Shown here: piece after piece, positions 1 to 64,000 of the stretch | How positions within the stretch are numbered: position 1 is the stretch's first letter | Layout of the letters: every line of letters begins with the position of its first letter | Source: Cellulomonas aerilata | GTDB taxonomy: Bacteria; Actinomycetota; Actinomycetes; Actinomycetales; Cellulomonadaceae | Assembly: GCF_007991755.1 (NCBI RefSeq) | Contig: NZ_BJYY01000002.1 | Location: 124,001 to 188,000 of the forward strand | Direction: 5' to 3' | DNA length: 64,000 bases | Notes under the pieces: model-generated | What the model saw: the letters and a program-made list of their open reading frames with translations, nothing else | What the model was told of the DNA's origin: nothing | Databases searched by the model: none | Translations under genes and position numbers: made by a program

Positions 1-261
1 GCCGACTTCGCGCGGCTCACCTCCGAGCTCGTCACCTCAGGTCCCGACGGCACCAGCGCACCCGCCGACCCCGCCCCTCCCGCCGTCCCGGCACCACCTG
101 CCGTCCCGGCACCACCTGCCGTCCCGGCACCACCCGCCGACCCGGCCGCACCCGCCGGTGCACCGGCACGTCCACCGGCCCGGCCGACCGGCCGGCCCAC
201 CGGCTCGTCGACCAGCCCCTCGAACGGACCCCAGCCGGTCCGGAACGGAGCACGACCATGA
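1..261 (+). CDS. C-terminal end of a protein, possibly a PadR-type regulator (5' end outside window)
   Basis: The frame is open from base 1 and stops at 259-261. Only 86 residues are visible: a short stretch resembling the end of a helix (ADFARLTSELVTSG) and then a Pro/Ala-rich tail with three VPAPPA repeats. The stop overlaps the start codon of the next gene (ATGA), so the two are translationally coupled. The next gene has a HAAS-like N-terminus, and in Actinobacteria such genes commonly follow a PadR repressor gene. That context is the only support for the PadR suggestion, because the DNA-binding part lies outside the window. Confidence 0.5.
   Translation, partial: ADFARLTSELVTSGPDGTSAPADPAPPAVPAPPAVPAPPAVPAPPADPAAPAGAPARPPARPTGRPTGSSTSPSNGPQPVRNGARP
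82..135 (+). repeat. Three tandem 18-bp units inside the Pro-rich tail
   Basis: The unit gccgtcccggcaccacct occurs three times in a row; the last copy differs in its final base. It keeps frame and encodes VPAPPA repeats, so it is a coding low-complexity expansion. Confidence 0.8.
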
Positions 262-1061
262 CCGCCTCGCCGTCCGGCCCCCCCAGCCCGTCCGCCCGCC
301 GCTCCCGCCTCACCCTGCGGGGCACGGTCCCGTCCGACGTCGCGCCCGGGCTCGACCCCGCCTGGGCCGAGGCGTTCGTGCTCGAGCTGCGGCTCGCCGA
401 CGTCCCGGGCAGCGCGATCGGTGCGGCGCTCGCCGAGGTGGCGTCGCACTGCGCCGAGAGCGGTGAGACGCCCGAGGACGCGTTCGGGGAGCCGGTCGCC
501 TACGCCCGCAGCCTGACGCTGCCCACGACGCCGCCGCCCGCGCCGCCGTCGCCCGTCACCGCGGTGCCGTGGGTCGTGCAGACGCTCGGGCTGCTCGGCC
601 TGGCGACCGCGGCGCCGTCGCTGGTGGCGGGGGACCCGGTCGACGTGACGACCGGGCACGTCGCGGCCGTCGTCCTGCTCACCGCCGGACTCGTGGCGCT
701 CCAGCGGTGGGGCGCGCAGGTGCTGCGGCTCGTCGTCCGGCACCCGGTGCTGGCCTGGCTGGCCCTCATGGCGCAGCTCGGGGTGATGGTCGCGGTGTTC
801 CTGCTGCTCGACGGCGTCGTCGCGCAGGTCCCGGCCGCCGGGGCGATGGCGGTGAGCGCGGTCGTGCTCGTGGCCGGGACGGTCGCCGTGCTGGCCGCCC
901 TGCGCCGAGTCGACCTGGCGGACGACCCGGTGACCACCCCGCTCGCGCCGGCGCGACCGCGCGCCGGCGTCACGGCCGCCGCCCTGCGGTACGGGCCGGC
1001 ACTGCTGTCGCCCGTCGCGGCCCTCGTGCTGGTGGGGACCGGTCTGCTGCTCGGCGGCTGA
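258..1061 (+). CDS. HAAS-domain membrane protein
   Basis: This 267-aa protein starts at an ATG that overlaps the stop of the upstream gene. Residues about 30-85 (WAEAFVLELRL ... EDAFGEPVAYARSL) look like the helical HAAS domain found in membrane partners of PadR regulators. After a Pro-rich linker there are about six hydrophobic segments from residue 95 to the C-terminus, so the protein is probably in the cytoplasmic membrane. The likely role is sensing or signalling together with the upstream protein; no enzymatic motif is visible. It ends 10 bp from the convergent phosphatase gene. Confidence 0.7.
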   Translation: MTASPSGPPSPSARRSRLTLRGTVPSDVAPGLDPAWAEAFVLELRLADVPGSAIGAALAEVASHCAESGETPEDAFGEPVAYARSLTLPTTPPPAPPSPVTAVPWVVQTLGLLGLATAAPSLVAGDPVDVTTGHVAAVVLLTAGLVALQRWGAQVLRLVVRHPVLAWLALMAQLGVMVAVFLLLDGVVAQVPAAGAMAVSAVVLVAGTVAVLAALRRVDLADDPVTTPLAPARPRAGVTAAALRYGPALLSPVAALVLVGTGLLLGG

Positions 1062-1071
1062 GCGGCCCGAG

Positions 1072-2841
1072 TCAGGCGTCGGTGGCGTTCCCGCGGTTGG
1101 GGCCCGCCTCGGGGGGCCGGGGACCGTCCTCGGCGTGGAAGCGCACGGCGAGCATGGCGATGTCGTCCGACCGCCTCGTACCGCCGACCTCGCGCACGAG
1201 GACGTCGAGCAGCCCGTCCAGCGGCTCGTCGCGGTGGCGGACGAGCGCCTCGCGCAGCGCCTCCATCCCCACGCCGATGTCGCTCCCACGTCGCTCGACG
1301 AGCCCGTCGGTGTAGAGCACGAGCGTCGACCCGGGCGGCACGACGCGCCCGTGGTCGTGCCGGGCGGTGTCCGGGAACAGCCCGAGCAGGGGGTCGTTCC
1401 CGACCTCGAGCAGCTCGGCGGTCCCGTCGGGGTGGAGCAGGGCCGGGAACAGGTGCCCCGCGCTCGACCAGCGCAGCCGCCGCAGGCCCCGGCGTGCGTC
1501 CTCGGGGGTCTGCTCCACGGTCATCAGCAGGCAGGTGGCCAGGGCGTGGACGCCGAGCCCGTCGAGCGTCCGGTCGAGGCGGGCGAGCACGTCGGCCGGG
1601 GAGCCGGCGTGCTCCCACGCCAGCGTGCGCAGCACGGTCCGGAACTGGCCCATGGCGGCCGCGGCGCCGATGTCGTGACCGGTCAGGTCGCCGATCACCA
1701 GGGCGGTGACGCCCGTGGGCAGCAGGAGCGCGTCGTACCAGTCGCCGCCGACCTTCTCGTCCCGCGCGGCGGGCAGGTAGCGGGCTCGGATCTCGAGGTG
1801 GTCCGGCTCCGGCAGGGGCGTCAGCAACGCCTCCTGGAGCACCAGGGCCGCGTGCCGGCGCTCGGCGTACAGGCGGGCGTTGTCGAGCGCGACCCCCGCC
1901 CGCGCGGCGACCTCCTCCACGACGTCGAGCTCCTCGCCGGTCCACGGGGCGGTCCCGGCGTCCCGGTACAGGCTCAGCAGGCCCGCCACCCGCCCGCGGG
2001 CGCGCAGCGGGACGGTCACCATCGAGCCGGTCCGGAGCCGACGCAGCAGGTCGGACGCCGTGACGTCGTCGACGATCGTGTCGGCGATGAGGTCGACCGA
2101 CGGCTCGTCCCCGGTGCCGAGCTGGACGAGCTGGCCCGTGGCCAGCGAGCGCCGTGCCGGCGCCTGCGGGGTCAGCACCGAGATCCGGGCGCGGGCGTAC
2201 GCCTCGGCCCACTCCTGCCGGGCCGTGTCGTGGTGCACCACGGCCATGTCGTTGAGCCGCCCGTCCTCGACCAGGCTGACGATGCCCCAGTGACCGAGCA
2301 GGGGCACCACGAGGCGTGCCAGCCGGCGCACGCCCTCCTCGGCGTCCAGGGTCGCGGTGAGCGCCTCGGTGACCTCGGTGAGCAGGCCGACGCCCCAGAC
2401 CGAGACCCCGTCGGGGGCCCCCGCGGCGCCGCCGGGGGACGGGGACGGCCGGCGCGTGGCCGTGACGTCCTCCAGGACCACGTCCACCCCGTCGGGGCCG
2501 GGGTGGACGTGCACCTCGTACCAGCCGTCGAGCGACGGGTCGTACTGGACCAGCCGCGACGGCTTCCCAGTCGTCAGCGACTGCCGGCACGCCGCGACGA
2601 CGTCCGCCGCCACGGTCCCCTCCCGCCCCTGCCACGGGTCGTCGCCCTGCAGGTCGGCGTCGGTCAGGCCGAGCGCGGCCCGTGCCACCGGGTTCGCGTG
2701 CACCACGCGCAGCTCGCGGTCGACGCAGACGGCGGCGAGCGGGACCCGGTCCAGCAGGCGCACCAGGCGCTGCGTGCGCGCGTCGTCGCGGGGGAGGTCC
2801 GACGGCCCGCCGTCGGCCGGTGCGGCGCCGCCGGGGATCAC
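1072..2841 (-). CDS. PAS-GAF-SpoIIE (RsbU-type) protein phosphatase
   Basis: The 589-aa protein has an N-terminal PAS region (about 25-130), a GAF region (about 155-330) and a C-terminal PPM/SpoIIE phosphatase domain (about 345-575). Metal-binding motifs of the phosphatase are visible as GGDWYD (366-371) and GDLTGHD (385-391), and YTDGLVE lies further on. Proteins of this build dephosphorylate anti-anti-sigma factors in response to small-molecule, light or redox signals; the signal here is unknown. The GTG start at 2841 overlaps the stop of the upstream Mrp gene (GTGA), so it is translated by coupling. Confidence 0.88.
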   Translation of the reverse strand: MIPGGAAPADGGPSDLPRDDARTQRLVRLLDRVPLAAVCVDRELRVVHANPVARAALGLTDADLQGDDPWQGREGTVAADVVAACRQSLTTGKPSRLVQYDPSLDGWYEVHVHPGPDGVDVVLEDVTATRRPSPSPGGAAGAPDGVSVWGVGLLTEVTEALTATLDAEEGVRRLARLVVPLLGHWGIVSLVEDGRLNDMAVVHHDTARQEWAEAYARARISVLTPQAPARRSLATGQLVQLGTGDEPSVDLIADTIVDDVTASDLLRRLRTGSMVTVPLRARGRVAGLLSLYRDAGTAPWTGEELDVVEEVAARAGVALDNARLYAERRHAALVLQEALLTPLPEPDHLEIRARYLPAARDEKVGGDWYDALLLPTGVTALVIGDLTGHDIGAAAAMGQFRTVLRTLAWEHAGSPADVLARLDRTLDGLGVHALATCLLMTVEQTPEDARRGLRRLRWSSAGHLFPALLHPDGTAELLEVGNDPLLGLFPDTARHDHGRVVPPGSTLVLYTDGLVERRGSDIGVGMEALREALVRHRDEPLDGLLDVLVREVGGTRRSDDIAMLAVRFHAEDGPRPPEAGPNRGNATDA

Positions 2842-3998
2842 CGCGCAACCGGGGCGAGCCCCAGCGGCCTCCCGGCCAGACCACGGCCGCGCGAGGCGAG
2901 ACGGCGGGCGACGTCGCGCAGCACGACGGCGGCCGGCGACTCCGGCGCGGCCAGCACGACCGGCAGGCCGGAGTCCCCCGCCTCGCGCAGGCTCACGTCG
3001 AGGGGGACCTGCCCCAGCAGCGGGACCTGCGTGCCGGTCGTCCGGCTGAGGTTCGCGGCCACGGTCGCCCCGCCGCCGGCGCCGAAGACCTCCAGCCGGG
3101 AGCCGTCCGGCTGCTCCAGCCAGGACATGTTCTCCACCACCCCGACGACGCGCTGGCGGGTCTGCTGGGCCACCGCACCGGCACGCTCGGCGACCTCGGC
3201 CGCCGCCACCTGCGGGGTGGTCACCACGACGATCTCGGAGCTCGGCAGCAGCTGGGCCACCGAGATCGCGATGTCCCCGGTGCCCGGCGGCAGGTCGAGC
3301 AGCAGCACGTCCAGGTCGCCCCAGAACACGTCGGCGAGGAACTGCTGCAGGGCCCGGTGCAGCATCGGCCCGCGCCACACGACGGGCTGGCCTGCCGGGA
3401 CGAACATGCCGATGGAGACGACCTTGACGCCGTGCGCGATCGGCGGCAGCAGCATGTCGTCCACCCGGGTCGGCGGCCGCGAGACGCCCAGCATGCGGGG
3501 GATCGAGAACCCGTAGACGTCGGCGTCGAGCACGCCGACGCGCAGCCCGTCGGCGGCCATCGCGGCGGCGAGGTTCGCCGTGACCGACGACTTGCCGACG
3601 CCCCCCTTGCCGGACGCGATCGCCAGGACCGTGGTGAGCGACGTCGGCTGCGCGAACGGGATGACGGGCTCGGGGGAGCCGCCCCGCAGCATGGACCGCA
3701 GCTCCGTGCGCTGCTCGGCGCTCATGACGCCCATCGCGACCCGCACGGCGGTGATGCCGGGCACGCCGGAGGCGGCGGCGGTGATGTCGCGCGTCAGGGT
3801 GTCCTTGAGCGGGCAGCCGGGCGTGGTGAGGTCCAGGCCGACCGTGGCGAGGGTCCCGCCCGAGCCGTCCGGCCCGACGTCGACGGACCGCACCATGCCC
3901 AGCTCGGTGATCGGTCGGTGGATCTCGGGGTCCTGGACCGCGGCCAGGGCGGCGCGGACCGCGGCGACCAGGGCGGTGGGATCGGCGACCGGAGGCAT
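2838..3998 (-). CDS. mrp: Mrp/NBP35-type P-loop ATPase (Fe-S cluster carrier)
   Basis: The 386-aa protein has an N-terminal MIP18/DUF59 domain (about 5-100, with the PGCPLKD motif) and a ParA-like ATPase with the deviant Walker A GKGGVGKSS at 130-138. Mrp/ApbC proteins bind and transfer iron-sulfur clusters. The usual C-terminal CxxC cluster ligands after ENMS are absent: the sequence reads ENMSWLEQPDGSRLEVFG. I believe actinobacterial Mrp proteins generally lack this motif. The ATG at 3998 is preceded by TACCAT six bases upstream, which suggests a leaderless mRNA and fixes the start. It forms an operon with the downstream phosphatase. Confidence 0.9.
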   Translation of the reverse strand: MPPVADPTALVAAVRAALAAVQDPEIHRPITELGMVRSVDVGPDGSGGTLATVGLDLTTPGCPLKDTLTRDITAAASGVPGITAVRVAMGVMSAEQRTELRSMLRGGSPEPVIPFAQPTSLTTVLAIASGKGGVGKSSVTANLAAAMAADGLRVGVLDADVYGFSIPRMLGVSRPPTRVDDMLLPPIAHGVKVVSIGMFVPAGQPVVWRGPMLHRALQQFLADVFWGDLDVLLLDLPPGTGDIAISVAQLLPSSEIVVVTTPQVAAAEVAERAGAVAQQTRQRVVGVVENMSWLEQPDGSRLEVFGAGGGATVAANLSRTTGTQVPLLGQVPLDVSLREAGDSGLPVVLAAPESPAAVVLRDVARRLASRGRGLAGRPLGLAPVAR

Positions 3999-4004
3999 GG
4001 CCCC

Positions 4005-4010
4005 ATGGTA
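4005..4010 (-). promoter_or_regulatory. -10 element for leaderless mrp
   Basis: TACCAT on the minus strand lies exactly 6 nt before the mrp ATG, which would place transcription initiation at or next to the start codon. No Shine-Dalgarno sequence is present. Confidence 0.55.
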
Positions 4011-4166
4011 GGTCGGGCGCGCAGCCGCCCCGCCGCAGCCGGGCACGCACCGCTCCGCTCCGAGCCCAGCTGGGCCGAGCCCAGCCGGGACGGGCGGCCG
4101 AGCAGAGCGGGGCCGCGCCCAGCCGGGCCCAGCCGGGCCGAGCCGGGCCGGTGGCATGCTGGCGGG

Positions 4167-4613
4167 ATGCTCTCGGTGGGCGTCGTGGTGGTCGTGACGG
4201 TGGCCGCCGCCGCGGCCGTGGCGATCGCGCTGCGGGGCCGTCCCCTGCGCCGGACGGCCACGGCGCTGCGCGTCGCCGCCGCCGTGGCGACCGTCGTCGT
4301 CGCCGCGGCGATCTGGGCACCCGCCTGGCGCGACAGCGGCGGGTTCGCGGCCGTCCTCGTCGGCGTCCCGCCTGGCGCGACAGCGGCGGCCGCGGCGGGG
4401 CGGGCGGGGCGCCGTGCCCCCGCTGTCCGGTGGGCGGCCGCCGTGGTCATGCTCGGCTGGAGCCTGGTGACGGCGCTCGGCCTGGGTGGGTCCTTCCTCG
4501 CGCCGTCCGCGCTGATGCTCGCGGCTGCGGCCGTGTCCGCCCGTGCGGGCGCGCACCGGGTGGCCGGACCCGGTGGCGACGCGCCCCTGAGGGTCAGTCC
4601 CGGCGGGGGCTGA
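4167..4613 (+). CDS. Small hydrophobic membrane protein
   Basis: A 148-aa protein, strongly hydrophobic with about four predicted membrane segments (residues 3-20, 32-50, 58-80, 90-130) and an Ala-rich composition. No family was recognised. The ATG at 4167 follows a GGCGGG stretch. The preceding 160 bases hold no gene and consist of repetitive cagccgggcc-like sequence. The 3' end overlaps the convergent DUF1003 gene by 20 bp. Confidence 0.6.
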   Translation: MLSVGVVVVVTVAAAAAVAIALRGRPLRRTATALRVAAAVATVVVAAAIWAPAWRDSGGFAAVLVGVPPGATAAAAAGRAGRRAPAVRWAAAVVMLGWSLVTALGLGGSFLAPSALMLAAAAVSARAGAHRVAGPGGDAPLRVSPGGG

Positions 4614-5169
4614 CCGGCTCGCGGCGCTCGCGGCCCTCGCGGCTGCCGTGGGCCGAGTGACCGGTGTGCCGCCCCTCGTGCGGCTCGCGGTCGCTCCCGT
4701 CGCGGTCGGTGGTGAGCTCCTCGAGCAGGTTGCGGAGCTCGGAGCGGACGAAGTCGCGGGTGGCCACCTCGTTGAGGCCGATCCGCAGGGCCGCCATCTC
4801 CCGGGCCAGGAACTCGGTGTCCGCGAGGTTCCGCTCCGCGCGCTGCCGGTCCTGCTCGAGCGCCACCCGGTCCCGGTCGTCCTGCCGGTTCTGCGCCAGC
4901 AGGATCAGCGGCGCGGCGTAGGAGGCCTGGGTCGAGAAGAACAGGTTGAGCAGGATGAAGGGGTACGGGTCCCACTGCAGGCCCCACAGGCCCACCACGT
5001 TGATCGTCACCCACACGATCACGAACGCGGTCATGTACAGGAGGAACCGGCCGGTGCCCATGAAGCGGGCGAACGCCTCCGCGAGGCGCCCGACCCGGTC
5101 GGGGTCGCGCCGGATCCGCGGGACCCAGGAGCGGCGGACGGCCTTGGGGGTGTCGAGGCGCTCAGCCAC
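4594..5169 (-). CDS. DUF1003 family membrane protein
   Basis: The 191-aa protein carries the DUF1003 core: RRDPDRVGRLAEAFARFMGTGRFL, two membrane helices around residues 42-90 with NLFFSTQASYAAPLILLAQNR, and a charged coiled C-terminal part (about 95-150). The last 40 residues are Arg/Glu/His-rich. DUF1003 function is not established. It overlaps the end of the MgtE-N/CBS gene upstream by 8 bp, so the two are co-transcribed. In Actinobacteria this pair is often found beside Mrp and a general stress protein, as here. Confidence 0.88.
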   Translation of the reverse strand: MAERLDTPKAVRRSWVPRIRRDPDRVGRLAEAFARFMGTGRFLLYMTAFVIVWVTINVVGLWGLQWDPYPFILLNLFFSTQASYAAPLILLAQNRQDDRDRVALEQDRQRAERNLADTEFLAREMAALRIGLNEVATRDFVRSELRNLLEELTTDRDGSDREPHEGRHTGHSAHGSREGRERREPVSPRRD

Positions 5170-6466
5170 GACCGGCCCCGGACTGCCCCGTGCCCAAACG
5201 CACGATGCCCTCGGACGTCCCGTCGTCGGACTCGCGCCAGTCCTCGGGCAGCAGGTGGTCGAGGACGTCGTCCACGCTCACGACCCCGAGGAGCCGGCGC
5301 TCGTCGTCCAGGACCGGCACGGCCAGCAGGTCGTAGGTGGCCAGCAGCCGGGTGATCTGCATGAGCGGCGCATCGGCCGTCACGGCGTCGATCCCGGAGT
5401 CGACCAGGGTGCCGATCGACTCGTGCGGCGGCTCGCGCAGCATCCGCTGCAGGTGGACCACCCCGAGGAACCGGCCCGTGGGCGTCTCGGCGGGCGGCCG
5501 GGCGACGAACACCATGGACGCCAGGGCCGGCGTCAGGTCCTGACGGCGCACGTGGGCGAGGGCGGCGGCGATGGGGGTCTCGGGCGGCAGGACGACCGGC
5601 TCGGTCGTCATCAGGCCGCCGGCGGTGTTCTCCTCGTAGGCGAGCAGGCGGCGCACGTCCTTGGCCTCGCCCGGCTCCATCAGCCCGAGCAGCTCGGCCG
5701 CCTGCTCCTGCGGCAGCTCGCCGAGCAGGTCGGCGGCGTCGTCGGGCTCCATGGCCTCCAGGACGTCGGCCGCCCGGCCCTGCGCGAGCCCGGACAGGAT
5801 GGTGACCTGGTCGTCCTCGGGCAGCTCCTCCAGGACGTCCGCGAGCCGGTCGTTGCTCAGCGCGGCGGCGACCTCCAGCCGGCGCTGGGTGCCCAGCCCG
5901 TGCAGGACGTCGGCCAGGTCCGCGGGCTTGAGGTCCTCGTACGCCGCGAGCAGGAGCTCCGCCCCCTGGGCGGCGGACGCCCGGGCGAGCCCGGTGACCC
6001 CGGTGACGGGCACCAGGAGCGTCTCGCCCCGGCGGCGCAGCAGCCCGCCCCGGGCGCGGGCGTGGCGTCGGACGAACAGCTGGGTGACGAGCCAGTCGCC
6101 GTTGCGCTGGCGCTCGATCGCCAGGTCCTCGACGGTGGCGGCGCCCGAGCCGTCGGTGAGCTCGACGGACCGGTCGAGCAGCTCCCCGACGGCGAGCGTC
6201 TCCATCGACCGCTGCTCGAAGCGCCGCATGTTCACGAGCCCGGTCGAGATCACCTGGCCGCTGTCCATGCTGGTCACCCGGGTCAGCGGCAGGAACACGC
6301 GCCGGCGTCCGGGGACCTCGACGACCAGGCCGACGGCACGCGGCAGGCCCTTGGGCCGGACCAGCACGACGACGTCGCGCACCCGTCCCACCTGGTCCCC
6401 GAGGGGGTCGAAGACGCTGGTGCCCGCGAGGCGCGCGACGAAGACGCGGATCCCGGCGCTGCTCAC
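5162..6466 (-). CDS. MgtE N-terminal and CBS domain protein without transporter domain
   Basis: This 434-aa protein starts with a beta-rich PRC-barrel-like part (about 1-170), continues with an MgtE intracellular N-domain (about 180-290; LADVLHGLGTQRRLEVAAAL and ADVLEELPEDDQVTILSGL are typical) and ends with two CBS domains (about 300-425). The magnesium channel membrane domain of true MgtE is missing, so it is more likely a nucleotide- or Mg-sensing regulatory protein than a transporter. The GTG at 6466 has TAGGCT 7 nt upstream, which suggests a leaderless start. DUF1003 follows directly. Confidence 0.85.
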   Translation of the reverse strand: MSSAGIRVFVARLAGTSVFDPLGDQVGRVRDVVVLVRPKGLPRAVGLVVEVPGRRRVFLPLTRVTSMDSGQVISTGLVNMRRFEQRSMETLAVGELLDRSVELTDGSGAATVEDLAIERQRNGDWLVTQLFVRRHARARGGLLRRRGETLLVPVTGVTGLARASAAQGAELLLAAYEDLKPADLADVLHGLGTQRRLEVAAALSNDRLADVLEELPEDDQVTILSGLAQGRAADVLEAMEPDDAADLLGELPQEQAAELLGLMEPGEAKDVRRLLAYEENTAGGLMTTEPVVLPPETPIAAALAHVRRQDLTPALASMVFVARPPAETPTGRFLGVVHLQRMLREPPHESIGTLVDSGIDAVTADAPLMQITRLLATYDLLAVPVLDDERRLLGVVSVDDVLDHLLPEDWRESDDGTSEGIVRLGTGQSGAGRG

Positions 6467-6473
6467 GGCGGCC

Positions 6474-6479
6474 AGCCTA
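6474..6479 (-). promoter_or_regulatory. -10 element for leaderless MgtE-N/CBS gene
   Basis: TAGGCT on the minus strand ends 7 nt before the GTG start, and no ribosome binding site is visible. Confidence 0.5.
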
Positions 6480-6488
6480 GTGCCGCGC

Positions 6489-6524
6489 GGTCGAGGCGGC
6501 GGTCGAGGCGGCGGTCGAGGCGGC
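6489..6524. repeat. Three tandem 12-bp repeats in a divergent promoter region
   Basis: ggtcgaggcggc is repeated three times without change between the divergent genes that start at 6466 and 6608. It could be slippage-prone low-complexity DNA. Confidence 0.8.
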
Positions 6525-6607
6525 GGTCCGCCGCCGGGGCCCGGGGGGCACCCTGCCCCGCAGCCGACTCCTTGGCCCCTCCCAGGTTCGTGCGGGAGGA
6601 TCGCCCC

Positions 6608-7252
6608 ATGGCGTTCTCGAACCAGGCCCGCGTCCCCCGCACCCCCACCCTGCCCAAGGGCGAGCAGGTCGCCGTGTACGGCACGTACCTGGAGGCCCAG
6701 CGCGGCGTCGACCACCTCGCCGACAAGAACTTCCCCGTGCAGATCGTGACGATCGTCGGGCTGGACCTGCGGATGGTCGAGCGGGTCACGGGGCGGCTGT
6801 CCTACCCCCGGGTCGCGCTCGCCGGTGCGCTGTCCGGCGCGTGGTTCGGGACGTTCGTCGCGCTGCTGCTGTGGATGTTCAGCCCGTCGGGAGCCCAGGC
6901 GTTCCCGTTCGTGGCCGCGATCCTCATCGGTGCGGCGTTCGGGATGCTGTTCTCGGTCATCACCTACTCGCTGACCGGCGGCAAGCGGGACTTCACGTCC
7001 CAGAGCCAGATCGTCGCGTCGAGCTACGCCCTGCTCTGCGAGGCCGAGCAGGCGCACAAGGCCCGCGCCCTCCTGCAGGAGATCGGCGGGACGACGTCGG
7101 GGTGGCCCACGCCGCCCGTGCCCGCGGCACCCGCCGGCCGCCCGTCGGACCCGTCCGCGACCTACCCGGCCGGACCGCAGGGACCGCCGTCCGGCTCGCC
7201 GACCACCCCGCCCGCCCAGCCCACCCACCCGCCGGCGCCGCCGCGCCTGTGA
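6608..7252 (+). CDS. General stress protein 17M-like membrane protein
   Basis: The 214-aa protein has an N-terminal GSP17M-like domain (about 22-60: VAVYGTYLEAQRGVDHLADK, FPVQIVTIVG), two membrane helices (about 74-95 and 98-122), a short cytoplasmic segment and a Pro/Thr/Gly-rich tail of about 45 residues. Homologues are linked to stress responses, but their biochemical role is not known. It is transcribed divergently from the MgtE-N/CBS gene and is followed by a strong terminator. Confidence 0.82.
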   Translation: MAFSNQARVPRTPTLPKGEQVAVYGTYLEAQRGVDHLADKNFPVQIVTIVGLDLRMVERVTGRLSYPRVALAGALSGAWFGTFVALLLWMFSPSGAQAFPFVAAILIGAAFGMLFSVITYSLTGGKRDFTSQSQIVASSYALLCEAEQAHKARALLQEIGGTTSGWPTPPVPAAPAGRPSDPSATYPAGPQGPPSGSPTTPPAQPTHPPAPPRL

Positions 7253-7290
7253 GCCGCCTGTGAGCCGCCGGTGGGATGCCGGCGACGGGA

Positions 7291-7339
7291 CGACGCGAGG
7301 AGGGGCGGTGCCGGACCGGCACCGCCCCTCCTCGCGTCG
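7291..7339. terminator. Perfect 22-bp hairpin between convergent genes
   Basis: Bases 7291-7312 pair perfectly with 7318-7339 around a 5-nt loop. It lies between convergent genes ending at 7252 and 7373 and can serve both directions. Confidence 0.85.
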
Positions 7340-7372
7340 ATCGGCCGTCCGCCCGTCCGAGGCGCTGGGCGG

Positions 7373-8971
7373 TCAGTCCTCGAGGATCGTGGCCATCCAG
7401 GCCTCGACGTCCTCCGGGCGCCGAGGGAGCGCGGCCGACAGGTTCTCGTTGCCCTCCGCGGTGACCAGGACGTCGTCCTCGATCCGCACGCCGATGCCGC
7501 GGTACTCCTCGGGCACCGCCAGGTCGTCGGACTTGAAGTACAGGCCGGGCTCGATGGTGAACACCATGCCGGGCTCCAGGACGGCGTCCAGGTACATCTC
7601 CCGGCGGGCCTGCGCGCAGTCGTGCACGTCGAGCCCCAGGTGGTGGCTCGTGCCGTGCACCATCCAGCGCCGGTGGTGCTGGCCCTCGGGGTCCAGCGAC
7701 TCCTGCGCCGTCCCCGGGAGCAGCCCCCACTCGGCGAGCCGCTCCGCGATGACGACCATCGCCGCGGCGTGCACGTCGCGGAAGCGTGCGCCCGGGACGG
7801 CGACCGCGAAGGCGGCGTCGGCGGCGTCCAGGACGGCGGTGTAGACCCGGCGCTGGACGTCGGTGAACGTCCCGTCGACCGGCAGGGTGCGCGTCACGTC
7901 CGCGGTGTAGAGCGAGTCGGCCTCCACGCCGGCGTCGACGAGCACCAGGTCGCCGGGGCGCACCGGCCCGTCGTTCTGCGTCCAGTGCAGCGTGGTGGCG
8001 TGCTCGCCGGCGGCCGCGATCGTCTCGTACCCGACGGCGTTGCCCTCCAGCCGCGCGTGGGCGGCGAAGGTCCCCTCGATGACCCGCTCGCCGCGGGGGT
8101 GCTCCGCGGCGACCGGCAGGTCCCGGACGACCTTCGCGAAGCCGGCGACCGTGGAGTCGACGGCGCCGCGCAGCTCGGCGATCTCGTGCTCGTCCTTGAC
8201 CAGCCGCAGCTCGGAGAGCGCCTCGGCCAGGCGGGCGTCGTCCAGCCCGGCGTCCTCGGCGGCGCGGATCTCCTCCACGACCGCCTCCACCGCCTCGTCC
8301 GCGCCGGGCACCACGAGCAGCCGGACGCCGTCCGGGCCGACGTCCTTGGCCAGCGCGTCGCGCAGCGAGTCCAGGTCGGCGGTCCGGATGCCGGTGAGGG
8401 TGGCGACGTCGTCCAGCGTGGGGCGGGCGCCGACCCAGAACTCCCCGATGCGCGAGTCGGCGTAGAACTCCTCGCTGTCCCGGCCGGCGAGCGGGCGCAG
8501 GTAGAGCACGGCCTCGTGCGCCGGGCCGTCGGCGCCGTCCGCGCTGCCGTCCGTGCCGACGGGGTGCAGGACGAGGACGGCGTCGGGCTCCTGCTCGGTG
8601 CCCAGCCCGGTCAGGTGCGCGAACGCGGAGTGCGGCCGGAACCGGTAGTCCGTGTCGTTGCTGCGCACCTTGAAGCCGCCGGCCGGGACGACCAGGCGCG
8701 CACCGGGGAACTGCGCCGACAGCCGCTCCCGACGTCGCGCGGTGTACGGCGCCGCGGGACCCGGCCGGACCGCGAGGTCGGGCCGCTCGCCCCACCCGGA
8801 GGTGATGAACGCCTTGAACGCCGCGGAGGACGGGCGCTGGGAGCGGTTGTCGCCGCGGGACTCCAGCGGCTGCTCCTCCGTGCCCGCCTCGGGCAGCGTC
8901 TCGGGGGCGGCCTCGAGAGCGGCCTCGGGGGAGCGGTCGGGCGCGGCGGTGGGCGTGGTCGGCTCGGTCAT
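7373..8971 (-). CDS. pepP: Xaa-Pro aminopeptidase (aminopeptidase P, M24B)
   Basis: The protein of about 532 residues has an N-terminal creatinase-like domain (the segment containing FRPHSAFAHLTGLG) and a C-terminal pita-bread M24 domain. Candidate metal ligands are present: DAGVEAD, TADVTRTLP, HGTSHHLGLDVHD, TIEPGLYF and GIGVRIEDD. The enzyme removes an N-terminal residue that precedes proline. The first 50 residues are Pro/Glu-rich and not part of the family core. An ATG at 8980 would add three residues; a weak CACGGT box 6 nt before it makes that start possible too. Confidence 0.92.
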   Translation of the reverse strand: MTEPTTPTAAPDRSPEAALEAAPETLPEAGTEEQPLESRGDNRSQRPSSAAFKAFITSGWGERPDLAVRPGPAAPYTARRRERLSAQFPGARLVVPAGGFKVRSNDTDYRFRPHSAFAHLTGLGTEQEPDAVLVLHPVGTDGSADGADGPAHEAVLYLRPLAGRDSEEFYADSRIGEFWVGARPTLDDVATLTGIRTADLDSLRDALAKDVGPDGVRLLVVPGADEAVEAVVEEIRAAEDAGLDDARLAEALSELRLVKDEHEIAELRGAVDSTVAGFAKVVRDLPVAAEHPRGERVIEGTFAAHARLEGNAVGYETIAAAGEHATTLHWTQNDGPVRPGDLVLVDAGVEADSLYTADVTRTLPVDGTFTDVQRRVYTAVLDAADAAFAVAVPGARFRDVHAAAMVVIAERLAEWGLLPGTAQESLDPEGQHHRRWMVHGTSHHLGLDVHDCAQARREMYLDAVLEPGMVFTIEPGLYFKSDDLAVPEEYRGIGVRIEDDVLVTAEGNENLSAALPRRPEDVEAWMATILED

Positions 8972-9068
8972 GCGCCCCATCGTCCCACCGTGCCGGCGGG
9001 CGCCGTCCGTCCGGCGCGACGGCGACGCGACGGGACGGCGGGCGCACGGGACGCCACCGGCCAGCGCC

Positions 9069-9074
9069 TACCCT
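9069..9074 (+). promoter_or_regulatory. -10 element for leaderless PHP gene
   Basis: TACCCT ends 7 nt before the GTG start at 9082; no ribosome binding site is present. Confidence 0.5.
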
Positions 9075-9081
9075 GAGCACC

Positions 9082-9924
9082 GTGCTGATCGACCTCCATG
9101 CCCACTCCACCGCGTCGGACGGGACCGACGCACCGGCCGGGGTGGTCCTCGCGGCGGCCGCGGCCGGCCTCGACGTCGTCGCGCTCACCGACCACGACAC
9201 GACCGCCGGCTGGGCGGACGCCGCCGCGCAGGCCTCGGTCACGGGCGTCACCGTCGTGCTCGGCAGCGAGATCTCGGCGCGCTGGGACGGCATCAGCGTC
9301 CACCTGCTCAGCTACCTGCACGACCCGACCCACCCGGCCCTGCTGGCGGAGTCGTCGCGCACGCGCGCCGCCCGCCTGGACCGCGCGCGCACGATGGTCG
9401 ACCACCTCGCCGAGGACTTCGGGCTGACGTGGGAGGACGTCATGGCGCACACCGGCGCCGACGCGACGGTGGGCCGTCCGCACATCGCCGACGCGCTCGT
9501 CGCCCGCGGCGTCGTCGCGGACCGCAGCGCGGCCTTCGCCACGATGCTCGTGCCGTCCTCGCGCTACTACGTCCCGCACTACGCCCCCGACGCGGTCGAC
9601 GCCGTCGCCGCGATCCGTGCGTCCGGCGGGGTGCCGGTGTTCGCGCACCCGGGCGCGGACGCCCGCGGGCGGGTCGTGCCGGACGTCGCCGTCGAGCAGC
9701 TCGCCGACGCCGGCCTGGCCGGGCTCGAGGTGCACCACCGCGACCACGACCCGCGGCAGCGGGCGCGGCTCGCAGCGCTCGCGGACCGGCTCGGGCTGCT
9801 GGTCACGGGGTCCAGCGACTACCACGGGACCGGCAAGCCGAACCTGCTGGGGGAGAACACCACCGCACCGGACGTGCTCGACCGCATCGCGGAGCAGGGC
9901 ACGACGGCGGTGGTCCGCCCGTGA
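9082..9924 (+). CDS. PHP-domain phosphoesterase (nucleoside 3',5'-bisphosphate / RNase AM type)
   Basis: This 280-aa protein begins with the PHP signature DLHAHSTASDGT, continues with ALTDHDTTAGW and later HPGAD and GSSDYHG motifs, which supply the His and Asp ligands of the tri-metal centre. Homologues hydrolyse 3',5'-nucleoside bisphosphates or trim short RNAs 5' to 3'; the exact substrate cannot be read from sequence. The GTG start is supported by the upstream TACCCT box. The stop codon shares one base with the marC start (TGATG). Confidence 0.85.
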   Translation: MLIDLHAHSTASDGTDAPAGVVLAAAAAGLDVVALTDHDTTAGWADAAAQASVTGVTVVLGSEISARWDGISVHLLSYLHDPTHPALLAESSRTRAARLDRARTMVDHLAEDFGLTWEDVMAHTGADATVGRPHIADALVARGVVADRSAAFATMLVPSSRYYVPHYAPDAVDAVAAIRASGGVPVFAHPGADARGRVVPDVAVEQLADAGLAGLEVHHRDHDPRQRARLAALADRLGLLVTGSSDYHGTGKPNLLGENTTAPDVLDRIAEQGTTAVVRP

Positions 9925-10544
9925 TGGAGCTGTTCGACCCGCGACTGTTCTCCGAGGTCTTCATCACGCTCTTCGTCATCATGGACCCGCCGGGGACCGT
10001 CCCGATCTTCCTCGGTCTGACCGGGGCGATGACCGGCCGCCAGCGCACCCGCGCCGCCCGCCAGGCGATCCTCGTCGCGTTCGGCGTCATCGCCGCGTTC
10101 GCCCTGTTCGGGCAGAACCTCCTCGACTACATGCACATCTCCCTGCCGGCGCTGCAGGCGTCCGGGGGTCTGCTGCTGCTGCTCGTGGCGATGGAGCTCC
10201 TGACCGGCAAGATGGAGGAGCCGGCACCGTCCGGCAACACCGGCGTCAACGTCGCCCTCGTGCCGCTGGGCACGCCGCTGCTGGCCGGCCCCGGCGCGAT
10301 CGTGGCCACGATGGTCTTCGTCAGCGGGTCGGACGAGTCCCTGTCCGACTGGGTGTCCATCGGCACGGCGCTGCTGGCCGTGCACGTGTGCCTGTACCTG
10401 TCGATGCGGTTCGCGAACCTCATCCACCGGGTCCTCAAGGACAGCGGCGTGATCCTGGTCAGCCGCATCGCCGGCCTGCTCCTGGCCGCCATCGCCGTGC
10501 AGCTCGTGGCGGACGCGGTCCGGGCGTTCATCGAGGCCGGCTGA
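9924..10544 (+). CDS. MarC family integral membrane protein
   Basis: A 206-aa membrane protein with six hydrophobic segments and the conserved MarC features FITLFVIMDPPGTVPIFL near the N-terminus and VPLGTPLLAGPGAI in the middle. MarC proteins are of unresolved function; an early link to multiple antibiotic resistance was not upheld. It is coupled to the upstream PHP gene and overlaps the convergent tetR gene by 17 bp. Confidence 0.9.
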   Translation: MELFDPRLFSEVFITLFVIMDPPGTVPIFLGLTGAMTGRQRTRAARQAILVAFGVIAAFALFGQNLLDYMHISLPALQASGGLLLLLVAMELLTGKMEEPAPSGNTGVNVALVPLGTPLLAGPGAIVATMVFVSGSDESLSDWVSIGTALLAVHVCLYLSMRFANLIHRVLKDSGVILVSRIAGLLLAAIAVQLVADAVRAFIEAG

Positions 10545-11127
10545 CCCCTCCCGCCCCGGCGCCGGCGTCCGGACCCGCGAGCGCCGCAGCGAGCCGTCGG
10601 ACGCCGAACGCGAAGGCCTCGTCGACGTCCCCGCCGAGCGCGAACGCACCGGCGAGCTCCATGGTGATGAACCCGTGCGCCCAGGCGGTCACGGTCCGCG
10701 CCGCCGGCAGGGCGTCGGCCGGTCCGGCGAGGGCCGCCGCGACGCGCAGCACGGGAGCGCTGGCGCGGGCGAGCGCCTCGCGGTCGGGTCGCGCAGCGGC
10801 CGGGCCGGGCACGAAGATCAGCCCGTAGCCGGCCGGGGCGCTGCGGGCGAACGCGCGCAGCGCCCCGGCCAGCGCCGCGAGGTCCCGGACCGCGTCGCCC
10901 GAGTCCGGCACCGCGGCGAGCCGCTCACCCAGGGCCTCGACGGTCGCCGCGGCCACCAGCCGGACCAGGTGGTCACGGTCCGCCACCCGCTTGTACAGGG
11001 ACGGGGCCCGGACCCCGACGCGCGCGGCCACGGCCTGCATGGTCAGCCCGGCGACGCCGTCCGCCTCGAGCACGGCCCGTCCGGCGGTGACGACGGCCTC
11101 CAGCGAGGTGCGCTCCGGTGCCGGCAT
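10528..11127 (-). CDS. TetR/AcrR family regulator with WHG-type C-terminal domain
   Basis: The 199-aa protein has an N-terminal TetR HTH (about 8-55: GLTMQAVAARVGVRAPSLYKRV) and a C-terminal TetR_C_33-like domain with the WAHGFITMELAGAF motif at about 150-163. A GGAGGGAG ribosome binding site precedes the ATG. It is divergent from a metallo-beta-lactamase-fold gene, and the shared promoter region has two identical-arm inverted repeats, so it probably represses both genes. The ligand is unknown. Confidence 0.9.
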   Translation of the reverse strand: MPAPERTSLEAVVTAGRAVLEADGVAGLTMQAVAARVGVRAPSLYKRVADRDHLVRLVAAATVEALGERLAAVPDSGDAVRDLAALAGALRAFARSAPAGYGLIFVPGPAAARPDREALARASAPVLRVAAALAGPADALPAARTVTAWAHGFITMELAGAFALGGDVDEAFAFGVRRLAAALAGPDAGAGAGGVSRPR

Positions 11128-11189
11128 GACGCTCCCTCCGGGCTTCGACGACGTGCCGGCCGCCGGGTCGGGTCACCGCGGCGGGACGG

Positions 11190-11210
11190 AAGGCTATTGA
11201 CCGTAGCCTT
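11190..11210. promoter_or_regulatory. Operator site 1 for the divergent TetR
   Basis: Perfect inverted repeat: arms aaggcta and tagcctt (7 bp each) separated by 7 bp. It is one of two copies in the intergenic region. Confidence 0.75.
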
Positions 11211-11234
11211 CACCGGAGCCTATCGTCTCCGACG

Positions 11235-11255
11235 AAGGCTAACGACCGTAGCCTT
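11235..11255. promoter_or_regulatory. Operator site 2 for the divergent TetR
   Basis: Same perfect arms (aaggcta / tagcctt) with a 7-bp spacer, differing from site 1 only at two spacer positions. The centres of the two sites are 45 bp apart, and site 2 lies 22 bp before the plus-strand start codon. Confidence 0.75.
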
Positions 11256-11277
11256 GTCGACGACGTGAGGACGCACC

Positions 11278-12006
11278 ATGAGGCTGGCACCCGGTCTGCA
11301 CCGCATCGGCAACGACCTCGTCGCCGCCTACCTCGTGGTGACGCCGGACGGCGTCACCGTCGTCGACGCCGCGCTGGCCGGCCACTGGCGCGAGCTGGTC
11401 GCGGAGCTCGCGACCGTCGGCCGGACGCCGGCGGACGTGCGCGGCGTCGTCCTCACGCACGGCGACACCGACCACCTCGGCTTCGCCGAGCGGCTGCGCC
11501 GGGACCACGGGGTGCCGGTGCACGTGCACCGCGCCGACGCCGACCGTGCCCGGGGCCGGGTCAAGGCGGCGGCGACGTGGGGTCGCGTCAACCCGGTCGC
11601 GACCGCGCGGTTCCTGGCGTACGCGGCCCGCAGGGGCGGCCTGCGGACCACCTACCTCACCGAGGTGGTCGAGGTCGACGACGGCCAGGTGCTCGACCTG
11701 CCCGGCGCGCCGCGCGTCATCGGGCTGCCGGGCCACTCGCCGGGGAGCGTCGCCGTGCACGTCTCGTCGGTCGGGGCGCTGTTCGTCGGCGACGCGCTGA
11801 CGACCCGGCACGTGCTGACCGGGCACCGCGGCGCGCAGCCGGCCCCGTTCACCGACGACCCCGACGGTGCGCTGGCCTCGCTGGAACAGCTCGCCGGGCT
11901 CGAGGCGGCGTGGGTCCTGCCCGGGCACGGCACCCCGTGGACCGCCGGTGTCGACGCCGCGGTCCGCGCGGTCCGGGCGGCCGCGCCGGTGGGTCGCCCC
12001 CGCTGA
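11278..12006 (+). CDS. Metallo-beta-lactamase fold hydrolase
   Basis: The 242-aa protein has the MBL signature THGDTDHLG (residues 60-68), a later GLPGHSPGS motif, GDALTTR and a final LPGHGTPW, giving the usual His/Asp metal ligands. It most resembles stand-alone glyoxalase II/hydrolase-type members; substrate is unknown. It is controlled by the divergent TetR, judged by the operator pair upstream, and has a GTGAGG-type ribosome binding site before the ATG. Confidence 0.88.
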   Translation: MRLAPGLHRIGNDLVAAYLVVTPDGVTVVDAALAGHWRELVAELATVGRTPADVRGVVLTHGDTDHLGFAERLRRDHGVPVHVHRADADRARGRVKAAATWGRVNPVATARFLAYAARRGGLRTTYLTEVVEVDDGQVLDLPGAPRVIGLPGHSPGSVAVHVSSVGALFVGDALTTRHVLTGHRGAQPAPFTDDPDGALASLEQLAGLEAAWVLPGHGTPWTAGVDAAVRAVRAAAPVGRPR

Positions 12007-12018
12007 GGCGTCCGGGTT

Positions 12019-12048
12019 GCCCGTGCCCGTGCCCGTGCCCGTGCCCGT
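12019..12048. repeat. Five tandem copies of gcccgt
   Basis: A 6-bp unit is repeated five times just after the MBL gene stop and before the terminator hairpin. Confidence 0.85.
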
Positions 12049-12054
12049 GACGTG

Positions 12055-12090
12055 CCGAGGGCCGCGGACGGTGTCGTCCGCGGCCCTCGG
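12055..12090. terminator. 16-bp perfect hairpin terminator
   Basis: Bases 12055-12070 pair with 12075-12090 around a gtgt loop. It lies between the convergent MBL and DEAD-box genes. Confidence 0.85.
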
Positions 12091-12138
12091 GCCGAGCGTC
12101 GGTCGGGGGGAGCCGACCGGTGGTCGCGTGCGACCGGG

Positions 12139-13887
12139 TCAGCCGTCGGTGCCGGACGACGCCTCGGTGGCCGGGCCGGACCCACCACCGCTGCGCGTGC
12201 GGCGGCGGCTGCGGCTGCGGCGCGGCTGGTCGCCACCGGACGCGGCCGGGCCGACGCCGGCCTCGACCGGCTCGGCCGCCGTCGCGCGGCTCCGGTCGGC
12301 CTGGCCGGTCCCGTCGGAGGTGCGCGGGGTCGCCGGGCGCCCGTCGGCGCCGTCGCGCGAGCCGGACCCGCTGCGGCCGGAGCCACTGCGTGCGCCGTCG
12401 CTGCGTGCGCCGTCACCGCGCCCGCCCTCGCGGCGGCCGCCGGAACGAAGGCCGCCCTCGCGCCCGCCGGAGCGGGACCCGCCGTCACGTCCGCCGTCGT
12501 GCCCGCGCCCACCGCCGGCGCCACCGGCCGGCGAGTGCCGCTTGCCGGTCTCCCCGAGGTCCTCGAGCCTCTCGCCCTCCAGACCCTCGCGGGTCCGGGC
12601 TGCCTGCGGCAGCGTGCCCTTGGTCCCGGCCGGGATGCCGAGGTCGGAGTACAGGTGCGGGGAGCTGGAGTACGTCTCGACCGGCTCGGGGATGCCCAGG
12701 TCGAGCACCTTGTTGATGAGCCCCCAGCGCGGCAGGTCGTCCCAGTCGACGAACGTCACCGCGGTGCCCTTGTTGCCTGCGCGACCCGTGCGGCCGGTGC
12801 GGTGCAGGTAGGTCTTCTCGTCCTCGGGGCACTGGTAGTTGACGACGTGCGTGACGTCGTCCACGTCGATGCCGCGGGCCGCGACGTCGGTCGCGACCAG
12901 GACGTCGACCTTGCCGTTGCGGAACGCCCGGAGCGCCTGCTCGCGCGCGCCCTGGCCCAGGTCGCCGTGGATGGCGCCCGCGGCGAACCCGCGGGCCACG
13001 AGCTCGTCGGCGACCTTGGCGGCGGTCCGCTTCGTCCGGGCGAAGACGATCGTCAGGCCGCGGCCCTCCGCCTGCAGCAGCCGGGCGAGCACCTCGACCT
13101 TGTCGAGGGCGTGCGCCCGGTAGACGACCTGCTTGATGTTCTTGACCGTCTGGCCGCCGTCGTCCGGGTCGTTGGCGCGGATGTGCGTCGGCTGGGTCAT
13201 GTAGCGCCGGGCCATGGCCACGACCGCGCCCGGCATGGTCGCCGAGAACAGCATGGTGTGGCGCGAGGCGGGCGTGCGGGACAGCAGCTTCTCGACGTCC
13301 GGCAGGAAGCCCAGGTCGAGCATCTCGTCGGCCTCGTCCAGGACGACGCAGCCCACCGCGGTCAGGTCCAGGTAGCCCTGGTTGAGCAGGTCGATCATCC
13401 GGCCCGGGGTCCCGACCACCACGTCGACGCCGGACTGCAGCGCGCTGACCTGCGGCTCGTAGGCGCGGCCCCCGTACAGCTGGACGATGCGGACCGAGCG
13501 GCGCGCGGACGCCGTCTGCAGGTCACCGGCGACCTGGACCGCGAGCTCACGGGTGGGGACGACGACGAGCGCCTGCGGCTTGCCCGGGGCGCGCAGGGTC
13601 TCGTGGCCCTCCTCGCCCGGTGCCACCACGCGGTGCAGCAGCGGGATGCCGAAGCCGAGGGTCTTGCCGGTCCCCGTCTTCGCCTGGCCGATGATGTCGT
13701 GCCCGGACAGCGCGACCGGCAGGGTCATCGCCTGGATGGGGAACGGGCTGAGGATGCCGGCGTCGGCGAGCGCCTGGACGATCTCGGGGCGGACGTCGAA
13801 GTCCGCGAAGGTCGGGTTGTGCGCCTGCACGCTGCTGTGCTCGGCGGGGCCCGCGGAGGGCTCGAAGGTGTGGTCGGTCGTGGTCAC
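12139..13887 (-). CDS. DEAD-box ATP-dependent RNA helicase
   Basis: The 582-aa protein has all DEAD-box motifs: AKTGTGKT (69-76), PTRELAVQ, GTPGRM, VLDEADEML, SATMP, then ATDVAARGIDV and HRTGRTGRAG in the second RecA domain. The C-terminal 150 residues are Gly/Arg/Ser-rich with RGG-like repeats and a basic tail, typical of RNA-binding extensions. Such helicases remodel RNA in ribosome assembly and mRNA decay. The start is a GTG at 13887 with GAGG upstream. It opens a conserved actinobacterial gene order with a ferritin-like protein, DUF3107, TetR, DUF3152 and AdnAB. Confidence 0.93.
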   Translation of the reverse strand: MTTTDHTFEPSAGPAEHSSVQAHNPTFADFDVRPEIVQALADAGILSPFPIQAMTLPVALSGHDIIGQAKTGTGKTLGFGIPLLHRVVAPGEEGHETLRAPGKPQALVVVPTRELAVQVAGDLQTASARRSVRIVQLYGGRAYEPQVSALQSGVDVVVGTPGRMIDLLNQGYLDLTAVGCVVLDEADEMLDLGFLPDVEKLLSRTPASRHTMLFSATMPGAVVAMARRYMTQPTHIRANDPDDGGQTVKNIKQVVYRAHALDKVEVLARLLQAEGRGLTIVFARTKRTAAKVADELVARGFAAGAIHGDLGQGAREQALRAFRNGKVDVLVATDVAARGIDVDDVTHVVNYQCPEDEKTYLHRTGRTGRAGNKGTAVTFVDWDDLPRWGLINKVLDLGIPEPVETYSSSPHLYSDLGIPAGTKGTLPQAARTREGLEGERLEDLGETGKRHSPAGGAGGGRGHDGGRDGGSRSGGREGGLRSGGRREGGRGDGARSDGARSGSGRSGSGSRDGADGRPATPRTSDGTGQADRSRATAAEPVEAGVGPAASGGDQPRRSRSRRRTRSGGGSGPATEASSGTDG

Positions 13888-14120
13888 GTCAGGTGCCTCA
13901 CGTGCTGGTCAGCGAGAGGGCCGGGCGCTGGCCCGGGAGACGGCGGGCGCTGACGCGGGTGCCGGGTCGGGAGCGGGCCTCATCGCTGAGGAGTGGCCGG
14001 CAGCCGATCGTGGAAGTGTCACCGAGCCAGGCGCGGGGCGTCTGCGGGGCGATGCGGTCGGGACGACCGGGCAACCGATGTACGCGTCCATGCTATCTGA
14101 CGCCGGTCCGGGCGCATCGG

Positions 14121-14126
14121 TAGGGT
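14121..14126 (+). promoter_or_regulatory. -10 element upstream of ferritin-like gene
   Basis: TAGGGT ends 7 nt before the ATG at 14134. A GGAGG also lies directly before the ATG, but its spacing to the start codon is too short for a normal ribosome site, so a leaderless start is plausible. Confidence 0.45.
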
Positions 14127-14133
14127 CTGGAGG

Positions 14134-14868
14134 ATGACCTCAGCCACGACGGCGCCACCCGAGAGCGCCGACCGGACCGACGTCCTGGCGCTGCTCGGCC
14201 TGGTCGCCCACCTCGAGCTCGTGGCCTTCACGCGTCTCGCCGCCGACTCCGCGCTCGCGCCCACCACCGACCAGCGGCTGCGTCTGATGCGGTTCTCGGC
14301 GGGCGCGGTCGCGCGCCTGGAGCGGATCTTCGAGCACATCGAGGAGCTGGGCGGTCGACCGGACGCCGAGCTCGAGCGGTACGCCCGCGTCCTGGAGGAC
14401 TTCGACGCCCGCACGACCCCCGGGTCCTGGTGGGAGCGGATGCTCAACGCCTACGTCGGGTACGGCGTCGCCGACGACTTCTGCAAGGCCGCCGCCGCCG
14501 GCCTGGACCCCCGGACCCGCGAGCTGGTCATGGACGTGCTCGACGGCGCCAGCCACGCCGACCTGACGGTCGCCACCCTCTCCGAGGCCGCGGCGCGCGA
14601 CGACGTCCTGGCGTCGCGGCTCGCGCTGTGGGGCCGGCGGCTGGTCGGCGAGGCGCTCGGTGTCGTGCAGACGCTGCTGGTCAGCCAGCCGGCGCTGGCC
14701 CGTCTAGCGCTGGACGGCGGGGACGCCGGTGCGGACCGCACGGCCCCGACCGGGACGGCCCCGACCGGGTCGACCCCGGCGGACACCGCGGAGCTCACCG
14801 CCCGGCTGTTCGGCCGACTGACCGCCGAGCACACCCGCCGGATGGGACGGCTCGGGCTCACCGCCTGA
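14134..14868 (+). CDS. Ferritin-like fold protein (MiaE-related family)
   Basis: This 244-aa all-helical protein matches the ferritin-like proteins that sit between a DEAD helicase and DUF3107 in Actinobacteria. Glu and His residues spaced as in di-iron four-helix bundles are visible (HLELVAF near 29, RLERIFEHIEEL near 65-75). A distant relation to tRNA hydroxylase MiaE is likely; enzymatic activity is unproven. The last 50 residues include a Thr/Ala/Pro-rich insert with a repeated TAPTG unit. A strong hairpin terminator follows. Confidence 0.78.
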   Translation: MTSATTAPPESADRTDVLALLGLVAHLELVAFTRLAADSALAPTTDQRLRLMRFSAGAVARLERIFEHIEELGGRPDAELERYARVLEDFDARTTPGSWWERMLNAYVGYGVADDFCKAAAAGLDPRTRELVMDVLDGASHADLTVATLSEAAARDDVLASRLALWGRRLVGEALGVVQTLLVSQPALARLALDGGDAGADRTAPTGTAPTGSTPADTAELTARLFGRLTAEHTRRMGRLGLTA

Positions 14869-14879
14869 CGCACGCGACG

Positions 14880-14913
14880 ACGGGCGCCGTCCGCAGCTGC
14901 GGACGGCGCCCGT
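14880..14913. terminator. 34-bp perfect palindrome terminator
   Basis: A fully self-complementary stretch centred on agct lies between convergent genes ending at 14868 and 14956. Confidence 0.85.
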
Positions 14914-14955
14914 TCGGTGCCCTGCGGTCGTGCGGCGGGTGTCCCGCCGCTGCGC

Positions 14956-15180
14956 TCAGAGCGAGCCGAAGCCCACCCGGCGCGTCTCCTCCGAGCCGAT
15001 CTCGACGTACCCGATCGAGCGCGTCGGGACGATGAGCCGACGGCCCCGGCTGTCGCGCAGTTCGAGGAACGGCTTGCCGTCCAGCGCCGCCTGCACGGCG
15101 CCGGCGACCTCCTCCGACGTCTGGTCGGACTCGACCACCAGCTCGCGGGCCAGGTGCTGCACGCCGATCGTGATGTCCAC
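14956..15180 (-). CDS. DUF3107 family protein
   Basis: A 74-aa protein with the DUF3107 pattern: start VDITIGVQHLARELVVESDQ, a central helix, then GRRLIVPTRSIGYVEIGSEE and the ending RRVGFG. The start is a GTG with an AGAGG site upstream. It is an actinobacterial small protein of unknown function that is reliably found near a TetR gene and AdnAB genes, as here. Confidence 0.92.
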   Translation of the reverse strand: MDITIGVQHLARELVVESDQTSEEVAGAVQAALDGKPFLELRDSRGRRLIVPTRSIGYVEIGSEETRRVGFGSL

Positions 15181-15270
15181 GGTGCCTCTTCTCCGTCGTG
15201 TCCCCGCGGCCTGTCATCCGGTCGCGTCGTGCCGGCACCGCCTGAGCCGGTGCGCGAGCCGCCGTCAATC

Positions 15271-15927
15271 CTAGGCGGTCGTGCCGTACTCGTAGTCCTC
15301 GCGGATCAGGCCCGCCACCCCGTGCCACGCCAGGCGCGCGACGAGGTCGACGGCGTCGTCCACCTCGAGGCCGCCCCCGCCGCGGAAGCGGCTGGTGGCG
15401 CCGGTCTGCGCCATGCCGACGAGCGTCGCCGCGAGCAGTGCGGTGTGGTCGGTGGGGAGCCCGGTGACGTCCCCGAGCACCCGGGCGATCCCGCGGGCGG
15501 CCTCCGATCCGGCGCCTTCCACTCGTGCCCGGACGGCGGCGTCGTGCGTGACGTCGGACTCGAAGAGCAGCGACGAGGACTCCCCGGCGACCTCCACGAA
15601 GTCGAAGTACGCCCGTACCAGCGCCTGGACGACGCCGCGGCCGTCGCCGCGGTGGACCGGACCCTGCTCGATCGGCTCCAGCGCCTGGTCGACCGCGCGC
15701 AGCAGCTCGACCCCCTGCTCCTCGACGACGGCGAGGTACAGGTCCAGCTTGGAGGGGAAGTGCCGGTACAGGACGGGCTTGGACACCTGGGCGCGCTCGG
15801 CGATGTCGTCCATGGAGACGTGGTGGAAGCCGTCGCCGGAGAACAGGTCGCGCGCGACCAGGAGGACCTGGGCCCGACGGGCGTCGCGCGGCATGCGGGG
15901 GCTGCGCGGTCGCTCGGCTGGGGTCAC
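15271..15927 (-). CDS. TetR/AcrR family regulator
   Basis: The 218-aa protein has a TetR HTH at about 20-65 (VSMDDIAERAQVSKPVLYRHFPSKLDLY) and an all-helical ligand domain. An internal ATG at 15894 is the alternative start. I prefer the GTG at 15927 because TACCAT lies 7 nt upstream, giving a leaderless start, and because the extra residues (RSPRMPRDARR) match the usual N-terminus of this conserved family. It sits between DUF3107 and DUF3152 in conserved order; its target genes are unknown. Confidence 0.88.
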   Translation of the reverse strand: MTPAERPRSPRMPRDARRAQVLLVARDLFSGDGFHHVSMDDIAERAQVSKPVLYRHFPSKLDLYLAVVEEQGVELLRAVDQALEPIEQGPVHRGDGRGVVQALVRAYFDFVEVAGESSSLLFESDVTHDAAVRARVEGAGSEAARGIARVLGDVTGLPTDHTALLAATLVGMAQTGATSRFRGGGGLEVDDAVDLVARLAWHGVAGLIREDYEYGTTA

Positions 15928-15934
15928 CCGGCGA

Positions 15935-15940
15935 ATGGTA
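15935..15940 (-). promoter_or_regulatory. -10 element for leaderless tetR
   Basis: TACCAT on the minus strand ends 7 nt before the GTG at 15927, which supports this start. Confidence 0.5.
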
Positions 15941-15967
15941 GCCAGCACCCCTGACCGGGGGGACGAT

Positions 15968-17137
15968 ATGCCGGTGCGCCCCAGCCGGAGGTCCCCCGCC
16001 GTGCTGCCGGGGACCTCCGCCCGGCACGCGCGGGGCCCGCGGACGCGGCGCGGAGTGCTCGGCGGGGTCCGGGCGGGCGTCCGGGCGGGCCTGGGTGCGC
16101 GCGGCGCTGCCGCCCCCGGAGCGGTCCGGACGGTCGTCCCGGTGGCCGGTGGTGCGCGCCCCGCGGGGGCGCCCGTGGCCGGCGGCGCACGCCCCGGTGC
16201 GCTCGCGGTGGCGGTCGCCGCCCTGGGGCTGGCCGCGGGCCTGGGCACCGGCGCGGCGGTGCAGGGGCTGCCCGGTGGCGCGGACCCGGGCGTGGCCGGG
16301 TCCCGGGTCGCGGGCGAGGTCGGCGCCGCCTCCGGCGCCACCGACGTGGCGACGGCGCGGGCGGCGTTGACGCGGCCCTCGACCGAGCGAGCCCCCGGGC
16401 CCGTCCCCGCGGCGTCCGGCGAGCCGGCGGCCGCGAGCGTGGCGGAGGTGGGGGCGGCGGCGGAGCTGGCGGCGCTCGCGGAGCGGCTCGAGGCCGCGGC
16501 CGGGGGGCTGCCCGGTGACGTGCGGCCGCTGCCGCTGCCCACGGTCGTCCCCCGGGACACGGTGGGGCCGGTGTGGCTGTCGCCGACGGACCGGGCCGAC
16601 GGGCTGCTGTCCGTCGAGGTGCTCGAGTCGGGGTCCGGCGTCCTGGACGTCGTCCCCGGGTCGTCCCCGGCGCCCGGGACCGCGCCGGTGACGTCCGTGC
16701 GCGTCGAGGTCGAGCAGGGGCTGGCGGTCGACGGTGCGGCGTTCGCGGGCGTCGTGATGGCTACCCTCAACGACCCGCGCGGCTGGGGCGCGCAGGGGGC
16801 GGTGACCTTCGCCCGGACCGACGGGCCGGCCGACGTGCGCGTGGTGCTCGCGTCCCCCGCGACGGTGGACGCGATGTGCGCGCCGCTGCCCACCGCCGGC
16901 CAGGTCTCCTGCGGCCGCGACGGCCACGCCGTGCTGAACCTGCGCCGATGGGTGGAGGCCACCGGCGAGTTCGCCGACCGGCACCTGTACCGCCAGTACC
17001 TGGTGAACCACGAGGTCGGGCACCTGCTCGGGCACACGCACGAGGAGTGCCCCGGCGCCGGGCAGCCGGCGCCGATCATGCAGCAGCAGTCCTACCGCGT
17101 GGCGCCCTGCACCCCCAACGGGTGGCCCTTCCCGTAG
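15968..17137 (+). CDS. DUF3152 protein with metzincin-like zinc site
   Basis: The 389-aa protein has a basic N-terminus, a membrane or signal helix at about 78-100 (GALAVAVAALGLAAGLG), an Ala/Gly-rich linker and a C-terminal DUF3152 domain (about 180-389). The domain carries HEVGHLLGHTH (348-358) followed by a downstream IMQQQ, which is the arrangement of a metzincin zinc site with its Met-turn. Four Cys residues probably form disulfides outside the cell. I infer a secreted or membrane-anchored metalloprotease. Proteolytic activity is not shown for this family as far as I know. Confidence 0.8.
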   Translation: MPVRPSRRSPAVLPGTSARHARGPRTRRGVLGGVRAGVRAGLGARGAAAPGAVRTVVPVAGGARPAGAPVAGGARPGALAVAVAALGLAAGLGTGAAVQGLPGGADPGVAGSRVAGEVGAASGATDVATARAALTRPSTERAPGPVPAASGEPAAASVAEVGAAAELAALAERLEAAAGGLPGDVRPLPLPTVVPRDTVGPVWLSPTDRADGLLSVEVLESGSGVLDVVPGSSPAPGTAPVTSVRVEVEQGLAVDGAAFAGVVMATLNDPRGWGAQGAVTFARTDGPADVRVVLASPATVDAMCAPLPTAGQVSCGRDGHAVLNLRRWVEATGEFADRHLYRQYLVNHEVGHLLGHTHEECPGAGQPAPIMQQQSYRVAPCTPNGWPFP

Positions 17138-17205
17138 GTCAACGCGGGGCCGGGTGGGCCGGTGCGGGCGGGGTGTCCCACGTCCCGCGCGTCGCGGGCA
17201 CGGGC

Positions 17206-20200
17206 ATGTCGGTGGCGCGTGATGTGATCCGTGCCGTGACCGCCTCCCTGCTCCTCGAGCCGACCGGGGTGCGACTCGTCCGTCCGTCCGTCGTGGGCGG
17301 CGGCGCCGTCGCCCTGGACGCCGACCAGCGCCGCGTCGTCGACCGGGTCTGCGCGCCGGACCTGCGCGCCCTGCTGGCCCTCGGCGCCCCGGGCACCGGC
17401 AAGACGACCACGGCGATCGAGGCGGTCGTCGCCGCCACCGACGCGCTGGGCCTGACGCCCGACGACGTCCTGGTGCTCGTGCCGACCCGCCGCGCCGCGG
17501 CGGACCTGCGCGACCGCCTCTCCGCGCGCCTGAGCCGCACCGCCGGGCAGCCGATGGTCCGGACCGCCGCGTCGGCCGCGTTCTCCGTCCTGCGGGCGCG
17601 GGCCGCACACCTCGGCGAGCCGCCGCCCACGCTCATCTCCGGCCCCGAGCAGGACCTGCTGCTCGGTGAGCTGCTCGCCGGGCACGCCGCGGGCGACGGG
17701 GTGCCGCTGAGCTGGCCCGCGGCGGTCCCCGCCGACGTGATCGGCGTGCGGTCCTTCCGCGACGAGCTGCGCGACCTGCTCATGCGCGCCGCCGAGCGCG
17801 GTCTGGCACCGGACGACCTGGCCCTGCTGGGCCGGCGCCACGGCCGCGCGGAGTGGGTCGCCGCGGCGCAGCTGTACGGGGAGTACCTGGACGTCACACG
17901 GCTGCGGCAGTCCACCCCGGACGCGGGCGACCGGTTCGACCCGGCCGTCGTCGTCGACGAGGCCGCCGAGGCGCTGCTGGCCTGGGACGACGAGGTGCCC
18001 GGTGCGGCCCGCCCTCGCTGGCGGCTCGTCGTCGTCGACGACCACCAGGAGAGCACGGCCGCCACGGCGCGGCTGCTGCGCGTGCTGGCCGACGACGGCG
18101 CGCGGCTGCTGCTGCTCGCCGACCCCGACGAGGCCGTTCAGACCTTCCGCGGGGCGTTCCCCGCGCTGGTCGGTCGGGCGACGGCGGCCGGCCGCGGGCT
18201 CGGCGAGCTGGGCGCCGAGAGCCTCCTGCTCGGCACGGCCTGGCGGCAGCCGGCGGCCCTGCGGGCGGTCACCACGGCCGTCACGCAGGGGATCGGGTCG
18301 GTCGCCGGGGTCCGGCACCGCCGCGCGGTCGGCCGTCCGGACGGCGCCACCACGGGCGCGACGGCACGGGTCGCGATCCTGCCCAGCCCCGCCCAGGAGG
18401 CCGCGTACGTCGTGCACGCGCTGCGCAGCGCGCACCTGGAGCGCGGTGTCCCGTGGGGGCGGATGGCGGTCGTCGCCCGGTCCGGCGGCCAGGTCACCGC
18501 GCTGCGCCGCGCCCTGGCCGGCGGGTCGGTCCCGGTCTCGGTGCTGGGCAGCGACGTGCCGCTGCGCGAGGAGCCCGCCGTCCGCCCGCTGCTGCTGGCG
18601 CTGCGGTGCGCCCTGGACCCGGTGACGCTCGACGCGGAGGCCGCGACGACCCTGCTGACCTCCCCGTACGGCGGGGCGGACGCGGTCGGGCTGCGCCGGG
18701 TCCGTCGCGCGCTGCGGGCCGAGGAGCTCGCCGGTGGCGGCGGCCGGGCCAGCGACGCGCTGCTCGTGGAGATGCTGCAGGACCCGGCGCGGACCGCGAC
18801 GCTGCCGTCGACCGTCCGGCGCGGGCCCCGCCGGCTGGCCGAGCTGCTCGCCGCGGGCCGCCTGGCCGGCCTCGAGCCGGGCGCCACCGCCCAGACGGTG
18901 CTGTGGGCGGTGTGGTCCGCCGCCGGGCTGGCCGAGCCGTGGCGACGGGCGGCGCTCGCGGGCGGCGCAGCCGGGGCGCGCGCCGACCGGGACCTGGACG
19001 CCGTCCTGGCGCTGTTCCGCGCCGCCGAGACGTTCGTCGACCGGCTGCCGCAGGCGGCGCCGCTGGCGTTCGTCGAGTACCTGGAGTCCCAGGACCTGCC
19101 GTCGGACAGCCTCGCCGCCCGCTCGGCCGACGCCGACACCGTGGCGGTGCTCACCCCCGCGGGGGCGGCCGGGCGCGAGTGGGACGTCGTCGTGGTGGCC
19201 GGCGTGCAGGACGGCACCTGGCCGGACCTGCGCCTGCGCGACTCGCTGCTGGGCGCGCAGGCGCTCGTGGAGCTGCTGGCGGGCCGGTCCGCCGACGGGG
19301 AGGTGGCCGGCGGCGAGGCCCGGGCCGCCGTCCTGGCCGACGAGCTGCGGTCCTTCGCGGTGGCCACCTCGCGCGCGCGGCGTGCGCTGCTCGTCACCGC
19401 GGTCGCCGACGCCGACCAGCAGCCGTCGCCGTTCGTCGACCTGGTCCAGCCGCCCGACGGGTCCGGTGAGGCGGGGGACGGCAGCGACGAGCGTGACGAG
19501 CGGCTGGCCACCGCTCCGGCCCCGCTGGACCTGCGTGGGCTGGTCGGGGTCCTGCGCGCACGCCTGGAGGAGAGCGTGGCCCGGCCCGGCGGGCGGCCCG
19601 ACCCGCAGGCCGTGCAGCTGCTGGCCCACCTGGCGCGCCGGGGCGTCGAGGGCGCGGACCCGGCCCAGTGGCACGGCCTCGCGCCGTTGACCACCACCGA
19701 GCCGTTGTGGCCCGAGAACGAGAAGGTGCCGGTCTCGCCCTCGAAGGCCGAGACGGTGACCACGTGCGCGCTGCGCTGGGCGCTGGAGACGGCCGGCGGG
19801 ACCGTCGCGGACGGCACGAGCCAGACGCTCGGGACGCTGATCCACGCGATCGCGCAGACCCTGCCGCGGGGCACCGAGAGCGAGCTGCTCGCCGAGCTGG
19901 ACCGGCGCTGGCTCGAGCTGGGGCTGCGTCCGGGGTGGCCGTCCCTCGCCGAGCGCCGGCGGGCCGAGGCGATGGTCCGCCGCCTCGCCGCGTACGTCGC
20001 GTCGGCCGGTGAGCCGGTGCTGCTGGAGGCGCCGTTCAGCGTCGAGCTGGACCGCGCGGTCCTGCGCGGGGTCGTCGACCGCGTCGAGGACGTGGGCGAC
20101 GGGCTCGTCCAGGTCGTCGACCTCAAGACGGGCAAGCGGGCGCCGACCGCCGGCCGGGCCGAGGACAACCCGCAGCTCGCGAGCTACCAGCTCGCGGTCA

Positions 20201-20472
20201 CCGAGGGCGCCTTCGACGGGCTCCCGGCGGGGTCCCGCAGCGCCGGGGCGCAGCTCGTCTTCGTCGCCCTGGGCAGCAGGCCGACCGTGCGCCGGCAGGC
20301 GGGGCTCGAGGTGACCGAGGACGGGTCGACGTGGGCGCACGCCATGGTCGACGGCGTCGCGACCACGATGGCGGCGTCGGCGTTCACCGCGTGCGTCAAC
20401 GACCTGTGCACCATGTGCCCCGTGCGCACGAGCTGCCCGGTGCGGCCCGAGGGTCGGCAGGTGGTCGAGTGA
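17206..20472 (+). CDS. adnA: AdnA-like subunit of AdnAB helicase-nuclease
   Basis: The 1088-aa protein combines a UvrD-type helicase (Walker A GAPGTGKTT at 60-68) with a C-terminal RecB-type nuclease. VVDLKTGK at about 970-977 holds the catalytic Asp and Lys, and Cys 854, 1068, 1071 and 1077 (C..CxxCxxxxxC) form the iron-sulfur cluster ligands seen in AddB/AdnA. AdnAB resects double-strand breaks in Actinobacteria. The ATG at 17206 has no clear ribosome site; a GTG at 17236 (VTASLLLEP) is a good alternative. The stop overlaps the adnB start (GTGA). Confidence 0.9.
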   Translation: MSVARDVIRAVTASLLLEPTGVRLVRPSVVGGGAVALDADQRRVVDRVCAPDLRALLALGAPGTGKTTTAIEAVVAATDALGLTPDDVLVLVPTRRAAADLRDRLSARLSRTAGQPMVRTAASAAFSVLRARAAHLGEPPPTLISGPEQDLLLGELLAGHAAGDGVPLSWPAAVPADVIGVRSFRDELRDLLMRAAERGLAPDDLALLGRRHGRAEWVAAAQLYGEYLDVTRLRQSTPDAGDRFDPAVVVDEAAEALLAWDDEVPGAARPRWRLVVVDDHQESTAATARLLRVLADDGARLLLLADPDEAVQTFRGAFPALVGRATAAGRGLGELGAESLLLGTAWRQPAALRAVTTAVTQGIGSVAGVRHRRAVGRPDGATTGATARVAILPSPAQEAAYVVHALRSAHLERGVPWGRMAVVARSGGQVTALRRALAGGSVPVSVLGSDVPLREEPAVRPLLLALRCALDPVTLDAEAATTLLTSPYGGADAVGLRRVRRALRAEELAGGGGRASDALLVEMLQDPARTATLPSTVRRGPRRLAELLAAGRLAGLEPGATAQTVLWAVWSAAGLAEPWRRAALAGGAAGARADRDLDAVLALFRAAETFVDRLPQAAPLAFVEYLESQDLPSDSLAARSADADTVAVLTPAGAAGREWDVVVVAGVQDGTWPDLRLRDSLLGAQALVELLAGRSADGEVAGGEARAAVLADELRSFAVATSRARRALLVTAVADADQQPSPFVDLVQPPDGSGEAGDGSDERDERLATAPAPLDLRGLVGVLRARLEESVARPGGRPDPQAVQLLAHLARRGVEGADPAQWHGLAPLTTTEPLWPENEKVPVSPSKAETVTTCALRWALETAGGTVADGTSQTLGTLIHAIAQTLPRGTESELLAELDRRWLELGLRPGWPSLAERRRAEAMVRRLAAYVASAGEPVLLEAPFSVELDRAVLRGVVDRVEDVGDGLVQVVDLKTGKRAPTAGRAEDNPQLASYQLAVTEGAFDGLPAGSRSAGAQLVFVALGSRPTVRRQAGLEVTEDGSTWAHAMVDGVATTMAASAFTACVNDLCTMCPVRTSCPVRPEGRQVVE

Positions 20473-23400
20473 GCGGGCTGTCCGCCGTCGCGATCGCCCG
20501 GCTGCTCGGTCGCGACGAGCCGACCCCGGAGCAGGTGCGCATCATCGAGGCGCCCCTGGAGCCCATGCTGGTGGTCGCCGGCGCGGGGTCCGGCAAGACC
20601 GAGACGATGGCCGCGCGGGTCGTGTGGCTCATCGCCAACGGGCTCGTGGCCCCGCACGAGGTGCTCGGGCTGACGTTCACGCGCAAGGCCGCCGGTGAGC
20701 TCGGCGACCGGGTGCGGCTGCGGCTGCGCCGGCTGCTGCGGGCGATGCCCGAGGCCGGCATCCCGCTGCCGCCCACCTTCGCGGCCGGGGGCGCCGGGCC
20801 CGGGAGCACGCCCACGCCCGCGGGCGCAGGCGCCGGCGCCGGTGGCGGTCTGGACCTGGCCCGTCCCACCGTGTCGACGTACAACTCCTACGCGGCGTCC
20901 CTGGTCACCGACCACGCGCTGCGGCTGGGGATCGAGCCCTCCTCTAGCCTCCTGGGGGAAGCGGGCCAGTGGCAGCTCGCCCACGAGGTGGTCGACTCCT
21001 GGGCCGGGGACCTGGACACCGACGCGGCGACGTCCACGCTGGTCAACGCCGTGCTGTCGCTGTCCGGCGCGCTCAGCGAGCACCTGCTCGACCCGGCGGA
21101 CGCCCGGCGGGAGATGGAGCACCTCGTCGAGCGCATCCTCGAGGTCCCCGACGCCGCGCCCCGCAAGGGCCCGTACGCGGACGTGGAGAAGCTGGTGCGC
21201 TCGCTCGGTGAGCGCGCGCGCGTGCTGGAGGTGGTCGAGGCCTACCGGCGCCGCAAGCGCGCCGCGGACGCGATCGACTTCGGTGATCAGGTGGCGATCG
21301 CCGCCCGGCTCGCGCGCGAGGTCCCCGCGGTGGGGGAGATCGAGCGCGCCCGGTTCCGGGTCGTGCTGCTGGACGAGTACCAGGACACGTCGCACGCCCA
21401 GCTCGAGCTGCTGTCCTGCCTGTTCGGCGGCGGCCACCCCGTCACCGCGGTCGGCGACCCGCACCAGTCCATCTACGGCTGGCGCGGGGCGAGCGCCGGG
21501 GGGCTGGAGCGCTTCCCGGAGCGCTTCCCGACCACCGTGGGCGACCGCACGGCGCCCGCGCCGGTCCGGTACCTGTCCACGTCGTGGCGCAACGACCACG
21601 CCGTCCTGGATGCCGCCAACCACGTCGCCGGACCGCTGCGCGCAGCCGGTCGGACCGGCGCACGGGGGGACGACCCGACGGGCAGCCCCACCGGCAGCCC
21701 CACCGGCACCGTCGCCGTCCCGCGCCTGGAGGCCGCACCCCGGGCCGGGCGCGGCACCGTCGTGGCGACCTACCCGGCGACGGTGGAGGAGGAGGCCGCG
21801 GCGGTCGCGGGCTTCGTGCTGCAGCACTGGCGCCCCGCCGGTCGTGGCCCGGGCGGGTCGCGGGTGACCGCCGCCGTCCTGTGCCGCAAGCGCTCGCAGT
21901 TCGACGCGCTGGAGGTCGCGCTGCGCGCCGCGGGCCTGCCGGTGGAGGTCGTGGGCCTCGGCGGGCTGCTGCACACCCCCGAGGTCGTCGACCTGGTGTC
22001 GGTCCTGCGCGCGGCGCACGACCCGTCGCGGGGGGACGCGCTGGTCCGGCTGCTCACCGGCGCGCGGGTTCGCCTGGGCATCGCGGACATGCACGCCCTG
22101 GCGCAGTGGGCTGCCGAGCTCGCGGGCGCCCACGACGCGCGGGCGCGACGGGGTGTGCGGGCCGGCGCCGCGGAGGACGACGCCCCGGTCGTCGAGGGCG
22201 ACGTCGTCGACGACCGCAGCATCGTCGACGCGCTGGACGACCTGCCTCCGCGCGGGTGGCGCAGCCGGACCGGCCGGACCCTGACACCGGACGCCCACGA
22301 CCGGCTCGAGCGCCTCGCGTCGCTGCTGCGCGTGCTGCGCTCGCACACCTACCTGTCCCTGCCCGAGCTCGTCGCCGAGGCGGAGCGGCTCCTGGGCCTG
22401 GACATCGAGGTCGCCGCGCGGCCGGGCACCAGCCACGGCCGCGCCCGGGCGCACCTGGACGCGTTCCGGGACGTCGCCGTCCAGTTCAGCGACGGGGCCG
22501 ACACCCCGACGCTCGGGGCGTTCCTCGCCTGGCTCGGCGCCGCGGAGGCCCAGGAGGACGGCCTCGACCGGCCCGTCACCGAGCCGGACCCCGACGCCGT
22601 GCAGGTCATCACCATCCACGGGGCCAAGGGCCTGGAGTGGGACGTCGTCGCGGTCGCCGGCCTGGCCGACGGCGTGCTGCCCGCCACCGCGACCTCCGGC
22701 AAGGACGGTCCCGTCGACAGCGGGTGGCTGACCGGCCTGGGTGTGCTGCCGTACCCGCTGCGCGGGGACGCGGCGGAGCTCCCGGACTTCCCGGTCGAGC
22801 AGGCCGGCCACAAGGAGCTCGAGGCGCTGCGCCGGGAGTTCCGCCGCGACGTCGGCGCGCACCTGGTCGCCGAGGAGCGGCGGCTGGCGTACGTGGCGCT
22901 GACCCGCGCCCGGTCCGCGCTGCTGCTCAGCGGGTCGTGGTGGCGGGACCGCAAGGACCCGCAGCCGCCGTCGCTGTTCCTCGGCGAGCTGGTCCGCGCC
23001 GGGCTCGTGACCACCGACGACTGGGCCCCGGAGCCGGCCGACGGCCAGGCCAACCCGCGGACCGCCGAGCCGGTCAGCCACCCTTGGCCGTCCGACCCCT
23101 TCGGGACGGGGCCGCGTCGCGCGCACGTCGGTGCGGCGGCCGCTGCGGTGCGGACCGCGATGGGCGCACTCGAGGAGCCGGACGGCGCCACCGGGGGGCG
23201 CACCGCACCGGCCACCGGGCTCGCGCTCGGTCTGGAGGTGCCGCTCGCCCGGACCGCGGAGCTGCTGCTCGCCGAGCGCGACCGCCTGCGCGACCCGTCG
23301 GTCGACGTGCCGCTGCCGGCGCACCTGTCGGCGTCGGCGCTCGTGCGGCTCGCGGCCGACCGTGACGCGTTCGCCGAGGCGCTGCGCCGTCCGGTCCCGC

Positions 23401-23912
23401 TCGAGCCGTCCGTGCAGGCGCGCCGCGGCACGGAGTTCCACGCGTGGGTCGAGCGGTACTACGGCGCGGCCTCGCTCGTGGACGTCGACGCCCTGCCTGG
23501 CGCCGACGACGACTCGGTCGCCGTGGACGCCGACCAGGCGGCCCTGCGCCAGGCGTTCCTGGCGACCCCCTGGGCGGCGCTGCGGCCCCGGGCGGTGGAG
23601 GTCGACATCGAGACGCCCGTCGCCGGGTACGTCCTGCGCTGCCGGGTCGACGCGGTGTTCGACCTGCCCGACGGTCGGGTCGTGGTGGTCGACTGGAAAA
23701 CCGGTCGCCCGCCCGCCGACGACGCGGCCGCCCGCGCGCGCGAGGTCCAGCTGGCGGTGTACCGGCTGGCGTGGGCCCGCTGGTCCGGCACCCCGGTCGA
23801 CCGGGTCGACGCCGCGTTCTGCTACGTGGGGGCGGGGGTCACGGTCACGCCCCGGCGACTGCTGGACGAGTCCGAGATCGAGGCGCTGCTGGACGAGGCG
23901 GCGGCCGGGTGA
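20469..23912 (+). CDS. adnB: AdnB-like subunit of AdnAB helicase-nuclease
   Basis: The 1147-aa protein has the UvrD-type motor motifs AGAGSGKTE (37-45), GLTFTRKAAGEL, LLDEYQDTSH (Asp 302), GDPHQSIYGWRGA, STSWRND, TIHGAKGLEWD and VALTRARSALLL, followed by a PD-(D/E)XK nuclease with VVDWKTGRPP (Asp 1075). In mycobacterial AdnAB this subunit is the main motor. There are family-atypical Gly/Pro/Thr-rich inserts (around residues 100-125 and 395-420). The GTG start overlaps the adnA stop, so equal synthesis is expected. The order adnA-adnB matches Rv3202c-Rv3201c. Confidence 0.93.
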   Translation: MSGLSAVAIARLLGRDEPTPEQVRIIEAPLEPMLVVAGAGSGKTETMAARVVWLIANGLVAPHEVLGLTFTRKAAGELGDRVRLRLRRLLRAMPEAGIPLPPTFAAGGAGPGSTPTPAGAGAGAGGGLDLARPTVSTYNSYAASLVTDHALRLGIEPSSSLLGEAGQWQLAHEVVDSWAGDLDTDAATSTLVNAVLSLSGALSEHLLDPADARREMEHLVERILEVPDAAPRKGPYADVEKLVRSLGERARVLEVVEAYRRRKRAADAIDFGDQVAIAARLAREVPAVGEIERARFRVVLLDEYQDTSHAQLELLSCLFGGGHPVTAVGDPHQSIYGWRGASAGGLERFPERFPTTVGDRTAPAPVRYLSTSWRNDHAVLDAANHVAGPLRAAGRTGARGDDPTGSPTGSPTGTVAVPRLEAAPRAGRGTVVATYPATVEEEAAAVAGFVLQHWRPAGRGPGGSRVTAAVLCRKRSQFDALEVALRAAGLPVEVVGLGGLLHTPEVVDLVSVLRAAHDPSRGDALVRLLTGARVRLGIADMHALAQWAAELAGAHDARARRGVRAGAAEDDAPVVEGDVVDDRSIVDALDDLPPRGWRSRTGRTLTPDAHDRLERLASLLRVLRSHTYLSLPELVAEAERLLGLDIEVAARPGTSHGRARAHLDAFRDVAVQFSDGADTPTLGAFLAWLGAAEAQEDGLDRPVTEPDPDAVQVITIHGAKGLEWDVVAVAGLADGVLPATATSGKDGPVDSGWLTGLGVLPYPLRGDAAELPDFPVEQAGHKELEALRREFRRDVGAHLVAEERRLAYVALTRARSALLLSGSWWRDRKDPQPPSLFLGELVRAGLVTTDDWAPEPADGQANPRTAEPVSHPWPSDPFGTGPRRAHVGAAAAAVRTAMGALEEPDGATGGRTAPATGLALGLEVPLARTAELLLAERDRLRDPSVDVPLPAHLSASALVRLAADRDAFAEALRRPVPLEPSVQARRGTEFHAWVERYYGAASLVDVDALPGADDDSVAVDADQAALRQAFLATPWAALRPRAVEVDIETPVAGYVLRCRVDAVFDLPDGRVVVVDWKTGRPPADDAAARAREVQLAVYRLAWARWSGTPVDRVDAAFCYVGAGVTVTPRRLLDESEIEALLDEAAAG

Positions 23913-23929
23913 GCCGTCCCCCGCTCAGG

Positions 23930-23993
23930 CAGGCACGCGCTCCGGCGGGCACGCGCTCCGGCAGGCACGCGCTCCGGCGGGCACGCTCAGAAG
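23930..23993. repeat. Four tandem 16-bp units after adnB
   Basis: Units caggcacgcgctccgg and cgggcacgcgctccgg alternate three times, and a fourth unit is degraded. The array fills the gap between convergent adnB and phosphotransferase genes. No good hairpin terminator was seen there. Confidence 0.8.
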
Positions 23994-24018
23994 GGCACGC
24001 GCCCGGGCAGGCGTGCGC

Positions 24019-24957
24019 TCAGGCGAGTGACGGCTCGCTGACCGGCTCGCGGGTGTGCTCGTCGAGCTCCTGGAGCATCTCCACCGCGTCCGCCACGACC
24101 GACTCGTCGCGCGAGCGCACCCCGTAGAGCAGCCATCGGGCGAGCGCCAGCTCGCCGGCGAGCAGGGCGCGGTCGAGCAGGTGCGGGTCCACCATCTCGG
24201 TCCGGCGCAGCTGGTAGGCCTCGAGGATCGACTCCACGGCGTCCTCCGGGGCCGCCACGACCAGCCACGCCAGGTCGTCGGCGGGGTCCGCGACCTGGGT
24301 GTCGCCCCAGGCGAGGATGCCGGTCACCGTGTCGCCGTCGGTCAGCACGTGCTCCGCGCTGAGGTCGCCGTGCACGACCGTGGGGCGGAAGCGCCACAGC
24401 GTGACGTCCTCCAGCCGCTCCTCCCAGCGCCGCAGCAGTGCGGGCGGGACCTTGCCGGTGCGGGCCGCCTCGTCGACCTCGGCGAGCCGGCGGGCGCGGT
24501 ACGCGGCCGCGTCGTAGGTGGGCAGCCCGGCGTTCTCCACCAGCTCGACCGGCAGCTCGTGCAGGGCGGCCAGCGCCCGGCCGAGGGACGCCGCCAGCCC
24601 CGGGCCCGCCCGCAGCGCCTCGATGTGCAGCGGCTGACCGGGCACCTCGCGGTGCACGACGGCCCGGCCGCCCTCCGGCAGGTGCGCGAACCCGGCCGGA
24701 CGTGGCGCGGTGAAGGGGACGCGGCCGCCGGCGACGTGCTCGGCGAGCAGCTCGAGCAGCGCGGTCTCGGCCTCGAGGGCCGCTCCGGCGCCGGGGCTCA
24801 CCGGGGCACGGACGACCCAGCGACGGCCCTGGGCGTCGATGACGACGGCCGTGTCGACGTCGCCGCCGGCATTCGCGGGCCGGCGCACGTCGAACGCGTC
24901 CAGCCCGGGGATGGCCACGGTGGCCAGGGCCGCGAGCGAGAGAGGTGAGCGAGGCAC
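24019..24957 (-). CDS. Aminoglycoside/macrolide phosphotransferase-like kinase
   Basis: The 312-aa protein has an APH fold with catalytic HGDLSAEH (196-203), AWGDTQVADPADDLAW (DPADD at 224-228 for Mg binding) and an N-terminal VVRAPVSPGA lobe containing an early Glu-rich helix. It looks like the macrolide 2'-phosphotransferase-like proteins kept beside adnB and nudC in many Actinobacteria, so a housekeeping substrate is more likely than a dedicated resistance role. Start GTG at 24957 has TACCCT 6 nt upstream, giving a leaderless transcript. It is divergent from nudC. Confidence 0.85.
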   Translation of the reverse strand: MPRSPLSLAALATVAIPGLDAFDVRRPANAGGDVDTAVVIDAQGRRWVVRAPVSPGAGAALEAETALLELLAEHVAGGRVPFTAPRPAGFAHLPEGGRAVVHREVPGQPLHIEALRAGPGLAASLGRALAALHELPVELVENAGLPTYDAAAYRARRLAEVDEAARTGKVPPALLRRWEERLEDVTLWRFRPTVVHGDLSAEHVLTDGDTVTGILAWGDTQVADPADDLAWLVVAAPEDAVESILEAYQLRRTEMVDPHLLDRALLAGELALARWLLYGVRSRDESVVADAVEMLQELDEHTREPVSEPSLA

Positions 24958-24963
24958 ACCGCC

Positions 24964-24969
24964 AGGGTA
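24964..24969 (-). promoter_or_regulatory. -10 element for leaderless phosphotransferase gene
   Basis: TACCCT on the minus strand lies exactly 6 nt before the GTG start codon. Confidence 0.5.
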
Positions 24970-25021
24970 GGGCGAGCCCCGTGCGATCCCGGGCCGCCGG
25001 GTGGGCGTGTCCGCATCCCGT

Positions 25022-25027
25022 TAGCGT
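25022..25027 (+). promoter_or_regulatory. -10 element for leaderless nudC
   Basis: TAGCGT lies exactly 6 nt before the nudC GTG at 25034. The -10 box faces that of the divergent phosphotransferase about 55 bp away. Confidence 0.5.
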
Positions 25028-25033
25028 GACGGC

Positions 25034-26059
25034 GTGGACTGGACCGATCTCCCTCTGGCTCGTGCGACCGTCGACCGTGCGGCCGAGCGGCGTGCCGACC
25101 CCGAGCTCGTGGCGGGCCTGCGTGCGCTGGACTCGACCGGCGTCGTGCTCGTCCACCGCGGGCTGGTCGCGACGGTGGCGGACGCAGACGGCTCCGCGCT
25201 GGACCTGCTGGCCCCGGCGGACGTCGCCGACGCGGCGCCGTCGGCCGACGGCTGGCTGTTCCTCGGCGCCGACGACGCCCGCGGCTACCTCGCCCTGGTG
25301 CTCGCCGATGCCGACGCGGACGCCGGCACCGAGGCGGACCCGTCCGTGCCGCCCGCCGACCTCGAGGGGTTCGCCGGCGGCGACGGGGCCGGGCGGGCTG
25401 CGGCCGAGCGGGCCGCCGCGCTGCAGGGGGAGCTCGTCGCGGGCCGCCAGTGGTCGCACCTGCGTCAGGTCGGGGCGGCGATGCCCGGGCGGGACGCGGG
25501 CCTGGGCGTGACGGCGGTGGCGCTGGCCGCCTGGCACCGCACGCACCGGTGCTGCCCGCGCTGCGGGACGCCGACGGTCGTCGCGCACGCCGGGTGGGTC
25601 CGGCACTGCCCGACGGACGGCACGGACCAGTACCCGCGCACGGACCCGGCGGTCATCATGGCGATCGTCGACGCCGACGACCGGCTCCTGCTGGGCCACG
25701 CCGCGCACTGGCCCGAGCGCCGGTTCTCCACGCTCGCCGGCTACGTGGAGCCGGGCGAGAGCCTCGAGCAGGCGGTCCGCCGGGAGGTGGACGAGGAGGT
25801 CGGCGTCACGGTCGGCGAGGTGGCCTACCGCGGCAGCCAGCCCTGGCCGTTCCCGGCCTCGCTCATGCTCGCCTTCCGCGGCACCGCCACGTCGACGGAC
25901 CTGCGGCCCGACGGCGTCGAGGTCACCGAGGCGCGGTGGTTCACGCGCGCCGAGCTCGCCGACGCCGCCGCCGCGGGCGACGTGCTGCTGCCCATGCGGG
26001 CGTCCATCGCCCGCGCCCTCATCGAGGAGTGGGCCGGGACCGAGCTCCCCGGGGCCTGA
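25034..26059 (+). CDS. nudC: NAD(+) diphosphatase / NAD-cap hydrolase NudC
   Basis: The 341-aa protein has an N-terminal NudC domain, a zinc ribbon and a Nudix domain. The Nudix box GYVEPGESLEQAVRREVDEE (236-255) and the NAD-binding motif SQPWPFPAS (268-276) are diagnostic for NudC, which hydrolyses NADH and removes NAD caps from RNA. The zinc ribbon reads CCPRCG (173-178) and then HCPTDG (191-196), so the fourth Cys of the E. coli enzyme is replaced by Asp 195. The GTG start is supported by the upstream -10 box. Confidence 0.93.
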   Translation: MDWTDLPLARATVDRAAERRADPELVAGLRALDSTGVVLVHRGLVATVADADGSALDLLAPADVADAAPSADGWLFLGADDARGYLALVLADADADAGTEADPSVPPADLEGFAGGDGAGRAAAERAAALQGELVAGRQWSHLRQVGAAMPGRDAGLGVTAVALAAWHRTHRCCPRCGTPTVVAHAGWVRHCPTDGTDQYPRTDPAVIMAIVDADDRLLLGHAAHWPERRFSTLAGYVEPGESLEQAVRREVDEEVGVTVGEVAYRGSQPWPFPASLMLAFRGTATSTDLRPDGVEVTEARWFTRAELADAAAAGDVLLPMRASIARALIEEWAGTELPGA

Positions 26060-26090
26060 CGGAGCCGACGACGGGTCGTCGTCGGCTCCG
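26060..26090. terminator. 13-bp stem hairpin between nudC and mycoredoxin
   Basis: Bases 26060-26072 pair with 26078-26090 around a gggtc loop, right after the nudC stop and between convergent genes. Confidence 0.85.
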
Positions 26091-26118
26091 GACCGCCACG
26101 CCCGGCGTGGCCGCTGGG

Positions 26119-26379
26119 TCAGCTCGCGAGGCGAGCGGTGACCTCCGCCAGGGACGGGTTCGTGGCCGCCGAGCCGTCGGGGAACACGATCGTCGGGACC
26201 GTCTGGTTGCCGCCGTTGACCTGCTCGACGAACGCCGCGGCGTCCGGGTGCTCCTCGATGTTGACCTCGGTGTACTCGATTCCCGCGGACCCGAGCTGCG
26301 TCTTGAGCCGGCGGCAGTAGCCGCACCAGGTGGTCGAGTACATCGTGATGGTGCCCGCGGCGGGCGTGGTCAGCGACAT
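26119..26379 (-). CDS. mrx1: Mycoredoxin (glutaredoxin-like)
   Basis: An 86-aa thioredoxin-fold protein with the CGYC active site in MYSTTWCGYCRRLKTQL and the cis-Pro motif QTVPTIVFPDG. Mycoredoxin-1 reduces mycothiol mixed disulfides using MSH as electron donor. The position next to nudC and divergent from uvrD2 is the same as Rv3198A in M. tuberculosis. Confidence 0.93.
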   Translation of the reverse strand: MSLTTPAAGTITMYSTTWCGYCRRLKTQLGSAGIEYTEVNIEEHPDAAAFVEQVNGGNQTVPTIVFPDGSAATNPSLAEVTARLAS

Positions 26380-26549
26380 GGGAAGCCTCTCGTCGGCAGG
26401 TCGGGTGCGACATCGGTGCGCGGCCGCGGATCGCTCCACGGTCGCGCTCCCACAACGACGACGAGGGGAAGTTCCTTCCCGGGCCGCTCCTGTCCCCACC
26501 GGCGGTGCACCGGCGGGACGTGTGGGTGCGGGCTGGGAGGATCGAGGTG

Positions 26550-28544
26550 ATGTCAGCCGACCAGATCCTCGAGGCCCTCGACCCGGAGCAGCGCGCCGTC
26601 GCCCTGGCGCTGCGCGGTCCCGTCTGCGTGCTCGCCGGCGCGGGCACCGGCAAGACCCGTGCCATCACGCACCGCATCGCCTACGGCGTGCGGACCGGGG
26701 TCTACACGCCCACCACCGTGCTCGCGGTCACCTTCACCGCCCGCGCCGCGGGGGAGATGCGCACCCGGCTGCGCGAGCTCGGCGTCGCCGGCGTGCAGGC
26801 CCGGACCTTCCACGCCGCGGCGCTGCGCCAGCTCGGCTACTTCTGGCCCAAGGTCGTCGGCGGGGCGCCGCCGCGGATCCTGGAGCACAAGGCGCCCGCC
26901 GTCGCCGATGCCGCCGGGCGGCTGTCGCTGTCGGTCGACCGGATCGCGATCCGTGACCTCGCCGGCGAGGTGGAGTGGGCCAAGGTCTCCCTGGTCACGC
27001 CGGACGACTACCCGCGCGCGACCGCGGCCATCGATCGGCCGGCACCGTCGGGCTTCGACCGGCACACCGTCGCCCGGCTCCTGACGACGTACGAGGACGT
27101 CAAGACCGACCGCGGGGTCATCGACTTCGAGGACGTCCTGCTCATGCTGGCCGACATGCTCGGCACCCGCGGCGACGTCGCGGAGACGGTCCGCGGCCAG
27201 TACCGGCACTTCGTCGTCGACGAGTACCAGGACGTGTCCCCGCTGCAGCAGTTCCTCCTCGACCAGTGGCTCGGTGGCCGGGACGAGCTGTGCGTGGTCG
27301 GCGACCCGAGCCAGACCATCTACTCCTTCACCGGTGCCACGCCCCACCACCTGCTGACCTTCCCGACCGCGCACCCCGGCGCCCAGGTCGTCCGCCTGGT
27401 CCGCGACTACCGCTCGACGCCGCAGGTGGTGGGCCTGGCGAACCGGCTCATCGCCCAGCGCGGCCGGCGCTCGACGACGGCCCTGGAGCTGGTCGCGCAG
27501 CGTCCGGCCGGCCCGCCGGTCGCGTTCACCGCCTACGACGACGACGAGTCCGAGGCCACCGGCATCGCGGCGCGGATCGCCCGGCTGGTCAGGTCCGGCA
27601 CGCGCGCCAGCGAGATCGCGGTGCTCTACCGGACCAACGCGCAGTCCGAGGCGTTCGAGCAGGCCCTCGCCGCAGCGGGGATCGGCTACCTCGTGCGGGG
27701 CGGTGAGCGGTTCTTCGCGCGGCGCGAGGTGCGCGACGCGATCGTCCTGCTGCGCGGCGCGGGGCGCTCGGCCGACGCCGACGCGCCCATGCCGGAGGTC
27801 GTGCGTGACGTCCTGCTCTCGGCCGGGTGGGCGCCCGACCCGCCCGCGGCCCGGGGTGCGGCCCGCGAGCGGTGGGAGTCCATGCAGGCCCTGGTGGGCC
27901 TCGCCGACGACCTCGCGTCCCGCGGCGGGGCGTCCTTCGCGGACCTGCTCGCCGAGCTGGACGAGCGCGCGGCCGCCCAGCACGCACCGACGGTGGAGGG
28001 CGTCACGCTCGCCTCGCTGCACGCCGCCAAGGGCCTGGAGTGGGACGCGGTGTTCCTCGCCGGGATGAGCGAGGGCCTCATGCCCATCTCGCTCGCGGAG
28101 ACCGACGAGGCGGTGGCCGAGGAGCGCCGGCTGCTCTACGTCGGGGTGACCCGGGCCCGGGAGCACCTCGAGCTGTCGTTCGCGCGCTCGCGCACCCCCG
28201 GCGGACGGGCGTCCCGTCGACGGTCGCGCTTCCTGGACGGGCTGTGGCCCGAGGACGGCCGCCGGCGCTCGGTGGGGACCGCGACGGCGCGCCCCGTGCT
28301 CATCGGCGAGTACGACGAGGGCCTCTACCAGCGGCTCAAGGACTGGCGCGCCCGGGTCGCGACTCAGACCGACAAGCCCGCGTACACCGTGCTGCGCGAC
28401 TCCGAGCTCGCCGCGATCGCGGAGATGCGGCCGGCGTCCATGGCGGACCTGGCGCGGGTCAACGGCATCGGCCCGATGAAGCTCGACGCGTACGGACCCG
28501 CCCTGCTCGCGCTGGTCTCCGAGAGCGTTCCGGGCCGGCCCTGA
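26550..28544 (+). CDS. uvrD2: UvrD2-type superfamily 1 DNA helicase with HRDC domain
   Basis: The 664-aa protein has all UvrD motifs: AGAGTGKT (30-37), VTFTARAAGEM, VDEYQDVSP, GDPSQTIYSFTGA, DYRSTPQVV, SLHAAKGLEWD and VGVTRAREHLEL. A C-terminal HRDC domain (about 595-660) ends with VNGIGPMKLDAYGP. Mycobacterial UvrD2 has a tetracysteine module between helicase and HRDC; here that linker (about 570-595) contains no Cys, so the module is lost. A GGGAGG site lies 9 nt before the ATG. whiB7 follows, as in M. tuberculosis. Confidence 0.93.
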   Translation: MSADQILEALDPEQRAVALALRGPVCVLAGAGTGKTRAITHRIAYGVRTGVYTPTTVLAVTFTARAAGEMRTRLRELGVAGVQARTFHAAALRQLGYFWPKVVGGAPPRILEHKAPAVADAAGRLSLSVDRIAIRDLAGEVEWAKVSLVTPDDYPRATAAIDRPAPSGFDRHTVARLLTTYEDVKTDRGVIDFEDVLLMLADMLGTRGDVAETVRGQYRHFVVDEYQDVSPLQQFLLDQWLGGRDELCVVGDPSQTIYSFTGATPHHLLTFPTAHPGAQVVRLVRDYRSTPQVVGLANRLIAQRGRRSTTALELVAQRPAGPPVAFTAYDDDESEATGIAARIARLVRSGTRASEIAVLYRTNAQSEAFEQALAAAGIGYLVRGGERFFARREVRDAIVLLRGAGRSADADAPMPEVVRDVLLSAGWAPDPPAARGAARERWESMQALVGLADDLASRGGASFADLLAELDERAAAQHAPTVEGVTLASLHAAKGLEWDAVFLAGMSEGLMPISLAETDEAVAEERRLLYVGVTRAREHLELSFARSRTPGGRASRRRSRFLDGLWPEDGRRRSVGTATARPVLIGEYDEGLYQRLKDWRARVATQTDKPAYTVLRDSELAAIAEMRPASMADLARVNGIGPMKLDAYGPALLALVSESVPGRP

Positions 28545-28632
28545 CCGGCCTCCGCACTCCGGTGGCGGCCCCGGTGCGACCGCCTCCGACATGCCGCTGA
28601 CCTGCGGCGACGCGATCGCTGCGACCCGCGGG

Positions 28633-28671
28633 TAAATACCCTTGTGTGCGTCCTGGGAGCACCCCTACGGT
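28633..28671 (+). promoter_or_regulatory. whiB7 promoter with AT-rich upstream element
   Basis: A -35 box TTGTGT (28642-28647) and a -10 box TACGGT (28666-28671) are 18 bp apart. Directly upstream of the -35 box is taaata (28633-28638), a rare AT island in this GC-rich DNA. WhiB7 with its AT-hook is known to activate promoters, including its own, from an AT-rich element adjoining the -35 box, so autoregulation is likely. Confidence 0.65.
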
Positions 28672-28737
28672 GGACCCCGTCCCTGAGAGAGATCCGCGTC
28701 ACACGCGCGGAGCCGGTCACCGTGAGGAGGTGCCGTC

Positions 28738-28902
28738 ATGAACACCATGAACACCCACGTCGACGTCACCCGTCCGGCGACCCAGTCGCGCCGTCGGTAC
28801 ACGATCGCGCCCACCCCGGACGGTCTCCGGGGCGGAGCTGTGTCCATCGACGGCTTCCCGTTCGCCCGTGACCCCGCGTGTCCCTGGAACACGATGATCT
28901 GA
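28738..28902 (+). CDS. 54-codon upstream ORF in the whiB7 leader (leader peptide)
   Basis: ATG at 28738 follows a clear gaggagg site (28724-28730) and the frame stops with TGA at 28900-28902. The 54-residue peptide begins MNTMNTHVDVTRP, has a basic segment SRRRY and ends DPACPWNTMI. It lies about 60 nt downstream of the predicted whiB7 transcription start and immediately before a hairpin terminator. This matches the uORF-based attenuation described for whiB7/wblC genes, in which slowed translation of the uORF lets RNA polymerase pass the terminator. The peptide itself probably has no other role. Confidence 0.75.
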   Translation: MNTMNTHVDVTRPATQSRRRYTIAPTPDGLRGGAVSIDGFPFARDPACPWNTMI

Positions 28903-28914
28903 CAGCCGATCATC
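28893..28914 (+). promoter_or_regulatory. Small hairpin spanning the uORF stop codon
   Basis: gatgatc (28893-28899) pairs with gatcatc (28908-28914); the uORF TGA lies at the start of the loop. A ribosome at the end of the uORF would mask it, so it may take part in the leader switch. Confidence 0.45.
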
Positions 28915-28920
28915 ACGCCC

Positions 28921-28960
28921 AGGCCGCGGAGTCCCCACCAGGACCGCGGCCTTTCTCTTT
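28921..28960 (+). terminator. Attenuator terminator in the whiB7 leader
   Basis: aggccgcgg (28921-28929) pairs with ccgcggcct (28944-28952) and is followed by ttctcttt, the only T-rich run nearby. It lies 18 nt after the uORF stop and 88 nt before the whiB7 start, so it acts inside the transcription unit and not at its end. Confidence 0.75.
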
Positions 28961-28988
28961 GTCCCGAGCTCTCGGGATGGGGCCGCGG
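28944..28988 (+). promoter_or_regulatory. Candidate antiterminator pairing in the whiB7 leader
   Basis: The 3' arm of the terminator, ccgcggcc (28944-28951), can pair instead with ggccgcgg at 28981-28988. A nested hairpin tcccgag/ctcggga (28962-28977) would bring the two arms together. The two pairings exclude each other. Confidence 0.5.
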
Positions 28989-29047
28989 ATCCCACGCCGG
29001 ACCGCATCACCCATCGCGTAGGACAGCTCGGACACCAGGAGGACATC

Positions 29048-29401
29048 GTGCGGCGCAGCATGCTGCTCGAGAGCGTGAACCAGGGCGGGTCGGGACCCTG
29101 GCCGTCGGCGACCACCGTCGAGCTCGCGGACGACCGTCGGGACTTCGACCAGGTGGTGGCCGGACTCGTCCCGTGCCGGAACAACGACCCCGAGCTGTGG
29201 TTCGCCGAGCAGACCGCGCGGGTGGAGCGAGCCAAGGCGCTGTGCCGGGACTGCCCGCTGATCGCCTCCTGCCTCGCGGGGGCTCTCGAGCGCGAGGAGC
29301 CGTGGGGCGTCTGGGGCGGCGAGGTGTTCGTCGGCGGCACGGTCGTGGCGACCAAGCGGGGGCGGGGTCGTCCGCGCAAGGACGCCGCGGCGACCGCCTG
29401 A
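29048..29401 (+). CDS. whiB7: WhiB7 family antibiotic-resistance regulator
   Basis: The 117-aa protein has the four cluster-binding Cys at 43, 66, 69 and 75 (CRDCPLIASC), the GVWGG turn at 87-91 and an AT-hook RGRGRPRK at 104-111, the combination that identifies WhiB7. It binds a [4Fe-4S] cluster and sigma-A and activates intrinsic resistance genes upon ribosome-targeting antibiotics. AGGAGG at 29037-29042 fixes the GTG start at 29048. The 370-nt leader contains a uORF and terminator. The place next to uvrD2 equals Rv3197A. Confidence 0.95.
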   Translation: MRRSMLLESVNQGGSGPWPSATTVELADDRRDFDQVVAGLVPCRNNDPELWFAEQTARVERAKALCRDCPLIASCLAGALEREEPWGVWGGEVFVGGTVVATKRGRGRPRKDAAATA

Positions 29402-29477
29402 CGGCCGGACGCCGTCCCGGTCGGCCCCGACGGCGCACGGCCCGCGGACGGTCGCGCCCCGGACGGCCCGTGGACGG

Positions 29478-30572
29478 TCAGGACCCCGTCGGTCCGGCCG
29501 CCGGCCGGCCCACCCCCGCAGCCGGCAGGCCGGTGCACCCGCAGTCCGGGTGCACCGGCCACCGGCGCAGGCGCGGGACGACGTCGGGCAGGGCGATCTC
29601 CAGGCTCGCCGCGACGACCGCGGGAGGCCGGCCGTCGAGCTGGGCGAGCACGGCGGCGGCCGCCAGCCCTCCGCCGACGACGGCGAGCACGGACTCCTCG
29701 GCCACCGCGCGCTGCCGCGGCGACGCGGCGAGCTGAGCAGCGACGACCGGCCAGGCCGGGTCGGCCGCGGTCCGGTGCAGGTCCAGGCAGCGCAGGCACG
29801 GGGAGCTGCCGGGCCGGACCAGCGGGCCGACCAGGACGTCGCCCTCCCGGACGACCACCGACAGGTGGACGACCTCGGCGGCCATCATCGCCCGCGCGCG
29901 GGCCGCGTCGGCGACGGCGTGCTCCACGCTGACCACGACGTCGGGCCGGGTCCGCTCCGCCGCGGACGTGCGGACCTCCGGCACCAGGTCCCGCAGCAGA
30001 CGCGCGGCCGCCTCGGCCCGCGGTGAGCCGACGTCCCGGGCGCTGAGCCCCCCGGCGCCCAGGTCGCGGGTGGTGACCGGGGACGGGTCGTCGAGCAGCA
30101 CGGTGCCCACGCCCGCGGAGGCGAGCGTCGTCGCCGCGGTCAGCGCGAGCCGTCCGGCGCCGAGGAACCCCACCACCCGGTCTGCGCGGGCACGCACCAG
30201 CGCGCCGCCCCCGCCGTCGTGGTCGTCGAGGACCAGCGACCAGGCCGCGGCGTCGGCGAGCGCACCGGAGGGCAGCGGCGGGACGGAGGCGGCCGAGCGC
30301 TGCGGTGCGGCGTCGAGCACCAGGCCGGCCTGGCGGAGCAGGTCCACCACGGCGTCGCAGGGACGGCCGTCCTCGTCGACCCGTGCGGTCAGGCGCTCCA
30401 TGCGGGGCAGGACGCCACCGCCGTCGAGCGCCGTCAGGGCCCGCACCTCCGGCACCGTCAGACCGGTCAGCCGCACCGCCCAGCGCGGGTCGGTGCCGAT
30501 CTGCACCTCGTCGGTGGCGCGCCGCAGCACGCGCAGCCCGGGACGCAGCCGCACCGCCACCACCTCCAGCAC
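29478..30572 (-). CDS. ThiF/E1-like protein with zinc-binding Cys, cyclodehydratase-like
   Basis: The 364-aa protein has an N-terminal winged-helix-like part (about 1-120) and a Rossmann-like ThiF fold (about 125-330, VVGFLGAGRLALTAATTLA). CLRC (in SSPCLRCLDLHR) and a late CGC (HPDCGCTG) could provide zinc ligands, as in ThiF and cyclodehydratase partner proteins. Databases often call such proteins TOMM or bacteriocin cyclodehydratases, but no precursor peptide or YcaO gene is present here. The gene has a conserved place beside whiB7/uvrD2, which argues for a housekeeping role. The start is a GTG. Confidence 0.75.
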   Translation of the reverse strand: MLEVVAVRLRPGLRVLRRATDEVQIGTDPRWAVRLTGLTVPEVRALTALDGGGVLPRMERLTARVDEDGRPCDAVVDLLRQAGLVLDAAPQRSAASVPPLPSGALADAAAWSLVLDDHDGGGGALVRARADRVVGFLGAGRLALTAATTLASAGVGTVLLDDPSPVTTRDLGAGGLSARDVGSPRAEAAARLLRDLVPEVRTSAAERTRPDVVVSVEHAVADAARARAMMAAEVVHLSVVVREGDVLVGPLVRPGSSPCLRCLDLHRTAADPAWPVVAAQLAASPRQRAVAEESVLAVVGGGLAAAAVLAQLDGRPPAVVAASLEIALPDVVPRLRRWPVHPDCGCTGLPAAGVGRPAAGPTGS

Positions 30573-30703
30573 CGCCGGCCGACACAGCGGTCACCCGCAC
30601 GTGCGCACGTGACCTCCGCCAGCCTGGCACCCGCGCGGCACCGCGCTCCGTCGTCCACAGGAACGGGAGGACGCCGGCCTGTCGGGTCCGTGGCCGGACA
30701 TGC

Positions 30704-30748
30704 CGAGGGGCGGCCCGCTGCGCCGTGTGGCGCGCGGGCCGCCCCTCG
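30704..30748. terminator. 15-bp stem terminator with nested stem
   Basis: Bases 30704-30718 pair with 30734-30748, and gcgcc/ggcgc pairs inside the loop. It lies downstream of the DUF5679 gene. Confidence 0.85.
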
Positions 30749-30767
30749 AGCGGCGTGCGGTGGGGCG

Positions 30768-30929
30768 TCAGGCCTTGCCGAGGATCCGGTTCAGCTTGGT
30801 GCCGCACACCGGGCAGATGCCCTTGGCCATCTTGCGGCCGGACTCGGAGACGACGACGTTGCCCTCGGTCTCGCGCTTCTCCTTGCACTTCACGCAGTAG
30901 AACTCGCCCTTGTAGGTCTCGTCAGCCAT
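30768..30929 (-). CDS. DUF5679 zinc-ribbon small protein
   Basis: A 53-aa protein with two Cys pairs, CVKC at 12-15 and CPVC at about 39-42, separated by a basic segment (KEKRETEGNVVVSESGRKMA). This is the DUF5679 treble-clef pattern common in Actinobacteria, probably nucleic-acid or ribosome associated. A GGAGAG ribosome site precedes the ATG. Confidence 0.9.
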   Translation of the reverse strand: MADETYKGEFYCVKCKEKRETEGNVVVSESGRKMAKGICPVCGTKLNRILGKA

Positions 30930-31166
30930 GGATGACTCTCCGTTCGATGTCTGTGCTCGCCGTCGCGCACGTCCGGCGGTCGGCGGCAAGGTCGCAGCGG
31001 CCGGTCGGCCGCACTGCCGTGCACGGACACAGTAGTGGCCGGTCCTGCTCGGCACGCACGCCGGCGCCGCGTGGCGGCGGGCGGCCATGCACGCACGGGT
31101 GACTTCGTCTGCAGCCACCCGGGGGACACCGGGGGTGATCTGCCACGCCCTGTCCGGCGGGGCGGT

Positions 31167-31172
31167 TAGCGT
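31167..31172 (+). promoter_or_regulatory. -10 element for leaderless YgjP-type peptidase gene
   Basis: TAGCGT lies exactly 6 nt before the GTG at 31179, the same box and spacing as upstream of nudC. Confidence 0.5.
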
Positions 31173-31178
31173 CAGGGC

Positions 31179-31811
31179 GTGCAGCAGAACCCGCCCGGAC
31201 CCATCGAGGTGCGCCGGAGCCGCAAGCGGGTCCGGACCGTGACCGCCTTCCGCGACGGCGACACCACCGTGGTGTCGATCCCGGCGCGATTCACGCGCGC
31301 CCAGGAGCGCGAGTGGGTGCACCGGATGGTGACGCGGCTGGCCGCGCAGGAGCGCCGCCGTCGGCCGTCCGACGAGCAGCTGGCCACCCGCGCGGCGGAG
31401 CTGTCCGCCCGCTACCTGGGGGGGACCGCCTCGCCCACGAGCGTGACCTGGTCCAGCAAGCAGGGCCGCCGGTGGGGGTCGTGCACCCCGGTCGACGGCA
31501 CCATCCGGATCTCCACGCGCGTGCGCGGCATGCCGAGCTTCGTCCTGGACTACGTGCTGCTGCACGAGCTCGCGCACCTGCTCCAGCCGGGGCACGGTGC
31601 CGAGTTCTGGGCGCTCCTGAGCGCGTACCCGCGCACGGAGCGCGCCCGCGGGTTCCTGGAGGGGGTGTCGTTCGGCGAGGAGCGCGGCGGTGCCCGCCCG
31701 GACGACGCCGCCCGGGACGACGGCCACCCGGACGACGACGACACGGACGGCGACGACCTGGACGGGGACGACGTCGTCGCCCGGGACGACCTCGCGGACG
31801 AGGACCTCTAG
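31179..31811 (+). CDS. YgjP-like (SprT/M48-related) metallopeptidase domain protein
   Basis: The 210-aa protein has an N-terminal YgjP-type domain with WSSKQGRRWGSC (about 91-102) and the zinc site HELAHLLQPGHGAEFW (HExxH at 129-133, third His 139). The C-terminal 45 residues are very acidic (Asp-rich repeats). The family is annotated as metal-dependent hydrolase; the substrate is unknown. Its 3' end overlaps the convergent DUF2342 gene by 4 bp. Confidence 0.88.
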   Translation: MQQNPPGPIEVRRSRKRVRTVTAFRDGDTTVVSIPARFTRAQEREWVHRMVTRLAAQERRRRPSDEQLATRAAELSARYLGGTASPTSVTWSSKQGRRWGSCTPVDGTIRISTRVRGMPSFVLDYVLLHELAHLLQPGHGAEFWALLSAYPRTERARGFLEGVSFGEERGGARPDDAARDDGHPDDDDTDGDDLDGDDVVARDDLADEDL

Positions 31812-33331
31812 CGCACCGTCCCCGGCGCGGCGCCGCCGGTGTCGTCCGTGCCGTCCCCGGTCCCTGTCCCATCCCCGGTCCCGCCGTCGCCCTCCGGCCC
31901 CGACCCCGGCGCCCGGCCGAAGATCTCGTCCAGGGCCCGGTCGACGTCGGCGTGCGCGTCCTCGCTCTCCGCGCGCCGGGCCGCGTAGCCGGACGGGTCG
32001 TCGAGGTCCTGGGCGGTGGGCAGCAGGTCCGGGTGGTCCCAGACGGCGTCCCGGGCGCCGGGTCCGCCGGCCCGCGCGATCTGCGCCCACAGCGCCGCGG
32101 CGTCACGGGAGCGGCGCGGGCGCAGCTCGAGCCCGACGAGCGTGGCGAACGTCTGCTCGGCCGGACCCCCGGCCGCGCGGCGGCGCTGGATCATCTCGCG
32201 CAGCGCGACGGCGTGCGGCAGGTGGGGGAGCGCGGCGGTCGTGGTGACCTCGTCGACCCAGCCCTCGACGAGCGCGAGCGCGGTCTCCAGCCGGGAGAGC
32301 GCCGCCTCCTGAGCCGGGGTGCTGTGCGGGGCGAACACCCCGCCGGACAGCGCCGCCTGCAGGGCGGCCGGGTCCGTGGGGTCGATCGACCGCACCGCGT
32401 CCTCGAGGCTGTCGACGTCGATCGTGATGCCGCGCGCGTACGCGTCGACGATGCCGAGCAGGTGCCCGCGCAGCCACGTGACGTGCGTGAACAGCCGTGC
32501 GTGCGCCGCCTCGCGCAGCGCGAGGAACAGCCGGACCTCCTCGACCGGGGCGTCCAGGCCGTCGGCGAACTCGGCGACGTTCGTCGGCAGCAGCACGGTC
32601 GCGGGCTCCCGGAGCAGCGGCAGACCGAGGTCTGTCGCGCCGAACACCTCGCGGGACAGCGCCCCCGCCGCCTGGCCGACCTGCATGCCGAACACCGCCG
32701 ACCCGAGCTGGCGCAGCAGCTGCAGCGGGTCCAGGCCGGCGCCCGGCATGCCGGGGAGGCCCGCCATGCCGGGGATCCCGGCGAACCCGACGCCGTCGCC
32801 GGGCCCCGTCAGGCCCTCCGGCAGCTGGCTGCCGAGCGCGCTGGCCAGCGCGTCCGCCAGGGAGCCCGCCACCGGCTCCGCGAGCAGCCGCCAGGTCGGG
32901 AGCGTGTGCTCGACCCACTCCGAGCGGCTCCACGCCCGGGACCCGCCGCCCGACGGGGGAAGGTCGGTCGCTGCGTCCAGCCACAGCTCGGCCACCGACA
33001 GCGCCTCGGTCGCGGCGCGGACCTGGGAACGGGTCAGCGACGGGTCACCCTCGGCGACGGCGGCCTGGCGGGCCACGTCGTGCGCGACGTCCCAGTTCAC
33101 GGGCCCGTCCCCGGACGCGGCGAGCATCCGCTGCACCTGCGCGAGCACGTGCCCCAGGGTCTGCGGGTCGCTCGGCAGACCTGCGGCGGCCGCCATCGAG
33201 GCGGGGTCCATGCCGCGGGCGCGCAGCTCGCGCAGCGCCTCGTCCGCGTCCTCGCCGAACATCGACCGCAGGAGCTCTTCCCACTGCGGGGGCTGGCCAC
33301 CGCCCGGTGCGGCGGGGGGTTCGCTGGTCAT
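31808..33331 (-). CDS. DUF2342 zinc-dependent metalloprotease-like protein
   Basis: This 507-aa protein matches the actinobacterial DUF2342 family, annotated as zinc-dependent metalloproteases. The likely zinc site is REAAHARLFTH at 273-283. A Gly/Met/Pro-rich linker (180-200) separates the N-terminal part, and the C-terminal 90 residues are acidic and Gly-rich. A GGAGG site 6 nt before the ATG at 33331 fixes the start. It is divergent from the PDZ-Lon gene, the order seen for Rv3195/Rv3194c. Confidence 0.88.
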   Translation of the reverse strand: MTSEPPAAPGGGQPPQWEELLRSMFGEDADEALRELRARGMDPASMAAAAGLPSDPQTLGHVLAQVQRMLAASGDGPVNWDVAHDVARQAAVAEGDPSLTRSQVRAATEALSVAELWLDAATDLPPSGGGSRAWSRSEWVEHTLPTWRLLAEPVAGSLADALASALGSQLPEGLTGPGDGVGFAGIPGMAGLPGMPGAGLDPLQLLRQLGSAVFGMQVGQAAGALSREVFGATDLGLPLLREPATVLLPTNVAEFADGLDAPVEEVRLFLALREAAHARLFTHVTWLRGHLLGIVDAYARGITIDVDSLEDAVRSIDPTDPAALQAALSGGVFAPHSTPAQEAALSRLETALALVEGWVDEVTTTAALPHLPHAVALREMIQRRRAAGGPAEQTFATLVGLELRPRRSRDAAALWAQIARAGGPGARDAVWDHPDLLPTAQDLDDPSGYAARRAESEDAHADVDRALDEIFGRAPGSGPEGDGGTGDGTGTGDGTDDTGGAAPGTVR

Positions 33332-33466
33332 CGGGGCCTCCGGAGGTGATGGCGGCGGACGCTCCACGGTAACCACATGCGTGCGCCGCGCGGCCAGGCG
33401 CCGCCCCCGCCACCCCGGCCGGTTCGCTCACGGCGCACCGGCCCGGCCGTGAGGGATGATCGGGAC

Positions 33467-34621
33467 GTGCCCGAGCCCACCAACGCCCCGCCGGACGTCG
33501 CGGAGCCCGCTCTCGTCCCGGACGGTCACGGCCCAGAGGCCGCGGCCCGGCCCCTCGGGGAGGCCGCCCCGCTCGGACCGCGCTCGGTCACGACGAGCGC
33601 GTCCCTGCTGGTGACCCTGCTGCTGCTGACCGCGATGGTCTTCCTCCGGGTGCCCTACGCGGTGAGCTCGCCCGGCCCGACGCGCGACACCCTCGGGGAG
33701 CACGACGGCGTGCCGCTGATCGAGGTGGACGGCACGCAGACCTATCCCTCCACCGGCGAGCTCCGGCTCACCACCGTGTCCGTCGCCGGGGGACCGGGCT
33801 TCCCCATCACGGTCCCGCAGGCCGTCGCCGCCTGGATCTCGGGGGAGCGCACCGCGCGGCCGGTGGAGGTGGTCTTCCCGCCGGACGTCACGCAGGACCA
33901 GCTGGACGAGCGCAACCAGGCCGAGATGACGTCGTCGCAGGAGAGCGCGACGGTCGCCGCGCTCGAGGAGCTCGGCTACGACGTCCCGGCCGATCTGCTC
34001 GTCGCCGGCACGGTGGAGGGCACGGGCGCGGAGGGCGTGCTGGAGGAGGACGACGTCGTGCTCACCTTCGAGGGGGCCTCGGTGACGTCGTACACCCAGC
34101 TCGTCGAGGCGCTGGACGCGACGGAGCCGGGGGCGACCGTGCGCCTGGGGCTCCGGCGCGACGGGGACCCGCTGGACGTGGAGGTCGTGACCGGCGAGCG
34201 CGAGGGCGGCGGCACGCAGCTCGGCGTGTTCATCGACCCGCAGTTCGACCTGCCCGTCGACGTCACGATCCGGATCGAGGACATCGGCGGCCCGAGCGCC
34301 GGGCTCATGTTCGCCCTCGGGATCGTCGACCGGCTCACGCCGCAGGACGAGGTCGACGGCGAGGTGGTCGCCGGCACCGGGACGATGGACGTGGACGGGT
34401 CGGTCGGCCCGATCGGCGGGATCCAGCAGAAGCTGCTGGGGGCACGGCGTGACGGGGCGGACTGGTTCCTGGCCCCCGCCGGCAACTGCGACGCGGTCGT
34501 CGGCCACGTGCCGGACGGCCTGCGGGTGGTCCGGGTGGCGACCCTCGCCGAGGGACGCGCCGCCATCGAGGCGATCGGAGCCGGGGACGGCGACGCCCTG
34601 CCGACCTGCACCGCCGGCTGA
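33467..34621 (+). CDS. PDZ and Lon-type (S16) membrane protease, YlbL-like
   Basis: The 384-aa protein has one N-terminal membrane helix (about 43-62), a PDZ domain (about 175-245) and a C-terminal S16 Lon protease domain with Ser 277 in GGPSAGLMFAL and Lys 322 in GGIQQKLLGA, the catalytic dyad. It is anchored outside the cytoplasm and probably degrades membrane or secreted proteins. The GTG start at 33467 follows gatgat N6, possibly another leaderless start. A 26-bp tandem duplication covers the stop codon. M. tuberculosis Rv3194c is the syntenic counterpart. Confidence 0.9.
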   Translation: MPEPTNAPPDVAEPALVPDGHGPEAAARPLGEAAPLGPRSVTTSASLLVTLLLLTAMVFLRVPYAVSSPGPTRDTLGEHDGVPLIEVDGTQTYPSTGELRLTTVSVAGGPGFPITVPQAVAAWISGERTARPVEVVFPPDVTQDQLDERNQAEMTSSQESATVAALEELGYDVPADLLVAGTVEGTGAEGVLEEDDVVLTFEGASVTSYTQLVEALDATEPGATVRLGLRRDGDPLDVEVVTGEREGGGTQLGVFIDPQFDLPVDVTIRIEDIGGPSAGLMFALGIVDRLTPQDEVDGEVVAGTGTMDVDGSVGPIGGIQQKLLGARRDGADWFLAPAGNCDAVVGHVPDGLRVVRVATLAEGRAAIEAIGAGDGDALPTCTAG

Positions 34622-34652
34622 GGCGGCCGACCTGCACCGCCGGCTGAGGCGG
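34601..34652. repeat. Perfect 26-bp tandem duplication across a stop codon
   Basis: The 26-bp unit 34601-34626 is followed directly by an exact copy (34627-34652). The TGA of the PDZ-Lon gene lies in the first copy, so the second copy is outside the coding sequence. Confidence 0.9.
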
Positions 34653-34659
34653 CGGGACC

Positions 34660-35280
34660 TCAGCCGAACGTCGCGCGCAGCGCCTCGACCAGACCAGGGA
34701 CGAGGTCCGGCCCCTTGGCGACGTCGTCGTGGGTGTCGTTGGCGCGGGTGCGCAGGGCCGACCACGACTCGCCGGTGCGCAGGGCGCCGACGGCGATGCG
34801 CACGTCCTGCCGGTCCGGGTGGGACATGAGGTAGGCGAGGGCGGCGTCGTCGTCCGCGGGCATCCCCTCCTCCGCGGCCGGCGGCAGGATGATGCGCTCG
34901 ACCACGACGGCGGCGCCGTCCACCGTGGGCGGCCAGGTGATCCCGCCCAGCAGCTCCTCGAGGTCACCGGCCGGGGGCAGGTCCTCCTGCTCGACCGACG
35001 TCAGGTGCGTGCCGTCCGCGCGGGCCGCCGCGACCACGTCGGCCGGGAGCTGACCGGCGAGCTCGGGGGAGGCGTCCAGGGCGGCCGCCGTCCGCACCAG
35101 TGCGAACACCCGGACCGGGCCGTCCCACCCGGCGGACGCGACGTGCCGCTCGATCTCGTGCACCGCCTCCGCGAGGGAGTGCTGCGCGGGGGCCAGGAAC
35201 GTCGTCACGGGCGGCTGGTCGGCGGGCGCGTCGGCGGGCCGGTCTGCGGGTTCGGCGGAGGGGACGGTCCGTTCGGTCAT
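34660..35280 (-). CDS. PPA1309 family protein
   Basis: The 206-aa protein fits the actinobacterial PPA1309 family: LAEAVHEIERHVASAGWDGPVRVFALVRT, then HLTSVEQEDLPP, VVERIILPPAAEE, and YLMSHPDRQDVRIAVGALR before a final WSALRTRANDTHDDVAKG. Function is unknown. It lies in conserved order before a UPF0182 gene, convergent with PDZ-Lon. An ATG at 35289 would add three residues. Confidence 0.88.
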   Translation of the reverse strand: MTERTVPSAEPADRPADAPADQPPVTTFLAPAQHSLAEAVHEIERHVASAGWDGPVRVFALVRTAAALDASPELAGQLPADVVAAARADGTHLTSVEQEDLPPAGDLEELLGGITWPPTVDGAAVVVERIILPPAAEEGMPADDDAALAYLMSHPDRQDVRIAVGALRTGESWSALRTRANDTHDDVAKGPDLVPGLVEALRATFG

Positions 35281-35390
35281 GTGCCTCATCGTCGCACCCG
35301 TGTGGGAACCTGGGCCCGGGTGCAGCCGTTCACCCGCTGACGGGTGCGAAGACCGGCCCCGCGACCGACGACGATCAGGACCCCCACGCC

Positions 35391-38300
35391 GTGAGCTTCA
35401 CCGCACCACCCCGCCGGCCCACCGGGCCACCCAGCGCCCGCCGCCGCCGCGGCCCCCTCGTGCCGACCCTCGTCGTGCTGGCCGTGCTCGCCGTCCTGCT
35501 GCTGTTCCTCGCGCAGATCTGGACCGAGGTCCTCTGGTACGACCAGCTCGGGTTCCTCGGGGTGCTGCGCACCGAGTGGGTGACCCGGGCGCTGCTCTTC
35601 GTCGCCGGGTTCCTCGTGATGGGCGGCGCGGTGGCGCTCGCCCTGCGGCTGGCCTACAGCTCGCGCCCGGTCTACGCCCCGACCACCCCGGAGCAGGCGA
35701 GCCTCGACCAGTACCGCGAGGCCGTCGAGCCGCTGCGCAAGGTCGTCATGGTGGCCGGCCCGGCGCTGCTCGGCTTCTTCGCCGGCGCTGCGGCGTCCCA
35801 GCAGTGGTCGACCGTCCAGCTCTGGCTCAACGGCGTGCCGTTCGGGCGCCGCGACCCGCAGTACGGCATCGACCTGTCGTTCTTCGTGTTCACGCTGCCC
35901 GGCCTGCGCTTCGTCGTCTCGTTCCTCATGGCGGTCGTCGTGCTGAGCGCCATCGGCGCCATCGCGACCCAGTACCTGTACGGCGGGCTGCGGGTGGGCG
36001 GCACGGGGCCGCACACCACGCGGGCCGCCCGGATCCAGGTCTCGGTGCTCGCGGCGCTGCTGCTGCTGCTCATCGCGGCCAACTACTGGCTGGACCGGTA
36101 CTCCCTGCTCACCCGGACCGGCGACCGGTTCCAGGGCGCGTCCTACTCCGACGTCAACGCCGTCATCCCGTCCAAGGCGATCCTCGCGGCGATCGCCGTC
36201 GTGGTCGCGCTGGTGTTCCTGGCGACCGCGGTGCGCGGCAACTGGCGCTTCCCGGCGATCGGCGTTGGTCTGATGATCGTCGCGGCGGTCGCGATCGGCG
36301 GCATCTACCCCGCCGTCGTCCAGCAGTTCCGGGTCGAGCCGAACGCCCAGACCCTCGAGGCCGAGTACATCCAGCGCAACATCGACGCCACCAAGACGGC
36401 GTTCGGGCTGGACGACGTCGAGGTCACCCCGTACTCCGCGACGACCGACGCCTCGCCCGGCGCCCTGCGCGAGGACGCCGAGACGGCCGCCAGCATCCGG
36501 CTGCTCGACCCGACGATCGTCAGCCCGTCGTTCCGCCAGCTGCAGCAGAACAAGCAGTACTACTCCTTCCAGAACACCCTCTCGGTCGACCGCTACGACG
36601 TCGGGGGCGAGAGCCGCGACACCGTGATCGCCGTCCGCGAGCTCGACCTCGGCGGCCTGGGTGCCGGGCAGCGGAACTGGGTCAACGACCACACCGTGTA
36701 CACGCACGGCTTCGGCGTGGTCGCCGCGTACGGCAACACCACGAGCGAGGAGGGTCAGCCCGCGTTCTACGAGGGGGGCATCCCGCCGGTCGGGGAGCTG
36801 GGCGAGTACCAGCCGCGCATCTACTTCGGTCAGGAGTCGCCGACCTACTCCATCGTCGGCGCCCCCGACGACGCCGAGCCCTGGGAGCTGGACTACCCCG
36901 ACGACGAAGCCGGTGGCCAGGTCAACACGACCTACCCGACCGACGAGTTCGACGCCGGCCCGAGCGTGGGCAACCTGCTCAACAAGATGCTCTACGCGCT
37001 GAAGTTCGGCGACCAGCAGCTGCTGTTCTCCGAGCGGGTCACCGACGAGTCGCAGATCCTCTACGACCGCGACCCCCGCCAGCGGGTGGAGAAGGTCGCC
37101 CCGTACCTGACGATCGACGGCCGCGTGTACCCCGCGGTGGTCGACGGCCGTGTGGTGTGGATCGTGGACGGCTACACCACCACGGACGCGTACCCGTACT
37201 CGGCGTCCGAGCAGCTGGAGGACGCGACGGCGGACTCGCTGACCGCCCGCGGGGGTGCCGTCGTCGAGCTGCAGCCGCAGCGCGCGAACTACATCCGCAA
37301 CTCGGTCAAGGCGACGGTCGACGCGTACACGGGTGACGTGACGCTCTACGCGTGGGACACCGAGGACCCGCTGCTCCAGGCCTGGACGGGGATCTTCCCC
37401 AACACGGTGCAGCCGCTGGCCGAGATCAGCGGTGAGCTCATGAGCCACATCCGCTACCCCGAGGACCTGTTCAAGGTGCAGCGGACGCTCCTCGCCGAGT
37501 ACCACGTCGAGGACGCCGGCGAGTTCTTCTCCGGCCAGGACTTCTGGACGTCCCCGAACGACCCGACGTCCAACGCCCCGGTCGCGCAGCCGCCCTACTA
37601 CCTGACCCTGCAGATGCCGGGGCAGGAGGAGTCGTCGTTCTCGCTGACCTCGACGTTCATCCCGTTCGGTGGGACCCGTGAGGTCCTCACGGGATTTCTC
37701 GCGGCCGACGCCGAGGCCGGCGACCAGGCCGGGCAGAAGGCCGAGGGCTACGGCAAGCTCCGGCTCCTGGAGCTGCCCCGCAACTCCACGGTCGCCGGAC
37801 CCGGGCAGGTGCAGAACCAGTTCCGGTCCGACCCGGACGTCTCGCGTGAGCTGAACCTGCTCGCGCAGGGTGACTCGAGCGTCCTCAACGGCAACCTGCT
37901 CACGCTCCCGGTGGGCGGCGGCCTGATGTACGTGCAGCCGGTCTACGTGCAGTCCTCCAGCGGGACGCAGTACCCGCTGCTGCGCAAGGTGCTCGTGGCG
38001 TTCGGTGACACGATCGGCTTCGCCGACACCCTGGGCGAGGCGCTGGACCAGGTGTTCGGCGGTGACTCGGGCGCCGACGTCGACGGCACCACCACGGACG
38101 TGGGTCCGGTGGCGCCGGACGCCGGGACGGACGGCGCGCCCGCGACGCCCGAGCCCACGCCCACCACGGCGCCCACCACCACGCCCACGCCCACGCCGAC
38201 GGAGAGCGCGGGCGGCACGCCGCCGGTCGTGGCGCCGGACGCAGGCACGGCCCGGCAGCAGCTGGACCAGGCACTCGCCGACGCGAACGCCGCGTACACC

Positions 38301-38414
38301 GAGGGCGAGGCGGCCCTGGCCGCCGGCGACTTCGCGGCGTACGGCGCCGCGCAGCAGCGGCTGCAGGACGCGATCGCCGCAGCGATCGCCGCCGAGCAGG
38401 CGCTCGGGCAGTAG
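35391..38414 (+). CDS. UPF0182 family large membrane protein
   Basis: The 1007-aa protein has about seven membrane helices in its first 330 residues (including WTEVLWYDQLGFLGVLRTEW between helices 1 and 2) and a large extracytoplasmic domain (about 330-900), as in Rv3193c. A Thr/Pro/Glu-rich spacer (about 910-945) and an Ala-rich helical tail finish the protein. The function of UPF0182 is unknown. The GTG start has AGGA about 11 nt upstream; the preceding 50 bases contain several small cacccg/cgggtg inverted repeats. Confidence 0.92.
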   Translation: MSFTAPPRRPTGPPSARRRRGPLVPTLVVLAVLAVLLLFLAQIWTEVLWYDQLGFLGVLRTEWVTRALLFVAGFLVMGGAVALALRLAYSSRPVYAPTTPEQASLDQYREAVEPLRKVVMVAGPALLGFFAGAAASQQWSTVQLWLNGVPFGRRDPQYGIDLSFFVFTLPGLRFVVSFLMAVVVLSAIGAIATQYLYGGLRVGGTGPHTTRAARIQVSVLAALLLLLIAANYWLDRYSLLTRTGDRFQGASYSDVNAVIPSKAILAAIAVVVALVFLATAVRGNWRFPAIGVGLMIVAAVAIGGIYPAVVQQFRVEPNAQTLEAEYIQRNIDATKTAFGLDDVEVTPYSATTDASPGALREDAETAASIRLLDPTIVSPSFRQLQQNKQYYSFQNTLSVDRYDVGGESRDTVIAVRELDLGGLGAGQRNWVNDHTVYTHGFGVVAAYGNTTSEEGQPAFYEGGIPPVGELGEYQPRIYFGQESPTYSIVGAPDDAEPWELDYPDDEAGGQVNTTYPTDEFDAGPSVGNLLNKMLYALKFGDQQLLFSERVTDESQILYDRDPRQRVEKVAPYLTIDGRVYPAVVDGRVVWIVDGYTTTDAYPYSASEQLEDATADSLTARGGAVVELQPQRANYIRNSVKATVDAYTGDVTLYAWDTEDPLLQAWTGIFPNTVQPLAEISGELMSHIRYPEDLFKVQRTLLAEYHVEDAGEFFSGQDFWTSPNDPTSNAPVAQPPYYLTLQMPGQEESSFSLTSTFIPFGGTREVLTGFLAADAEAGDQAGQKAEGYGKLRLLELPRNSTVAGPGQVQNQFRSDPDVSRELNLLAQGDSSVLNGNLLTLPVGGGLMYVQPVYVQSSSGTQYPLLRKVLVAFGDTIGFADTLGEALDQVFGGDSGADVDGTTTDVGPVAPDAGTDGAPATPEPTPTTAPTTTPTPTPTESAGGTPPVVAPDAGTARQQLDQALADANAAYTEGEAALAAGDFAAYGAAQQRLQDAIAAAIAAEQALGQ

Positions 38415-38433
38415 CTCACGACGCCATCGTGAG
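38415..38433. terminator. Weak 7-bp hairpin after UPF0182 gene
   Basis: ctcacga pairs with tcgtgag around cgcca, starting one base after the stop codon. It is not followed by a T run. Confidence 0.4.
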
Positions 38434-38464
38434 GCGGCTCACGCACCGGGTGGGGTCATCCGAT

Positions 38465-38493
38465 TTGGACGGCCCCACCCGGTGACGTAGAGT
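38465..38493 (+). promoter_or_regulatory. Promoter of tRNA-fMet
   Basis: TTGGAC (38465-38470) and TAGAGT (38488-38493) are 17 bp apart, a good sigma-70 type promoter 12 bp before the tRNA. Confidence 0.75.
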
Positions 38494-38505
38494 GGTGATC
38501 ACCGA

Positions 38506-38579
38506 CGCGGGGTGGAGCAGCTCGGTAGCTCGCTGGGCTCATAACCCAGAGGTCGCAGGTTCAAATCCTGCCCCCGCTA
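38506..38579 (+). tRNA. Initiator tRNA-fMet (CAT)
   Basis: The 74-nt cloverleaf has acceptor cgcgggg/ccccgc with an unpaired first position (C1 x U72), anticodon CAT at 38540-38542, three consecutive G-C pairs in the anticodon stem (ctggg/cccag) and T-loop ttcaaat. The mismatched first pair and the GGG/CCC stem identify an initiator tRNA. The CCA end is not encoded. Confidence 0.95.
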
Positions 38580-38595
38580 CACAGTAGGTAGACGT

Positions 38596-38633
38596 CAGAG
38601 GCCCTTTCGCTCAGCACAGCGAGAGGGCCTCTG
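38596..38633 (+). terminator. 16-bp stem terminator after tRNA-fMet
   Basis: Bases 38596-38611 pair with 38618-38633 around cagcac with one G-U pair; gttgtgg follows. Confidence 0.85.
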
Positions 38634-38723
38634 GCGTTGTGGTCGACGGACGGTCACCAGGTCGCGCCTCGGGGAGTGGCTCCCATACGGGGGGCCGCGG
38701 TGTTCGAGGCCAGAGCACGATGC

Positions 38724-39186
38724 TCAGGCTCGGCCGGGGACCCGGGGAACTCCGGTGGATCCGCGGACGACGAGCTGGGCCGTGTGCGGGGAGGGTGAAT
38801 CGGGTGCGACACCCGTCGTGAGGTACTCGAGAAGGACCTCGAACGACTGCGTCCCGAGGCGGACGAGCGGCATGGAGATCGTGGTCAGGGGCGGCGAGAC
38901 TGAGTCGGCGAACAAGACGTCGTCGAACCCGGTCACGCTCGGGTCTGCCAGCACGGACAGCCCCCGGTCGCGCGAGCGGGCCACGAGCCCCAAGGCCATG
39001 AGGTCGTTGAACGCGATGGCCGCCGTCGCTCCGGTGGAAAGGACAGGGTCGGCTGCGGAGAAGCCGCCGGCGGCGAACGGCTGGAAGTTGCCGACGTGCT
39101 CGATGGTGCTCGAGCGGCCGGTGAGGTCGGCGACGGCAGCCGCGCGGGACCTCTCGGAGTTCGACCACTCGGCCTCGTCACCTCCG
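38724..39186 (-). pseudogene. LacI family regulator, C-terminal half only
   Basis: The frame shows the C-terminal half of a LacI-type sugar-binding domain, starting around GGDEAEWSNSERSRA and continuing with AIAFNDLMALGL and VTGFDDVLFADSVSPPLTT. The HTH and the first half of the effector domain are missing. Upstream of about 39186 the frame runs into antisense of an SDR gene, so the gene is cut there. It probably once regulated the divergent SDR gene. The fragment is non-functional as a repressor. Confidence 0.8.
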
Positions 39187-39189
39187 CCG

Positions 39190-39678
39190 GTGTCCAAGGT
39201 GCGCACCGCAGCGATCGACATCGCCGAGCACGACTGGCAGCGACTCCTGGACGTGAACCTGTCGAGCGTGTATCGGCTGATCCGCGCGTTCCACGACCAC
39301 CTGGCCGCGGGCACCGCCGGGACGCCGGGGTCGGTCGTCGCGATCTCGTCGATGTCCGCGAACCGTGCCGTGCCCGGCATCGCGCCCTACGGCGCCGTCA
39401 AGGCCGGGCTGTCGCACCTCCTGCGTGGGCTCGCTGTCGAGCTCGGCGCCGAAGGGATCCGTCTCAACGGCATAGCGCCCGGCTACATCGAGACCGAGAT
39501 GACGGCCCCGGTCCTCGCCGACGAGTCCAACCGGCGACGGATCCTGGATCGCACCCCTCTGGCCGCGATCGGTGTCCCGGACGACGTGGCGCGCGCTGCC
39601 CTGTTCCTGCTCTCGGAGGACGCGGGGTTCATCACGGGCCAGATCCTCGCCGTCGACGGCGGGTACGCGCTCACGTAG
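39190..39678 (+). pseudogene. Short-chain dehydrogenase, N-terminal third lost
   Basis: From about 39200 the plus strand encodes the C-terminal two thirds of an SDR: EHDWQRLLDVNLSSVY, VVAISSMSA, the YGAVK catalytic motif and an ending ITGQILAVDGGYALT. The Rossmann TGxxxGIG motif and first strands are absent, and no start codon or ribosome site fits. The break coincides with the break of the divergent lacI fragment, so a single deletion likely removed both 5' ends. Confidence 0.8.
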
Positions 39679-40315
39679 TCAGCGCCGGGGGTGTGGCACA
39701 GGGCGGTACACGTACCCGGTATCCCGGGCCCGGCACGTCTCGAGGGCATGGAAGAGGACATGCGCCTTGCGGAGCGGGAACGAGGTCCAGGCCCGCCGAG
39801 ACGGCGGCGGACCGGCCCAGCCGACTGCGGTCGGAGGGCGGCCACGCGCAGGCCGCGTCGAGGTGCTGCGCGATGTCGAACCACCGACGACGGGATCGGA
39901 GTGGTTGGGCCGGATCGCCCACGCCCTGTCGCCGGACGAGCTCGCGGAGCGACTCCACCGGGACCTTCCGCAGCCGACCGATCCGGATGGTCCGGGTCTG
40001 ACCGGAGCGGATGAGCTCGAGGAACATCATCCGGCCGATGTCCAGGCGCTGAGCCGCCCTCTCGACGGTGATCACGAGCCCGTCCGTCGTCTGAGCGGCG
40101 AGTGGTCCGCGTGCTCCTCCCGGCTCTGCGGCGGTCGTGTCGGGCTCGATCGACTCGTGCAACGTCGACGGGCCTGCCCGCTGCCTGGCCTGGTCTGCCG
40201 TCACTGTAGGCTGCGTCTGCTTCGTCGCCACCGTCGGTGTGGCGGCCGATCGGGGACGGATCGGTTGGGGCGTGCGAGTACCGGTGGGCCTTGCTGCCGG
40301 GCTACTCGGTGACAT
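39671..40315 (-). CDS. Excisionase/MerR-type HTH protein (orphan)
   Basis: A possible 214-aa protein whose residues about 80-130 (LVITVERAAQRLDIGRMMFL, LIRSGQTRTIRIGRLRKVP) match the excisionase-family winged HTH seen beside tyrosine integrases. The N-terminal 75 residues are Thr/Pro/Ala-rich and the C-terminal 80 residues lack recognisable similarity, so the real gene may be shorter. ATG at 40315 has a distant AGGAGG. No integrase is nearby. It overlaps the SDR remnant by 8 bp and seems to be a leftover of an integrated element next to the tRNA. Confidence 0.5.
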   Translation of the reverse strand: MSPSSPAARPTGTRTPQPIRPRSAATPTVATKQTQPTVTADQARQRAGPSTLHESIEPDTTAAEPGGARGPLAAQTTDGLVITVERAAQRLDIGRMMFLELIRSGQTRTIRIGRLRKVPVESLRELVRRQGVGDPAQPLRSRRRWFDIAQHLDAACAWPPSDRSRLGRSAAVSAGLDLVPAPQGACPLPCPRDVPGPGYRVRVPPCATPPALTT

Positions 40316-40655
40316 CGTCGCCCCGCTGTCCTCCTCGGTCCCCGTGATCTGCCTCGTCCTCGGGCTCACCCGAGCACTGTCGCCTGCTTCCCGCCACCGA
40401 GGTGCGCCAGACGCCTGGGCGTCGTCCATCTGTTCGCTCCAGGCCCGCGGTTGGGCGTGCCACCTCTGACGGACCCGGACACCTCTGGCACGCACGTGCC
40501 AGGAGCCCTCGTCGGGACCTCGCTCGGCCCGGTGTCGGGCGAAGCCGGCCGCCAAGTTGACGACTTCACCCGGAGGCGGCTGCGCGCAGCCGCCTCCGGG
40601 ATCGGCTAGCGCCTCGGCGACGACCTGGCTCGGGGCGACGGCCAGAGGACTGACC
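40316..40655. other. Intergenic stretch without a supported gene
   Basis: About 340 bp between the excisionase-type gene and the sugar-operon promoter. Apart from the hairpin at 40568-40599 I see no convincing coding sequence; the excisionase frame stays open here but shows no family similarity. Confidence 0.5.
40568..40599. terminator. 32-bp perfect palindrome upstream of the sugar operon
   Basis: cccggaggcggctgc pairs with its exact complement across a gc centre. It would stop read-through into the operon from the left, or belong to a gene that has been lost. Confidence 0.6.
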
Positions 40656-40661
40656 GTTGAC
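40656..40661 (+). promoter_or_regulatory. -35 box of the sugar operon promoter
   Basis: A consensus TTGACA, the only one in this stretch. The matching -10 box is weak (candidate CACGCT at 40681-40686, spacing 19), which suits a promoter controlled by regulators. Confidence 0.5.
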
Positions 40662-40685
40662 AGGCGCCCACGGGTTCTGCCACGC

Positions 40686-40725
40686 TGCAACCGATCTCAG
40701 CAACCGATCGCAGCAACCGATCTCA
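40686..40725 (+). promoter_or_regulatory. Three tandem LacI-type operators
   Basis: Three copies of gcaaccgatcKca follow each other at a 13-bp period (40687, 40700, 40713). Each fits the LacI-family operator TGnAAnCGnTnnCA with at most one change in the first base. They lie just upstream of the ggagag ribosome site of the first operon gene. The LacI protein encoded within the operon is the obvious candidate ligand. Confidence 0.7.
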
Positions 40726-40737
40726 CTGGAGAGATAC

Positions 40738-42003
40738 ATGATCACGAAGCGATGGAGCTACGCGACCGCCGTGGCTGCGGCAACGGCGGTAGTGCTGGCC
40801 GGATGCTCGGCCTCGTCGTCGTCCGAGCCCTCGGCCTCGGACGGCCCGGTGACCCTGACCTACTGGGACTTCCTCGACCCGAGCCAGGACAACCCGAGGT
40901 CGAACGCGCTGGAGGAGAACATCGCCAACTTCGAGGCGGCGAACCCGGACATCACGATCGACCTGTCGGTGGTCTCCCTCGGCGACATGCTCAACCGGCT
41001 GCCGCAGTCGGCGGCCGCGGGCCAGGCGCCCGACGTCTTCAAGATGTTCACCCCCACCGTCCCCCAGATGGCGGCTGCCGGCGCCTACTCGCCGTTGCCG
41101 GAAGCCGCCTCGGAGATCACCGACTGGCTCCGGCCGCCGAGCAACCTCGTCGGGCCGGACGGCCAGCAGGTCGCGGTCCCGTACGAGTACCGGACCTGCG
41201 CCTTCTACTACAACCAGAAGATCCTCGACCAGATCGGCGCGGAGGTCCCCACCACCTACGAGGACGTGGTCGACGTCGCCGGCAAGGCCGGCGCTGCCGG
41301 GTTCACGGGGTTCGGCACCGGCTTCTCCGACACGGACAACTCCGCCATCATCAGCACCTTCTTCGACTGCTTCATGAGTCAGGTCGGAGAGCCGATCTGG
41401 AACGACGACGGCGAGGCGGAGTTCGCCGGAACGGCAGCCGACGAGTTCGGCCAGATCCTCGCGGACCTCCGCGACTCCGGCGGGCTGGGGACCAGCGTGG
41501 TCTCGGACAGCTACTCGACGGTCACCGACGGACTGACCAACGGCACCGTCGCGATGGCGGTACTGGGCAGCGAGCGCGTGATCACGCTGACCGGTGCGAA
41601 CCCGGACATCAAGTGGGGACCACTGCCCGAGCCCACCTCCGGGGGCACCACGGGCGCGACCCTCGGCTGGACGCTCGGCATCGGCGCCGGCACCGACCAC
41701 ACGGACGCGGCGTGGAAGTTCATCGAGTACATGACCGGCGCTGAAGCCGGAGCGGTGATGGCGACCGGCGGCGAGATCCCCACCAGGGCCTCGACGTACG
41801 ACGCGGAGTACTTCTCCACACCGGAGGCGGAGACCGTCAAGACGGTCGCCGACTACGTCGAGAGCAACAGCGAGCCGCACACCTACTCCGACGACTGGAT
41901 CGGCGTCGCGTCCGGTCTCTCGGCGGCCGGCCAGAGCCTGTACCTGAACAAGACGTCCGGCAGCGAGTTCATCACCGCGGCGCAGGACGCCATCAACGAG
42001 TAG
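40738..42003 (+). CDS. ABC sugar transporter substrate-binding lipoprotein
   Basis: The 421-aa protein starts with a lipoprotein signal peptide: basic KRW, a hydrophobic stretch and lipobox VLAGC with Cys 23. The rest is an extracellular solute-binding protein family 1 fold (TLTYWDFL, GQAPDVFKMF, VAVPYEYRTCAFYYNQKIL). It captures an unknown carbohydrate for the two permeases downstream. GGAGAG lies 4 nt before the ATG, right after three LacI operators. It is the first gene of a 12-gene operon. Confidence 0.93.
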   Translation: MITKRWSYATAVAAATAVVLAGCSASSSSEPSASDGPVTLTYWDFLDPSQDNPRSNALEENIANFEAANPDITIDLSVVSLGDMLNRLPQSAAAGQAPDVFKMFTPTVPQMAAAGAYSPLPEAASEITDWLRPPSNLVGPDGQQVAVPYEYRTCAFYYNQKILDQIGAEVPTTYEDVVDVAGKAGAAGFTGFGTGFSDTDNSAIISTFFDCFMSQVGEPIWNDDGEAEFAGTAADEFGQILADLRDSGGLGTSVVSDSYSTVTDGLTNGTVAMAVLGSERVITLTGANPDIKWGPLPEPTSGGTTGATLGWTLGIGAGTDHTDAAWKFIEYMTGAEAGAVMATGGEIPTRASTYDAEYFSTPEAETVKTVADYVESNSEPHTYSDDWIGVASGLSAAGQSLYLNKTSGSEFITAAQDAINE

Positions 42004-42058
42004 CTCGACCCAACTTCCGGGGAGCCCGCCAGCGGGCTCCCCGGGGAAGCGGATCACG

Positions 42059-42991
42059 ATGTCCACCACCAGTGCCGCCCGTGCGCTCGATTCGCGCACC
42101 CCGTCGTCCTCACCCGCCGTCGCGTCCAGGCGCCGTCGCCCGGACCGGGGGGTCTGGATCTACGTCCTCCCCGTGTCCGCGGTCTTCCTCTTCGTGTTCG
42201 TCGGGCCACTCATCTACACGGCGTGGACCGCGCTGCACGAGACCAACTTCTACGCCATCGGGGAGTTCTCCGGGCTCACCTCGTTCACGGAGCTGTTCGC
42301 CGACCCGAACCTGCCCAAGCAGATCGGCACGACCCTGGCCTTCTCGTTGGGTGCGCTGGTGATCGCTCTGCCGGCGGGGCTGCTGTCCGCCACGGTGCTG
42401 AACAGCCTGCATCGCTTCAAGCGGACCGTCCGCGGCCTCTTCCTCCTGCCGTGGCTGATGTCGCAGGCCACCGCCGGCGTGATCTGGCTCTGGTTCCTCA
42501 ACCCGAACTTCGGTCCGGTGACGGCGATCACGACCTCGCTCGGGATGGGGCCGACGGACGTGTTCTCGTCGCCGACCAGTGCACTGGTCGGCGTGACGCT
42601 GATCACCGCCTGGTGGTCGTACCCGCAGGCGATGCTGCTCTTCCTCGGCGCCCTGCAGACGATCCCCGGGGAGCTGCGCGAATCGCTGAAGATGGACGGC
42701 GGTGGCGTCTGGCGCGGCTTCATCAGCATCACCCTGCCGTACCTGCGCAACACGATCGTCTCCGTCGTCATCGTGCTTCTGATGCTGTACGTGCAGATGG
42801 TGACGATCATCCTGGTGACCACCCGCGGCGGCCCGTTGGGTGCGACCGAGACCCTGTCGATGCGGGTCTTCAACCAGACGTTCAACGACTTCGACCTGTC
42901 AGGTGCGTCCGCGACCGCGATCCTCCTCTTCGCTGTCAACGTGGTCCTCACGCTGGTCGCGATCCGCTTCCGCCGGAAGGAAAGCCTGTGA
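42059..42991 (+). CDS. ABC sugar permease, MalF/UgpA type
   Basis: A 310-aa membrane protein with six helices and the cytoplasmic EAA loop ELRESLKMDGGGVWRGFISI that contacts the transporter ATPase. No ATPase gene exists in the operon, so a shared MsiK-type ATPase encoded elsewhere probably powers it. It follows the binding protein after 55 bp and overlaps the second permease by 4 nt (GTGA). Confidence 0.93.
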   Translation: MSTTSAARALDSRTPSSSPAVASRRRRPDRGVWIYVLPVSAVFLFVFVGPLIYTAWTALHETNFYAIGEFSGLTSFTELFADPNLPKQIGTTLAFSLGALVIALPAGLLSATVLNSLHRFKRTVRGLFLLPWLMSQATAGVIWLWFLNPNFGPVTAITTSLGMGPTDVFSSPTSALVGVTLITAWWSYPQAMLLFLGALQTIPGELRESLKMDGGGVWRGFISITLPYLRNTIVSVVIVLLMLYVQMVTIILVTTRGGPLGATETLSMRVFNQTFNDFDLSGASATAILLFAVNVVLTLVAIRFRRKESL

Positions 42992-43845
42992 CAACCGTGG
43001 TCGCCACCCGCCGCAAGAAAGGCGCTGGGCTGCGCGCGATCCCCGCGTGGATCTACGTGCTCGTCTCAGCCCTTCTCGTGCTCCCCCCCGTGGCGTGGGT
43101 CCTGTCCACCTCGCTCAAGGTGGAGGCCGACACCATCGACTTCCCGCCGGCGTGGATCCCGGACCCCTTCTCCTCCGGAGGCTACGCCGGGCTGCTGACG
43201 TCGACGAACATCAGGTTCTTCGTCAACTCGCTCATCTACGCCGGAGGATCCATCGTCCTGGCGCTGCTGATCTGCATCCCGGCCGCCTACGTCGCCACCC
43301 GGTTCCGCAGCCGTCGCATGGAGACGCTGATGACCGGGATCCTCGTCCTGTCGATGGTCCCAGCCATCGTCGTGTTCATCGCGCTCTACTCCATGTTCGT
43401 GCAGACCGCTCTGATCAACACGTACCCGATGCTCATCGTCGTGTACACCGCCATCATCTGCGGCCAGACGATCCTCTTCCTGCGCAACTTCATCGAGAAC
43501 ATCCCGGTCGAGATCGAGGAGGCGGCCGCCATCGACGGATGCTCCCGCCCGCAGATCCTCATGCGCATCGTGCTCCCCCTGATCCGCCCGGGCATCGCCG
43601 CTGTGGCGATCTTCATCTTCGTGTTCGTCTGGAACGACTTCCTCGTCGGCACCGTGCTCGCCACCACAGAAGACATGAAGACCGTGCAGAACGGCATCGT
43701 GCGCTACATCTCGACGGGCTTCGGCAACTTCTGGGCCTTGTTCTCCGCGTTCGTCGTCGTCGCATTCCTGCCGGTGCTGGGGATCTTCGCCGCGTTCCAA
43801 CGGTGGTTCATCGCAGGTCTGACCTCCGGCGGGGTGAAGGGATGA
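42988..43845 (+). CDS. ABC sugar permease, MalG/UgpE type
   Basis: A 285-aa membrane protein with six helices and EAA loop EIEEAAAIDGCSRPQILMRI. It pairs with the preceding MalF-type permease. The GTG start overlaps the upstream stop, and its own stop overlaps the next start (ATGA). Confidence 0.93.
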   Translation: MTTVVATRRKKGAGLRAIPAWIYVLVSALLVLPPVAWVLSTSLKVEADTIDFPPAWIPDPFSSGGYAGLLTSTNIRFFVNSLIYAGGSIVLALLICIPAAYVATRFRSRRMETLMTGILVLSMVPAIVVFIALYSMFVQTALINTYPMLIVVYTAIICGQTILFLRNFIENIPVEIEEAAAIDGCSRPQILMRIVLPLIRPGIAAVAIFIFVFVWNDFLVGTVLATTEDMKTVQNGIVRYISTGFGNFWALFSAFVVVAFLPVLGIFAAFQRWFIAGLTSGGVKG

Positions 43846-44807
43846 CCGCCACGCAGCCGCCGCGGGTCGCCGTCGTCGGTGCCGCCGGGTGGGCGGGGAG
43901 TCGCCACGCCGAGGCGTTCCACGAGCTGGGGGCGGACGTCGTCTGCCTGATCGATCCTTCGCCCCGCGTGCACGAGCTCGCTCGCGCGGTCGGAGCCGTG
44001 GTTCTCGGGTCCCACGCGGACCTCAGCCCGGACGCGGTCGACCTCGTGGTCGTGTCGCTGCCGAGCAGCGCGCAGCCCGAGGTGACGGCGGAGCTGCTGC
44101 GTCGCGGCTTCCGGGTCCTGGTCGAGAAGCCGATCGGCTCGTCCTCGGACAACGCCGCGATCCTTGCCGAGGTCGACGGCATCGACGAGTCGCTCATGGT
44201 GGGCTACACGCTGCACCAGCATCCCGCGGCGAAGGAGCTGGCCGAGTGGGTCTCGTCCTCGACGGTCATCAGCGTCAGCATCCGCTCGGCGGCGCGCAAG
44301 CTGAGCCTGGACTCCTGGCGGGTGGCGCCCGAGGAAGGCGGAGTAGCCGTCGTCAACGGCATCCACGCGATCGAGTTCGTCTCGTCGCTCTTCGCCGGCG
44401 AGGCCGAGGTCGTCAGCAGCTACGCGAGCGACGGGCTGCACGGCGCCTCGGTACCCGACTACGCGGCGGCGACTCTCGCGTTCGCCGGCGGTCCCCTGTT
44501 CCGGCTGGAGACCTACTGGAACCCGTGGAACCACAGCTCCGGACTGAACCGGAACGACTGGTCGCTCGAGGTCGAGGTGATCGCGCACGAGGGCCGGCGG
44601 GTCTGGTCGAACTGGGAGATCCACGCCTGGGACAGGTTCGGATCGGAGACCACCAGGCACCTGCCGGAGGTCGATCTCTTCCTGGCCCAGGCGGAGGATG
44701 CGCTGCGCTTCGCCCGGGGCCAGAGTCCGACGGTCGGCTACCGCCAGGCGCTGCGGGCCACCCGGCTGGCGGACGAGGTCGTCGGACTGGCGGGTGCTCG
44801 CGTATGA
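43842..44807 (+). CDS. Gfo/Idh/MocA family oxidoreductase (first)
   Basis: The 321-aa protein has an N-terminal Rossmann fold with VVGAAGWAG (11-19), the conserved EKPIG (95-99) and GIHAIEF in the second domain, the usual Lys and His of sugar dehydrogenases in this family. It likely oxidises or reduces a sugar hydroxyl with NAD(P). Close coupling to permeases suggests it acts early on the imported sugar. Confidence 0.88.
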   Translation: MTATQPPRVAVVGAAGWAGSRHAEAFHELGADVVCLIDPSPRVHELARAVGAVVLGSHADLSPDAVDLVVVSLPSSAQPEVTAELLRRGFRVLVEKPIGSSSDNAAILAEVDGIDESLMVGYTLHQHPAAKELAEWVSSSTVISVSIRSAARKLSLDSWRVAPEEGGVAVVNGIHAIEFVSSLFAGEAEVVSSYASDGLHGASVPDYAAATLAFAGGPLFRLETYWNPWNHSSGLNRNDWSLEVEVIAHEGRRVWSNWEIHAWDRFGSETTRHLPEVDLFLAQAEDALRFARGQSPTVGYRQALRATRLADEVVGLAGARV

Positions 44808-45781
44808 ACCGCGCCCGCACCCTCGTCATCAGCCCCACTCACTGGCACGTGCCGCTCTACGCGGACCGGATCGCCGCGCGCCACGACGTCGTCGGCGTGA
44901 GCGACCCGGACACGGCCGGCGCCACCGCGTTCGCCGTGCGGTGGGACGCTCCGCTCGTCCCGAGCTGGCAGCACCTGCTCGACGAGCACGCGGATGCCGA
45001 GCTCGCGTACGTCTTCGCCGCGCACGACACCATGCGGGAGATCTGTCTCGCCCTGATCGCGCGGGGCATCCCCCTCGTGGTCGAGAAGCCCGCGGGCGTC
45101 TCGCTGCAGCAGCTGGTGGAGATCAGGGAGGCGGCGGACGCTGCCGGAGTGCCCGTCGCCGTGCCGCTCGTGCAACGCGGCGGACCGACCGAGCGCTGGC
45201 TCGCACGCTCGGGCGCTGCCCTCTACGAGAGCGTCCAGTTCATCGCCGGGCCGCCCGAGCGCTACCTGGGCAACGGCAGCCCGTGGATGGTGGAGGCACG
45301 GCGCGCCGGCGGCGGGTGCCTGGTGAACCTCGCACCGCACTTCGTCGACCTCTTCCTCCGGTCGAGCGGATCCGGTTCCGTCACGGTGACCGCTGCCCTG
45401 TCCTCGGCCCTCCACGGCCGCGAGATCGAGGACTTCGCGTCACTGACCCTGACCACCCCGGAGGGTCACGTCGCCGTGATCGAGGTCGGCTACGCGTTCC
45501 CGGGCTCCCCGCTGAAGCGGCACTGCGCCTTCATGCGCATCGGCCGTGGGGGTACCGCGACGGTCTGGTCCGACGGGACGGCCTCCTTCACCTCGACGGA
45601 GGGCGCCACCGACACGGCGAACATCGACGTCGACAGCGACCCTTTGTACGGGCCCTTCGTCGACGCCGTCGCGGACGGTCTGACCACCGGCTGGCAGGAC
45701 CTGCCGGGCCTCGATGACCTCGAGGCGGCGATGAGGGTCGTCTGGGACGGGTACGCGCAGGCACGAGGAAAGAGGACATGA
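44804..45781 (+). CDS. Gfo/Idh/MocA-like protein with degenerate nucleotide motif (second)
   Basis: The 325-aa protein keeps VEKPAG (93-98) and APHFVDLF of the family, but the glycine-rich dinucleotide loop is replaced by VISPTHWHVPLY at 8-19. It may bind cofactor differently, use a tightly bound cofactor, or have become a non-redox enzyme. The start overlaps the previous stop and the end overlaps the lacI start (ATGATG). Confidence 0.82.
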   Translation: MNRARTLVISPTHWHVPLYADRIAARHDVVGVSDPDTAGATAFAVRWDAPLVPSWQHLLDEHADAELAYVFAAHDTMREICLALIARGIPLVVEKPAGVSLQQLVEIREAADAAGVPVAVPLVQRGGPTERWLARSGAALYESVQFIAGPPERYLGNGSPWMVEARRAGGGCLVNLAPHFVDLFLRSSGSGSVTVTAALSSALHGREIEDFASLTLTTPEGHVAVIEVGYAFPGSPLKRHCAFMRIGRGGTATVWSDGTASFTSTEGATDTANIDVDSDPLYGPFVDAVADGLTTGWQDLPGLDDLEAAMRVVWDGYAQARGKRT

Positions 45782-46773
45782 TGCCCGTTCCTGGGATCGA
45801 CGAGGTCGCTGCGGCGGCGGGGGTGCACAAGTCCACGGTGTCGCGGGCCTTCTCCCGGCCCGAGGCGGTCAATCGGCAGACCCGCGAGCACATCCTGCAG
45901 GTCGCGGCCGCGATGGGTTACACGATGAGCCCGCTCGCACAGGCGCTGCGGACCAAGACGAGCCCCCTGGTGCCGCTGATCGTCCCCGACATCACGAACC
46001 CGTTCTTCGCCGAGCTGGCGAAGATGATGACCTCAGCGGCCGGTGAGCGCGGCTACCAGCTGGTGCTGTGCGTGACCGAGAACGACGCCGCGGCCACCGG
46101 GCGGTACCTGCAGGCGATGGGGGGCATGTACGCCCCGTTCGCCGTGATCGCCCCCTCCGTACGCGTCGACCCGGCCGAGCTCGAGTCCTTCGGGTTCGGC
46201 GGGCGGCTCGTCGTCATCGACCGTGTGGAGACCGATCACGCGATCTCGACGGTGACCATCGACCACGCGAGGGGCATCGAGCTGGCGTTCGACCACCTCC
46301 TCGCGCTCGGGCACACGGCCATCGCCTACGTGTCGGGCCTCGCGGGGACCCACACCGCCGGCGACCGGCGGCGGGCCTACCACTCCCTCGCCCGGGCGCA
46401 CGGCCTCCAGGCGACGGAGTTCGACGAGCACATCGGCGCCGAGGCGGGCCGGCACGCCGGCGAACGGATCGCGGCCATGGCAGGGCCTCCCACCGCTGTG
46501 ATCGCCGCGAACGACATGGTCGCCTTCGGTCTCATCAGCGCGCTCGGTGCACGAGGGATAGCCGTCCCGCACGACGTGTCCGTCGTGGGCTTCGACGGCC
46601 TGCCTCTCGGTGCCAGCAGCAACCCGCCGCTCACTTCGGTGCGCCAGCCCATCGACGAGATGGGCCGCCTCGCGATCACCCTTGCCGAGCGGGCAGCCCA
46701 GAAGGGGCACGTCGACCACGTCGTGCTCGAACCGGATCTGCTCCTGCGGTCGTCGACCGGACCGGTCCGATGA
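45778..46773 (+). CDS. LacI family transcriptional regulator of the operon
   Basis: The 331-aa protein has an N-terminal LacI HTH (DEVAAAAGVHKSTVSRAFSR, about 8-27), the hinge TMSPLAQALRTKTS and a sugar-binding domain (VPDITNPFFAELA; AANDMVAFGLISAL; VSVVGFDGLPLG). It is embedded in the operon it likely represses through the three operators at 40686-40725. An ATG three bases downstream of the chosen start is equally possible. Confidence 0.92.
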   Translation: MMPVPGIDEVAAAAGVHKSTVSRAFSRPEAVNRQTREHILQVAAAMGYTMSPLAQALRTKTSPLVPLIVPDITNPFFAELAKMMTSAAGERGYQLVLCVTENDAAATGRYLQAMGGMYAPFAVIAPSVRVDPAELESFGFGGRLVVIDRVETDHAISTVTIDHARGIELAFDHLLALGHTAIAYVSGLAGTHTAGDRRRAYHSLARAHGLQATEFDEHIGAEAGRHAGERIAAMAGPPTAVIAANDMVAFGLISALGARGIAVPHDVSVVGFDGLPLGASSNPPLTSVRQPIDEMGRLAITLAERAAQKGHVDHVVLEPDLLLRSSTGPVR

Positions 46774-47318
46774 CCGGGCGCCGGCTGCCCGGCATCCGGC
46801 ACGTGGACCACGCGGCCTACGCGGTGCCCGACCTGGACGAGGCGGTGGCCTTCTTCACCGAGGTGCTGGGAGCAGAAGAGCTCTACCGCTCCCGACGCGG
46901 CCCCGACGCCGCATTCATGACGACCCACTTCGAGGTGCCGGGCGACGCCGTCCTGGAGCTGTCGATGCTGCGTCTGCCGCCCAACCTGAACATCGAGCTG
47001 TTCGAGTGGCACACCGCCGACCAGCGGACCGAGCACCCCCGGCTCAGCGACCGCGGCGGGCACCACCTGTGCCTCGTCGTCGACGACGTCGACGACGCGG
47101 TGACGCACCTGCGCGGCATCTCCGGTGTCCGCGTCCTCGGTGGACGCAAGGAGGTGGGCGGCGACAGCCCCGCCGTCGCGGGGAATCGCTGGACCTATCT
47201 CGTCACCCCGTGGGGGCTGCACCTCGAGCTCGTCGACCGCTCCCGCGTGCGGGACGCGCCGGCGTTGGTGGGTCCGTCGGACTGGAACAACTCAGCAGAA
47301 AGGACCCCTCTCGCATGA
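46770..47318 (+). CDS. VOC (glyoxalase/dioxygenase fold) protein
   Basis: The 182-aa protein has two vicinal-oxygen-chelate repeats with candidate metal ligands in HVDHAAYAV, NIELFEW, GHHLCLVV and GLHLELVD (His/Glu/His/Glu). Members catalyse isomerisation, epimerisation or C-O/C-C cleavage of keto acids and hydroxyketones. In this operon it may epimerise or eliminate at a keto-sugar intermediate; that is inference. It overlaps both neighbours by 4 nt. Confidence 0.82.
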   Translation: MTGRRLPGIRHVDHAAYAVPDLDEAVAFFTEVLGAEELYRSRRGPDAAFMTTHFEVPGDAVLELSMLRLPPNLNIELFEWHTADQRTEHPRLSDRGGHHLCLVVDDVDDAVTHLRGISGVRVLGGRKEVGGDSPAVAGNRWTYLVTPWGLHLELVDRSRVRDAPALVGPSDWNNSAERTPLA

Positions 47319-48208
47319 AGATCGCCGGACACACCTTGGGAACGCCCGGAGTCACTCTCCTGGAGGCGCTTCGGCTCTTCCGCAACGCCGGGCTCGACGG
47401 CGCGGAGGTCATCTACCAGGAGGACTACCCGGCCGCGATCAGCCCCTCCGATCGGCGAGCGGTCGAGGAGGCGGCGGCCTTCTCATCCGACGAGGGCATG
47501 CCGATCGTCGCGCTCACCCCCTACACGACCGCGATCAACAGCACCGACACGCGGAGCTGGCAGGCGGGCATCGACGAGTTCCGCGGCTGCATCGACGCCG
47601 CGCAGGAGCTCGGCGCCACCCGGGTGCGGGTCTACGCGGGTGCCTGGCAGCCGGGGGACGCCGACCACCCGGCGCACTGGGCTCAGCTGGTGTCCGCGCT
47701 CGGTGCACTCGCCGGCCACGCGGACCAGGCGGGCGTCGTGCTCTGCGTCGAGAACCACTTCGGGACGATGACGCAGACCGCGGCTGACACCGCCCGCCTC
47801 GTCCGGGAGGTCGACTCACCGTCCGTGCGTGTCCTGTACGACCAGGCGAACCTGACCTTCACCCACGACGAGGGGTGGCAGGACGCCTTCGCTGTCCAGG
47901 GCGACCTCATCGGCCACGTGCACGTGAAGGACCTCGTCTTCAAGGACCCGGGGGCTCGCTTCCGGGCGAGTGGCACGGCGCGCGTGGAGCAGGAGGAACG
48001 CGCCGTCGCCTCGCGTGTCGTCGGTGACGGCGTCGTCCCCTGGCCGGACATCCTCCGTGAGCTCACCCGGCGGGGCTACGACGACGTCCTCACCCTCGAG
48101 TACGAGTACCGCTGGCACCCGCAGGACCTCCCGGCTCCGGCGCAGGGGTTCGCGCAGGGGGCACGCGTGGTCCGCGACATCCTCGCGGGGACCGGGGTGT
48201 CGCCATGA
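47315..48208 (+). CDS. Sugar phosphate isomerase/epimerase family TIM-barrel protein
   Basis: The 297-aa protein matches the xylose-isomerase-like TIM barrel with metal ligand motifs CVENHFG, LYDQANL, HVHVKD and LTLEYEYRW. Relatives act as epimerases, 3-keto-glycoside eliminases or hydratases, inosose dehydratases and dehydroshikimate dehydratases. With Gfo/Idh/MocA dehydrogenases next to it, a role on a 3-keto-sugar is likely. Confidence 0.87.
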   Translation: MKIAGHTLGTPGVTLLEALRLFRNAGLDGAEVIYQEDYPAAISPSDRRAVEEAAAFSSDEGMPIVALTPYTTAINSTDTRSWQAGIDEFRGCIDAAQELGATRVRVYAGAWQPGDADHPAHWAQLVSALGALAGHADQAGVVLCVENHFGTMTQTAADTARLVREVDSPSVRVLYDQANLTFTHDEGWQDAFAVQGDLIGHVHVKDLVFKDPGARFRASGTARVEQEERAVASRVVGDGVVPWPDILRELTRRGYDDVLTLEYEYRWHPQDLPAPAQGFAQGARVVRDILAGTGVSP

Positions 48209-49191
48209 GCGACCGGACTCTCCGGGTCGGCGTGGTCGGGGCCGGGAACATCGCGCACGTCGCACAGCTGCCCACCCTCGTCGGACGGGACGACGTCGAG
48301 CTGAGCGCCCTGGTCACACGCCGGGCAGACCCCAGCGCGCTGGTCCGACGGTGGGGCTTCCGAACCGTCCACCCGACCGTGGAGGCGATGCTGGAAGCCG
48401 GGGACCTCGACGCCCTGTTCGTCCTCACGCCGCGGTCGGAGCACGTCGACGCGACGCGACGCGCGCTCCGCGCGGGCGTCGACGTCTTCTGCGAGAAGCC
48501 GCTCGCCACGAGCACGCAGGACGCGCAGGACCTCGCCCGCCTGGCCGAGGAGCAGGGCAGGGTGCTGATGGTCGGGTTCAACCGACGGTTCGCGCCTGTG
48601 TACGAGGCCGGCCGACAAGCGTTCTCGGACAGTGGTGCGAGCTTCTGCGTCGCGCAGAAGAACCGGGCCGGCTCCGAGTACCGGGCCACCTTCGAGAACG
48701 CGATCCACATGGTGGACCTCCTGCGCTGGTACTGCGGCGGGGAGCCGGTCGACGTCGCCGGTCACGCGGCCGGGCAGGACCCTTGGCAGGAGGACGGCGT
48801 CTCCGCGCTCGTCCGCTTCGACAACGGTCATACCGGCGTGCTCATGGCCGCCCGGAACGCCGGCGGATGGGGCGAGAAGCTGGACGCCTACGGGGACGGT
48901 GTCACCGCGGCGATCACGGCCCCCGATCGCGTGTCGATCACGCAGGCCGGGGCGACCACGGTCCGCGAGATGTCACCCGAGGCGTTCGGCTGGGCCACGG
49001 CCACCCAGACCTTCGGCTTCGCCGGAGCGGTGCACCACTTCCTGGACCGCGTCCGCGACCGGCAGCAACCGCTGACCTCAGGCGCCGAGGCCGCCAAGAC
49101 CCAGCTCCTGCTCGACCAGATCCTGGCCGCCGCCGGACTGCCCACCGAGGAGCTCGAAGGAAGGGAGTGGGCCAGCCATGCCACACGATGA
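48205..49191 (+). CDS. Gfo/Idh/MocA family oxidoreductase (third)
   Basis: The 328-aa protein has an intact VVGAGNIA (10-17) Rossmann loop, CEKPLA (96-101) and NAIHMVDLL. It is the most canonical of the three family members in the operon. Starts by ATGA overlap; its 3' end overlaps the SDR gene by 14 nt. Confidence 0.88.
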   Translation: MSDRTLRVGVVGAGNIAHVAQLPTLVGRDDVELSALVTRRADPSALVRRWGFRTVHPTVEAMLEAGDLDALFVLTPRSEHVDATRRALRAGVDVFCEKPLATSTQDAQDLARLAEEQGRVLMVGFNRRFAPVYEAGRQAFSDSGASFCVAQKNRAGSEYRATFENAIHMVDLLRWYCGGEPVDVAGHAAGQDPWQEDGVSALVRFDNGHTGVLMAARNAGGWGEKLDAYGDGVTAAITAPDRVSITQAGATTVREMSPEAFGWATATQTFGFAGAVHHFLDRVRDRQQPLTSGAEAAKTQLLLDQILAAAGLPTEELEGREWASHATR

Positions 49192-49966
49192 CGACGGCTC
49201 TGCTCCCAGGACCGCAGCGGACCAGGTCGTCCTGGTCACGGGGTCCAACGGCGGGATCGGCGCCGCGATGGTGCAGGCGTACGTGCATCTCGGCGCGACG
49301 GTGGTCGGGGCCGACCGAGGCGAGCAGAACTCATCGGACGCTGCGCGGTACTACGCGCTGGACGTGACGGACGAGGTCACCACCGCAGCGACCGTCAACG
49401 ACGTGGTCGCCACCTTCGGCCGGATCGACGTGCTCGTGCACGCGGCCGGAGTCCTCGGTGAGACCCCCGACCCGCTGCGGACCAGCACCGCCGAGTTCGA
49501 GCGGATCATGACGATCAACGCGACCGGGACCTTCACCATCGTCCGCGAGACCGCTCACGCCATGCTCGATCAGGGTACGAGGGGCTCCATGCTCCTCTTC
49601 TCGTCGGTCGCCGCCAAGGAGGCACGCTCGACGTACCTCCCGTACAACGCCAGCAAGATCGCGGTCCTGCACATCATGTGGTCGATGGCGCAGATCCTCG
49701 GACCCTCCGGGATCTCGGTCAACGCCATCACGCCGGGGCCCGTGGAGACCAACATGTGGGCCCAGCTGGCAGAGGCCTCCGGCAACGCCGCCGACTCGGC
49801 CGCCCGGGCTCGCGCCGAACGAGCGGCACAGCTGCCGATGAGACGCTTCGCGCGGCCCGACGAGGTCGCGAGCGCGGCCGTGTTCCTCACCGACCCTGCC
49901 AACCGGTACATCACGGGCGTCAGCCTCGACGTCGCCGGCGGCGCACATCTCGGGATGGGCACCTAG
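49178..49966 (+). CDS. Short-chain dehydrogenase/reductase
   Basis: The 262-aa SDR has TGSNGGIG at about 21-28, HAAG, a catalytic Ser in LLFSSVAAKEA and YNASK, and ends RYITGVSLDVAGGAHLG. It is a classical NAD(P)-dependent sugar or polyol dehydrogenase type. It overlaps the preceding gene, while a 121-bp gap with a small gcccggc/gccgggc-like inverted repeat separates it from the aldolase. Confidence 0.9.
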   Translation: MPHDDDGSAPRTAADQVVLVTGSNGGIGAAMVQAYVHLGATVVGADRGEQNSSDAARYYALDVTDEVTTAATVNDVVATFGRIDVLVHAAGVLGETPDPLRTSTAEFERIMTINATGTFTIVRETAHAMLDQGTRGSMLLFSSVAAKEARSTYLPYNASKIAVLHIMWSMAQILGPSGISVNAITPGPVETNMWAQLAEASGNAADSAARARAERAAQLPMRRFARPDEVASAAVFLTDPANRYITGVSLDVAGGAHLGMGT

Positions 49967-50087
49967 GACGGATCGGGCACAGCCCGGCAGCGGGCCGGCG
50001 GGCGCCGACGACGCGGCGGCCACGGATGCCCAGAAGTGAACCCCTCGACTGCCGGTGGTGCAGTCCCCAACAGAGAGTTGCCTCCCC

Positions 50088-50729
50088 ATGCACCGCAAGC
50101 TCCGCACCCTCCAGCGCATCACCGACGACGGGACGGTGGTGATCGTCCGCCTCGACGACGCCGACGAGGCGTTCCGAGCGTCCGAGGCAGCCCTTGCCGG
50201 CGGGGTTCGCGCCATCGAGGTCACGCTGTCGACGCCCGGAGCACTGCGGGTCATCGAGCGCCTGGTCGAGGCCCACGGATCCTCCGTGTCGATCGGCGCC
50301 GGCACGGTCCTGGACGCGCCGAGCGCCTACGCCTCCATCTCGGCGGGCGCGTCCTTCCTCGTCACCCCGCACCTGAGCCGCGAGGTGATCCGCACGGCGA
50401 ACCGCTACCAGGTCCCCACCGTCAGCGGCGCCTACTCGCCGACCGAGATCCTGGAGTCCGTCGAGGAGGGCGCGGACATCGTGAAGCTGTTCCCGGCCGA
50501 GATCGGACCGGCGTACGTAGCGGCGGTTCTCGCCCCGTTCTCGCACGTCCCGCTCATGCCCGCCGGTGGTGTCAGCGCAGCCAACGCCAGGGCGTGGTTC
50601 GAGGCCGGCGTCTGCGCTGTCGGCGTGGGCAGCACCATCACGAAGGCCGCACGGCCCGACGGGGACTACACCCGGGTCACCACGGCGGCAGAGACCTTCC
50701 TCGCCGCCGTCCGCGCCGCCCGGGACTGA
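50088..50729 (+). CDS. KDPG/KHG-type class I aldolase
   Basis: The 213-aa protein matches 2-dehydro-3-deoxy-phosphogluconate aldolase: Glu 44 in AIEVTLSTP and Schiff-base Lys 133 in IVKLFPAE, numbering nearly equal to E. coli Eda. It cleaves a 2-keto-3-deoxy sugar acid (phosphate) to pyruvate and an aldehyde. As last step of the operon pathway it implies that the sugar is converted to such an acid. ATG at 50088 follows agagag; a GTG-free upstream extension to 50055 is less likely. Confidence 0.9.
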   Translation: MHRKLRTLQRITDDGTVVIVRLDDADEAFRASEAALAGGVRAIEVTLSTPGALRVIERLVEAHGSSVSIGAGTVLDAPSAYASISAGASFLVTPHLSREVIRTANRYQVPTVSGAYSPTEILESVEEGADIVKLFPAEIGPAYVAAVLAPFSHVPLMPAGGVSAANARAWFEAGVCAVGVGSTITKAARPDGDYTRVTTAAETFLAAVRAARD

Positions 50730-50730
50730 G

Positions 50731-51294
50731 ATGACCTTCGCTCTCGTGGTGGTCGGATCCGCAGGCTCCGGCAAGTCGACGGTCGCCCGCGAGATCGCCC
50801 GGCGGTGCACGGCGGTCTATCTCGACAAGGACCGGCTGGCAGGGCCGCTGGTGGAGGTGGCTCTGTCCGCCGGCGGGCACGCACCCCAGGAGCGGGAAGA
50901 CAGCGCGTTCTACAGAGAGGCCGTGATGCCGGCCGAGTACGCCTCGCTGCTGTCCGTCGCGGCCGACAACGTGCGACTCGGGCTGTCGGTGGTCATCGAC
51001 GCGCCCTTCGCGGGGTACCTGAACCAACCACACTTCCTCGAGACCGCCACCGAAGCGGCCGCCTGGCCGGACGTCGACACCGTCGTGCTGCGCGTCGTCA
51101 CCTCCGAGGAAGAGACACGTCGACGACTCCGAGCTCGAGGCCTCGTCCGCGATCGCGCCAAGCTGGCCATGTGGGACACGTTCTGGTCGACGTGGGGCCG
51201 GTCCACCATCGACTGGGTCGGCGTCTCCGTCATGGAGCTGGACAACAGCGACACGCCTGACCTCCGAGAGGTGCTCTCGCGTCTTGGCGGATGA
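50731..51294 (+). CDS. P-loop small-molecule kinase
   Basis: The 187-aa protein has Walker A GSAGSGKST (9-17), YLDKDRL, VVIDAPF and an Arg-rich lid (ETRRRLRARGLVRDRAK), like gluconokinase/zeta-type kinases. It starts one base after the aldolase stop, so it is co-translated, and it may phosphorylate the 2-keto-3-deoxy acid or another sugar acid before cleavage. That substrate is inference. Confidence 0.8.
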   Translation: MTFALVVVGSAGSGKSTVAREIARRCTAVYLDKDRLAGPLVEVALSAGGHAPQEREDSAFYREAVMPAEYASLLSVAADNVRLGLSVVIDAPFAGYLNQPHFLETATEAAAWPDVDTVVLRVVTSEEETRRRLRARGLVRDRAKLAMWDTFWSTWGRSTIDWVGVSVMELDNSDTPDLREVLSRLGG

Positions 51295-51334
51295 GCCGTG
51301 CCAGCGATGGTGGGCCTACGGCCCAGGGCACGGT

Positions 51335-51366
51335 GCTGCGGAGCTGCGGAGCTGCGGAGCTGCGGA
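51335..51366. repeat. Four tandem 8-bp repeats
   Basis: gctgcgga occurs four times without change. Confidence 0.9.
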
Positions 51367-51458
51367 CGATGCTCAGCGCGGTTCGGCCGGCTCCTCGATG
51401 CTCCGCCGCTGGACCAGGACTCACCTCACGGTCGCGTCGGCTGAGCGGCCGCGGTGAC

Positions 51459-51491
51459 CGACGCCCGCCACCGGCCGGGTGGTGGGCGTCG
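51459..51491. terminator. 14-bp hairpin terminator of the sugar operon
   Basis: Bases 51459-51472 (cgacgcccgccacc) pair with 51478-51491 with one G-U pair around a 5-nt loop. Confidence 0.7.
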
Positions 51492-51654
51492 ATCACATGC
51501 GGCCGGGCGGCGCACCGCAGGTCCACGGCTCCATCGCGTCGCCCCCTCGCTCGCTCGCCACACCACTCGTCCGGATGCCCGATGAGATTCTCCGGCGACG
51601 CGGGTCAGCCGGATGCGCCCGTGCACTGAGCCGGCCGCACCCTGGGAGGCACCG

Positions 51655-52320
51655 ATGTCACTGACCCGGATCCACAACCTGTCCATCTCGCTCGACGGCT
51701 TCGCGACCGGAGAGCCGCAGTCCGCCGAGGCGCCCTTCGGCCACGCGGGCGAGCGCCTGCACGAGTGGATGTTCGCCACGCATTTCTGGGCGCTGCAGGG
51801 TGCCTCGGGTAGCGGAGCGGACGCGGGCGGGTCGTCGGGCGTCGACCACGCGTTCGCCGAGCGCCACAGCGTCGGCATCGGAGCCGAGATCATGGGCGCC
51901 CACAAGTTCGGCCCGCCGGGCTGGCAGGACGACCCGGACTGGACGGGTTGGTGGGGGCCGAACCCGCCGTTCCACTCGCCGACCTTCGTGCTCACCCACC
52001 GCCCGCGGCCTGCGATGCCCATGGAGGGCGGCACCACCTTCCACTTCCTCGACGCCGGCCCGGCCGACGCGCTCGAGGCGGCCCGCGCAGCTGCCGATGG
52101 CCGGGACGTGCGGATCGGCGGCGGCCCCACCGTGGTCCGCGACTTCCTCGCCGCCGGGCTCGTCGACCACATGCACCTGGTCCAGGTGCCCATCGTGCTC
52201 GGCCGCGGTGTCCGGCTCTGGGACGGCCTGGAGGCGCTCGAGGAGGCCTACGACATCGAGGCCGTCTCGTCGCCCAGCGGCGTCACGCACCTCACGTTCA
52301 GCCGGAAGACCGTGCCATGA
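51655..52320 (+). CDS. Dihydrofolate reductase / RibD C-terminal fold protein
   Basis: The 221-aa protein has the RibD_C/DHFR-like pattern: HNLSISLDGFATG at the N-terminus and GGGPTVVRDFLAAGLVDHMH near 155-175. Such stand-alone members reduce unknown substrates with NADPH. GGGAGG lies 5 nt before the ATG. It stands alone, convergent with the marR gene. Confidence 0.88.
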   Translation: MSLTRIHNLSISLDGFATGEPQSAEAPFGHAGERLHEWMFATHFWALQGASGSGADAGGSSGVDHAFAERHSVGIGAEIMGAHKFGPPGWQDDPDWTGWWGPNPPFHSPTFVLTHRPRPAMPMEGGTTFHFLDAGPADALEAARAAADGRDVRIGGGPTVVRDFLAAGLVDHMHLVQVPIVLGRGVRLWDGLEALEEAYDIEAVSSPSGVTHLTFSRKTVP

Positions 52321-52413
52321 ACGCGGGCCCGGCCGCGAGGGCTGCCCGCCGCTGGGGGACGGCCGCGAGCGAAGAGGTCTCACGCCGGTGGCCCTCGACG
52401 AGGTGCCTCACGA

Positions 52414-52917
52414 CTACCTCGGTCGGAGCGCCTGCTCCACCGCGTCGCAGGGGTCGCTGACCGGGTCGATCTGCCGGATGGCGCAGGCGGCGGCGGCCAG
52501 GAGGTGGCGCAGGGTGGCGCGGTCCGGGCCGGCCAGGCTGGAGAGCGCGCGGTCCTCGGCGGCGCGGACGTCTCGCTCGAGCTGCGCGAGCCGGTCGCGC
52601 CCTGTGGTGGTGGCGACAAGACGGCGCTGGCGCCGATCGTCGGGATCGACCTGGCGCTCGACCAGCCCGGCGGTGACGAGGTCGTCGACGACGTAGGTCA
52701 TCACGGTCCGGTCGATGCCCAGGTGCCCGGCCAGCGCGAGCTGGCTGCGCTGGTCGCCGTGCACGACCGAGGCCAGCACCTGGAAGCCCCGGTGGCCCTG
52801 CGGCACGTCAGCCAGGACCTGGCCGACCTCGTCCTGGTAGTGGCGCAGCAGCACGCCCAGGGTCCACCCCAGCTCCTCGTGCCCGAGCCGGCCACCACTC
52901 GTCGTCGCCTTCACCAC
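52414..52917 (-). CDS. MarR family transcriptional regulator
   Basis: The 167-aa protein has the MarR winged helix (LALAGHLGIDRTVMTYVVDDL, wing DPDDRRQRRLVATT) and flanking dimerisation helices. The GTG at 52917 has TACCAT exactly 6 nt upstream, so a leaderless start is likely and longer starts are not needed. A 29-bp palindrome lies in the intergenic region towards the divergent flavoenzyme genes, which it probably represses. Confidence 0.9.
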   Translation of the reverse strand: MVKATTSGGRLGHEELGWTLGVLLRHYQDEVGQVLADVPQGHRGFQVLASVVHGDQRSQLALAGHLGIDRTVMTYVVDDLVTAGLVERQVDPDDRRQRRLVATTTGRDRLAQLERDVRAAEDRALSSLAGPDRATLRHLLAAAACAIRQIDPVSDPCDAVEQALRPR

Positions 52918-52923
52918 GCCGCC

Positions 52924-52929
52924 ATGGTA
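52924..52929 (-). promoter_or_regulatory. -10 element for leaderless marR
   Basis: TACCAT on the minus strand, 6 nt before the GTG start. Confidence 0.5.
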
Positions 52930-52946
52930 GCCGAAACCATGCTTGC

Positions 52947-52975
52947 GCAGATCGTCTGTCAGACATACGGTCTGC
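52947..52975. promoter_or_regulatory. MarR operator palindrome
   Basis: A near-perfect palindrome centred on base 52961, with half-sites gcagatcgtctgtc and gacatacggtctgc; only two of 14 positions per arm fail to pair. It lies between the marR -10 box and the LLM gene start and could control both directions. Confidence 0.7.
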
Positions 52976-53018
52976 ATTGCCGCAGAGTTCTGCGGTGCGG
53001 CCATCGGCAAGGATCTCC

Positions 53019-53933
53019 ATGAGCGACTACGGGCACGACCTCCTCTTCGGCTCCTTCATCACCCCGACGAACGCGGACCCGCAGGGGCCGGTCCGGCTGG
53101 CGGTGAGCAGCGAGGCGGCGGGCCTGGACGTGGTCACGTTCCAGGACCACCCGTACCAGCCCCGGTTCCACGACACGTGGTCGCTGATGGCGTACGCCGC
53201 CGCGCGCACCGAGCGGATCAGCCTGTCCGGCAACGTGCTCAACCTGCCGCTGCGTCCGCCTGCGGTCCTGGCGCGCGCGGTCGCGAGCCTGGACCTGCTC
53301 AGCGGTGGTCGGGTGGAGCTGGGGCTGGGCGCCGGCGCGTACTGGGACGCCATCGAGGCGATGGGCGGGCGCCGGCTCACCGCCGGGCAGGCGGTCACCG
53401 CGCTGAGCGAGGCGATCGACGTCATCCGCGGCGTCTGGGACACCTCCACCCGCCAGCCCCTGAAGGTCGAGGGCACGTACTACGGCGTGCGCGGCGCGAA
53501 GCGTGGACCGGCCCCTGCGCATCCGGTCGGGATCTGGCTGGGCGCGTACAAGCCGCGGATGCTCGCCCTGACCGGTCAGAAGGCGGACGGGTGGCTGCCG
53601 TCCATGGGCTACCTGAAGTCCCAGCAGGAGCTCGCCGACGCGAACGCACGCATCGACGACGCCGCCGCCGCCGCGGGACGCGAGCCGTCCGCGGTCCGCC
53701 GCCTGCTCAACGTCGGAGGGTCCTTCACCACCGGGACCAACCGCGGGTTCCTGCAGGGACCGGTGTCCCAGTGGGTCGAGCAGCTGGGCGCACTCACCCT
53801 CGAGCACGGATTCAGCGGGTACATCGTGATGGGCGACGACGAGCGGTCCCTGCGCATCCTCGGCGGCGAGGTCGCCCCCGCGGTCCGAGCCCTGGTCGCC
53901 GAGCACCGCGTCGCTGCGGCGGTCACCCGGTGA
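53019..53933 (+). CDS. LLM-class F420-type flavin-dependent oxidoreductase
   Basis: The 304-aa protein is a luciferase-like TIM barrel (FGSFITPTNADP, VTFQDHPYQPRFHDTWSLM, GLGAGAYWDAIEAMGG, VGIWLGAYKPRML). Such enzymes use F420H2 or FMNH2 for reduction or monooxygenation. AAGGA precedes the ATG by 5-6 nt. The stop overlaps the next gene's GTG (GTGA), so the two flavoenzymes are made together under the divergent MarR. Confidence 0.88.
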   Translation: MSDYGHDLLFGSFITPTNADPQGPVRLAVSSEAAGLDVVTFQDHPYQPRFHDTWSLMAYAAARTERISLSGNVLNLPLRPPAVLARAVASLDLLSGGRVELGLGAGAYWDAIEAMGGRRLTAGQAVTALSEAIDVIRGVWDTSTRQPLKVEGTYYGVRGAKRGPAPAHPVGIWLGAYKPRMLALTGQKADGWLPSMGYLKSQQELADANARIDDAAAAAGREPSAVRRLLNVGGSFTTGTNRGFLQGPVSQWVEQLGALTLEHGFSGYIVMGDDERSLRILGGEVAPAVRALVAEHRVAAAVTR

Positions 53934-56191
53934 GCCGCGACCACGGCCACCCGGTCCGGCTCGGCGTCGCCCTCGACCTCGCACAGCTCCCGCCGCACGC
54001 GCTGACCGGCCTGGCCCAGGTCGCGGACGAGGCGGGCCTGGACCTGCTGGCCGTCACCGACAGCACCCACTCCATCGAGCAGGTGTCCGAGCCGAGCGGG
54101 CCGGACCCTTGGACGACACTGGCGTGGGTGGCCGGTGCGACCAGCCGGATCACGCTGACGACCCACGCCCTCGCACCGACCGGTCCGGCCACCGTGCTGG
54201 CCCGCGCAGCCGCGAACCTCGATCTGGTGACCGACGGGCGCCTCGAGCTCGGCCTGACCGTCGTCCCGGCAGCTGCCGACGGCACGGCGTCGCCCGCCGT
54301 GGGTGTCCACCCTGACGCGGGCGCACTGGCCGAGACCATCTCGATCCTGCGCAGCATGTGGACCGCCGACGGCGAACCGGTGCGCGGCGCCGGACCCGCT
54401 CACCGGGTGCCGGGCGCCGACCCCGGTCCCGCACCGGCCCACGACGTCCCGATCTGGCTCAGCGGCACCGACGACACGCTGCTCGACGTCGCCGGACGCA
54501 GCGCCGACGGGTGGTGGATGGACGCCACCGCATCGGGCGTCGACCCGAGCTCGGTGTCGTCGGCGCAGTTCCGGCTGGACGTCGCCGCCCGGCGGGCACG
54601 CCGCGACCCCGCAGAGATCCGCCGCCTGCTCACCGTGGCGACCATCCCCGCGGTGCCGGATCTCGTCAGGTGGGTCGTCGAGGACGGCGTCGACACGGTC
54701 GTGGTGGCCACCACCGAACCCGCCGACATCCGGCGCCTGGCCAGCGAGGTAGCCCCTGCCGTCCGCGATCTCGTCGCCGCCGCTCGCACGGCCCGCGGCA
54801 CCCGATCCGGCCCCAGCCGACCTGCTCGGGTCCGCGCCGCCCGACGCGACGGCATCGACTACGACGACGTCCCCGCCGGCCTGGAGACCGTGGAACCGGG
54901 CGACGCCCGCTATGCCGGCATGCGTTCGACCTACCTGCGCGGCGGCCGACCCGGCCTCGTCCTGCTCCCACGCGACACCGCCCAGGTCGCCCAGGCCCTG
55001 ATCTGGGCGCGGACCCAGCCCGTGCCGCTGGCGATCCGCAGCGGGGGGCACGGGATCAGCGGCCGCTCCACCAACGACGGCGGCATCGTGGTGGACCTGC
55101 GTCACCTCGACGACATCGAGGTCCTGGACTCCGCCACCCGCCGGGTCCGCATCGGGGCCGGCGCCCGCTGGGGTGGGGTCGCGGAAGCGCTCGAGCCGTA
55201 CGGGTGGGCCCTGACGTCCGGTGACTACGGCGGCGTGGGAGTCGGCGGCCTGGCCACCGCAGGCGGCCTGGGGTTCCTCGCCCGCCAGCACGGGCTGACG
55301 ATCGACCACCTGCGGGCCGCCGACGTCGTCCTCGCCGACGGCACCATCGTCCGGGCCGACGAGCAGCACCACCCCGACCTGTTCTGGGGAATCCGCGGCG
55401 CCGGCGGCAACCTCGGCGTCGTCACCGCGTTCGAGTTCGAGGTCGACCAGGTCGGCGACGTCGGCTTCGCCCAGCTCGCCTTCGCGGTCGACGACCTCGC
55501 CGGCTACCTCCAGGACTTCGGCGCCCTCGTCGAAGCCGCACCACGCGACCTGACCCCGTTCCTGATCGTCGGCCGCCCCCGCGGCGGTCGCGTCATGGCC
55601 CAGGTGATGGCGGTGGTCAACTCCGACGACCCGGAGACGATCCTCGACCGCCTGCAGCCCTTCGCCCGGCTCGCCCCCTTGGTCCAGCAGTCCGTCCAGG
55701 TCATGCCCTACACCGGCGTGGTCCACCGCACCGACGACGTGCACGACGCCCAAGGCGAGCCCGTGACCCGATCCGCGGTCCTCGAGCACCTCACCCCGCA
55801 GTTCGCCGAGGACGCCGAGCAGCTGGTGCGCAGCGGCGAGGTTTACTTCTTCCAGATCCGCTCCGCCGGCGCAGCGGTCAACGACGTCCCCGTCGACGCG
55901 ACCGCCTACGCCCATCGCACGGCCAACTTCCAGGTCGTCGCGCTCGGCGCCTCGCGCGAGAGGCTCGACCGCAGTTGGGACGCCATGAGCCACCACTACT
56001 CCGGGTTCTACTCCAGCTTCGAGACCGACCTGCGCCCCGAGCGGCTCGCCGACGTCTTCCCCGACCGCACCCTGACCCGCCTCCGCGCGGTCAAGACCAC
56101 GTACGACCCCGACAACGTGTTCCGCTACAACCACTCCGTCGCCGACGCCTCCGCCCAAGCGTCGCCCGGCGGCGTGCCGGCGGCGCCGTGA
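53930..56191 (+). CDS. Fusion of LLM oxidoreductase and FAD-linked (BBE-type) oxidase
   Basis: The 753-aa protein has an N-terminal luciferase-like domain (about 1-285; VRLGVALDLAQLPPHAL, VPIWLSGTDDTLLDVAGRSA) and a C-terminal PCMH-type FAD domain with berberine-bridge-like end (about 310-745; RSGGHGISGRS with His 374 as likely covalent FAD ligand; GGVGVGGLATAGGLGFL; ending NVFRYNHSV). The second covalent Cys of bicovalent BBE enzymes is absent: the usual GxCxxVGVGG position reads SGDYGGVGVGG. Two flavin sites in one chain suggest a two-step oxidation, or reduction followed by oxidation, with channelling. The substrate is unknown. Confidence 0.87.
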   Translation: MSRDHGHPVRLGVALDLAQLPPHALTGLAQVADEAGLDLLAVTDSTHSIEQVSEPSGPDPWTTLAWVAGATSRITLTTHALAPTGPATVLARAAANLDLVTDGRLELGLTVVPAAADGTASPAVGVHPDAGALAETISILRSMWTADGEPVRGAGPAHRVPGADPGPAPAHDVPIWLSGTDDTLLDVAGRSADGWWMDATASGVDPSSVSSAQFRLDVAARRARRDPAEIRRLLTVATIPAVPDLVRWVVEDGVDTVVVATTEPADIRRLASEVAPAVRDLVAAARTARGTRSGPSRPARVRAARRDGIDYDDVPAGLETVEPGDARYAGMRSTYLRGGRPGLVLLPRDTAQVAQALIWARTQPVPLAIRSGGHGISGRSTNDGGIVVDLRHLDDIEVLDSATRRVRIGAGARWGGVAEALEPYGWALTSGDYGGVGVGGLATAGGLGFLARQHGLTIDHLRAADVVLADGTIVRADEQHHPDLFWGIRGAGGNLGVVTAFEFEVDQVGDVGFAQLAFAVDDLAGYLQDFGALVEAAPRDLTPFLIVGRPRGGRVMAQVMAVVNSDDPETILDRLQPFARLAPLVQQSVQVMPYTGVVHRTDDVHDAQGEPVTRSAVLEHLTPQFAEDAEQLVRSGEVYFFQIRSAGAAVNDVPVDATAYAHRTANFQVVALGASRERLDRSWDAMSHHYSGFYSSFETDLRPERLADVFPDRTLTRLRAVKTTYDPDNVFRYNHSVADASAQASPGGVPAAP

Positions 56192-56369
56192 GCACCGCGG
56201 GCAGGCGCCGCGGGTTGCGCAGCGTGATGCCCGGAGCTGTCGCACATCGGCAGGAGCTGCCGTAGGCAGAGTCACCGGATCGCGGCATGAGCGGACGCGT
56301 GTTGCGCGGTGGGAAGCACGGCGGCTCCGACACCAGGCGAGCCGGTGCCGGTGCCGGAGCCGCCGCGGA

Positions 56370-56480
56370 TCAGCCCTTGCCCAGGGTCGATCCCGCCTTG
56401 CTCTTGGCGCCCTTGCTGGAGGAGTCGGACGCGAGGGTGCTGCCTGCCTTCGACAGTGCAGCCTTCGACGGCTTGCCCAT
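56370..56480 (-). CDS. 36-aa Ser/Lys-rich small protein with SKAGSTL repeats
   Basis: ATG at 56480 follows a G-rich ribosome site (ggggtgatcac). The 36-residue peptide begins MGKPSKAALSKAGSTLAS and repeats SKAGSTL near its end. Similar very small Lys/Ser/Ala peptides are widespread in Actinobacteria and other bacteria; their function is unknown to me. A run of ten G immediately precedes the ribosome site, so expression could vary by slippage. Confidence 0.6.
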   Translation of the reverse strand: MGKPSKAALSKAGSTLASDSSSKGAKSKAGSTLGKG

Positions 56481-56487
56481 GTGATCA

Positions 56488-56497
56488 CCCCCCCCCC
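56488..56497. repeat. Homopolymer of ten C (G on minus strand)
   Basis: Ten consecutive C bases on the plus strand, directly upstream of the small peptide gene on the minus strand. A hairpin gggactc/gagtccc (56498-56518) adjoins it. Confidence 0.9.
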
Positions 56498-56794
56498 GGG
56501 ACTCGCGTCGAGAGTCCCAGGAGGGTCTGACATGGGAGTCCTGGCGCGGGAAGGGCGTCATCGCTGACACAGAACTCCGCCATGCCTCAACGCGGCATGA
56601 CCGTGCCGTCGCGGTGTCAAAGGCTGTCGGACGTGAGCACTCGGTGGTTCAGGCGCCGGCCGGTGTCCGGCGGGCGACGGTCACAACTTCGTGGAGTCCC
56701 CGCAAGACGTGCTGAAGGCATTAGGCCGTCCAGGGGAAGAGCCTGTCAACACGCCGGAGCGGTACCTACCCTCTATCTGGGAGGGGGGTCGTCA

Positions 56795-57625
56795 ATGCCG
56801 TTGGCGGCTGAGCTGGATGGCAGGCGCCTAGTTTCGATCGACCTCGACGATGAAGCCTGGGACGCGCTGCGGCTCAAGTCGCGCGTCGGCGCTCTGCGAT
56901 TCCGCGACTGCGCTTCGGCCGCATACCTGCGCACCTCCCGCGGAGGCTTGCGACACTTCGCGCATGCGCCCGGCGCCGGCGGCTGTACTGCGCACGGCAA
57001 CGAGTCTGCCGCACACATGCAGGCCAAGTCGCTCGTCATCGCCGCAGCGCGCGCCGCCGGCTGGCACGCGGAGCCCGAGGTGCCTGGCCCCGGCTACCAA
57101 GCGGACGTCTTGGCCACCTCTCCCACGGGGGTGCGACTGAACTTCGAGATTCAGCTCTCTCGCGAAGAGGACACCGACTACCGAACGCGGAGCATGCGAC
57201 GGAACGCCGACGGATGCCGCGTTCTGTGGTTCACCCGCTACCCATTTCCGCCACGCAAAGACTGGGAGCCCGACCCGCTCGCCGTGCCGGACCCGCGCGC
57301 GCCGCAGGCCCGGCTCGTGGAGACCGGAGGGCAGCAGTTCACCGTGCTCCTCGATCGGGTGTCCTCGCTCGAGGAGGCGGTGGCGGACCTCCTCGCGGGC
57401 AGGGTTGCCCTGAGGGCCCAGATCAGTGGAGAACGGATGCTGAGCGTCGTCCTGGCCCGACGAGCGTGCTGGAGCTGCGGTGTCCGTATGACGCTGTGGC
57501 GAGCGGTCGAGGAAGGCACTGTCGGCGCGTGCGGGCGATGGGCCGACGCCAACGCTGAGCGGCTGGTCGACCATGTGCATGCCGAAACCAAGCAAGAGCA
57601 TGCGCGGCTTTTACTCGCCCAGTAA
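56795..57625 (+). CDS. CoiA-like nuclease-fold protein
   Basis: The 276-aa protein shows the CoiA pattern: a HFAH zinc-like motif at 54-57 with Cys 64 and His 67, HMQAK (74-78), then the restriction-endonuclease core YQADVL (Asp 104) and FEIQLS (Glu 118, Gln 120), and later VLWFTRYPF. A second Cys pair CWSC near 224 with a further Cys may bind zinc. CoiA proteins assist natural transformation or recombination; mobile-element versions could act on incoming DNA. GGGAGG precedes the ATG at 56795 by about 10 nt; the longer frame to 56582 looks non-coding. Confidence 0.75.
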   Translation: MPLAAELDGRRLVSIDLDDEAWDALRLKSRVGALRFRDCASAAYLRTSRGGLRHFAHAPGAGGCTAHGNESAAHMQAKSLVIAAARAAGWHAEPEVPGPGYQADVLATSPTGVRLNFEIQLSREEDTDYRTRSMRRNADGCRVLWFTRYPFPPRKDWEPDPLAVPDPRAPQARLVETGGQQFTVLLDRVSSLEEAVADLLAGRVALRAQISGERMLSVVLARRACWSCGVRMTLWRAVEEGTVGACGRWADANAERLVDHVHAETKQEHARLLLAQ

Positions 57626-57962
57626 ACCGAATCGTTCAGGAAATGCGCTCACAGGGACGGCTGCCCCGGAGTTCGTCGAGGCAATGGCCGACGCCAACGA
57701 GCGAATGCAGGCTGCTGCTCGCCGCGATGACGTGCGGGGCGACAAGGACCTCACCGAGTTCACGGCCGTGATGGATGAGCTGGACCGGGAATGGATGCGG
57801 GTAGCCCGCTGGCCTCGGTCGGTCGTGACCACGAAGAATCGCCTGGCCCGGCTCACCTGGGCCCGCACCGCCCGCGACCGCGGTGACCGCCTGTACTGCT
57901 GGCACGGACCCGCTGTGCCGCAGTACATCGTCGTATCGGGAACCGGCGGCTACCCGGGATGA
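57600..57962 (+). CDS. Hypothetical protein
   Basis: A 120-aa frame that overlaps the end of the CoiA-like gene by 26 bp; starts at 57573 and 57579 are also open. The sequence is Arg-rich with a helical middle (DLTEFTAVMDELDREWMRVA) and ends with RLYCWHGPAVPQYIVVSG. No family was recognised. The coupling to the CoiA-like gene suggests co-expression. Confidence 0.45.
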   Translation: MRGFYSPSKPNRSGNALTGTAAPEFVEAMADANERMQAAARRDDVRGDKDLTEFTAVMDELDREWMRVARWPRSVVTTKNRLARLTWARTARDRGDRLYCWHGPAVPQYIVVSGTGGYPG

Positions 57963-58466
57963 CAGAGGACCCCGCAGCCCCCGTCAGGGGGCGCGCACTC
58001 AGCGCGGTATGACCGCGGGTTACGGCTCCTCCGTGCGTTGGCCGGCAGCTGACCGTCGTCGCTCCCACAGCCAAGCGCCCTGGCTACCGGCTACGCAGAC
58101 CATCGCGGCAACGGTCCACCAGAGCTCCTGCGTTGCCGCGACCACCCCCAGCCAGCGGCAAGAACCGTCAGAACGAATCTTCAGTGCGGCGTGCCTCGAT
58201 CAAGGAGCAGCCCCCACCCGCACTCCAGTCCGGTTACCGCAACGAGTGCATGTGGCGAACGTTTCGCGGCATGTCCGTGCGTCCGCGGAGCGCCGCGTAG
58301 TGGGTCAAGCGCGTGTGCTGACGCGGGCTGCTGCGTCCTCGGCGTCGGAACGTCGGCGGCAGGAGGGGAGCGCTATGCGTCTCGTTGGTCCGCCAGTCGG
58401 CCCAGTTCGCTCACTTCGAGTCCCGGTGCGTCGACTACCTCCACGAAGGGCAATCGAGGGGGAACT
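57963..58466. other. Gap without a supported gene
   Basis: About 500 bp with several open frames but no start with a ribosome site, no codon preference and no similarity that I recognise. It may contain decayed sequence. Confidence 0.5.
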
Positions 58467-59261
58467 GTGAAAGCAGGCAGGGGCGCCGAAGATCAAGCGA
58501 ATCGACATGCACGTCGGCGCAACGAACTTCGGGCTGAGTACGCACGCACGACGTCCGCGGAGGCCCTTCAAGCGGTGCACCGCGCCGAGGAGCAGGTTCG
58601 CCGATGGTCTGCCGGAGCGGAAGGCGAGCGTCGAGTAGCGAGCGCCCTCCCGGAGCTCAGTGGGCACGGATGGACTGCGCTGCACGACGTTCGCTGGCCC
58701 GGGCGCCCAAAGGCCAATCTGGATCACGTTGCACTCGGGCCCGGCGGTGTTGTCGTCATCGACGCCAAGAATTGGACCGGTTCCGTCACGGTCGCCAACG
58801 CGCAGTTGAGGCAGAACGGTTACGGACGCACGCGGGAGGTCGAAGGCGTGGCGGACGCCGCCTCAGCCCTTACCGCGCTCCTTGACCCTAGGCACCGCAT
58901 GGCCGTGCGAGGGGTGTTGTGTCTTGCCGGACAGGACGTCGTGCCCTTCCAGACACCGCAGGGCGTCACCGTGTTGGGACTTGGCCAGCTGGTGCCTTAC
59001 TTGGATTCCCTGCCGCCGCGCCTCACTCCTTACGATGTCGCTGACATCGGGCGCCATTTGACGGCCGCACTGGACAGTCCGAGACCATCGCTGCCCCAAG
59101 CGCGACGGGGTGTTAGAGCTTCGAGCAACTCGACGACGGACTCAACACAGCAGCACCGGCGCCTACGCCAGCGCATCCGAACTGCCTGGCGGGTGGTCTC
59201 CAACGTGATCACCACGTTGTGGTTGACGGGCATGGTGCTAGCTGGGCTCTCAGCCTTCTGA
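58467..59261 (+). CDS. NERD-domain (nuclease-related) protein with C-terminal membrane helix
   Basis: The 264-aa protein has a charged N-terminal helix (about 1-48), a NERD domain (about 50-160; Glu 52 and Glu 54 in GAEGERR, Asp 86 in LDHVALGPG, Asp 99 and Lys 101 in IDAKNW) and a hydrophobic C-terminal helix (about 242-264). The residues form a PD-(D/E)XK nuclease site. gaggggg precedes the GTG start. NERD proteins occur in DNA processing and phage or plasmid defence; the role here is unknown. Confidence 0.85.
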   Translation: MKAGRGAEDQANRHARRRNELRAEYARTTSAEALQAVHRAEEQVRRWSAGAEGERRVASALPELSGHGWTALHDVRWPGRPKANLDHVALGPGGVVVIDAKNWTGSVTVANAQLRQNGYGRTREVEGVADAASALTALLDPRHRMAVRGVLCLAGQDVVPFQTPQGVTVLGLGQLVPYLDSLPPRLTPYDVADIGRHLTAALDSPRPSLPQARRGVRASSNSTTDSTQQHRRLRQRIRTAWRVVSNVITTLWLTGMVLAGLSAF

Positions 59262-59448
59262 CCCACGAGCCAACATGGCCCCGCTGTCGTCCGTGCCCTG
59301 GCGCGCACCGCTCCGCGGCATGAGCGCGCACCCCTCAGACGCCCCTCGCGGGTGCGACGTACCGGTCGGGCGTGAGGTCCTGCGCGCGTCGGGTCGCTCG
59401 GCCACCGATGCTGTTGGACACCGGCGGCCGACGCGCCACACTTCCTTC

Positions 59449-59727
59449 ATGGCCGTGTTCGAAGACGTCTGGCTGCGCATCGAGGCACACGCGGGCGAAC
59501 AGTTCCGGACGATCACCGGTCTCCCGTTCACCTATGCGGTCCCAGGTGCCTACCTTCGGGTCGAGCGCGAGGGACACGTCATCGATCGATCGCTCTCGAA
59601 GACCAACTTCGAGCGCGCAACAGCGAAGATGCCTGCGTCCGGTCCCGGCGAAATCAAGGACCGACAGGGCTCCGCATACACATGGGCGATCCTGATGGAC
59701 CCACGCGTTAGGGCCTCCGACTGGTGA
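59449..59727 (+). CDS. Small hypothetical protein (TGLPFTY type)
   Basis: A 92-aa protein starting at ATG 59449: MAVFEDVWLRIEAHAGEQF, then TITGLPFTYAVPGAYL, SLSKTNFERATAKMP and ending YTWAILMDPRV. The internal pattern (toxin-sized, one domain with a beta-rich centre) resembles small proteins seen beside nucleases on mobile elements, but I cannot name a function. An upstream extension to 59275 looks non-coding. The 3' half overlaps a minus-strand frame whose end is doubtful. Confidence 0.55.
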   Translation: MAVFEDVWLRIEAHAGEQFRTITGLPFTYAVPGAYLRVEREGHVIDRSLSKTNFERATAKMPASGPGEIKDRQGSAYTWAILMDPRVRASDW

Positions 59728-60341
59728 GCAATCGACCCGAGCACGCCGAACCTGATGCTGAGCACCCCAGCGCGCCGGCACTCGGCAGCTTCGACCGGGT
59801 GGTCCGCGGAAGGCCTACGGGGTACTCCTCCGGTGAGAACGAGCGGCGCTGGAAGGCAGCTGTTCGGTCTGCGTTCGAGGGGTGCACGCTGCCCGCCAAC
59901 TGTGCCGGGCGGCATCCGCAGTGCGGCGACGCCGTCGGCCCCGGCGTGCGAGGTGTATACGACCACGGCGATGCTGACCCGTTCCCCGGGTTGGAACCCG
60001 GATTCGGCGACGCCGAGGAAAGACCCACCCGTAGAAGGGTGCACCGGCGTCGGGGCGGGCGCGTGCGGGCGCTCAGCGAGGCGCAGCTCGTCGGCATCGG
60101 CAGGGGTGATGATCTCGGCGAGGTGGGTGCCGTCGGGCCAGGCGACGTCGACGCGCACGACCTGCCCGACATGGACGCTGATGGCCTCCATGATCTGCCC
60201 GATCGCCGCGCTGCCGATGGTCGCCCACTCGGCGGGTACGGGAAACGGCTGGGCGTCGATGTGCACGGTCAGTCGGTCGTCCTCGCCGATGACAATGCTC
60301 GCCCTCGGCAGGACTGTCGGGCTGGGTTCGGGTCGCTTCAC
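59550..60341 (-). CDS. Mobile-element protein with uncertain C-terminus
   Basis: A 263-codon frame beginning GTG at 60341, overlapping the stop of the ArdC/ImmA gene (GTGA). The first 160 residues look real (SIVIGEDDRLTVHID, VPAEWATIGSAAIGQIMEAI, VRVDVAWPDGTHLAEIITPA, GFQPGERVSIAVVV) and resemble proteins of actinobacterial conjugative elements. After about residue 165 similarity fades and the frame overlaps the plus-strand gene at 59449-59727, so the true end may be near 59850 or the gene may be truncated. Confidence 0.5.
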   Translation of the reverse strand: MKRPEPSPTVLPRASIVIGEDDRLTVHIDAQPFPVPAEWATIGSAAIGQIMEAISVHVGQVVRVDVAWPDGTHLAEIITPADADELRLAERPHAPAPTPVHPSTGGSFLGVAESGFQPGERVSIAVVVYTSHAGADGVAALRMPPGTVGGQRAPLERRPNSCLPAPLVLTGGVPRRPSADHPVEAAECRRAGVLSIRFGVLGSIAHQSEALTRGSIRIAHVYAEPCRSLISPGPDAGIFAVARSKLVFESDRSMTCPSRSTRR

Positions 60342-61378
60342 AGCGGCACTCCGTGCACGGGCTCGGGTTCGGGGGCCGGGACGGGCATCGTCCGGGCGGC
60401 CCGGTCCAGGCCGGGTGGTTCTCCGCCGCCGACCTGCACGGTGTCCAGCCGGTCGAGGATGGTCAGCGCCGTCTGGCGCACCCGGTCGAAGGTGGAGGTG
60501 ACCACCTGCACCGGGCTCACCAACGACACCGAGGCGGCCCAGGTGGACACGTACGGGACCGTGTACTGGCTGGTGTCCAGGCCGTGGGCCGCGTTGACCA
60601 TTAGCGCCACCGACTCGGCCTCCACCTCCGAAACGCCGCGGTGGCCGGCGGCTTCCTCGTTCGCGAGCCCGTGGAGCATGACGTGGGCCAGCTCGTGCGC
60701 GAGCGTCTTGACCTGGGCCGCGTCGTCCATGTCGGTGCGCACGGTCACGGTCGCATCGAGGTAGCTGGTCAGCCCGTTCACCCCACCGATCGCGGCAGCG
60801 TCCGGCGCCTGGCGCAGCGCGTAACCACGCTCGACGACCTGCGCGGCGAGCCCTTCCCACAGGCCGTGCGGTGCTGCGCCCCGCAGCAGCTGGGGCGCGG
60901 GTGGCTCGGGCAGCGGGTCGCCCTCGGTCTGGGTGACGTCCCACACGTACGCCGGCCGCGTGGCGATTAGGCGAGAGCGCATCGTCTCGCCGCGCGCGGG
61001 TCCTTCGCCGGTGTGGAGTGGGCGCCACGGCCCGGTGGCCGGGTCGGTGGCGACCATTCGCTGGGTCACCGGGGCGAAGATCATGTACCCGGACTGAACC
61101 TTGAGGACCTGGCGTCCCAGCGACTGCCACTAGCGGTACCCGGCCACGTAGGTCGGTACCGGCTCGGTGACGCGGCCGGCGTCGAACGCGGCCGCGTGCT
61201 GGACGTAGATCAGCAGCGAGTTGGCGAAGCTGCGCCAGCGAAACTGCGCCGCGAACTCGATCGCCCGGCGCCAGTCCGCCTCCGTGGTAAGCGCGCCAAC
61301 GGCGTCGGCCAGCGTGGCGTGCAGCGCGTCGAGCTTGGCCTCTCGATCGGTCACCTGCGTGGAGTTGCGGTACATCAC
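60338..61378 (-). pseudogene. ArdC-like / ImmA-type metallopeptidase gene with in-frame amber stop
   Basis: The frame encodes an ArdC N-terminal ssDNA-binding domain (WRRAIEFAAQFRWRSFANSL, TYVAGYR, then after a TAG WQSLGRQVLKVQSGYMIFAP) followed by a metallopeptidase domain with AHELAHVMLHG. A single TAG at 61130-61132 interrupts the normal GYR-x-WQ-LGRQV motif without any frame change, consistent with a CAG to TAG mutation. Without suppression only 82 residues are made, although an internal ATG at 61084 could restart the C-terminal part. ArdC proteins protect incoming plasmid DNA. Confidence 0.78.
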
Positions 61379-61429
61379 GACACTCCCCGCCCGCCGTGTG
61401 GTGCCGCCGGTGCGCTGCCTGCACCCGCC

Positions 61430-61847
61430 GGCGGATCATGATCCCTGCCATGACCCGGGCGTGGTCAATCCGGGACCCTTCGCGTAGCCCTATGGCGAGC
61501 ACACGGCCGAGCGCCTGGATCTTCTCGTCCAACGTCGTTCGTCCAGCCGACTCAAGAACGCGCGCGAGCAGCTCCAGCCGTGCCGGGTCAGAGCTCGCGG
61601 CTGCGGCCAGTGCCTCTGTGGTGATCTCGAGCTGATCGGCGGCGATCTCTAGCACGCGGCTGCCGCGGGTCAGGCGCCGCATCAGCGCCTGGCTGCCCAG
61701 GTCCCACGCCATCCGCATCGCGGGCGTGACTGCCGCGCCTGCCGCCGCGCCGGGTGCGCCGCCGAGCGCGTAGCCGACCAGCCCGCGGCCAGCCCCGCCC
61801 GGCGACCCCACCGCAGCAACGCCGCCTGAGCCGCCCGTGGTGACCAT
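61430..61847 (-). pseudogene. Fragment of a mobile-element hypothetical gene
   Basis: From ATG 61847 the frame gives a Gly/Ala-rich start and a helical segment (EIAADQLEITTEALAAAASS, LDEKIQALGRVLAIGLREGS) typical of small plasmid or ICE proteins. Similarity ends near 61430, where the frame continues into antisense of the ArdC-like gene. It appears truncated or frameshifted at its 3' end. Confidence 0.45.
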
Positions 61848-62388
61848 CGTGCGCCGACCGGCACCGGCCTCAAGGCCCTACGGCCGCTGCGCGGTCGCGC
61901 TACGCGCGAGCCTTGACTCCGACACCTCCCTCGACCTGCCAACCACCCAGCGGGGCACGGACGAACAACGCCCCCGACCACGGGTTCGAGGTGTCAGGCA
62001 CCTACTGGGGCCGAAGTGTCAGACGGTACCGAGACTTGACAACGGTGCCAGTAGGTGAAATCGGCCGCGACTGGATGCGCGTGACTGCGTGTCCCCGGGG
62101 CGCCGAAAGCTCCGGATGGACGGACCCAGCGCGCAGGTAGCTCCCTGTCCGCTGCCGCTTGGCCAACTGCGGTCGCCAGCCGGCCCCTTCTTCACACGAC
62201 GCATCGAAGACAACACGGCCCCCAAGATCCAGGACGTGTTGCGACGTCCACTGGAAGCTGCCCCGTCGCCGACAGCGTCAGGCGGAGATCCAGCGTGGAG
62301 GAAACCCTTACGCCGCTCCGCGTCCCAGGCGATCATGCTGCTTCGTGCTCCACCAACCGCGATGCTCCACCAACTGCGAGGAGGGGTT
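61848..62388. other. Divergent intergenic region with inverted repeat
   Basis: About 540 bp between the minus-strand fragment and the coupling-protein gene. It holds an inverted repeat at 61999-62057 and two gtgtcag copies; no gene is supported. The promoters of both flanking units probably lie here. Confidence 0.5.
61999..62057. repeat. 10-bp inverted repeat around 39 bp
   Basis: cacctactgg (61999-62008) and ccagtaggtg (62048-62057) are perfectly complementary. gtgtcag occurs beside the left arm and again inside. It could be a recombination or regulator site, or the end of a lost insertion sequence. Confidence 0.6.
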
Positions 62389-64000
62389 ATGACAGAGCCA
62401 TGGGGCCAGCGGCCGGGCGGGCCTCAGGTGCCGATGCCGCAGCAGGTGCCAGGCCGTGAGCCCGGGTGCCTCATCGTCTGTGTCGCCTTCGTAGGCTTGC
62501 TCGGGACTCTTGCACTAGCCTCTGGCTTCGGCCAAGTAGACATCGGACTAGTTATTTTCGGTCTACTCCTGCTCGCTGGACCGGTTTGGTACTTCTGGTT
62601 CGTGGTCGGGCGCCCGGGCCGCGAGCGCCGGGCCGCGGAGGTCCGCCGTGCCGAGCAGCAGCGTCGATTGGCAGAATGGCGTGCGACCCGGCCGGCCGAG
62701 CAGGTTAACCGACACGCCGACCCCCTCGGTGCAGCGCGCTGGCTGACCCGCGAGTCAGCTGGCTGTGCGTTCTTGGGGCTTGATGCAAACGATAAGAATT
62801 GGGTTGTTGCTCACCGCCAGCAGGCTGTGCTCGTGCTCGGGCCACCGCGTTCCGGAAAGACGAGTAGTTTGATCATCCCGTCTGTTCTTACCGCATCGGG
62901 ACCAGTTGTATCGACATCAACAAAAGCCGAAATAATGCGAGCGACGGCGCGCGCGCGAGCAAAAGTGGGGCGCATCTGGCTGTATGACCCATCGGGAACC
63001 GAGGAGGTGCCAGCCGGGGTGCTCGAACTGAATTGGTCGCCGATCTGGAGCGCGAGGACCTGGGATGGGGCCCGCGCAATGGCCGACGCCATGGTGGGTG
63101 CTTCGTCGGCGGGCGAGGGCGTGGAAAACGGAACATATTGGTCCGAGTCCTCAAAAACGCTGCTGGCGCCTCTTCTTCATGCGGCCGCTCTCAGTGGAAA
63201 AACGATATCGGATGTTCGGCGCTGGGTGTCGCGCGCAGATGTGGTCGAAGCGGGGCGCACGTTGGAGGCGGCGGGTGCTGAACTCGCCGCTGACGATCTT
63301 GATGCTGTCGCGGCTCAGACGGAAGAGCGGGAGAGGTCGAGCATCTTCGCTTCGACCCGAATCGTCCTAACGGCGTACGGCTCTGAACAAGCAGCTAAAC
63401 GTAGTATGAGACAGAATTTCGACGCCGACAAATTCGTCCGTTCGGCCGATACGGTGTACATCACCGCCCCCTCGCACCTGCAGAACAATCTCGCACCGCT
63501 TGTCGCCGGGCTGCTCGAGGAAATCCGTGATGCTACGTACCGCTATGCCCGTAGCCCGCAATATTCCGACCGGGATAGTAACCCAGTGCTCTGGGCGCTC
63601 GACGAGGTCGCGAATATAGCGCCCTTGAAGAAGTTGCCGGGAATAGTCTCTGAGGCGGGAGGCCAGGGACTGCAAGTGATGGCCTGCCTCCAAGACCTTT
63701 CGCAGGCGCGAACACGGTGGGGCACCGCAGCGGAGGGATTCCTCAGTCTATTCGGCACCAAGGTAGTGTTTCCAGGCATCGGCGACCGCGCAACGCTCGA
63801 GGCGCTTTCTATGATGGTTGGTGATTGGGATCGTCCATACCTTGTGTTCAACACCGGCACGGGCACCACTACCACGTACGGGATTCCAACTGGAAGGACT
63901 CAGGCTCAGAGCAACAACGACAGTTGGACACACTCGACACAACGCGAGGCGCGCGTGTCGGCGGCGGAAATCTCCAACATTCCGCCCGGGCACGCCCTTC
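62389..64000 (+). CDS. VirD4/TraG-type conjugative coupling protein, N-terminal part (runs off window)
   Basis: From ATG 62389, behind a strong gaggagggg site, the frame is open for 537 codons to the window end. It has two membrane helices (about 27-72), a TraD/TraG-like segment DPLGAARWLT, Walker A GPPRSGKTSS (151-160), STKAEIM and Walker B WALDEVANIAP (Asp 405, Glu 406), then VMACLQDLSQARTRWG. Coupling proteins bring the relaxosome to a type IV secretion channel. A/T-rich third positions (att, aaa, tat) set it apart from the core genes, which suggests recent acquisition. Confidence 0.9.
   Translation, partial: MTEPWGQRPGGPQVPMPQQVPGREPGCLIVCVAFVGLLGTLALASGFGQVDIGLVIFGLLLLAGPVWYFWFVVGRPGRERRAAEVRRAEQQRRLAEWRATRPAEQVNRHADPLGAARWLTRESAGCAFLGLDANDKNWVVAHRQQAVLVLGPPRSGKTSSLIIPSVLTASGPVVSTSTKAEIMRATARARAKVGRIWLYDPSGTEEVPAGVLELNWSPIWSARTWDGARAMADAMVGASSAGEGVENGTYWSESSKTLLAPLLHAAALSGKTISDVRRWVSRADVVEAGRTLEAAGAELAADDLDAVAAQTEERERSSIFASTRIVLTAYGSEQAAKRSMRQNFDADKFVRSADTVYITAPSHLQNNLAPLVAGLLEEIRDATYRYARSPQYSDRDSNPVLWALDEVANIAPLKKLPGIVSEAGGQGLQVMACLQDLSQARTRWGTAAEGFLSLFGTKVVFPGIGDRATLEALSMMVGDWDRPYLVFNTGTGTTTTYGIPTGRTQAQSNNDSWTHSTQREARVSAAEISNIPPGHAL

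Follow-up and report, generated by a model that had tools for sequence, protein, structure and literature searches.

The window analysed here is a stretch of 64,000 nt within a genome of 4.06 Mb, which has Cellulomonas as its nearest named relatives when judged from WhiB7. At 29048–29401 on its forward strand lies a gene for a protein of 117 aa, with a GTG start and an AGGAGG upstream, and the leader under study precedes this gene. The product matched the Pfam family Whib (PF02467) with 61.8 bits and gave no match in an NCBIfam search. Searching the genome with this protein revealed five WhiB-like places, the best of which was 29048–29401. The best WhiB7 matches of genus mates were 69–77% identical, and those genus mates carry a like leader. 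Upstream lies a gene for a UvrD-like helicase containing an HRDC domain, and a uvrD-type helicase beside whiB7 is the known gene order. Pfam Whib is the family of all WhiB proteins, and the assignment of the downstream gene to WhiB7 rests on the identity to genus mates, on their like leaders and on this gene order. A ThiF-like protein, encoded at 29478–30572 on the reverse strand, adjoins whiB7 and has a match below cutoff (33.4 of 36.9 bits) to a TOMM leader-peptide-binding family.

Upstream of whiB7, a promoter-like sequence, TTGTGT-N18-TACGGT, was identified at 28642–28671 (+) as a pattern recurring in relatives. Counted from it, the leader is about 370 nt long, as the original prediction had stated. 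A Shine-Dalgarno sequence, AGGAGGTG, at 28725–28732 (+) precedes a uORF of 54 codons (28738–28902, +; MNTMNT...ACPWNTMI), which was taken from the ORF listing and recurs in relatives; the predicted uORF and its good ribosome site are thus both present. The hairpin proposed over the uORF stop codon was borne out by the coordinates. Its sequence, GATGATC-TGACAGCC-GATCATC, occupies 28893–28914 (+), with arms at 28893–28899 and 28908–28914, and the TGA (28900–28902) opens the loop. Hairpins at the uORF stop were also seen, uncounted, in the folds of relatives. An intrinsic terminator stem-loop, AGGCCGCGGAGTCC...GGACCGCGGCCT, at 28921–28952 (+) begins 18 nt after the uORF stop and continues into a T-rich tail at 28952–28961 (+), in agreement with the prediction.

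The AT-rich hexamer TAAATA at 28633–28638 (+) ends 3 nt before the −35 element. Passages of PMC7157823 describe WblC sites as GAAAWY located 3 nt upstream of −35. The hexamer in the window shares this position with the whiB7/wblC attenuators and fits a WblC/WhiB7 site in position and A/T-richness, but its letters differ from GAAAWY.

Neither the promoter nor the terminator of the whiB7 leader was listed by a sigma-70 consensus promoter scan and a simple terminator scan. Rfam at gathering scores left the leader unmatched, its sole match in the window being a tRNA at 38506–38579; a covariance model such as R1 (below) could therefore help to annotate such leaders. Folding of the leader was better than that of its dinucleotide shuffles (z −3.31), with 1 of 100 shuffles as good.

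Conservation and spread of the leader

After 25 duplicates were dropped, 165 distinct whiB7 leaders were obtained, 130 of which, the window included, were counted as family. For the named loci L031–L072, L078 and L088, titles and duplicates served as the grounds for assuming family membership, and 80 of the places left without loci by the family search were taken as a subset. The terminator was located in 120 of the 130 family leaders; 119 were used, since a contig end cuts the leader of L206. Dropping 22 leaders that were at least 90% alike left 97 of the 119 in alignment A1. The uORFs were picked by rule, and L048, L054, L067 and L113 are among a few that may be in the wrong frame.

The comparison of relatives suggested by the original prediction showed that its main parts are kept. 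Besides the terminator, a uORF ending 8–26 nt before it was found in 109 of the 119 family leaders. The promoter pattern TTG[TA]NN-N16-19-TANNNT was matched in 72 of the 119, against 0.8 in shuffles, and not in the other 47. Its spacer is 18 nt in 70 of these 72, and 66 of these 70 promoters have 5 or 6 A/T in the hexamer at the offset of TAAATA. The layout of the window, which had been put forward as a variant, is the common arrangement among its relatives.

The terminator sequence is strongly conserved among relatives as GGCCGCGGAGTCC-loop-GGANCCGCGGCC. In the 97 aligned leaders 99.6% of its pair cells are kept, and three of its eight pairs show double changes. RNAalifold on the leader alignment returned the terminator alone, as expected of two mutually exclusive states. 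The canonical terminator is missing in 10 of the 130 family leaders (L055, L056, L072, L174, L179, L182, L186, L190, L203 and L204). Other terminator-like stems are present in L072, L190, L203 and L204, and our scans showed no terminator-like stem in the remaining six; loss or replacement of the attenuator is possible in these ten leaders.

The covariance model R1 was built on the antiterminator state described below. In the genome containing the window it gave 69.6 bits at the whiB7 leader, and the other 18 listed matches, from 150 of 8334 candidates scored, reached at most 22.2 bits. The best of these others sits in an ORF that appears transporter-like by eye, and no WhiB7 was found near the weaker matches at the seven places examined. 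In the order sample, 164 of 297 genomes matched at E 0.01 or better, and the best-scoring 30 loci all adjoin a WhiB7 gene. At E 0.001, the model matched 34 of the 296 genomes of the phylum sample, with 29 new loci. Of these, 15 scored above 31 bits, and 13 of the 15 adjoin WhiB7; the other two, L261 (40.6 bits) and L266 (32.8 bits), are without WhiB7 and look like plain terminators by eye. The remaining 14 loci scored 28 bits or less, and none lies beside WhiB7.

The antiterminator and its covariation

The original prediction had named a downstream stretch, GGCCGCGG (28981–28988), as a competitor for the 3′ arm of the terminator. This stretch is present and exactly complementary to that arm, and the relative L057 has a like stretch. 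However, it is made only once the polymerase has passed the release point, and it therefore cannot prevent termination. Only 2 of the 119 family leaders (the window and L057) have a downstream stretch exactly complementary to the terminator 3′ arm, against 0.7 expected from shuffles, and copies of the terminator 5′ arm were found downstream in 1 of the 119. Furthermore, the minimum-energy fold of the leader forms the terminator, with GGCCGCGG paired elsewhere, and a covarying alternative exists upstream. We consider the downstream switch extremely unlikely and rejected GGCCGCGG as the antiterminator.

Our analysis points instead to a helix within the uORF. Its 5′ side consists of AT1, GACCCCGCG, at 28870–28878 (+), which covers the uORF codons Asp-Pro-Ala, and AT2, CCTGG, at 28883–28887 (+). 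Its 3′ side consists of AT2′, CCAGG, at 28919–28923 (+), and AT1′, CGCGGAGTC, at 28925–28933 (+), the latter inside the 5′ half of the terminator. The segment 28870–28887 would thus pair with 28919–28933, with one C.A mismatch between AT1 and its partner, and enclose the stop hairpin. In relatives, the stop hairpin is preceded by GACTCCGC or, closer to the stop, by GGACTCC, and this stretch complements the 5′ half of the terminator. Nascent-RNA folds up to the terminator loop, inspected for every second of the 119 leaders, often gave GACTCCGC..CCTGG [stop hairpin] CCAGG..GCGGAGTC or a very similar form. From these folds and the covariation given below, the antiterminator is likely to be this upstream helix, which would capture the 5′ arm of the terminator.

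In nascent RNA of the 119 leaders, the mean probability that AT1′ pairs upstream was 0.94, compared with 0.69 in shuffles, and in 92 of them no more than 2 of 40 shuffles reached the leader's own value. The corresponding values for the window were 0.87 and 0.68, with 2 of 40 shuffles reaching the former. Over the 97 non-redundant leaders, 90.5% of the cells of the eight-pair antiterminator helix are paired, and the figure falls to 30–49% if the helix is slid by 1–3 columns. At least six of the eight pairs are kept in 82 leaders and fewer in 15. By eye, 12 of these 15 offer a different complementary stretch closer to the stop; the case of L057 is doubtful, and L070 and L201 are without an alternative stretch.

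Double changes were observed in four of the eight pairs, in nine cells, which none of 500 shuffles equalled. Other covariation measures were weak, as the number of pairs with double changes was reached by 19 of 500 shuffles and the number of pair types by 125 of 500. A control helix slid by +3 also had four double-changed pairs, and more such cells (12 versus 9).

The arms were further compared over 21 terminator-arm classes from 149 leaders, made up of the 119 of the family and 30 from outside it, some of which are recorded under the names Pseudonocardia, Rhodococcus and Streptosporangium. When each class was represented by a single leader, leaders carrying their own arms averaged −12.9 kcal/mol, compared with −10.9 ± 0.4 kcal/mol for permuted arms, and none of 2000 permutations was as low. 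The same swap gave 8 of 2000 as low within the family (11 classes) and 2 of 2000 outside it (11 classes). Among the 49 leaders with a non-consensus arm, their own arm was better than the consensus arm in 32 and worse in 10. This gain stems from outside the family (25 better and 2 worse of 30), and the test was neutral inside it (7 better and 8 worse of 19). Changed partner pairs include GACTCCAC/GTGGAGTC in L054, GACTCCGT/ACGGAGTC in L125, and TTCCGTGG/CCGCGGAA in 7 of 8 loci of one genus in the phylum sample. Relatives, in which the original prediction had suggested seeking compensatory base pairs, show covariation of the antiterminator helix across the 21 arm classes.

At the level of sequence, these comparisons establish the anatomy of the leader and the conservation and covariation of both alternative structures. 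If the terminator were simply constitutive and the uORF fortuitous, with whiB7 under the control of a different start site or of Rho-dependent events, such a covarying antiterminator would have no purpose. This reading also fits poorly with the promoter pattern that recurs upstream of the uORF in 72 of 119 leaders, and we regard it as very unlikely.

The predicted switch and known attenuators

The leader is very probably a ribosome-controlled transcription attenuator of whiB7 with an upstream antiterminator. The original prediction of a switch controlled by the uORF, in which slowed ribosomes favour read-through, was therefore right about the kind of switch and wrong about the identity of the antiterminator. 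We infer the start site, the timing of events, the inducers and the autoregulation, as well as the role of the ribosome, for which the anatomy and the published mechanism are the basis. Transcription would start near 28678, and the uORF would be translated behind RNA polymerase. A ribosome reaching the uORF stop would melt the stop hairpin, cover AT2 and part the antiterminator arms, whereupon the terminator at 28921–28952 would form and transcription would end near 28960. If translation were slowed or blocked upstream, the last uORF codons would be free. AT1 and AT2 could then pair with CCAGG-CGCGGAGTC around the stop hairpin before the 3′ arm of the terminator is made, and polymerase would read through into whiB7, whose product may then boost its own promoter.

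In the window the two states differ little in predicted energy, at −28.0 kcal/mol for the antiterminator and −30.6 kcal/mol for the terminator, both with the stop hairpin, a gap of 2.6. In an equilibrium model without a ribosome, the terminator still wins, with a mean P of 0.91 over 109 leaders. The ribosome was modelled with an assumed footprint of 15 nt either side of the P site. When placed on the stop codon, it lowered the mean antiterminator pairing from 0.95 to 0.84, with a drop of more than 0.3 in 16 of the 109 leaders. In the window it covers AT2 and the hairpin; antiterminator pairing falls from 0.87 to 0.63 and terminator pairing rises from 0.85 to 0.96. Because equilibrium favours the terminator and the effect of the ribosome is small, the switch must be kinetic, and the order of events must matter.

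In the trp, his and ilvBNC leader-peptide attenuators, the choice between terminator and antiterminator is set by the position of the ribosome in a short ORF. The leader in the window shares this choice, but its uORF is without a long run of codons for a single amino acid, the longest being three Arg, and its signal appears to be translation to the end of the uORF rather than any particular codon. A uORF attenuator of whiB7/wblC has reportedly been described in mycobacteria and Streptomyces by Lee, Lee and Roe in 2022, Burian and Thompson in 2018 and Dinan in 2014.

Passages of PMC10727445 indicate that stalled ribosomes lead to an anti-terminator formed from overlapping uORF and terminator sequences; parts of PMC11550727, PMC9618640 and PMC13393426 present a like mechanism, and mycobacterial leaders are treated in part of PMC4128351. 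As far as passages of PMC10727445, PMC4128351 and PMC11550727 describe them, these attenuators have in common with the window a leader of about 350–370 nt, a uORF with a good ribosome site and a terminator after the uORF. An antiterminator from overlapping uORF and terminator sequence is also shared, in the window by prediction and covariation. Compared with what these passages report, the peptide of the window differs, and the Cellulomonas-like members add a nucleotide-conserved element in the uORF. According to portions of PMC12421871, the Streptomyces ARE-ABCF leaders (are5sc, tiaA) likewise have a uORF, a premature terminator and an antiterminator; they differ in their very short uORFs, in stalling at the start codon and in the class of the gene, and their uORF ribosome sites overlap antiterminator hairpins.

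Judged by comparison with relatives, the leader is well supported as a new addition to the whiB7/wblC uORF attenuators already published, and ordinary in kind. No description of Cellulomonas whiB7 leaders was found in the open-access literature, subscription papers lying outside the scope of the search. WhiB7/WblC controls intrinsic antibiotic tolerance in actinobacteria, as stated in parts of PMC11550727, PMC10727445 and PMC7157823. The covariation of the antiterminator helix over 21 arm classes, in several actinobacterial groups, suggests which bases make up the switch.

The uORF peptide and a second conserved element

The original prediction had singled out the peptide, with its end ACPWNTMI, as a notable variant. 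Its uORF codons for the end overlap elements of the RNA: in the window, CCC TGG overlaps AT2, and ATG ATC lies in the 5′ arm of the stop hairpin. From this overlap we infer that the ACPWNTMI ending is largely due to RNA pairing. In 22 close pairs of relatives, which share some members and do not include the uORF of the window, the uORF body, taken without the start and the last 10 codons, gave a dN/dS of 0.91, compared with 1.10 and 1.00 in out-of-frame controls. These results do not support the peptide itself as the notable variant.

These data also bear on an arrest peptide, that is, a specific nascent peptide ending in ACPWNTMI that would stall the ribosome with a drug, as in erm leaders. 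An amino-acid motif, LAPT...QG, recurs in the Cellulomonas-like group, and PDS.P...P[VI] ends recur in other leaders, as might be expected of such a peptide. However, conservation of the LAPT...QG region extends to silent positions, so that nucleotides rather than residues seem to be conserved; the ends that recur coincide in part with RNA pairing elements, and the uORF end of the window is unlike that of its nearest relative, L006. The conserved peptide under purifying selection that marks the erm type was not found here (dN/dS 0.91). With an end that overlaps pairing elements and a near-neutral body, an arrest peptide is unlikely and was rejected as the main reading. As the uORF residues seem mostly unselected, the leader is more in keeping with general sensing of translation than with an arrest peptide specific to one drug.

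Cellulomonas-like uORFs hold a second conserved element, GCRCCCACC...CAGGGGnnnGCTSTG or a near form, which was found by pattern in 43 of 109 uORFs. L169 was dropped from this group, and L037, L067 and L113 from the distance statistic; in the 39 leaders left, the last base of the element is 92 ± 7 nt from the uORF start and 108 ± 36 nt from the stop. The element is kept at silent positions, GCT being 21 of the 22 Ala codons there, compared with 15% elsewhere in the uORFs. Likewise, GGG makes up 34 of its 44 Gly codons, against 125 of 616 elsewhere. Across 42 leaders, a test for pairing of the element with the antiterminator arm showed no covariation, the mean rank being 0.51, and no consistent hairpin was seen by eye at GGGnnnGCTSTG in 43 folded leaders.

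In the window the element is GGCGGAGCTGTG at 28831–28842 (+), a candidate RNA polymerase pause site (G−11 G−10 T−3 Y−1 G+1) with +1 at 28842. Pause signals have G−11, T−3 and G−2 as further positions. The elemental pause signal given in a portion of PMC12288461 is G−10 Y−1 G+1, which the letters of the element fit. The 42 leaders chosen by the element match the pause pattern largely by construction. In leaders not chosen by it, GGN6TGYG occurs 1.5 times per kb, against 1.3 in uvrD2 flanks, and is hardly enriched, being present in 11 of 66 leaders where shuffles give 7.7. A looser form, GGN6TNYG, is twofold enriched in these leaders, at 5.2 per kb against 2.5, and is present in 43 of 66 against 18.4.

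Since the selecting pattern nearly fixes these letters and the relatives are non-independent, a pause is offered here as a hypothesis only. The Cellulomonas-like uORF might carry a programmed RNA polymerase pause that holds the polymerase until a ribosome loads, a proposal to which we give clearly less than an even chance. If true, the switch would read the translation state of every transcript, and a built-in pause would extend the known mechanism in a way that can be tested. Alternatively, the element might be kept for slow decoding of GCT; leaders of the window's genus keep the G run and not the GGG codon, which argues mildly against this.

The length of the uORF varies widely in relatives, with 50 codons in L006 and 97 in L124, and the uORFs of L033 and L034 were also remarked in this respect. 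The uORF of L059 contains an internal repeat, IGGSALAPIGGGALAPIGG.
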